The position numbers were made by a program, and so were the translations under genes. A stretch of 25,306 nt of DNA, taken from a virus. This document shows, in pieces, positions 1 to 25,306 of the stretch. Each line of letters begins with the position of its first letter. Positions within the stretch are counted from its first letter, which is position 1. The stretch lies in IMG/VR virus record IMGVR_UViG_3300041407_000139, positions 1 through 25,306 of that record. One strand, given 5' to 3'. The notes under the pieces are model-generated. The model did not search any database. It had not been told where the DNA came from and saw nothing but the letters and a program-made list of their open reading frames with translations.

Positions 1-1
1 C

Positions 2-1543
2 CGGCGGCCTGATTTCAGCGATGCCCGCTTTCTGGGGATCGTGATCTGGCAGGATGAGGATGAGGCGATAGAGGCGTGGCCGGAAGCCGCCGGCATCATT
101 TCCGGCATGATTGACAATAGTTCCAGCATCTCCGACACCTACGATGATCGGCCGCGTGACGGCTTGTGGTGCGACAAGCGCCGGCGCCGCATCCGGGTGG
201 TGCAGATGTATTACTTGTCGCGCGGCACCTGGCATTTGTGTTTTTTCACCAAGGGCGGCTTGCTCCGGCCATCGGAGCCGGTGCCTTTTCTGGATGATGA
301 GGGGCGCAGCGAATGCCCGCTGATTCTCCAATCGGCGTACATCGACAGGGATAATGACCGCTATGGCGTGGTCCGGGAGATGATCGGGCCACAGGACGAA
401 ATTAATAAGCGTAGGAGCAAAGCCCTACATCTGATCTCCGTTAGGCAAACACTTGGGGAGCAGGGCGCCGTGAGCGACGTGGCGGCCATGAAGCGCGAGA
501 TGGCCAAGCCGGACGGACACGTGGAAGTTGCGCCGGGAATGCGCTTCGAGAAGCTGGACACCAGTGATATGGCGCTGGCGCAGTTCAATTTGCTGCAAGA
601 AAGCAAGCAGGAAATTGATCTGATCGGTCCAAATGCCGCCATGACGGGAAAGGACGATAAAGCACCCTCCGGCCGCGCCATCCTGGCCAGCCAGCAGGGT
701 GGCACGATCGAATTAGGACCCCTGTCCGATAATCTCCGCCAGTGGCAGATGCGCGTGTTCCGCCAGCTTTGGAACCGTATCCGCCAGTTCTGGGATAAGG
801 AAAAATGGATCAGGGTTACCGATGACGAGGAAAAACTGAAATGGGTGGGGCTTAATGAGCCGATCACCCTGAGAAAACAGCTAGAAACCGATCCGGCCAA
901 ACAGCAGGAAATACAGCAGCTCCGCCAGAACGTGGAGCAGACACAGCCTCATATGCTCCAGCAGTTCGATATGGAGCTGAACGCGGCGCTGGATCAGGTG
1001 ATTGAGATCCGCAATCAGGTGGCTGAGATGGATGTGGATATCAGCCTTCTGGATGCGCCTGACACGGTGACGCTGATGGCCGAGCAGTTCGAGCAACTGG
1101 CCAACATGGCAAGCCATGGCGTCCCGATTCCGCCAGATGTCTTGATTGAAGCGTCCAGCCTTCGCAACAAAAAGCAGCTTCTGGAGCGCATGAAGGGCGG
1201 CGGCGACGATCCCGCGGCACAGGCGCAGCAACAGCAGGCGGCACAGGCGGCGCAGCTCCAGCAGGCGGAGCTTGAGGCCAAGATCCAGCTTCTCCAGGCA
1301 CAGGCACAGAAGGCGCAAGCCGATGCACAGGCCGCCATGCTCAAAGCACAGACACCGGAGCCGGCGCCGGCGCCGGTGGGTGACCCGCCTCCCTCTCCCC
1401 TGGATGAACAGGAGCAGATGGCCGGCATCGAAGCCGAGCGTGCCAAGGCGGATCTGATCCGCGCGCAAACCCGCAAGACGCTGGTGGAGGCGCACATGGC
1501 CGCCAATCCGCCACCGCCACAGCCAGCAGAGGCCAGGGCATGA
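2..1543 (+). CDS. P22-type portal protein, C-terminal part (5' end outside window)
   Basis: The portal forms the dodecameric ring at the head vertex through which DNA is packaged and ejected. The reading frame is open to the left edge (it begins with RRPDFSDARFLG...), so a GTG at 41 is only an internal codon and the gene starts upstream. Portal-family features visible are the stretch GVVREMIGPQDEINKRRSKAL, a run typical of P22-like portals, and IGPNAAMTG...APSGRAILASQQ. The last third (about residues 300-500 of the visible part) is Gln/Ala-rich and helical, resembling the long coiled-coil barrel at the portal C-terminus in P22. It ends in a Pro-rich tail. The stop overlaps the next start (ATGA at 1540). 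The family assignment is confident; the barrel role is inferred from composition. Confidence 0.93.
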   Translation, partial: RRPDFSDARFLGIVIWQDEDEAIEAWPEAAGIISGMIDNSSSISDTYDDRPRDGLWCDKRRRRIRVVQMYYLSRGTWHLCFFTKGGLLRPSEPVPFLDDEGRSECPLILQSAYIDRDNDRYGVVREMIGPQDEINKRRSKALHLISVRQTLGEQGAVSDVAAMKREMAKPDGHVEVAPGMRFEKLDTSDMALAQFNLLQESKQEIDLIGPNAAMTGKDDKAPSGRAILASQQGGTIELGPLSDNLRQWQMRVFRQLWNRIRQFWDKEKWIRVTDDEEKLKWVGLNEPITLRKQLETDPAKQQEIQQLRQNVEQTQPHMLQQFDMELNAALDQVIEIRNQVAEMDVDISLLDAPDTVTLMAEQFEQLANMASHGVPIPPDVLIEASSLRNKKQLLERMKGGGDDPAAQAQQQQAAQAAQLQQAELEAKIQLLQAQAQKAQADAQAAMLKAQTPEPAPAPVGDPPPSPLDEQEQMAGIEAERAKADLIRAQTRKTLVEAHMAANPPPPQPAEARA

Positions 1544-1977
1544 CGATGGATAGCGCGCTGTTTGAGCGGCTGGTGGCCGCCATGGTGGCCAAGGGCGGAA
1601 TGAGCGGCCTGACCGTGAACGAACCGCCGCCCGGCACCGATCCGGAACAGCGCGGCAACTGGCAGAGCCAGCCGGCGCCGGATGGCCGGTTCGTGGGCAT
1701 CCGGCCAACCCTGCCGAAAGGGACCACGCCCTACTATCCCCTGCCGGAAGGCGAGAACCCGGATAGCTTCCCCTTCTTCCAGGCCACGCCGATGCCACAG
1801 GAAGCGGAGCGCGCTTACCACCCCACGCTCCAGTATGAAAACTCAATGCCCTATGTCGCGGAGCTGGAGCGCGCCTATCAGGCCAACCAGCGCGCCGGGC
1901 GGAATCCGGGGCAGTACACCGAAGCACAAGAATTTCAGCGTCCCAAGACGCTGGCGGAAATCTTCGGGCGCCGCTGA
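1540..1977 (+). CDS. Conserved-looking phage protein of unknown function, 145 aa
   Basis: I do not recognise a family. The 145-residue product is soluble-looking, with an N-terminal amphipathic segment (MTMDSALFERLVAAMVAKGG), a Pro-rich middle (residues about 25-75) and a polar, helical C-terminus that ends KTLAEIFGRR. No membrane segment or signal peptide is seen. The ATG overlaps the portal stop codon by 4 bases (ATGA), and the stop at 1975-1977 is followed within 2 bases by the GTG of the next gene, so translation of the three is probably coupled. Its position directly after the portal suggests a head or portal-associated role, but this is inference from location only. Confidence 0.75.
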   Translation: MTMDSALFERLVAAMVAKGGMSGLTVNEPPPGTDPEQRGNWQSQPAPDGRFVGIRPTLPKGTTPYYPLPEGENPDSFPFFQATPMPQEAERAYHPTLQYENSMPYVAELERAYQANQRAGRNPGQYTEAQEFQRPKTLAEIFGRR

Positions 1978-1978
1978 C

Positions 1979-4123
1979 GTGACCGGACCCCTGCCGATCA
2001 CCGTCCAGCCGCAAGGAAACCGGCTCTGGGACTTCCTCCAGACCGCCGGCCAGCAGTTCGCCAGGGTGGCGGACGCGCGCTTTCCGGTGGGTGATATCCC
2101 TTTGCCGGGCGGCTTCAAGCTGAACGATGCGCTGGTGCCGTTCACCAACAGCCGGAGCGATGACACCACGCTGTTACCTGATAGCCTGACCCTCAACGAA
2201 CTTGGCAAGAGCCTGGAAGCGCTCTCCCCCGCCAATGTGGTCCGCCAGCACCGGGACGCCATCAGCGGCGTGGACAGTCAGACCGGAGAGCCGGTGGAGG
2301 GGTTCGCGCGCCTGATGGGGCTGTTCCCGGCGGCGGGCGCCGAAGGTGGCGGCCTGATGGCGCCGGCGGTGTCCAGAGGCTCCACCACCGTGGGCACCTA
2401 CGCCGGCGTGAAGTCCGCCACCGCGGATATCAAGGCGCTCACCAGGGCCAAGGAGCTGGAGCTGGGCGGCGGCAACGCCGGGCCGGCTGGCGAGATCCGC
2501 AAACAGACCGGATGGTTCAAGGATGCGGCGGGAGACTGGAAATATGAGATCTCCGACCATGACAGCGCCATAAAGCTGGCGGAGCCGAACGCCAAACAGG
2601 TCTACACCGGGCCTTATGATCCGGATGAGCCGCCGCGCTGGCTTTCGGAGACGAAGGTGGCCGATGCGCTGGAGCATCCGGATCTGCTGGCGGCATATCC
2701 CTGGCTGGGTGACGTGCAGTTGTTCAAGGATAGCCGGATGGGCCACGCCGATTCCGCGCAATTCGAGGGCGGCTATGGCAACCCGCCATCGGAATGGGGG
2801 ATCAGGACCGGCGGCGATCCGCAGAAGCGCGGTTTTCACCACGGCACCTTGCTGCATGAGATCCAGCACGCGGTTCAGGAATTTGAGAACCACGCGCGGG
2901 GCGCCAATCCGCGCCAGTTCACCAGCCAGGTGGATAATGATCTGGTGCAGCGCCTACTGAACGAAGCGAACGACTACAGCGGCGCCGAATTTCTCCGCCG
3001 CTATCAGGGCGATGCGCAGCTTTATGAGCAGATCCACGGATGGCCGCCATCCCCGGAAGCGGTGCGCCTGTCCAAACTGCCACGGGAAGAGACGGAAGGC
3101 ATGTCCGCTCACCTTCTCCGCCAGGTGGAGAAGCACAAGCGGGAGAATGACCCCTATGGCCAGTATATGAGGACGCTGGGGGAGGTTGAGGCGCGCGACA
3201 CAGAGGCGCGCATGAACCTTGACCCGCAAGAGCGCCGGCTATCGACACCCTACGCCAGCCAGGGTATCCCCTCCAGCCAGTACATCATTGCCAAGGCTCA
3301 AGATGACTTGCCGCCGCAGAGCGCCGGGCTGGACATGTCACCGGAAGCCAGAGCGGCACGCGCCGCGCTCCAAGGGTATTCGCTGGACGCCTATCACGGC
3401 ACCAAGGCGGATTTCACCGAATTTCAGCACGGTGGGCCGGGCAAGCCGAATCCGGACGGCTTCGTTCATGTGGGTGATCAGGACGCGGCCAACGGCATCA
3501 TCATGCGGGATTGGAACCGCCAGTATTGGGAGCGGGAGGCGCGCGAAAGCCCGCACGAATGGCGCCGCGCCGAAGCCCAAAGGGAGCTGGAGAGCACCTA
3601 CAACGGCGCTCACATCATGCCGCTGAAGGTGAAGGCGAACAACCCGCTGGATATGCCGGATCTGGGCCGCTGGGACAGCTACAGCAACTTCATGAGCAAT
3701 GCCGCCAAGGAAAAGGGTTGGGGGCAGGATTATGAACCGAAGGGGTGGACCCCGACGCCAGAGGTTTGGGCCGATTTCCGCGCGCTGGTGGATCGGGTGC
3801 GCAAGCTGGATTGGCAGGAACAGAAGACGGCATGGGCGGAAGGCTTCACCGAGATCCTGACCCGCCACGGCTATGACAGCGTGCGCTACCCGAACGAGAT
3901 CGAAGGCGCCGGCGGCTTCAGCTACATGCTGCTTGACCCCAGCCAGGCGCGCTCCCGCTTCGCGGAGTTTCATCCAGACAAGGTGAACGACGCCAACATT
4001 CTCTCCGGCCGCCACGGCATTCCGGTGCCGCGCGCCAACGAACCACCACCCGATGCCGATCCGGAGCGCCGCGTTCCAATGACGCCGGCGCTCGCCAGCT
4101 TCCTGGCGATGGGCGGCACGTGA
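1979..4123 (+). CDS. Polyvalent protein: LPD zincin-like (HEXXH) region plus ADP-ribosyltransferase-like domain, 714 aa
   Basis: Start chosen at GTG 1979, which follows the previous stop with 1 base between. An in-frame start at 1682 would overlap that gene entirely. Residues about 150-340 resemble the large polyvalent protein-associated (LPD) domains of phage and conjugative-element proteins: a segment like QTGWFKDAAGDWKYEISD leads to LLHEIQHAVQ, where H293-E294-x-x-H297 is a zincin-type metal site. Residues about 465-680 resemble ADP-ribosyltransferases: it opens with Y472-H473-G-T (NAD-binding strand), contains IMPLKVKANNPLDM, and ends with GYDSVRYPNE and LLDPSQARSRFAEF (D653-P-S-Q656). 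Such proteins are proposed to enter the host with the DNA and act on host targets. It lies between portal and scaffold, a head-gene position. The domain families are inferred from motifs; activity and target are unknown. Confidence 0.82.
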   Translation: MTGPLPITVQPQGNRLWDFLQTAGQQFARVADARFPVGDIPLPGGFKLNDALVPFTNSRSDDTTLLPDSLTLNELGKSLEALSPANVVRQHRDAISGVDSQTGEPVEGFARLMGLFPAAGAEGGGLMAPAVSRGSTTVGTYAGVKSATADIKALTRAKELELGGGNAGPAGEIRKQTGWFKDAAGDWKYEISDHDSAIKLAEPNAKQVYTGPYDPDEPPRWLSETKVADALEHPDLLAAYPWLGDVQLFKDSRMGHADSAQFEGGYGNPPSEWGIRTGGDPQKRGFHHGTLLHEIQHAVQEFENHARGANPRQFTSQVDNDLVQRLLNEANDYSGAEFLRRYQGDAQLYEQIHGWPPSPEAVRLSKLPREETEGMSAHLLRQVEKHKRENDPYGQYMRTLGEVEARDTEARMNLDPQERRLSTPYASQGIPSSQYIIAKAQDDLPPQSAGLDMSPEARAARAALQGYSLDAYHGTKADFTEFQHGGPGKPNPDGFVHVGDQDAANGIIMRDWNRQYWEREARESPHEWRRAEAQRELESTYNGAHIMPLKVKANNPLDMPDLGRWDSYSNFMSNAAKEKGWGQDYEPKGWTPTPEVWADFRALVDRVRKLDWQEQKTAWAEGFTEILTRHGYDSVRYPNEIEGAGGFSYMLLDPSQARSRFAEFHPDKVNDANILSGRHGIPVPRANEPPPDADPERRVPMTPALASFLAMGGT

Positions 4124-4132
4124 AAATGACCC

Positions 4133-4162
4133 GGTTGTATTTCTCTTAAGGGAAACACAACC
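4133..4162 (+). other. Stem-loop downstream of the polyvalent gene
   Basis: The arms 4133-4145 and 4150-4162 form a 13-pair stem (starting GGTTGT / ACAACC) with one A-C mismatch and one G-T wobble, closed by the loop TTAA. No T-run follows. It stands 17 bases before a clear intrinsic terminator, so it may be an RNA-processing or 3'-end-protecting hairpin or part of a double terminator. Confidence 0.6.
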
Positions 4163-4179
4163 ACCTGAGTTTCAAAGAG

Positions 4180-4207
4180 GGCATCCCCTGGCGGGGGTGC
4201 CTTTTTT
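4180..4207 (+). terminator. Intrinsic (rho-independent) terminator between the polyvalent and scaffold genes
   Basis: GGCATCCCC (4180-4188), loop TGGC and GGGGGTGCC (4193-4201) form a 9-bp stem with one G-T wobble. It is followed directly by six T residues (4202-4207), so it has all parts of an intrinsic terminator on the plus strand. It splits the late operon into a portal/polyvalent part and a scaffold/coat part. Confidence 0.85.
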
Positions 4208-4211
4208 GTTG

Positions 4212-4267
4212 GCCGCCGCCGGGCTTACGGGCGCTGAAGACCACTGCCGCCGCCGGGCTTACGGGCG
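4212..4267. repeat. 22-bp direct repeat, two perfect copies
   Basis: Copies at 4212-4233 and 4246-4267 are identical over 22 bases (beginning GCCGCCGCCGGG, ending TTACGGGCG), with 12 bases between them (period 34). They fill most of the leader between the terminator and the scaffold start. No sigma70-like promoter is evident here, so the repeat could be a regulator or phage-specific promoter site, or a slippage duplication. Confidence 0.8.
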
Positions 4268-4285
4268 AAACGGAGACTAAGCGCA

Positions 4286-5098
4286 ATGACTGGCCTTGAC
4301 GAGATCCTGACCGGGAGCACCCCGGCGCGGGACGCGCCACCCCCTGCCCAAGCGCCGGCTGAGCCGGCACCGCAGAGGGAGGCGCCACCGCCGCCGGCTC
4401 CCACACCGGGCGATGACAGACAGGTGGATTTCGGGCGGCGTTCCGCCGATCCCGCACCCCCACCGGAACCCGCGGCGCCGCCGGCCGCGGAAACACAGGA
4501 ACCCGATCAAGTCCCGATTAGCGCGCTTCGGGATGAGCGCAAAAAGCGTCAGGCCGCTGAGGCTGAGCTGCAGAGGCGCATGGCCGCCTATGAGGCTCAA
4601 GTACAGCAGCCGGCGCCGCAAGTGAACCGGCCTGATCTGTTTGAAGACCCTGATGGAGCGTTAAACTACGTCCAACACCAGTTTCAGCAGCAATTGACGC
4701 GGACACGTCTGGATATGTCCGTGGCAATGGCCAAGACGCAGTTTCAAGATTACGAGCAGGCAGAGGCGGCATTTGTCGATGCCGTCAAAGCAAACCCCAC
4801 GCTCTACGATCAGATGCTGAATGATCCGCACCCGGCGGGCTTTGCCTACCGGGTAGGAAAACAAGTCGAAGCGCTGCGCGAAATTGGGAGCGATCCCAAC
4901 GCTTATAAGACGAAAATCCGCCAGGAGCTGGAAGCCGAGCTGCGCAAGCAGATCGAAAGCGAACAGAGATCAGGCCAGGCCGCCGTGCGCTCATCCATCC
5001 CGCCGAGCTTGGCAGCCGCGAGGGACACCAATGGCCGGTTTGCGCCAGGGTGGTCCGGAGCGCCGCCGCTCAAGGATATTCTTGCGCCGCGTAAGTAA
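4286..5098 (+). CDS. Head scaffolding protein, 270 aa
   Basis: Scaffolding proteins guide coat assembly and leave the head before or during packaging. The product has the usual make-up: a disordered Pro/Ala-rich N-terminus (residues about 12-80), then a charged coiled coil beginning ISALRDERKKRQAAEAELQRR (about 74-100), a helical middle, and a C-terminal helix (EAELRKQIESEQRSGQAAV) with a short basic tail that ends APRK. In P22-like scaffolds the C-terminus binds coat protein. GGAGA at 4271-4275 is a fitting ribosome site 10 bases before the ATG. It lies just upstream of the coat gene, the standard order. Family assignment is from composition and synteny, as these proteins diverge quickly. 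Confidence 0.85.
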   Translation: MTGLDEILTGSTPARDAPPPAQAPAEPAPQREAPPPPAPTPGDDRQVDFGRRSADPAPPPEPAAPPAAETQEPDQVPISALRDERKKRQAAEAELQRRMAAYEAQVQQPAPQVNRPDLFEDPDGALNYVQHQFQQQLTRTRLDMSVAMAKTQFQDYEQAEAAFVDAVKANPTLYDQMLNDPHPAGFAYRVGKQVEALREIGSDPNAYKTKIRQELEAELRKQIESEQRSGQAAVRSSIPPSLAAARDTNGRFAPGWSGAPPLKDILAPRK

Positions 5099-5129
5099 AA
5101 CGCTGGCGCTTTCCCTGGAATAGAGCGAG

Positions 5130-6212
5130 ATGGCAAATACCGTAGCCGCAACCGGCTTAACCCCTCAACAATGGGACAGTGACTTCTTCGTTGAATACTT
5201 GCGGGAATCCCGGTTCAAGCCTTACATGGGCACCGGCGAAACCAACATGATTCAGGTGAAGGAGGATCTGACCAAGAAGCGCGGTGACAGCATCACCTTC
5301 GCGCTGGTCAACAAGCTGGACGGCGCCGGCGTGACCGGCACCGGAACGCTTGAGGGGAACGAGGAAGCGATGGATAGCCGGAGCTTCCGGCTGTTTGTCG
5401 ATAAGATTAGGAACGGTGTCCGCATTCCAGAAATGGAAGAGCAGAGAAGCGCGATCGATCTGCGCGAAGCGGCGCGCGCCGTGCTGAAAACGTGGATCTC
5501 CGAGCTGACCAAGAGCGCGATCGTGAACGCCATGGGCAGTATTAACGGCGTGTCCTACGGTACAGCATCGGAAGGGCAAAAAGACGCCTGGCTGACTGAC
5601 AATGCCGACCGTGTATTGTTCGGCGCCGCCAGGGGGAACATGGTGGCCGGCGACCATTCGGCCAGTCTTCTGAATGTTGACGGCACCAATGACCGGCTGA
5701 CCCCCGCGGCGATTTCTCTGATGAAGAGAATTGCCAAGACGGCAACCCCGCGTATCCGCCCGATCACCGTAAAAGGTGATGAGGAATGGTACGTACTATT
5801 CGCCAACTCGCTGGTGTTCCGCGATCTGGCGAATAACACCACAATGATGCAGGCCAACCGGGACGCGCTCGCCAGGGGGATGGACAATCCTCTGTTTACC
5901 GGCGGCGATCTTGTCTGGGATGGCGTCATTATCAAGGAGCTGGAAGACATTGCTAATGTTGCTGGTGTGGGGGCTGGCGCAATCGATGTGGCGCCAGCTT
6001 ATCTCTGCGGTGCGCAAAATCTGGGGATTGGCTGGGCCAAGCGCACCAAGTCTGTGACTGAAGTCTTCGACTATGGGGATAAATTCGGCGTGGCCATTGA
6101 GGAAATCCGTGGCTTCGCTAAACTTACCTTCGGGAGCGGAGCTTCGGACACCGCCGATCTTAAGGACCATGGCCAGGTAACGGGCTGGTTTGCCGCAGTG
6201 GCGGACGCCTGA
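5130..6212 (+). CDS. Major capsid protein, N4-gp56-like (DUF4043) family, 360 aa
   Basis: This is the main shell subunit, an HK97-fold protein by family. The N-terminal region (FKPYMGTGETNMIQVKEDL), the following KKRGDSITFALVNKLDGAGV, then GTGTLEGNEEAMD, match the N4-gp56 family of coat proteins, which differs from classical P22 gp5. Length (360 aa) is in the usual range. The ATG lies 31 bases after the scaffold stop with only a weak purine-rich ribosome site (GGAATAGAGCGAG), which is odd for what should be the most abundant virion protein. No truncation or frameshift is seen. Alternatives within the HK97-fold superfamily are possible, but a coat function is very likely given the scaffold gene in front. 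Confidence 0.92.
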   Translation: MANTVAATGLTPQQWDSDFFVEYLRESRFKPYMGTGETNMIQVKEDLTKKRGDSITFALVNKLDGAGVTGTGTLEGNEEAMDSRSFRLFVDKIRNGVRIPEMEEQRSAIDLREAARAVLKTWISELTKSAIVNAMGSINGVSYGTASEGQKDAWLTDNADRVLFGAARGNMVAGDHSASLLNVDGTNDRLTPAAISLMKRIAKTATPRIRPITVKGDEEWYVLFANSLVFRDLANNTTMMQANRDALARGMDNPLFTGGDLVWDGVIIKELEDIANVAGVGAGAIDVAPAYLCGAQNLGIGWAKRTKSVTEVFDYGDKFGVAIEEIRGFAKLTFGSGASDTADLKDHGQVTGWFAAVADA

Positions 6213-6238
6213 TTACTTGACTGAACCGGAGAAAGACT

Positions 6239-6685
6239 ATGGTGAAGTTTAGGTACGTGGGGGATAGCCAATCCGTGAGCGTCGGCATTGCCGGCGCTCT
6301 CTTCCATAAGGGGGTGGTGAACGAGGTTCCGGATGAGCGCCTGGCGGCGGTGCTCATGAAGACGCCGGGCTTTGAGCAGGTTACCGCCGACATGTTGCCG
6401 CCGGTGACCAGCGCCATCCTGATGCACGCGCCGCAGCAGGGCAGTTTGCACGCCGATCCGGATGTTGACCAGTTCATCCGGGACAAGATCAAGGGCGTCA
6501 AGAAGCTGGATCATGAGGGAGTTGACGGTTTGGGCAACGTCAACAGAAGCGACCAGTACGCCGCCAATGTGGACGCGCTCGCCAACCAGAAGGGCGAAGT
6601 GACGGAGCTTTCCAGCGACAGCGGCGGAGAGGAAATGGCGGCGCCGCCGGCCAAAAAAAAAGCGGGCGACGGCCTAGGCGAGTAA
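6239..6685 (+). CDS. Head-module protein of unknown function, 148 aa
   Basis: The product follows the coat protein with a good ribosome site (CCGGAGAAAG) before ATG 6239. Its N-terminal 50 residues (VKFRYVGDSQSVSVGIAGAL...VPDERLAAVLMKTPGFEQV) look like the small beta-rich domain often seen in unnamed proteins next to phage coat genes. The middle is helical, and the C-terminus is a low-complexity acidic then basic tail (ELSSDSGGEE...PPAKKKAGDG). A run of eight A residues at 6655-6662 lies within the Lys-rich tail. No membrane segment is seen. A role as minor head, decoration or head-completion protein is inferred from position only. Confidence 0.8.
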   Translation: MVKFRYVGDSQSVSVGIAGALFHKGVVNEVPDERLAAVLMKTPGFEQVTADMLPPVTSAILMHAPQQGSLHADPDVDQFIRDKIKGVKKLDHEGVDGLGNVNRSDQYAANVDALANQKGEVTELSSDSGGEEMAAPPAKKKAGDGLGE

Positions 6686-6706
6686 AGCCGCAAGCCGTCT
6701 GACCCC

Positions 6707-7057
6707 ATGGCAAGCTACACAACCGCCCAAGTGAGGAACCTTGTGCTCCATCACTTGGGCGTGTTGCCGGAAGGCGAAAGCCCTACGGCAGCTTCCGCCG
6801 AGCTGGCAGAAACCGCGCTGGATAGCGTCCACGCGCGCCTGGAAGGGCTGAACCTGCTGAACTGGCCACCGTGCGAAGTCCCTGGAAGCGTCCTGTTCGC
6901 GGTGAGTTACCTGGCCGCCAACGAACTGGTGGACGTGTTCGGCAGCTCCGCCGAACAGATGACCCGGATATCCGCCGGCGCGGAGCGCGGCCTGATCGAG
7001 ATCCGCCAGCAAACCACCAACCACCATCACGGCACCACCACCGCCGTCTATTACTGA
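6707..7057 (+). CDS. Head-to-tail connector, P22 gp4-like, 116 aa
   Basis: P22 gp4 and its relatives form the first ring added under the portal after packaging. The N-terminal half here, YTTAQVRNLVLHHLGVLP followed by a helix with AETALDSVHARLEGLNLLNW, follows the pattern of that helical adaptor family (a helix ending in LG, an acidic segment, and a helix ending in a Trp). The C-terminus is a polar His/Thr-rich tail (TTNHHHGTTTAVYY). There is no recognisable Shine-Dalgarno before ATG 6707, 21 bases after the previous stop. The position after coat and before gp10-like genes agrees with the role. Similarity is weak, so 'connector or adaptor' is safer than a strict gp4 assignment. Confidence 0.65.
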   Translation: MASYTTAQVRNLVLHHLGVLPEGESPTAASAELAETALDSVHARLEGLNLLNWPPCEVPGSVLFAVSYLAANELVDVFGSSAEQMTRISAGAERGLIEIRQQTTNHHHGTTTAVYY

Positions 7058-7072
7058 TAGGGGATCTGAAGC

Positions 7073-7477
7073 ATGGCCGTGAAACTGCCCGCCTTGGTGC
7101 GGAATGCGCGCCTGGATGCCATCACCACCTACGCCGGATCGAACGCCATCGTCCGGATCTATTCGGGGACCGTTCCGACCAACGCCGATGCGGCACTTTC
7201 CGGCAACACGGTGCTGGCGGAGCTGGCCTGTTCCGCCACCCTGGCGCCGGCGGCATCGGGCGGCGTGCTCACGCTCTCCGCCATCACACAGGACTCATCG
7301 GCAGATGCAACAGGGACGGCGACATTCTACCGATGGTTGAAAAGTGACACCACCACGGTGGTTCAGCAAGGCAGTGTGGGCACATCCGGCCAGGATCTCA
7401 ATCTCAATACTACCTCTATCGTTATAGGTGGTCCGGTGAGCGTCACTTCGTGGACATTGACGGACGGCAACGCCTAA
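7073..7477 (+). CDS. Small phage structural protein of unknown function, 134 aa
   Basis: I recognise this only as a type often found unnamed in phage structural operons, with the phrase NAIVRIYSGTVPTNADAAL near residues 24-42. The product is Ala/Ser/Thr-rich and beta-rich throughout, with no charged coiled coil, signal peptide or membrane segment, as expected for a virion surface or tail-associated protein. The ribosome site GGGGA is about 10 bases before ATG 7073. The stop (TAA, 7475-7477) is 3 bases before the next start. Function is unknown; its neighbours suggest decoration or tail assembly. Confidence 0.75.
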   Translation: MAVKLPALVRNARLDAITTYAGSNAIVRIYSGTVPTNADAALSGNTVLAELACSATLAPAASGGVLTLSAITQDSSADATGTATFYRWLKSDTTTVVQQGSVGTSGQDLNLNTTSIVIGGPVSVTSWTLTDGNA

Positions 7478-7480
7478 CCG

Positions 7481-9928
7481 ATGGCGTCACATCGGTACTG
7501 GCGGATTTTCTGCCACCAATCGGCACCGCTCAACAGCTATGCCACCTTCGCGGAAATCGAGTTCCGCGAAAGCCTGGGCGGGTCCAACGTCGCCACGGCG
7601 GGCAACGGCACCATCAGCGCCGATAGCTTTTTCAGCCTGGGCCATGTTGCGGCCAACGCGATTGACGGTAATGCTTCAACGATGTGGGAGAGCGGGGCCA
7701 CCGCTCAACCTCACTGGTGGCAAATCTACTTTGACGTAGCGCGCGACGTTCAGGAAATCACCATCAAGGCCAACGCCAGTTGGCCGGATGAAACCCCGCG
7801 CGTGTTCGATGTTCAGTGGTCCGACGATGGCAAGAGCTGGATAACGCGGTTTGCCATTTCGGACGCAGCCACGGCTTGGACGGCGGGGCAGCAAAGGGTG
7901 TTCAACGCGGGGAGTTCCACCGCCACAACACCCTATTCCTACCCGGCATCGGCTGTAACCTACTGGCGCATCTATGCGACGAAGGGCCAGAACGGGGGCT
8001 ACCTCGCCCTGTCCACCGTCGCCATGAAGGAAAGCGCGGGCGGGGCCAATGTTTCGGTTGCCGCCAACGGCACGGCAACGGCGGATAGCCAGTATGACGG
8101 GACCTCCAGCCCTGACAAGGCGGCGGACGGCAATTCTTCAACGCATTGGGAAAGCGGCGGCAGCTTTCCGCACTGGTGGGCTTTCGCCTTCAGCAGCCCC
8201 CGCCTAATCACGGAAATCAGTCTTTCCAACGCCACCGCTTGGCCCAACGAAGCTCCCCGCACCACTCTTGTCCAGCACTCCGCCGATGGGGTGACCTGGC
8301 TGACTGCATGGATGATTGATGACCCCAATCTTCCATGGGCCAACCCCGAAACCCGCACCTACACCTATGCGGACGATACGGCGGCGATCACCGGCACCGG
8401 CGCCAGCACCCTGGATGACGCCACCAGCGCCGGCACCGGCACCGCGATGGGGCGGACTGAGGCGAAGCCAACCGGGACACTGACGGCCATCAAAAGCGGC
8501 CAGTATTCCTCCCTGGCCGTGCTCTATGCCTTCAATGAGCTGACCGGCACCGTTGCCAACCTGGCGACACCGGCGGATAGTCTGGTGATCACCGGCGGCA
8601 CCCGATCGGCTGACAGCGTTGGGCGCTATTTCGATCCGGGCGATGGGATCGGGGACAACGCCTTATCGTCTCTCACGGTTGGCGATCTGGGGATTTCGGC
8701 GGCGGGGCCTTGGAGCTTCTTTTGCCGGCTGGCGCCGCCCGGCTTCAGCGATGGCACCGATCGAACGATCATGTCCATCGGCAACGGCAATTCGGGCGGT
8801 GTCGAGTTCAATGTTTACGGGACCATTTACGAGTGGTTCAGCGGGGACTGGCGTTCCGGCATCGATCGGCCGGCAACCGAGATCCAGACCTTCGTTGTCA
8901 CCTACGATGGATCGGTTGTCCGGGTTTACGCCAATGGCACCGCCGGCGCCGCCACCACACTGACGTTCGGCTTCCCGACCGGCTCCAAGATTGCTATCGG
9001 GATCGATCAGCGCGCCGCCTTCAACTACTTCAATGACCGGATCTATGAGGCCGGGTTCGTCACCGCTTGCTGGACGCTGGCCGAAGTCAAAGCCTACGAC
9101 GCAAGCCCGCTGGCGATGGTGTCCAGCGCCGCGGCGATCACCGGCACCGGCGCCGGCACCCTGGATGACGCCACCAGCGGCGCGGCCGGCACCCACACGA
9201 TCACCGGCACGGCTTCCAGCTCCCTGGATGAGCTGGCCGGCGCCGCGACCGGCACTTTCACGCCGGCCGCCATCACCGGCACGGCATCCCCCACGCTGGA
9301 GGATCTGGCCGGCGCCGCGATCGGCACCCACACGATCACCGGCACGGCATCCCCCACCTTGGAGGATCTGGCCAGCGCCGGCGCCGGGGCGCAGACGGCC
9401 ACCGGCACCGCCTCCACCAGCCTGGATGATCTGACCAGTGCCGCGATCGGCGGCTTCACGCCGGCCGCGATCACCGGCACCGCGGCTTCCACGCTGGAGG
9501 ATCTGGCCAGCGCCGGAACCGACAATGAAGGCGTGTTCGGCACGGCATCCAGCACCCTGGATGAGCTGACCGGCGCCGGCTGGGAAACCACCGTTGCCGG
9601 CGGCGCTGAGCACTCGCTGGCGGCACTGACCAGCCAGGCCACCGGCGGCACCTTCCTGGCCGGCGCCGGCGGGGCCATCCTCTTCCTGGCCGATCTGACC
9701 AGCGAAGCCGCCGGCGGCCACACGATCGGCGCCGGCGCCGGCATCCTGGCCGCGCTGGACGGCGCCGCTTCCGGGTTCATCGAAGTCTCCGGCACGGCAT
9801 CCAGCATCCTGGGTGACGCCGGATCACACGGCTTCGGCACCGCCTATATGGCGCGGCGGGTGCGGAGCGTGACCATGACAGGCTCCCTCAAGGCGCCCAA
9901 AGTTCTGAACGGAACCATGAGGATCTGA
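7481..9928 (+). CDS. Virion adhesion/decoration protein with two discoidin-like domains, a LamG-like domain and a roughly 20-residue repeat array, 815 aa
   Basis: Residues about 5-150 and 161-290 are two related domains starting YWRIF/YWRIY, with ADNAIDG/AADG...TxWES and HWWxxxF signatures of discoidin (F5/8 type C, galactose-binding-like) folds. Residue about 302 starts a first bead-like repeat (ITGTGASTLDDATSAGTGT). Residues about 345-545 resemble a LamG/concanavalin-like lectin (LYAFNELTG ... WSFFCRLAPPG ... VVTYDGSVVRVYANGTAG). Residues about 551-795 are ten or so further repeats with consensus GTASSTLDDLASAATG. The C-terminus (RSVTMTGSLKAPKVLNGTMRI) resembles that of the gene at 10753. 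Carbohydrate binding at the cell surface is inferred from the folds. The stop overlaps the next start (TGATG). Confidence 0.85.
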   Translation: MASHRYWRIFCHQSAPLNSYATFAEIEFRESLGGSNVATAGNGTISADSFFSLGHVAANAIDGNASTMWESGATAQPHWWQIYFDVARDVQEITIKANASWPDETPRVFDVQWSDDGKSWITRFAISDAATAWTAGQQRVFNAGSSTATTPYSYPASAVTYWRIYATKGQNGGYLALSTVAMKESAGGANVSVAANGTATADSQYDGTSSPDKAADGNSSTHWESGGSFPHWWAFAFSSPRLITEISLSNATAWPNEAPRTTLVQHSADGVTWLTAWMIDDPNLPWANPETRTYTYADDTAAITGTGASTLDDATSAGTGTAMGRTEAKPTGTLTAIKSGQYSSLAVLYAFNELTGTVANLATPADSLVITGGTRSADSVGRYFDPGDGIGDNALSSLTVGDLGISAAGPWSFFCRLAPPGFSDGTDRTIMSIGNGNSGGVEFNVYGTIYEWFSGDWRSGIDRPATEIQTFVVTYDGSVVRVYANGTAGAATTLTFGFPTGSKIAIGIDQRAAFNYFNDRIYEAGFVTACWTLAEVKAYDASPLAMVSSAAAITGTGAGTLDDATSGAAGTHTITGTASSSLDELAGAATGTFTPAAITGTASPTLEDLAGAAIGTHTITGTASPTLEDLASAGAGAQTATGTASTSLDDLTSAAIGGFTPAAITGTAASTLEDLASAGTDNEGVFGTASSTLDELTGAGWETTVAGGAEHSLAALTSQATGGTFLAGAGGAILFLADLTSEAAGGHTIGAGAGILAALDGAASGFIEVSGTASSILGDAGSHGFGTAYMARRVRSVTMTGSLKAPKVLNGTMRI
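8381..9179 (+). repeat. 49-bp direct repeat (48/49 identical) flanking the LamG-like cassette
   Basis: Positions 8381-8429 and 9131-9179 (both beginning GCGGCGATCACCGGCACCGG) differ at one base only and lie exactly 750 bases apart, so the region between keeps frame (250 codons). The feature spans both copies and the LamG-like segment between them. This suggests that the lectin-like cassette sits within a duplicated bead repeat. Confidence 0.85.
9131..9815 (+). repeat. Array of about ten coding repeats of roughly 60 bases
   Basis: Degenerate tandem units of about 60-69 bases encode the bead GTAS-x-(T/S)LDDLASAxxGxxT. Several neighbours are nearly identical at the DNA level (for example the segments coding ITGTASPTLEDLAGAAIGTHT and ITGTASPTLEDLASAGAGAQT). 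Later units drift in sequence. The same bead family recurs in the gene at 10753. Confidence 0.8.
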
Positions 9929-10746
9929 TGGCTATCACAACAATGGATGCGCTGGTGGCGAGCCTGACCAGCGCCGATCAGGATTTCAGCCTGTGGTTCC
10001 CGTCAATCACCAATGTGGCGGGCGGCTTCGTCAACCTGGCGCGCGGCGCGGTGACCGGCTTCGGCCAGGCCGCCATTCCGACCGTGGCCGGCTCCGGCGG
10101 CCACATCCCGACAGACGGCAATCCCGGCTATCCGACCATCAGCGCGCCGGGCGGCGGCCAATCGCTCTACATTGGCCGCATCGAAGCGGCCGGGACGGTT
10201 ACCGGGACCATCACCGTTTATGATCGGGTGTATGCGGCATCCGGCTTTGTCGGCAACGTGATCACCGCGCAAGCCATCACCGGGATGCCAACCCTGCCGG
10301 CGGCCAGGGCGCCCAATGATGGCGAAGGGCTGGAAATCTGGCTGGAATCCTACACGGCCATTGGTGCGACGGCCAGCCAGGTGACGGTGCAGTACACCAA
10401 CTCTGCCGGCACCAGTGGCCGCAACACGGTTTCCGAAGCCATCACCGCCTCTTTCCCCGTCAACCGCCTTCAGCGGCTCCGCTATCAGGACGGCGACACC
10501 GGCGTCCAGAGCGTCCAGAGCGTGACGCTGAGCGTGTCCACCGGCACCGCCGGCAACTTCGGCATCGTGCTGCTGGAGCGCAAATGCACCTTGCCGCTCA
10601 CCTTCGCCAACGTCTCCAACGTGATGGATTTCGCGGCCACCGGACTGCCGACCGTTCAGGCTGACAGCGCGCTGATGTTCGTGAGTATGAGCACGGCCAC
10701 CACCACCGGGAACATCATCGGCACCATCAACATCGTGGCCGGCTAA
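9928..10746 (+). CDS. Phage structural protein of unknown function, 272 aa
   Basis: The sequence begins MAITTMDALVASLTSADQDFSLWFPSI, followed by Gly/Thr/Ala-rich beta-type sequence to the end. It shows no bead repeats, signal peptide or membrane segment, and Cys is almost absent. This looks like a virion surface or tail shell protein, and the beta-rich composition resembles phage decoration proteins, but I cannot name a family. Its start overlaps the stop of the 815-aa protein by one base (TGATG), and its stop lies in the loop of a hairpin that covers the next start. It stands between two repeat-bearing adhesion proteins and may be their common assembly partner, which is inference. Confidence 0.78.
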   Translation: MAITTMDALVASLTSADQDFSLWFPSITNVAGGFVNLARGAVTGFGQAAIPTVAGSGGHIPTDGNPGYPTISAPGGGQSLYIGRIEAAGTVTGTITVYDRVYAASGFVGNVITAQAITGMPTLPAARAPNDGEGLEIWLESYTAIGATASQVTVQYTNSAGTSGRNTVSEAITASFPVNRLQRLRYQDGDTGVQSVQSVTLSVSTGTAGNFGIVLLERKCTLPLTFANVSNVMDFAATGLPTVQADSALMFVSMSTATTTGNIIGTINIVAG

Positions 10747-10754
10747 CCGGCCAT
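10735..10754 (+). promoter_or_regulatory. Hairpin across a stop/start junction
   Basis: GGCCGG (10737-10742), loop CTAA and CCGGCC (10747-10752) form a perfect 6-bp stem, extendable by T-A and G-T pairs into the ATG at 10753. The stop TAA (10744-10746) sits in the loop. No Shine-Dalgarno precedes the ATG. Ribosomes that reach the upstream stop would open the stem, so coupled re-initiation is the simplest reading. Confidence 0.6.
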
Positions 10755-13038
10755 GGCGGCTTTCCGGGGCGCCTTCAGCCGCCACACGCGGGCGGGGCTA
10801 TCGAAAACCAGCGGGTGGAGCGCGCTGGCCGAATCCAGCTTCTTCACGCGCTCCCCGGCGGATCAGGCGCACACCACGCTGGATGACCTGACCAGCCAGG
10901 CCGCCGGCGGCCACACGGTTGGCGCCGGATCGGCCACCCTGGAAGCGCTGGCCAGCACCGGCGACGGCGCGCGGGGCGCCACCGGCACCAGCGCTGTGAC
11001 GCTGGCCACCATCACCAGCACGGCATCGGGCGCCACCGTCACCGGCACCAGCGCCGCCACGCTGGCCACCATCGTCTCCGCCGGCGCCGGCACATCGGCC
11101 GGCGGCTCCAGCGCCGTCACCCTGGCGGCGCTCACCAGCTCCGCCAGCGGGGCGCGCGGCGCCGCGGGACAGGCCGCGGGCGATCTGGCCACCCTGATCA
11201 GCGCCGCCGCCGGCATGATCCCGGCATCCGGATCAGCCGCCATCACCCTGGCGGATCTCGCCAGTGTCGGCACCGATGCGCCGGCGGTTCAGGTGATCAC
11301 CTTCGATGACGGTTCGATACCGGCGGAGTTCGCATGGTCCGCCTTCGGTCCTGGCATCGTCATTGACCGGGTGGACGTGGACGGCGGGACCACCAAGGCG
11401 CTGCGCTATCCGGACATTGACGATTCCGAAGAAAGTTATTTCGAGATTTTCGCGGACGCGCGACCGGGAAACAATGTTCTAACTGTCCGCTACGAAGTCA
11501 GCAGTGAGAGCGGTTACGACTACTGGCGCATCTACATCGATGATGTGCAGGTTTGGCAGGAAGCCGGCACCGGCGCGGGATGGTCGGAGTACAGCACCAC
11601 CCTGGCCGTTGGCGTGCGGCGGATCAAGTTCCGCTACAGCAAAGACAGCAGCGCCGACGATGGCGACGATACCGCCTATATCTCGAAAATAACCGTCTCC
11701 CCGATCGGGGAACGGCCGATCACCGTAGCCACCACCCTGGCGCCGCTCACCAGCTCCGCCAGCGGTGAAACGGAGATCTATCCCGGCTATCGCTTCTGGC
11801 GCATCACGATGGAGGCAACCGCCAGCCTTAGCGGCACGGCTGGCGGCATCGCGGAATGTGAGTTGCGGGGCAGTTTCGGCGGGGCGGATCTGACTGATAG
11901 CCTTCCCGGCACAGCATCTATGTATTTGGGGTCACTGAACCCGTACTATGCGCCAAGCGCGGCGTTCGACAATGACGGTACAACTTGGTGGGAAAGCTGG
12001 TCTTCCTACGGTTCGCTTCAGTGGGAATTTACCACCCTGCCGCAAGTGGTTGAGCAAGTCCACCTGACAACGCCCTATTACATGTCGGGAGGCTCCCCGA
12101 TCTACAGCAGCGTTCTACTGGATCTCAAAATAGAGCGGAGCTATGGCGGGGAGACTTGGGAAACCGTCACAACCAAGCGGGGCCTTGTTGAACCAAATTC
12201 CTGGGACACTCCAGGGAATATTGACCTCCCGCTTACCGGGCCGGTTGTTGCCAATGATGGCTTTATCGGTGTCAATGACTTTGGCCGAACTGACCGCGCC
12301 ATTGAGTTCTGCCCGCAAAACAAGGTGGCCATCACCGGCTATAGCATCCCGCATCCGGTTGTCATTGAACGGTTCATAGCCTACAGCAGAGCGCCGCTTC
12401 CTTCTCCGCCGATCGGGGATATCACTTACACCTTCAAGATCAGGGGGGTGATCTATGCCAGCAACGTTTCCAATGTTCCGGAAACCCTGATAGCGGTAAC
12501 CGCTGAGCGCACATCAGTGCCCAATGACTGGTTTGAACTGGAATTGTCGGAGCCGCTGGTGCTGGAGCCGGGATTTTACCATTTCGGCGTCCATGTCGGC
12601 GGCACATCGGGCGGCATCTATTCGTGCGATACTTACGGGCCGCAAGTAAGCATGAAAACGCTGCTTGATTTCCCGTTTGGTGATGGGCCGCCCGATCCTT
12701 TCCCAATCCTCACATCCGGGGCTGTTGAGCAGTCACAGCCGCATCCGGTTTATGTCATTTATCCGATTTCCACCGGCGTGGCCGCGCTGGCGGCGCTCAC
12801 CAGCCAGGCCGCCGGCTTCTTCGGCACGTTTCAGGAAGCCGTCACAGGCACGGCTCTGGCGCTGCTGGATGATCTGACCAGTGCCGCATCCGGGGCGCGG
12901 CAAATGCTCCGGTCCCCCCGCGTTCCGCTGAACGGTGCCATGGTGAACGTGAGCCTGGCCGGCTCCCGCCGCACCACCCTGACGCTGGCCGGCTCCCGCC
13001 GCACCGTTTCCCTTTCCGCCACCTGGGTGTCCCGATAG
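10753..13038 (+). CDS. Virion adhesion protein with bead repeats, MAM-like and discoidin-like domains, 761 aa
   Basis: Residues about 38-178 are seven bead repeats (for example GTSAVTLATITSTASGATVT), the same family as in the gene at 7481. Residues about 179-318 resemble a MAM/galactose-binding-type sandwich: ITFDDGSIPAEFAWS ... YEVSSESGYDYWRIYIDDVQ ... GVRRIKFRYSKDSS, followed by another bead. Residues about 346-480 are a third discoidin-like domain (YRFWRITME ... AAFDNDGTTWWESW). Residues about 490-670 are an unassigned beta-rich region. Two more beads then lead to a C-terminus in which NVSLAGSRRTTLTLAGSRRTV contains a duplicated LAGSRRT motif. Binding to host surface sugars is inferred from folds. 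It has no ribosome site and probably depends on coupling to the gene before it. Confidence 0.83.
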   Translation: MAAFRGAFSRHTRAGLSKTSGWSALAESSFFTRSPADQAHTTLDDLTSQAAGGHTVGAGSATLEALASTGDGARGATGTSAVTLATITSTASGATVTGTSAATLATIVSAGAGTSAGGSSAVTLAALTSSASGARGAAGQAAGDLATLISAAAGMIPASGSAAITLADLASVGTDAPAVQVITFDDGSIPAEFAWSAFGPGIVIDRVDVDGGTTKALRYPDIDDSEESYFEIFADARPGNNVLTVRYEVSSESGYDYWRIYIDDVQVWQEAGTGAGWSEYSTTLAVGVRRIKFRYSKDSSADDGDDTAYISKITVSPIGERPITVATTLAPLTSSASGETEIYPGYRFWRITMEATASLSGTAGGIAECELRGSFGGADLTDSLPGTASMYLGSLNPYYAPSAAFDNDGTTWWESWSSYGSLQWEFTTLPQVVEQVHLTTPYYMSGGSPIYSSVLLDLKIERSYGGETWETVTTKRGLVEPNSWDTPGNIDLPLTGPVVANDGFIGVNDFGRTDRAIEFCPQNKVAITGYSIPHPVVIERFIAYSRAPLPSPPIGDITYTFKIRGVIYASNVSNVPETLIAVTAERTSVPNDWFELELSEPLVLEPGFYHFGVHVGGTSGGIYSCDTYGPQVSMKTLLDFPFGDGPPDPFPILTSGAVEQSQPHPVYVIYPISTGVAALAALTSQAAGFFGTFQEAVTGTALALLDDLTSAASGARQMLRSPRVPLNGAMVNVSLAGSRRTTLTLAGSRRTVSLSATWVSR
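10860..11283 (+). repeat. Second array of bead repeats (about seven units)
   Basis: About seven degenerate units of roughly 57-63 bases encode residues 38-178 of the 761-aa protein, with the pattern GTSAxTLATxxSxASG. Single further beads occur near 11730-11770 and two near 12770-12895, on either side of the inserted domains. The array is related to that in 9131-9815 by pattern and wording of the bead, not by long identity. Confidence 0.75.
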
Positions 13039-13371
13039 ATGCGCAATCAGTCATTCCAGCTCATATCCGGAGACGATCTGGATCTTGTTATCACCGTGCG
13101 CGACAGCGACGGATGCGGCGTGACGGACCTCACCGGCGCCACCGCCATCTGGGTGCTGGCCGACCGGCCAGGCGGATCTCCGCGGCTGACCAAAACCGCC
13201 ACCATCACCAATGCCGCGCTGGGGCTGGTAACCGTGACGCTGGAGGCGGCGGACAGCGCTGATCTCCGGTGCGCGACCTACCACCATGAGCTTCAGGTGC
13301 GCGATAGCCAGGGCAAAACCAGCACGGTGATGACCGGCCATTGCCGCATCGTGGGGGATTCGGCACCGTGA
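13039..13371 (+). CDS. Small BppU-like (baseplate upper protein N-terminal type) protein, 110 aa
   Basis: The product matches the pattern of the small Ig-like domain found at the N-terminus of baseplate upper proteins and as stand-alone phage proteins: GDDLDLVITVRDSDGCGVTDLTGATAIWVLA, then a strand pair, GLVTVTLEAADSADL and a final YHHELQVRDSQGKTSTVMTG strand. This fold serves as a docking module for fibres or receptor-binding proteins. The ATG directly abuts the previous TAG, and the stop overlaps the GTG of the gp10-like gene (GTGA at 13368). The domain call is moderately strong. A role as an adaptor between the adhesion proteins and the tail machine is inferred from position. Confidence 0.7.
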   Translation: MRNQSFQLISGDDLDLVITVRDSDGCGVTDLTGATAIWVLADRPGGSPRLTKTATITNAALGLVTVTLEAADSADLRCATYHHELQVRDSQGKTSTVMTGHCRIVGDSAP

Positions 13372-14792
13372 AAATTCCATTTGCAACTAACTCATATCAG
13401 GCCAGATCCCTCCCCTTGTCGGCGCAGCGGTGCCGCAACCTGTTCGCGGAAGCCGCGCCGGCGGACGCCAAATCCACCGTGGATCTCTTGGGAACGCCGG
13501 GCCTGACAGCCTTCACCACCGTGGGCACAGGGCCGATCCGCCTTCTCTGGGAGATGGCCGGCGTGCTCTATGCGGTGAGCCGGGATCAGCTCTACACGGT
13601 GACCAGCACCGGCACGGCTACCCTGATCGGCACCCTGGCGGGGCAGGAACGAACCGATTACCGGCTGGACGCCGCCGACAACGGCACGCAACTGGCCATT
13701 GTCAACAGCGGCACCGGGGCGGCCAGCGTCTATAACCGGACCACCAACACGCTCTCCGCCATCGCAGATCCGGATTTCCCCGACGCCTCCAGCGTGGCCT
13801 ATATCGATGGCTATCTGGTTTTCACCAGACTGGATAGCGGCCAGTGGTTCACCAGCGAGCTGCTGGACGCCGCCAGCTACAACAGCCTGGATTTCGCATC
13901 AGCCGAAAGCCACCCGGATTTCTTGGTCAAAGTGCTGGTTGACCACAGGGAGGTTTGGCTGTTCGGCGCCCGCTCCGTTGAAGTCTGGACGAACACCGGC
14001 GCCGCCGATTTCCCCTTCCAGCGGCTTTCCGGCGGCATTCTGGAGCGCGGCTGTGGCGCCGCCGGATCGGTGGCGAAAATCGACAATTCAATTTTTTGGT
14101 TAGGAGATGACCGGGTTTTCTACCGCGCCGCCGGCTACCAGCCGCAGCGCATCAGCCATCACGCGATAGAGTACGCGCTGGAGCATTATGCCGTGGTTTC
14201 GGATGCCGAAGCCTTCGTGCATTCGATGGAGGGGCACCAGTTCTACACGGTGACCTTCCCCGGCGCCGGCGTGACATGGTGCTATGACGTGGCCAGCGGC
14301 CTGTGGCACGAGCGCGAAAGCCGCGATGACGAAGGCCGGAGCCTGGGGCGCTGGCGGGTGAGCGCTTATGCCCGGTGCTATGATCAGCACATTGTTGGGG
14401 ACTTCCAGAGCGGCGCGCTGTACCGCATGGATCTGGATGAGGGGATGGAGGCCGGGAACGTGATCGTGCGCGAGGCGGTGTCTCCGCCGATAGCGGCGAA
14501 CGGGCACCGCATCACCATGAGCCGGCTGGAGATCGATCTGGAAACCGGCATTGGCAGGACAAGCGGCCAGGGCAGCAACCCGAACTGTATGCTCCAGTGG
14601 TCCGACGATGGCGGCCGGAGCTGGAGCAACGAGCATTGGGCCAGCATGGGGCAGATCGGCCAGTACAAGCGGCGGGTTCGCTGGCACCGGATCGGCCAGT
14701 TCCGGGAGCGCTATTTTCGCTTGGTGATAGCGGACCCGGTAAAGGTGAGTATTCTGGGGGCCAACGCTGAAATGGAGCGCGGCCTGTCATGA
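13368..14792 (+). CDS. Packaged-DNA stabilization protein, P22 gp10-like tail accessory factor, 474 aa
   Basis: P22 gp10 forms the lower ring of the tail machine that closes the portal channel after packaging. The N-terminus MKIPFATNSYQARSLPLSAQ followed by RCRNLFAE and LLGTPGLTAF is characteristic of the family, and the body is beta-propeller-like with repeats such as LLWEMAGVLYAVSRDQLYTV, SVAYIDGYLVFTR and KIDNSIFWLGDDRVFYRA. The length is close to P22 gp10 (472 aa). GTG 13368 was chosen because it gives the family's N-terminus; an ATG at 13341 would add nine unlikely residues inside the previous gene. The stop overlaps the next ATG (14789). A T6 run near 14090 lies within the coding sequence with no hairpin and is not a terminator. 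Confidence 0.9.
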   Translation: MKIPFATNSYQARSLPLSAQRCRNLFAEAAPADAKSTVDLLGTPGLTAFTTVGTGPIRLLWEMAGVLYAVSRDQLYTVTSTGTATLIGTLAGQERTDYRLDAADNGTQLAIVNSGTGAASVYNRTTNTLSAIADPDFPDASSVAYIDGYLVFTRLDSGQWFTSELLDAASYNSLDFASAESHPDFLVKVLVDHREVWLFGARSVEVWTNTGAADFPFQRLSGGILERGCGAAGSVAKIDNSIFWLGDDRVFYRAAGYQPQRISHHAIEYALEHYAVVSDAEAFVHSMEGHQFYTVTFPGAGVTWCYDVASGLWHERESRDDEGRSLGRWRVSAYARCYDQHIVGDFQSGALYRMDLDEGMEAGNVIVREAVSPPIAANGHRITMSRLEIDLETGIGRTSGQGSNPNCMLQWSDDGGRSWSNEHWASMGQIGQYKRRVRWHRIGQFRERYFRLVIADPVKVSILGANAEMERGLS

Positions 14793-15292
14793 CAACCCTT
14801 CCCGAAGCTCCCCGCTCGCCTCTGCTGGACCCGCGAACCGGGACGATGAGCCGGGAGTGGGTTCGCTTCTTCGATGATTTGAGGCGCGCGATCATCTCAT
14901 CCCTGGATGAGAGCGTGGGCAACCGGCTGGATAATCTGGAGGCTGAAGCGCTGTTCCCCGGCGGGGACGGCGCCGCCGGCGGCGGCTCCAGCTACAATGA
15001 TTTCGCGGTGCGCGCCAGGATCGAGGCGATTGAGACGGAACTGATGTTCCCGCAAGCCATCGCGCGCAACGATGCCGCGGAGATGGAGGCGCGGCTGGCT
15101 CTGCTGAAGGAAACCGCGGACGCCGCCACGCTGGATCTGATGTTCACCCGCCAGCCTCCCCACGTGCGGGATCTGAGAAGCCGGCTGGAGGCGGTGGAGC
15201 TGGCGCTGGCCACGATCGAGGACGGCACCGCCAAGCTCCGCCTTGTGCTGCAACGCCTGGCCGCGCTGGAAACTCAAAACCTTTTCGACTAG
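14789..15292 (+). CDS. Coiled-coil phage tail protein with four repeated motifs, 167 aa
   Basis: The N-terminus contains PLLDPRTGTMSREWVRFFDDL, a short anchor-like motif common at the start of small podovirus tail proteins. The rest is mainly helical and contains four spaced copies of a motif with pattern (L/I)E-x-(E/x)-x-L-(M)F: LDNLEAEALFPG, IEAIETELMFPQ, ATLDLMFTR and LAALETQNLFD. Between them are heptad-like segments (AEMEARLALLKETADAATL, LRSRLEAVELALATIE). A trimeric fibre or needle-like adaptor would fit, in the place where P22 has its tail needle, but this is inference. The start overlaps the gp10-like stop by 4 bases. A Gly-rich hinge lies at residues about 57-67. Confidence 0.78.
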   Translation: MTTLPEAPRSPLLDPRTGTMSREWVRFFDDLRRAIISSLDESVGNRLDNLEAEALFPGGDGAAGGGSSYNDFAVRARIEAIETELMFPQAIARNDAAEMEARLALLKETADAATLDLMFTRQPPHVRDLRSRLEAVELALATIEDGTAKLRLVLQRLAALETQNLFD

Positions 15293-15304
15293 GAACACCG
15301 CCTC

Positions 15305-15640
15305 ATGACCATGACAGCAAAGCAGCTCGCCACATCCCAAGTGGCGGCCAGCATCGGGATTCTGTACGGCGCCGGCACGTCCACCAAGGCTGTGGTGAAG
15401 CGCGCCAGTTTCTGCAACACCACCGCCGGGAGCATCACCCTGCTGGTGCATCTGGTGCCGCCGGGCGCATCGGTGACCGATGGCAACATGCTGATCAACC
15501 GTGTCAGTATCGGCGCCGGCGAAACCTACATAGCGTCGGAGCTGGAAGGCCAGGTGGTGGAGGCCGCCGGTGCGATCCACGCCGAAGCATCGGTGGCGTC
15601 CAGCCTCACGGCGGTGATCAGCGGAGTGGAGATCACCTAG
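15305..15640 (+). CDS. Small phage structural protein of unknown function, 111 aa
   Basis: This is a compact beta-rich protein (SIGILYGAGTSTKAVVKRASFCNTTAG, then LLVHLVPPGASVTDGNMLIN and GAGETYIASELEGQVV). Small proteins of this appearance recur in phage structural operons and are usually unnamed; the pattern resembles a jelly-roll or Ig-like domain that displays loops. AGGA at 15291-15294 overlaps the previous stop and lies 10 bases before the ATG. A second in-frame ATG two codons later is possible. It has no membrane segment. The neighbours (coiled-coil tail protein before, GNAT-fold protein after) give no specific function. Confidence 0.75.
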   Translation: MTMTAKQLATSQVAASIGILYGAGTSTKAVVKRASFCNTTAGSITLLVHLVPPGASVTDGNMLINRVSIGAGETYIASELEGQVVEAAGAIHAEASVASSLTAVISGVEIT

Positions 15641-15642
15641 CC

Positions 15643-16107
15643 ATGCGGACCACGGATGTGGAGTTCATCACAAGCTGCATGACGCATATGCGGATCTGGC
15701 CGCATGTGTCGGATGACTTCTCACCGCACCGCAATGACTTTGAGCCGGTGATGGATGACAAGCTGTATTACCTGGCGCCGGAAGATGAGGCCGGTGATCC
15801 GGTTGGCGTCTTCTTCCTCCACCCCCACAGCACGATTCTGTTCGAGATCCATACCTGTGTGCTCCCCGCCTATTGGGGGCCGGTGGCGGTGCGATCGGCG
15901 CGGGCGGCCATGCGCTGGATGGTTGAGAACACCTATTGCCGCAAGATCATCACCCATGTCCCCTATGACAACACGCTGGCGCTCCGCTTCGCCAAGCGCG
16001 TGGGGATGATCCCGGAAGGCACCAACAGAGAGAGCTTCCAGAAAGATGGCGTGCTGCTGGATCAGCACGTTCTCGGGATCACAGAGGGAGAGATATCATG
16101 CCTGTAG
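15643..16107 (+). CDS. GNAT-fold (acetyltransferase-like) phage protein, 154 aa
   Basis: The C-terminal half carries a GNAT-type pattern: a central strand FEIHTCVLPAYWGPVAVRSA followed by a long helix (ARAAMRWMVENT), a strand KIITHVPYDN, then N-x-x-A-L-R-F-A-K-R-V-G-M at about residues 110-122 and EGTNRESFQKDGVLLDQHVL, as in acetyl-CoA-binding N-acetyltransferases. The usual acetyl-CoA pyrophosphate loop (RxxGxG/A) is not clear here, so catalysis is uncertain; phage-encoded GNAT-like structural or maturation proteins with a worn binding loop are known. It sits between tail and ejection genes, as small GNAT-like genes do in several P22-type phages, and overlaps the next gene by 10 bases. Confidence 0.75.
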   Translation: MRTTDVEFITSCMTHMRIWPHVSDDFSPHRNDFEPVMDDKLYYLAPEDEAGDPVGVFFLHPHSTILFEIHTCVLPAYWGPVAVRSARAAMRWMVENTYCRKIITHVPYDNTLALRFAKRVGMIPEGTNRESFQKDGVLLDQHVLGITEGEISCL

Positions 16108-17114
16108 CCGCCGCAATGGCCGTCACAGGGGTTGCATCGGCGGTTGCCGGTGGCATCGCCTCCAGCAAGGCCGCCAAGGCGCAACGGAAGGCCGCCATGC
16201 TGGCCGCCGCGCGCCAGCAGGAAACCACCAACAAGAACGTGGATCTCCAGAAGGATATCTATGGCAAGAACACCGATCTGGCGCAAAACACCTACGATCA
16301 GCAGTTAGCGGACAACGCCACCGCATACCGGGACGCCACCGGCCAGGTTCAGCGCGGCTACGATCAGGCGACCGGCCAGGTTCAGCAGGGCTACGGCCAG
16401 GCTATCGACACGCTAAGCCCGTTCGCCTCCAGCAACGCGCTGATGCGGCTTCACGATATGCAGGGGCTGGCGCGGCCTGGCGAAGAGAACGCGCGGGCAT
16501 ATAACTTCCAGACCGACGATCCAAGCTATGCCTGGCGCCTCCAGCAAGGCCAGGCGGCCTTGGATCGGAGTGCGGCCAGCCGCGGCCTGTTGCTGAGCGG
16601 GGCACAGGTGAAAGGTGCCCAAGAGTATGGCCAGGGCATGGCCAGCCAGGAATACGGCGCCGCCTTCAACCGGCTGAGCGGGATGGCGAACAATGCGCAG
16701 CAGGCCGCCGGCCAGGTGGCCGGGTATCAGCAGGGCATGGGCACCGCGCTGGCCAATCTGAGCACTGGCAGAGGCACCGCGATGGGCAATCTCGCCATCG
16801 GCCAGGGCACCACCCTGAATAACTTGGGACAGACTAATCTATCAAATCAATCGACATTGAATACCAACTACGGCAACACCCTGGCGGACCTGTACCAGAC
16901 CGGGACCGATCGGGTGAACGGCTATAACCAGAACGCGGCACAGGCCAGAGCCAGCGGCTATCTGGGCGTAGGGGCGGCGGTTCAGAGCGGCATCCAGGGG
17001 CTGGGTTCCGCGATCGGCGGCGCCATGGGGCCGACAGCGACCACCGGCGGGCTGTACGGGTATGGGCAGACTTCCGGCATCAACTGGACGGGGCCGCGGC
17101 CACCGGGTTACTGA
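16098..17114 (+). CDS. DNA ejection (injection) protein, P22 gp7-like, 338 aa
   Basis: These proteins leave the head with the DNA and help form a conduit through the envelope. The N-terminus is a short hydrophobic Ala/Gly segment (MPVAAAMAVTGVASAVAGGI) followed by a basic helix SSKAAKAQRKAAMLAAARQQ, a typical start of podovirus gp7-like proteins. It continues as a Gln-rich helix with a near repeat (ATGQVQRGYDQATGQVQQGY, residues about 77-97) and LDRSAASRGLLLSGAQVKGAQEYGQG, a common motif of the family. The C-terminus is Gly-rich. It overlaps the GNAT-like gene by 10 bases. An AT-richer patch near 16815-16870 differs from the neighbouring codon use, with no frame break. Confidence 0.85.
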   Translation: MPVAAAMAVTGVASAVAGGIASSKAAKAQRKAAMLAAARQQETTNKNVDLQKDIYGKNTDLAQNTYDQQLADNATAYRDATGQVQRGYDQATGQVQQGYGQAIDTLSPFASSNALMRLHDMQGLARPGEENARAYNFQTDDPSYAWRLQQGQAALDRSAASRGLLLSGAQVKGAQEYGQGMASQEYGAAFNRLSGMANNAQQAAGQVAGYQQGMGTALANLSTGRGTAMGNLAIGQGTTLNNLGQTNLSNQSTLNTNYGNTLADLYQTGTDRVNGYNQNAAQARASGYLGVGAAVQSGIQGLGSAIGGAMGPTATTGGLYGYGQTSGINWTGPRPPGY

Positions 17115-17126
17115 GGGGGATAGAAG

Positions 17127-19193
17127 ATGGCGGTTCAGCCTTTCCAGCAAGCGAGGCCATACGACACAGGGGTGGCGCCGTTCGATCCCACGGCGGCGCT
17201 GGCCAACATCTACCAGATGCAGCGGGGCGGCCAGCAGGCGCGGCTTGGTGAGCTGGGAATCCAGATGGAGGCGATAAAGGCGCAGCGGGCACAGGAAGCC
17301 TACAAGCTTCAGCAGGAAATGCTAAAGAGCATGACGCCGGAGCAGCGCCTGGCGTTCAGTTACGCGCCGGAGCAGGCTGGCCAGCAGCTCGCCAAGAAGC
17401 TCTGGCCGGAGCGCAAGTGGACGGCGATTGCCAAGGATGGCTCCGCGGTTGATGAGAACGGGAACGTCATTGGTGGCCAGCCGCCGATCGAGTGGGGCAA
17501 TGAGGGGCCGGTTCAGCCGGGGCCTGGCGCCACCCTCCAGAGCGCCAACCCGAACGCGGCGACGGCACCGGCGCCGGCGGCGCCGCAATCGTCCCAGACC
17601 TTCCCGCCGGGCGCCGGCGGCGCACCCGCCGATCTGACCGGGCGCGCGATCCGCCGGCGGGAAACCGGCGGCCACCCCAACCCGAACACCGCCAGGAACC
17701 CGAACAGCTCCGCCAGCGGCGCCGATCAGTTCATAGCCTCCACCTGGCTGGATCAGCTCACCCGCAACGCGCCGGAGATAGTCCAGCAGACGGTGGGGCC
17801 TAACGCCAATCTGAAAGATCCGGCGGTGCGCCAAAAGCTGCTGGATCTGAGGGAGGATGAAAAGCTCAACACCCGGCTGAGCACCACGCTGGCGCGCGAG
17901 AACGCGGCGGTGCTGAAACAGCAGGGGGTGGAAGCAAGCCCGTCAAACCTTGTCACGGCGCACTTCCTGGGGGCCTCTGGCGCCGCGCGAATGCTGAAGG
18001 CGCCGAAGTCCGATCTTGCGGTGAAGCACGCCTCCACCGAAGCCGTGGCGTCAAACCTGAATGTCTTTTTCGAGCAGTCCACTGGCCAGCCGCGGACGGT
18101 GGCCGAAGTGCTGGGCATGGCCGATCAGATGGTTGAGCAGGCACAGGCCGAGGCCGGCGGCCAGGGTGGCGGTGGCCAGCCGCCACAGCCGCCACAGCAG
18201 GCACAGCAGGCGCCCGGCGGGCAAGATGGCTGGGTGACGGCCACCCGGAACGGCCTTCCGATCACCAGCGGCAACAAGCCGGGAGAGTATTGGCAGAGGC
18301 GCCAGATCGGCACCACGCCGAACGGCCAGCCGAAGTATGAGTACCGCACCGCTCCCCCTGGCGGCGCCGGCGGACCCTTCGAGGGCACCGGCGATGGGCA
18401 ATATTGGAATGTCCTGATGACCGGCGATCCCTCCACGCCGGTCTATGCCGCGGCCTATCATCACCTGACGAAGCCGCAATACATTCAGGTGAGCGACCCG
18501 AACAACCCGGAAATCCTTGTCACCAAGGAGATCCGGCCGCAGCTCCCGCCGAACATCCGGGTTCCGACATACACCCCGCCGGGCGCCAGCGGAGCGCCGC
18601 CGGCTGATCCGAACGCACCGCCGGCCGATCCGAACGCACCGCAACCGCCTCCAGTGCCGCCTCCAGCGCCCGCTCCAGCGCCGGCGGTGGCCGGAGCGCC
18701 GGCGGCCACGGAAATCCCAGAGACGGCGAGGGGACCGGGGCAGACGGCGCAGGACAAGCAGCGGCTTCAGGCCGCGGAAGTCAATTATGCCAAAATCACG
18801 GAAGCGGTGCGGCAATACCGCGATGTGATCAAGCGCACCGGCGCCAGCACCTACAGCGCGGTGACACCGTTCCCGACCGAAGCGGCCACAGAGATGAATA
18901 CCGCTTACAACAATGTGGCGCTCTTGGCCAAAGGGGAGGAACTATACAATCTGGGTGTTCTGAACGGTCCCGATCTGGAAATCATCCGGCGCACCCTGGC
19001 CGATCCCTCCACGATCAAGGGCACGCTGATGTCACAAAAGGAGCTGACCGGCCAGATTGATAAGGTGATGGGGATACTGGACAAGGCGATGGAATCGGCC
19101 AGGAAGCAGTATGGGCCGAAACCGCTCCCCGGCGCCGGCGGTGGCGGTGCTCCCACCGTGCTGCGCTTCGATGCGGAAGGAAACCCGATCTGA
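17127..19193 (+). CDS. Ejection protein with lytic transglycosylase-like domain, 688 aa
   Basis: Residues about 165-320 resemble a soluble-lytic-transglycosylase/lysozyme-like domain: R-R-R-E179-T-G-G (Glu179 in the catalytic position), NPNSSASGADQFIASTW (substrate groove) and SNLVTAHFLGASGAARML. Such domains let virions cut a local hole in peptidoglycan during DNA entry. The N-terminus (residues 1-80) is helical and Gln-rich, as in internal virion proteins. A Pro/Gln linker follows the enzyme, and another Pro/Ala-rich stretch (about residues 485-535) holds an 18-base tandem duplication coding PPADPNA. The C-terminus from about residue 540 is helical (AAEVNYAKITEAVRQYRDVI). Ribosome site GGGGGATAG lies before ATG 17127. 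The stop overlaps the next start by one base. It corresponds to P22 gp20 by position. Confidence 0.87.
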   Translation: MAVQPFQQARPYDTGVAPFDPTAALANIYQMQRGGQQARLGELGIQMEAIKAQRAQEAYKLQQEMLKSMTPEQRLAFSYAPEQAGQQLAKKLWPERKWTAIAKDGSAVDENGNVIGGQPPIEWGNEGPVQPGPGATLQSANPNAATAPAPAAPQSSQTFPPGAGGAPADLTGRAIRRRETGGHPNPNTARNPNSSASGADQFIASTWLDQLTRNAPEIVQQTVGPNANLKDPAVRQKLLDLREDEKLNTRLSTTLARENAAVLKQQGVEASPSNLVTAHFLGASGAARMLKAPKSDLAVKHASTEAVASNLNVFFEQSTGQPRTVAEVLGMADQMVEQAQAEAGGQGGGGQPPQPPQQAQQAPGGQDGWVTATRNGLPITSGNKPGEYWQRRQIGTTPNGQPKYEYRTAPPGGAGGPFEGTGDGQYWNVLMTGDPSTPVYAAAYHHLTKPQYIQVSDPNNPEILVTKEIRPQLPPNIRVPTYTPPGASGAPPADPNAPPADPNAPQPPPVPPPAPAPAPAVAGAPAATEIPETARGPGQTAQDKQRLQAAEVNYAKITEAVRQYRDVIKRTGASTYSAVTPFPTEAATEMNTAYNNVALLAKGEELYNLGVLNGPDLEIIRRTLADPSTIKGTLMSQKELTGQIDKVMGILDKAMESARKQYGPKPLPGAGGGGAPTVLRFDAEGNPI

Positions 19194-21349
19194 TGCCTGT
19201 GGAAGCTCATCTTGCCGATGGCCGGGTTCTCCAGTTCCCGGATGGCACCGATCCCGCGGTAGTCCAGCGCACCGTGAAATCCGTACTCGGCAAGGCGGCG
19301 CCGGCGCCGGAGATCGATACCGAAACCGGCGCACCGGCGGGCATCCGGACGGCGGTGGGGGCGGCGGTGTCGGACAAGGATCGGCTGGCCACCATCCAGA
19401 AGTCCTTTCCCGATGCGAAGCCGCATGAGGGGAACAACTTTGTTTACACGAACCCGGAAACCGGGCGGCCAACGCTCTATAACCCGCCAGGTTTGGATTG
19501 GGGCGATGCCGCCAGCCTGTTGCCGGAGATCGGGGAGTTTGCCGGCGGTGTGGTGGCCGGCGCCGGCGCCATCGCGGCCACGCCGGCGACCGGCGGCGCC
19601 TCCCTGCTGACCGTCCCCCTGGCGGTGGGAGCCGGCGCCACCGCTGGCCGGGAGCTGGCGGAGCAGAGTGCTAAGTGGATCGGCGGCACCGTGGACACCC
19701 GATCCGCACCGGAGCGCGCCACCGATCAGGCAACCACCTTTGGCCTGAACGCGGTGGCCGGGCCGGTGGCGGAAACGGCGATGCGCGGCGTTCGGCACAT
19801 CATCGGGCCATCCTCCAACCGCCAGGTGGCGGCGGCCTTCGAGCGCCTGGATGTGCCCAAGATGGCCGGCGCCGCCAGCGGCTCCAAGATGATCCAGAGC
19901 ATGGAGCACGGCGCCTTCAATTCGCCCGGCGGCGAATCCACCATGAACCGGGCGTTTGAGGCGACACAGGAAGGGGTGGATCAGGCCGCCAAGACGGTGG
20001 CGCGGGACATTGCCAACGCCAGCTCCGGCGGGGCGCCGGTGGTTGGCGGGAAAACCGTTGCCAGCACCGAAGGCGCCGGCAACGTGCTGAAGAAGGGGGT
20101 GAGCGAAGCCGGCGAACGGTTCGCGGCAAACCGCCAGGTGCTGGATGATGGCGTGACGGCGGCGGTGGGGCCAACCAGACCAACACAGCTCACCCACGTT
20201 CAAGCCCTTCTGACCGATCTACAGGCGGAGCTGGCGCGGGCGCCGAACAGCCGGCCGGATCTCAAGCGCGCGATCACAGAGGCGGAGCGAATGCTGGCCG
20301 ATGCACAGGCCAACGGCGGCGCGCTCCCCTTCGATGTGGTGCGCAAGATCCGGACCCGGATCGGGCGGGAGCTGGAGCAGCCGGATGCCAGCGGCTACCT
20401 GCCCGGTGAGGATGCCCATATCAGCCGGCTCTATGGCGCGCTGAAGGATGACGTGTATGGCGCGGCACAGGCGGCGGACGCCGCGCGCTGGGCGCCTGGC
20501 CAGCCGCCGCCGCCGCTGGATCAGTTCGCGGTGTACCAGCTAGAGCGCCATGATCGGTATGTGCGCATGTTCCGCGGCGACAAGGGCGGGCGGGTTCCGC
20601 CGGTGGAGACGTTCAACAAGGTTCTGGATGCCGGGAGTGACGCCAAGGCGTTCCGCTTCGCTCTGGAAGGAAGCGAGCAGAGCACACAGCGCCTGTGGCA
20701 GCTCCGCCGATCCCTCAAGCCAGAGGAATGGGATGTGGTGGCCGCATCGGTGTTTGAGAACCTGGGACGCGCGAAGCCGGGAGCACAGGGCGGCTCCATG
20801 CTGGATGACGTGTCCAATGAGTTCAGCGTGGCCACCTTCCTGACCAATTGGGAGCGGTTGGGCGCCGGCACCGCCGGCCGAACATCCAGGGACGTGCTGT
20901 TCGGCGGGAGCCAGTTCGGCCACGTCAAAGGCGCGATCAACGATCTGGTGACCGTCACCAAGGCTCTGAAGGAAAGCAGCCGGCTGGCCAACACCAGCGG
21001 CACGGCGCGGAGCACCGCCTGGAACAGCCTGTTCGCGGCGATCGGCACCGGCGCGCTGGGGGCGGTTGGCACCGGATCGGTGGCCGGGACGCTGGGGGCC
21101 GCGGCGGGCGGTGCGGCGGCTCACGTGGCGACCGGCTACGGATCGGCCAGGCTGCTGACTTCGCCGCGCTTCGTGCGCTGGCTGACCACCAGCGCCAAGG
21201 CGATCGGGCGCAACCCCAACGGCGTGATCCCGGCGCTCACCCGGCTGGAAGCCATCGCTGAGGCGGAGCCGGATCTGAGGCAGGAAATCCAGGGCTACCG
21301 GCTCCGGCTGGAGCACGAGCTGGCCGGCGCTTCGGCTCCGGCTCCGTAA
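19193..21349 (+). CDS. Large internal virion/ejection protein, P22 gp16-like by position, 718 aa
   Basis: The N-terminus carries a short motif often seen in phage internal proteins, LADGRVLQFPDGTDPAVVQRTVKSVL, then residues about 112-152 form a Gly/Ala-rich hydrophobic segment (EFAGGVVAGAGAIAATPATG...) that could insert in membranes. A long helical body follows. A second hydrophobic Gly/Ala region lies at about residues 612-655 (LFAAIGTGALGAVGTGSVAG...). These features match ejection proteins that cross or line the inner membrane during genome delivery. The gene overlaps the previous one by one base (TGATG). No enzyme motif is seen. Function is assigned by position and composition, as these proteins diverge strongly. 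Confidence 0.8.
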   Translation: MPVEAHLADGRVLQFPDGTDPAVVQRTVKSVLGKAAPAPEIDTETGAPAGIRTAVGAAVSDKDRLATIQKSFPDAKPHEGNNFVYTNPETGRPTLYNPPGLDWGDAASLLPEIGEFAGGVVAGAGAIAATPATGGASLLTVPLAVGAGATAGRELAEQSAKWIGGTVDTRSAPERATDQATTFGLNAVAGPVAETAMRGVRHIIGPSSNRQVAAAFERLDVPKMAGAASGSKMIQSMEHGAFNSPGGESTMNRAFEATQEGVDQAAKTVARDIANASSGGAPVVGGKTVASTEGAGNVLKKGVSEAGERFAANRQVLDDGVTAAVGPTRPTQLTHVQALLTDLQAELARAPNSRPDLKRAITEAERMLADAQANGGALPFDVVRKIRTRIGRELEQPDASGYLPGEDAHISRLYGALKDDVYGAAQAADAARWAPGQPPPPLDQFAVYQLERHDRYVRMFRGDKGGRVPPVETFNKVLDAGSDAKAFRFALEGSEQSTQRLWQLRRSLKPEEWDVVAASVFENLGRAKPGAQGGSMLDDVSNEFSVATFLTNWERLGAGTAGRTSRDVLFGGSQFGHVKGAINDLVTVTKALKESSRLANTSGTARSTAWNSLFAAIGTGALGAVGTGSVAGTLGAAAGGAAAHVATGYGSARLLTSPRFVRWLTTSAKAIGRNPNGVIPALTRLEAIAEAEPDLRQEIQGYRLRLEHELAGASAPAP

Positions 21350-21375
21350 CTTTTAAATACCCCCCGTTTCCCAAT

Positions 21376-21381
21376 AAGGAG
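21376..21381 (+). promoter_or_regulatory. Strong ribosome binding site of the tail fibre gene
   Basis: AAGGAG lies 6 bases before ATG 21388, the strongest Shine-Dalgarno of the late module. It sits in a 38-base gap of lower GC (with TTTTAAAT at 21352-21359), the first real break after a long run of overlapping genes. A promoter could lie here, but no clear -35/-10 pair is visible. Confidence 0.75.
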
Positions 21382-21387
21382 CCGCCC

Positions 21388-22404
21388 ATGGGCCGCTTTA
21401 CCCTGCCGTATGGCCAGGTTTTCTCACTTTCAGGCCGCCTTGGCGCCGGCTTCAAGCTCTACTTCTACCAGACCGCCACCAGCACGCCGCTGGACACCTA
21501 CACCGACAGCGCGCGAACCATCGCCAATTCAAACCCGGTGATAGCCGATGCGGAAGGCCGCTTTGGCTCCATCCATCTGCTGGATCAGCCTTACAAGGTG
21601 GTGCTCCACGATGACGATGATGTTCTGATCTGGACGGCCGATCCCGTCATGACGGCGGTGGGGGAGATCGGCTTTCCGGTGCCGATCAGCTCCGGCGGCA
21701 CCGGATCGATCACAGCGCCGGCGGCCAGAACCGCGCTGGGGTTGGGCACTGCCGCCACCTACACGGTTGGCACCGGAGCTTCGGAGATCCCGACCAATTC
21801 GATGGTTTCGGGGGTTCCGACCGGCGCCATCCTGCTGTGGTATTCCAACCAGGCCAGCATCCCCAGCGGCTGGGCGATCTGTGACGGCGGCACCTACAGC
21901 AAATCGGACGGCAGCGGGACCATCACCACGCCGGATTTGCGGGACAGGTTCGTGATCGGCGCCACGCTGACCTATGCCCAAGGCAGTTCCGGGGGCAGTG
22001 CCGCCGGCGCCACCACCGGCGCTTCCGGTCCCCTGAGTATCACGATCGGCGCCGGCGGGGAGCATAACCACTCCGGCGCCACCGCCGGCCATACTTTGAG
22101 CGGCGCCGAAGTGGGGCCGCATAGTCACAAGATGTTCGCCAACGTGGGGCTGACCAGCCAGAGCAGCGGCACCTATGCCCATATCGGGTGGTTTCCGTCG
22201 CACAACAGCCAATATGGTATCCAGGGTGGTGAAACTGTTGCGAGCGTCTACCAGACCGCGAATAATACCGGCGGCTCCCCGCACGCTCACGGTATCGAAT
22301 GGGCGGCGGCACATAGCCACGCGGCCAGCGGCGGCGATCATGTCCACAGCATGACCGGCGGACTGCCTCCCTACAAAGCGCTGATCTACATTATGCGCCT
22401 CTGA
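21388..22404 (+). CDS. Tail fibre protein with collar domain and HxH motifs, 338 aa
   Basis: This is the likely receptor-binding fibre. Residues 1-90 match the N-terminal domain common in short-tailed phage fibres (FKLYFYQTATSTPLDTYTD, NPVIADAEGRFG, DQPYKVVLHDDD). Residues about 147-195 are a phage collar domain (PTGAILLWYSNQASIPSGWAICDGG, TPDLRDRFVIGA). The C-terminal part has five HxH motifs (first His at 226, 245, 299, 309 and 318) in Gly/Ser-rich sequence, as in T4 gp12-type fibres where such histidines bind metal along the trimer axis. It ends PPYKALIYIMRL, the usual end of this fibre class. No chaperone gene follows directly. Confidence 0.9.
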   Translation: MGRFTLPYGQVFSLSGRLGAGFKLYFYQTATSTPLDTYTDSARTIANSNPVIADAEGRFGSIHLLDQPYKVVLHDDDDVLIWTADPVMTAVGEIGFPVPISSGGTGSITAPAARTALGLGTAATYTVGTGASEIPTNSMVSGVPTGAILLWYSNQASIPSGWAICDGGTYSKSDGSGTITTPDLRDRFVIGATLTYAQGSSGGSAAGATTGASGPLSITIGAGGEHNHSGATAGHTLSGAEVGPHSHKMFANVGLTSQSSGTYAHIGWFPSHNSQYGIQGGETVASVYQTANNTGGSPHAHGIEWAAAHSHAASGGDHVHSMTGGLPPYKALIYIMRL

Positions 22405-22410
22405 TCAACT

Positions 22411-22437
22411 GACATTTATTCGCTGGCATTAAATGTC
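22411..22437 (+). promoter_or_regulatory. Inverted repeat that covers the start codon of the first lysis gene
   Basis: GACATTTA (22411-22418) and TAAATGTC (22430-22437) are perfect complements with an 11-base loop. The ATG (22433-22435) lies in the right arm, and no Shine-Dalgarno is visible. In RNA this stem would hide the start, so it may delay or lower synthesis of the hydrolase. A DNA operator is the alternative. Confidence 0.65.
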
Positions 22438-22927
22438 CCGCTGGCTCTGGCCGGTGCTGGTGATCCTGGCCGGAGCGCCCGCTTGGGCGTGCGCGCCGCC
22501 CGATCCGGCGGCCAGGCCGGTGGTGAGCCTGGCGGCGGGCGAATTGCGCCAGCTCGCGGTGGTGGCGTGGGGGGAGGCGAGAAACGGCGGCTACTGTTCG
22601 ATGCAGGCGGTGGCCGCGGTGATCATCAACCGGCTTCAAGCAAATCCTAAGCTTTACGGGGCTACAGTCAGCCAGGTGGTGAGCAAGCCCTTCGCTTTTT
22701 CCGTCTTCGGCAAGAGCGATCCGAACAGGACGAAGATGGCCAGGGTGGACGAATCCGACCCTGTTTTCATCTCCGCGGTGCTGGCGGCCATTTCCGCGGT
22801 TTCGGGGGCCGATCCAACCTCTGGAGCCACCCACTTTGTCAGTGGCGGCCTGAATCCTGGATGGGCGGCGCGCATGACTGTGACGGCGCGGATCGGCGGC
22901 CATGTTTATTTCCGGAGCCAGGAATGA
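22433..22927 (+). CDS. Secreted cell wall hydrolase, SleB-like (Hydrolase_2), 164 aa
   Basis: SleB-like enzymes are lytic transglycosylases that cut peptidoglycan glycan strands. After a signal peptide (WLWPVLVILAGAPAWA, cleavage probably after Ala19), the mature part shows LAVVAWGEARNGG with catalytic Glu48, AVAAVIINRL, VVSKPFAFSVF and SGATHFVSGGLNPGW, the ordered motifs of the family. Size fits a single-domain enzyme. The signal peptide implies export by the host Sec system without need of a holin. It starts a lysis block and overlaps the lysozyme gene by 4 bases (ATGA). Cys20 follows the signal peptide, but the site (AWAC) is a poor lipobox, so a lipoprotein is less likely. Confidence 0.88.
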   Translation: MSRWLWPVLVILAGAPAWACAPPDPAARPVVSLAAGELRQLAVVAWGEARNGGYCSMQAVAAVIINRLQANPKLYGATVSQVVSKPFAFSVFGKSDPNRTKMARVDESDPVFISAVLAAISAVSGADPTSGATHFVSGGLNPGWAARMTVTARIGGHVYFRSQE

Positions 22928-23373
22928 GGAAGTGCAGCGCCGCCGGCATCGATCTGATCAAGCGGAGCGAGGGGCTGAGGCTGACCAGCTACCGATGCCC
23001 GGCTGGGGTTCTCACGATCGGTTACGGCCACACCGGGCCGGATGTTCCGCCGGGATTGACCATCACGCCGGATTATGCGGACGCGCTGTTCCGGGGCGAT
23101 CTGGAGCGGGCGGAGCGGGCGGTGAACGATCTGGTGACGGTGCCGCTTTTGCAAGGGCAGTTCGATGCGCTGTGTGATTTCGTCTTCAATCTGGGGGAAA
23201 ACGCCTTGCGGAAATCCACCCTGCTGAAGATGCTGAACCGACAGGACTACACCAGCGCCGGCCACCAGCTCATCAAATGGGTGTATGTCAAGGGTGAGGT
23301 TTCCAAAGGCTTGCTGCGCCGGCGGACGGACGCCAGAGATCTGTGGTTCTCTCCCCGTAAGGGGATATCCTGA
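22924..23373 (+). CDS. Endolysin, T4-type lysozyme (glycoside hydrolase family 24), 149 aa
   Basis: It cleaves the glycan backbone of peptidoglycan. The GH24 triad pattern E-x8-(D/C)-x5-T is present as Glu16, Cys25 and Thr31 in KRSEGLRLTSYRCPAGVLTI, followed by GYGHTG. Cys in the second place is a known variant (D or C). The C-terminal part has FDALCDFVFNLGENALRKSTLL and GLLRRRTDARDLW, standard for phage endolysins of about 150 aa. The ATG at 22924 overlaps the stop of the SleB-like gene. An upstream in-frame ATG (22861) lies inside that gene and would add 21 unlikely residues. There is no signal or SAR sequence, so release should need the holin-like protein downstream. Confidence 0.94.
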   Translation: MRKCSAAGIDLIKRSEGLRLTSYRCPAGVLTIGYGHTGPDVPPGLTITPDYADALFRGDLERAERAVNDLVTVPLLQGQFDALCDFVFNLGENALRKSTLLKMLNRQDYTSAGHQLIKWVYVKGEVSKGLLRRRTDARDLWFSPRKGIS

Positions 23374-23492
23374 TGGCGGGAGCCGGCCTGGCGTGTTTCA
23401 CTGTCCCTCCCCAGCTCCCTGCCGGCGGTGCTCCGTGTGTAACGTTACCGCCTTGTGGTTTCACCCTGACCACCCCCGGCGACACCCGATAG
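23373..23492 (+). CDS. Possible very small protein in the lysis block, 39 aa
   Basis: The ATG at 23373 overlaps the lysozyme stop by one base (TGATG), and the TAG at 23490-23492 overlaps a GTG start by one base (TAGTG). The peptide MAGAGLACFTVPPQLPAGGA continues to a Cys/Pro/Thr-rich end, with three Cys in all. It has no membrane segment and no proper lipobox, so it is not a normal Rz1 spanin, though its size, Pro content and place are reminiscent of one. The double overlap and the absence of another frame to fill this stretch are the evidence. It may instead be untranslated leader. Confidence 0.5.
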   Translation: MAGAGLACFTVPPQLPAGGAPCVTLPPCGFTLTTPGDTR

Positions 23493-23698
23493 TGTCTCTG
23501 GATGAGGAAAAGATGCGGCGGCTGGTGGCCGCGGTGGCGCAGAACCTTGGAGGATGGATGGAGCAGGCCGAGGAAATAGCCGAAGCGGCGCACCCCTCCA
23601 CCGGCAACAAGGCGAGAGCCTTGCACCTGAAGAAAGGCATGGCGATGGCCAAGCTGGCGCTGGAGCGGCTGATGCAGGATGCCGAGATACCGGATTAA
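23492..23698 (+). CDS. Small helical protein of unknown function in the lysis block, 68 aa
   Basis: GTG 23492 gives a short amphipathic, helical product (SLDEEKMRRLVAAVAQNLGG ... LHLKKGMAMAKLALERLMQD). The frame is open further upstream, but those residues are Pro/Cys/His-rich and overlap the lysozyme gene, which is typical of a shadow. ATG 23513, preceded by AGGA, is an alternative start that gives a 61-aa product. There is no membrane segment, so it is not a holin or inner-membrane spanin. I do not recognise a family; it is described only by place between the endolysin and holin-like genes. Confidence 0.65.
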   Translation: MSLDEEKMRRLVAAVAQNLGGWMEQAEEIAEAAHPSTGNKARALHLKKGMAMAKLALERLMQDAEIPD

Positions 23699-23754
23699 CC
23701 CGCCGGTAACGCATAAGGGGTAAGGTTCGCGGAGCCAGCAAGGAACCGCGCGCT

Positions 23755-24024
23755 ATGCCTAGGGATGAAATTTCCGCATCGGTCGGCCAGCCTTCTTCTC
23801 CGGGGCGGGGCACGGCATTGGGTAAGGTGTTGCGCTTCCTTGCGGCGCGGGGACGGGAGGCATCAACATATAGGGGGTTGATGCTCTGCCTGACCGCTCT
23901 GGGTGTGGTTCTCCGGCCAGAAGTCGGAGAAGCGCTGATTGCCGTTGGCCTGGCGGTGAGCGGCCTGATTGGGGTTTTGCTTCCGGATGCTCCCGATGTG
24001 GCACAACCCCCGCCGGCGCAATAG
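23755..24024 (+). CDS. Putative holin or holin-like membrane protein, 89 aa
   Basis: The product has a basic, polar N-terminus (about residues 1-36), then two hydrophobic segments, TYRGLMLCLTALGVVL (about 38-54) and GEALIAVGLAVSGLIGVLLP (about 58-76), separated by a short RPEV turn, and an Asp/Pro-rich tail. The turn and the GLIGVLLPDA end resemble a family of small phage membrane proteins often labelled holins. Next to two peptidoglycan hydrolases, a role in permeabilising the membrane for the GH24 lysozyme is the best inference. AAGGA at 23740-23744 precedes the ATG by 10 bases. Only two membrane segments would make it class II-like. Confidence 0.7.
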   Translation: MPRDEISASVGQPSSPGRGTALGKVLRFLAARGREASTYRGLMLCLTALGVVLRPEVGEALIAVGLAVSGLIGVLLPDAPDVAQPPPAQ

Positions 24025-24025
24025 C

Positions 24026-24295
24026 ATGGGAACGCGCCGCCTCCAGCGCATCCCGGACACGGAAATCTGCCGGCTGTACCTGGCCAACGAGTGCCGCCAA
24101 CTGATCGGTTTGCGCGCCGGGCTGTATGACAAAGAGGTTCTGGCCGTGCTGGCGCGCAATGGCGTGGCGCTTCGCTCCCGCGAGGAAGCCAAGGCACTGG
24201 CGGCGGCGGCGGCCACGCGGACCCGGATGAAGGGCACGCTCCGCCTGAAACAACGAGATCCGGCGGTTGGATCTGATCCAGTTCCGCCCGGATGA
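24026..24295 (+). CDS. Small helix-turn-helix-like protein, 89 aa
   Basis: The ATG at 24026 is one base after the stop of the holin-like gene, so it is probably coupled. An upstream ATG in the same frame would overlap that gene. Residues about 9-50, IPDTEICRLYLANECRQLIG followed by a turn, a second helix (DKEVLAVLARNG) and VALRSREEAK, follow the homeodomain-like pattern seen in small phage regulators and terminase small subunits. The rest is an Ala-rich, basic helix and a disordered tail. DNA binding is inferred from this pattern only. It could act as a late regulator or as a terminase small subunit, since neither is seen elsewhere in this window. Confidence 0.65.
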   Translation: MGTRRLQRIPDTEICRLYLANECRQLIGLRAGLYDKEVLAVLARNGVALRSREEAKALAAAAATRTRMKGTLRLKQRDPAVGSDPVPPG

Positions 24296-24324
24296 GGGGG
24301 GAGGGCTGTTGCTCCCCTCCCCCC
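24296..24324 (+). terminator. G-rich stem-loop after the last plus-strand gene
   Basis: GGGGGGAGGG (24296-24305) pairs perfectly with CCCTCCCCCC (24315-24324) across a 9-base loop and begins directly after the stop TGA. There is no T-run, so it is a very stable 3'-end hairpin or a weak terminator. The G-run could also form a quadruplex. Confidence 0.55.
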
Positions 24325-24576
24325 TCCAGTTCGGAACAAAGAAGGAACGCTTGCGGGCGCCGGCGATTTAGGGCACTGTGCTGGCACGTCTTCCCGTTCG
24401 CGCCGGGGGTGGCGTTCTTGCCTTGGTTGACTTCTTGTTCGTAATGTCGAAGCACGGAACGGCGGCCTTTTCTGCGAGATGGGGCCGCCGTTTTGCTGTG
24501 CGCGCGGTGGCTGGTTTGTGCGAACGGGCCGCCGCGCTGCATGGAAAGAAAGATAGCTAGAAAGGGACCTAGATAG
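24325..24576. other. Intergenic stretch at the meeting point of the two strands
   Basis: About 250 bases without a convincing gene. It holds an inverted repeat (24458-24494) and a palindrome (24569-24584). A GTG-started frame at 24378-24560 (60 codons) runs through both stem arms, has a low-information Arg/Ala-rich sequence and no ribosome site, so I do not call it. No clear promoter pair was found. Confidence 0.6.
24458..24494 (+). terminator. Probable intrinsic terminator in the converging region
   Basis: AACGGCGGCC (24458-24467) and GGCCGCCGTT (24483-24492) form a perfect 10-bp stem with a 15-base loop. The plus strand continues with a short T run (24491-24494). It would end plus-strand late transcripts. 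The T-run is short, so efficiency is uncertain. Confidence 0.65.
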
Positions 24577-24593
24577 CTATCTAGCTTTCTTTT
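24543..24593. terminator. CTAG-rich dyad, likely bidirectional 3' end element
   Basis: Inside is the perfect 16-base palindrome CTAGATAGCTATCTAG (24569-24584). AGATAGCTA on its left (24551-24559) also pairs with TAGCTATCT inside it. The flanks are A/G-rich on the left (GGAAAGAAAG) and T-rich on the right (CTTTCTTTT), so an RNA from either strand could form a stem followed by a T-rich or A-rich tract. It covers the stop codon of the minus-strand gene at 24577. Confidence 0.55.
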
Positions 24594-24765
24594 CGGCTTC
24601 CCCCGCATCCCGATCCATCGCCTCATCCAACTGCTGGAGCATCGCCTTCAGTTCGCTGGCTTCGCGCATGGCCGCGATCAGGGCGGCTTGGAGCCGGTGG
24701 TTCTCCAGACCAAGGGCGGCCAACTCGCCTTCAAGCTGTTCGATCTTGGTGAGATCATGGGGCAT
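24577..24765 (-). CDS. Small coiled-coil protein, 62 aa
   Basis: ATG at 24765 (minus strand) is preceded at 9 bases by AAGGAG (24775-24780), which decides the start over a longer frame to 24852. The peptide MPHDLTKIEQLEGELAALGL continues as one long helix with heptads of Leu/Ala (ENHRLQAALIAAMREASEL ... MLQQLDEAMDRD) and a charged tail AEKKAR. It would form a dimeric or trimeric coiled coil. No family is recognised. It is the last of a row of very small minus-strand genes, presumably early or accessory genes, with the stop in the CTAG dyad. Confidence 0.78.
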   Translation of the reverse strand: MPHDLTKIEQLEGELAALGLENHRLQAALIAAMREASELKAMLQQLDEAMDRDAGEAEKKAR

Positions 24766-24790
24766 CGGGTTTCTCTCCTTTCCAGTGGGT

Positions 24791-24961
24791 TCACCCGCGG
24801 ATAGAAGCGGTTGCGGGTTCCTCGTGCCCGCACTCGCGGCAGCGAACAGCAATGAGGCTGGAGCTGCGGGTGCGGGGATTGGACGATGTGATCTGGATCA
24901 TGCGGGCGGGATCGTCGTTGCCGCACTTCGGGCAGGTCGCGGGGACGTTGTGCAGGCTCAA
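24791..24961 (-). CDS. Small zinc-ribbon protein, 56 aa, TTG start
   Basis: Two CxxC pairs, CPKCGN (near the N-terminus) and CRECGHEEP (near the C-terminus), are spaced by about 26 residues, as in a zinc ribbon. The TTG at 24961 is preceded at 5 bases by AAGGAGG (24967-24973), a near-perfect ribosome site, so it is preferred over the GTG at 24994, whose frame contains that site and has none of its own. The segment between the pairs (MIQITSSNPRTRSSSLIAV) is polar. Small phage zinc ribbons may bind nucleic acid or host transcription proteins, which is inference. The gene follows a dyad at 24977-25006. Confidence 0.8.
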   Translation of the reverse strand: MSLHNVPATCPKCGNDDPARMIQITSSNPRTRSSSLIAVRCRECGHEEPATASIRG

Positions 24962-24966
24962 GGGGG

Positions 24967-24973
24967 CCTCCTT
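24967..24973 (-). promoter_or_regulatory. Shine-Dalgarno that sets the TTG start of the zinc-ribbon gene
   Basis: On the minus strand the sequence reads AAGGAGG, 5 bases before TTG (24961-24959). It is the strongest ribosome site in the window and the main reason to place the start at TTG. Confidence 0.75.
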
Positions 24974-24976
24974 TCC

Positions 24977-25006
24977 AGTGTCCGGAAAAGTCACTTATCG
25001 GACACT
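24977..25006. promoter_or_regulatory. Nested dyad symmetry upstream of the zinc-ribbon gene
   Basis: AGTGTCCG (24977-24984) and CGGACACT (24999-25006) are perfect complements spaced by 14 bases. Within the spacer, AAGTCACTT is itself symmetric around its central C. The right arm ends in the stop codon of the gene at 25006-25140, and the left arm is 3 bases from the ribosome site of the zinc-ribbon gene. It could be a two-site operator or an RNA hairpin that controls the downstream gene. Confidence 0.6.
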
Positions 25007-25140
25007 CACGCCGCGATCAGGAAGGCCGCGAAGATCGTTAAGGCGTTCATGATCATGTTCACGCCGCTGATGAAGAGGATCAGGTGAGATTGGCGTTCCA
25101 AGTTGGCGATCCGGTCATTCAGCGGCGGCGGCTGTTCCAT
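25006..25140 (-). CDS. Very small single-membrane-segment protein, 44 aa
   Basis: This gene was read directly from the minus strand. ATG at 25140, with AGGTG about 9 bases before it, opens MEQPPPLNDRIANLERQSHL, followed by a hydrophobic segment of about 24 residues (ILFISGVNMIMNALTIFAAF...) and the stop TGA at 25008-25006. A short amphipathic N-terminal helix plus one membrane helix is typical of phage-encoded membrane peptides, such as superinfection-exclusion or small holin-like proteins, but no family is recognised. The frame, ribosome site and clean fit between neighbours support it as a real gene. Confidence 0.72.
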   Translation of the reverse strand: MEQPPPLNDRIANLERQSHLILFISGVNMIMNALTIFAAFLIAA

Positions 25141-25158
25141 AATCAGGCACCTTTCAAG

Positions 25159-25305
25159 CTAACGGCGGGTTAGGTTGGGCGGTGGGCCTATGCTACAGGT
25201 GTAAGCCGTCAAAGGCCGGTTCGCTTCGCCATCGGCGCGGCGCGGATACTTGGGTGAGCGCTGGCGCCAGAACGCCATGGCTTCGGTGGCGTCGGCAAAG
25301 GATTT
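25159..25305 (-). CDS. 3' end of an unknown minus-strand gene (cut at right edge)
   Basis: The minus strand is open from the window edge to TAG at 25161-25159, coding 48 residues that include KSFADATEAMAFWRQRSPKY, then a basic Arg-rich stretch and a Pro-rich end (IGPPPNLTRR). The sequence is protein-like and in the same direction as the next three genes, with 18 bases to the next start. The other two frames on this strand are less convincing. No family can be named from so short a piece. Confidence 0.55.
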   Translation of the reverse strand, partial: KSFADATEAMAFWRQRSPKYPRRADGEANRPLTAYTCSIGPPPNLTRR

Positions 25306-25306
25306 C

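What the first reader, a model, noticed from the sequence alone, without database searches (positions are those of the whole stretch)
1979..4123. Enzyme-bearing polyvalent protein (HEXXH region plus ADP-ribosyltransferase-like domain) placed between portal and scaffold
Seen: HEIQH at residues 293-297 and an ART-like domain from YHGT (472-475) to DPSQ (653-656). Known: polyvalent proteins of phages and conjugative elements combine such domains and are thought to be delivered to the host. Inference: in a head-gene position, this protein could be packaged and injected to modify host targets (for example transcription or defence proteins), or act on virion proteins.
Basis: partly seen in the sequence, partly recalled or inferred. 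Interest (0 to 1): 0.7.

Follow-up and report, generated by a model that had tools for sequence, protein, structure and literature searches.

The report
Phage-head protease carrying an ADP-ribosyltransferase
A phage gene sitting among the genes for its head encodes a probable zinc protease fused to a variant ADP-ribosyltransferase, and its relatives suggest a conserved protease 'carrier' in phage heads whose enzymatic tail is swapped between phages, probably to be delivered into the bacterium with the DNA.

Summary
Conservation and confident AlphaFold models support both; the ART model's best PDB match is an ejection protein of the cyanophage A4 pre-ejectosome. One correction: the strand-2 catalytic Tyr is missing (Val496-His497; the position is aromatic in 66 of 70 relatives, His in 3), so ART activity is not assured. 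The interpretation (packaged, injected, host-modifying) matches published proposals for polyvalent proteins and head-linked phage ARTs. Context supports it, but nothing here tests delivery or activity. Added here: compact LPD23-zincin proteins (339-882 aa) recur beside terL, portal, scaffold or head-closure genes in several head lineages (17 of 33 non-redundant cases detected). Their N-terminal half is constant; the C-terminal part is absent, ART, methyltransferase, DUF7178 or unknown. The closest relative (71%) lies between terL and an unrelated portal, on a contig sharing only this gene with the window. I read it as a new variant of the polyvalent kind: a head-module protease carrier with interchangeable payload. 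Interest moderate.

The parts
1979..4123 (+). Compact polyvalent protein gene, 714 aa, GTG start one base after the stop of the preceding ORF
1979..2395 (+). N-terminal leader (residues 1-139), less conserved (61% to L002 over residues 1-135, dN/dS about 0.31), no family match
2396..2563 (+). LPD23 (PF18838), residues 140-195
   Evidence: E 8.3e-15, above Pfam cut-off
2717..3298 (+). Zincin-like metallopeptidase domain, about residues 247-440
   Evidence: AlphaFold model pLDDT 87, pTM 0.83 for residues 126-445; conservation
2855..2869 (+). HEIQH, residues 293-297, in the predicted active-site helix 288-303
3179..3196 (+). GEVEAR, residues 401-406; E402 or E404 is the predicted third zinc ligand, on helix 400-410
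3371..3997 (+). ART-PolyVal-type domain, residues 465-673
   Evidence: profile made without it: E 9e-23; Pfam PF18760 E 0.0015, below cut-off; AlphaFold model pLDDT 78, ART-fold matches
3392..3403 (+). YHGT 472-475, strand-1 motif with the catalytic-type H473
3464..3478 (+). V496-H497-V-G-D, strand-2 position where relatives carry Tyr/Phe/Trp (66 of 70) or His (3 of 70)
3935..3946 (+). DPSQ 653-656, strand-5 motif matching FDPEQIKS of relatives; Q kept in 44 of 64, D in 17 of 67
4007..4120 (+). C-terminal tail 677-714, hardly conserved with L002, apparently lineage specific
2..1543 (+). P22-like portal protein (5' end cut by the contig)
   Evidence: PF16510 E 1e-74, phrog_156
1540..1977 (+). 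145-aa ORF of unknown family overlapping the portal stop
4286..5098 (+). Probable scaffold protein
   Evidence: position before MCP; homologue before MCP in L037 (1.6e-22)
5130..6212 (+). Major capsid protein
   Evidence: PF13252, phrog_334

Best explanation
It is a compact polyvalent head-cargo protein. The N-terminal leader plus LPD23 and the zinc-protease domain form a constant carrier and processing module that is made together with portal, scaffold and capsid and, I infer, is built into the procapsid and leaves with the DNA. The C-terminal ART-type domain is an exchangeable payload. After ejection (or during head maturation) the protease would cut the protein itself and/or a virion or host protein, and the payload would bind NAD and modify a host molecule. 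Shown here: domain identities, conservation of the protease residues, purifying selection on both domains, head-gene location in several lineages, exchange of payloads on a constant carrier, and presence of the same gene in unrelated head modules. Inferred: packaging, ejection, proteolysis, ADP-ribosylation and any host target.
For: Domains: LPD23 E 8e-15; HExxH/GExE conservation; model with strands, an HExxH helix and a Glu helix in the zincin order; the only PDB sequence matches of the protease profile are two IrrE zincins, aligned up to the HEXXH motif (E 0.02 and 0.13); ART profile E 9e-23; the better PDB matches of the ART model are mostly ART-fold proteins, the top one being cyanophage A4 pre-ejectosome residues 1418-1600 (Z 6.7, rmsd 4.3 over 122 residues; Foldseek E 0.011), and phage A-4L ORF27 has YHGT...GTYF at 1424, the same place. 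Context: of 33 non-redundant compact relatives 17 have terL, portal, scaffold, MCP or head-closure homologues within 1 kb on the same strand, against 1 of 50 large relatives (the query set favours compact loci); two more have a portal upstream and two a virion structural protein. Payload exchange: the L137 and L162 carriers are 58% identical over 187 aa with unrelated C-termini; C-termini include ART (L015, L137, L203/L205, L164, L154), Methyltransf_23 (L145) and DUF7178 (L173), or nothing. Gene movement: window and L002 share 77% nt identity over 1.7 kb of this gene and nothing else detectable, though L002 carries terL, another portal family (phrog_1216), scaffold and the start of an MCP. Selection: dN/dS about 0.12 for the protease, 0.31 for the ART.
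Against: No virion proteomics, no activity data. The strand-2 Tyr is absent, so the ART may be inactive. Foldseek finds no significant PDB match for the protease model. Carriers without any payload occupy comparable head slots (L037, L169, L182, L185), so the protease must have a role of its own and payload release cannot be its only job. The context statistic uses head-gene queries taken mostly from compact loci.
Confidence: 0.55

Rival explanations
1. The protein is mainly a head-assembly or maturation protease that acts on scaffold, portal-associated or ejection proteins; the C-terminal ART-like domain is a degenerate add-on that only helps binding or packing.
For: Carriers without payload sit in head slots too; protease more constrained than the ART (dN/dS 0.12 versus 0.31); catalytic Tyr of the ART missing.
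Against: The ART is still under purifying selection, with H473 and the DPSQ-type motif kept; unrelated enzyme domains recur at the same C-terminal place, which fits payload better than packing; giant relatives lie beside lysozyme/internal-virion genes rather than head-maturation genes.
Confidence: 0.2
2. The strand-2 change is functional: His497 replaces Tyr, giving an H-H-D/Q ART, perhaps with a changed substrate (nucleic acid, phosphate or small molecule) as in the H-H-h clade.
For: Three other ARTs carry HFGT/HFGS at this place (L032 Tunturi_5, L059, L085), and L032, encoded next to its portal gene, also shares the P-[KR]-GW insert with the window ART; the published classification has an H-H-h clade acting on RNA ends and small molecules (PMC9503650).
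Against: In the profile alignment the Tyr column falls on V496, not H497, so the register is uncertain; no structure with NAD.
Confidence: 0.15
3. Ordinary intracellular late protein, for example an anti-defence or exclusion factor made with head genes but not packaged.
For: Head operons can carry accessory genes; no packaging signal was proven.
Against: Repeated location at several head slots, relation to giant polyvalent proteins annotated as structural proteins, ART-fold domain solved in a podophage pre-ejectosome.
Confidence: 0.1

Closest known systems
Polyvalent proteins of phages and conjugative elements (Iyer et al. 2017, PMC5512222)
   Same: LPD domain, zincin-like MPTase and ART in one polypeptide; encoded with virion genes
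   Different: Compact (714 aa, against about 1,000-4,000 for giant relatives), one constant carrier with one exchangeable C-terminal domain; the 2017 paper says its proteins did not follow the organisation of polymorphic toxins
Head-linked phage ARTs, N4-ART family and MuF-ART fusions (PMC9503650)
   Same: ART encoded next to terminase, portal and capsid genes, proposed to be packaged
   Different: Carrier is LPD23-zincin, not MuF; strand-2 Tyr missing
MuF polymorphic toxins of temperate phages (Jamet et al. 2017, PMC5576092)
   Same: DNA-packaging-module location, constant N-terminal domain, variable C-terminal enzyme
   Different: No MuF domain; other phage groups; no immunity gene was looked for
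L002, IMGVR_UViG_3300048913_000006
   Same: 71% identical over residues 16-677, same architecture and same V/I-H at strand 2
   Different: Lies between terL and a phrog_1216 portal; different C-terminal tail, shared with L130 of its own head lineage
Cyanophage A4 pre-ejectosome protein (PDB 9k3a chain B)
   Same: ART-fold domain in a podophage ejection protein inside the capsid
   Different: Large ejection protein, no LPD23-zincin found in phage A-4L's counterpart; sequence similarity very weak
Phage T4 Alt
   Same: Packaged, injected ART is the functional precedent (PMC5512222)
   Different: R-S-E clade, no protease domain

Membership tests
Polyvalent proteins (Iyer et al. 2017) | Two or more domains of unrelated biochemical type in one polypeptide | tested here: met
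   LPD23, zincin-like and ART-type domains
Polyvalent proteins (Iyer et al. 2017) | Encoded with virion components or conjugation genes | tested here: met
   portal, scaffold-like and MCP neighbours
Polyvalent proteins (Iyer et al. 2017) | Delivered into the host cell | not testable with these tools
   needs virion proteomics and ejection assays
Pfam LPD23 (PF18838) | Score over the curated cut-off | tested here: met
   54.8 bits against 27
Zincin-like MPTase of polyvalent proteins | HEXXH on a helix and a conserved Glu on a following helix | tested here: met
   model helices 288-303 and 400-410; conservation
Zincin-like MPTase of polyvalent proteins | Fold match to a solved zincin | tested here: inconclusive
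   Foldseek and VIA-align gave no significant match; weak IrrE sequence match E 0.02; relative L037 passes the cut-off of Pfam DUF6782, putative metallopeptidase
Zincin-like MPTase of polyvalent proteins | Zinc binding and proteolysis | not testable with these tools
   biochemistry needed
ART-PolyVal / H-Y-[EDQ] ART clade | ART fold and profile similarity | tested here: met
   profile E 9e-23; ART-fold PDB matches
ART-PolyVal / H-Y-[EDQ] ART clade | His in strand 1 | tested here: met
   H473, strand 469-475; kept in 66 of 74
ART-PolyVal / H-Y-[EDQ] ART clade | Tyr in strand 2 | tested here: not met
   V496-H497 in the window, I-H in L002; so not filed as a canonical H-Y-D ART
ART-PolyVal / H-Y-[EDQ] ART clade | Asp (or E/Q) in strand 5 | tested here: met
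   D653 and Q656 present
ART-PolyVal / H-Y-[EDQ] ART clade | Pfam PF18760 cut-off | tested here: not met
   19.8 bits against 31.2
MuF polymorphic toxins | MuF domain | tested here: not met
   no MuF match in Pfam or PHROGs
MuF polymorphic toxins | Constant N-terminus with variable C-terminal enzyme | tested here: met
   (works like, not a member)

The most novel reading that the evidence does not exclude
LPD23-zincin is a general head-delivery carrier of podovirus-like phages, a protease-based counterpart of MuF: a constant, capsid-loaded protease that releases whichever C-terminal enzyme is fused to it, with gene ends specific to each head lineage acting as docking signals, so that payloads and whole genes move between unrelated heads.
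Probability: 0.3. Interest if true: 0.65.

Novelty: new variant of a known kind. Interest (0 to 1): 0.42.

Why it matters
If true, a single conserved protease module would mark the head-delivered effectors of many uncultured phages, and reading what is fused to it would list their payloads. It would also make the open question of what the zincin of polyvalent proteins does testable in a small protein of 400-700 aa rather than in proteins of several thousand residues, including natural versions with and without payload in head-gene slots.

Tried and rejected
PDB fold search of the LPD23-protease model gave no significant match; VIA-align rows only covered the helical region 184-273 of the model and are uninformative, so no fold claim rests on them. 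The ART alignment profile found no PDB sequence. Rfam search of L009, L002, L015 and the window found nothing, so no known intron explains the split terminase of L009. NCBIfam gave no match. A scan with the His-variant ART alignment failed for lack of conserved stretches. Search of 385 genomes of the class of the Albimonas host found no further match besides that host itself. The invariance of HExxH in alignment A4 was discarded as evidence because I had chosen most of its rows by that motif; one search is used instead. The ParB-like look (DG-[HN]-HR) of the C-termini of L162, L143 and L196 was not confirmed by Pfam. T4 Alt-type (R-S-E) and MuF membership were considered and rejected. Papers with virion mass spectrometry of LPD23 proteins were sought and not found. 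The cyanophage A4 structure paper is not held.

Full report
The gene and its place. window:1979-4123 (+) reads as 714 aa from a GTG one base after the stop of a 145-aa ORF. That ORF overlaps the end of a P22-like portal gene (PF16510 E 1e-74, phrog_156). Downstream come an ORF homologous to the gene directly before the capsid gene in an Albimonas prophage (1.6e-22), taken as scaffold, and the major capsid protein (phrog_334). Further on lie a head-closure Hc3-type protein, a DNA-ejection family (phrog_598) and a transglycosylase-bearing protein. The window is a 25.3-kb IMG/VR record and nothing more of its genome is held.

The protease part. Pfam finds LPD23 at residues 140-195 (E 8e-15). Residues 126-445 were predicted by AlphaFold with 64 relatives (pLDDT 87, pTM 0.83): strands at 247-251, 264-266 and 274-277, then helix 288-303 with HEIQH, then, after further helices, helix 400-410 with GEVEAR. 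This is the order described for zincin MPTases of polyvalent proteins (PMC5512222). In relatives not selected for HExxH, His-Glu-His are kept in 110, 112 and 110 of 112 rows and E402/E404 in 106 and 105 of 108. The profile's only PDB sequence matches are two IrrE zincins, ending at the HEXXH motif (E 0.02 and 0.13), and one relative passes the cut-off of Pfam DUF6782, a putative metallopeptidase family. PDB fold search was not significant, so the zincin assignment rests on motif order, conservation and weak sequence similarity. Activity is inferred.

The ART part. Pfam ART-PolyVal is reached only at E 0.0015, below its cut-off. A profile built from relatives while leaving out the window and L002 scores residues 451-673 at E 9e-23 over its whole length. 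The AlphaFold model (pLDDT 78) finds mostly ART-fold proteins among its better PDB matches: RES toxins, diphtheria toxin, tankyrase, PARP1, NatT, and an anti-CRISPR entry. The top match, Z 6.7 with Foldseek E 0.011, is residues 1418-1600 of a protein in the cyanophage A4 pre-ejectosome (9k3a). In phage A-4L the 1,717-aa ORF27 carries YHGT...GTYF at 1424, which fits that numbering; that A-4L and the A4 of 9k3a are the same phage is my assumption. A Z under 8 alone proves little, but the list is consistently one fold.

Active-site residues. H473 sits in strand 1 and D653/Q656 just after strand 5, as in the family. The strand-2 Tyr is not there. In the profile alignment its column is Y, F or W in 66 of 70 rows, H in 3, and V in the window. 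The next residue is H497; by eye, FVHVGDQDAAN matches FTHFGTQQAAN of the jumbo phage Tunturi_5 ART, which is encoded directly before a portal gene and shares a P-[KR]-GW insert. So either His497 replaces Tyr by a one-residue shift, or the site is damaged. The domain is nevertheless under purifying selection between window and L002 (dN/dS about 0.31, against 0.12 for the protease).

Same gene, other heads. The closest relative, L002 (71% aa; 77% nt over 1.7 kb), starts within the stop codon of terL and is followed by a portal of another family (phrog_1216), a scaffold (phrog_3927) and the start of an MCP; none of these has a detectable counterpart in the window. The shared stretch stops at about residue 677: L002's last 20 or so residues (APGGGLL[TP]API...KRKR) are instead shared with L130, a protein of L002's own head lineage with a different middle. 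The gene has thus moved between unrelated head modules, apparently keeping local ends.

A recurring cassette. A scan of IMG/VR found 357 relatives of the LPD23-protease part, of which the best 80 were read. Together with earlier loci, the complete proteins fall into a compact class of 37 (339-882 aa) and a large class (1,053-3,943 aa). Of 33 non-redundant compact ones, 17 have terL, portal, scaffold, MCP or Hc3 homologues within 1 kb on the same strand, against 1 of 50 large ones (Fisher p 8e-8). The head queries came mostly from compact loci, so this contrast is biased upwards; PHROG scans of neighbours independently add two portals and two virion structural proteins for compact ones (two others lie beside lysis genes), and lysozyme/internal-virion type proteins for five of ten large ones. 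The slots differ: after portal (window, L162, L203, L205, L185, L164), between terL and portal (L002, L015, L202, L182 group), or beside Hc3 (L037/L127, L027, L156, L187).

Constant carrier, variable payload. In the compact class the LPD23-protease half is constant, while the part behind GExEAR is short or absent (under 40 aa) in 15 of 37 modules and longer in 22, without similarity between the ends of most related pairs. L137 and L162 have carriers 58% identical over 187 aa and unrelated ends, ART versus another domain. Identified payloads are ART (window, L002, L015, L137, L203/L205, L164, L154), methyltransferase (L145, at the Pfam cut-off) and DUF7178 (L173). Iyer et al. 2017 say their polyvalent proteins did not follow the organisation of polymorphic toxins; this compact subset does resemble it, as MuF toxins do (PMC5576092).

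Mechanism. I take the carrier to be incorporated in the procapsid with scaffold and portal, to be ejected with DNA, and to cut itself and/or another protein; the payload then acts in the host. Carriers without payload imply that the protease has a function of its own. Head packaging of such ARTs is an existing proposal (PMC9503650); for this gene it is not shown.

Verdict. The finding is real and the domain reading is right apart from the missing Tyr. The added value is the compact, head-slot, payload-swapping class and the presence of this gene in unrelated heads.

Noticed in passing
L009:241-3010 (IMGVR_UViG_3300004774_000097): A compact LPD23-zincin ORF (about 945-2228) lies between two ORFs that read as the ATPase half (241-957) and nuclease half (2177-3010) of one terminase large subunit; no Rfam intron found. 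Looks like cargo inserted into terL, or a split terminase.
   Followed up: partly
L002:2600-2693 and the 3' end of L130:103-2256: Proteins with different middles share the C-terminal tail APGGGLL[TP]API...KRKR and a start MGLLD; short G-L-L motifs recur near the ends of several compact carriers. Possible lineage-specific head-docking signal.
   Followed up: partly
L032:3374-8489 (Tunturiibacter phage Tunturi_5, jumbo phage): A protein with ART-PolyVal matches and a nucleoside deoxyribosyltransferase-like domain, annotated as MutT/NUDIX hydrolase, is encoded directly before the portal gene; its first ART has the same His-variant strand 2.
   Followed up: partly
L130:103-2256: First protease motif is HEIGGH (HEXXXH), the variant spacing described by Iyer et al. 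2017, and an HExxH motif lies in the C-terminal half.
   Followed up: no
window:1540-1977: 145-aa ORF between portal and the polyvalent gene, overlapping the portal stop; no match in Pfam or PHROGs.
   Followed up: no
window:19193-21349: 718-aa protein matching phrog_36512 (unknown function, E 3e-43) directly after the transglycosylase-bearing protein, in the position of an ejection protein.
   Followed up: no
L162:6946-7275, L143:3354-3929, L196:2426-3121: C-terminal payloads with a DG[HN]HR or EGRHR motif that looks ParB/sulfiredoxin-like; Pfam did not confirm it.
   Followed up: partly
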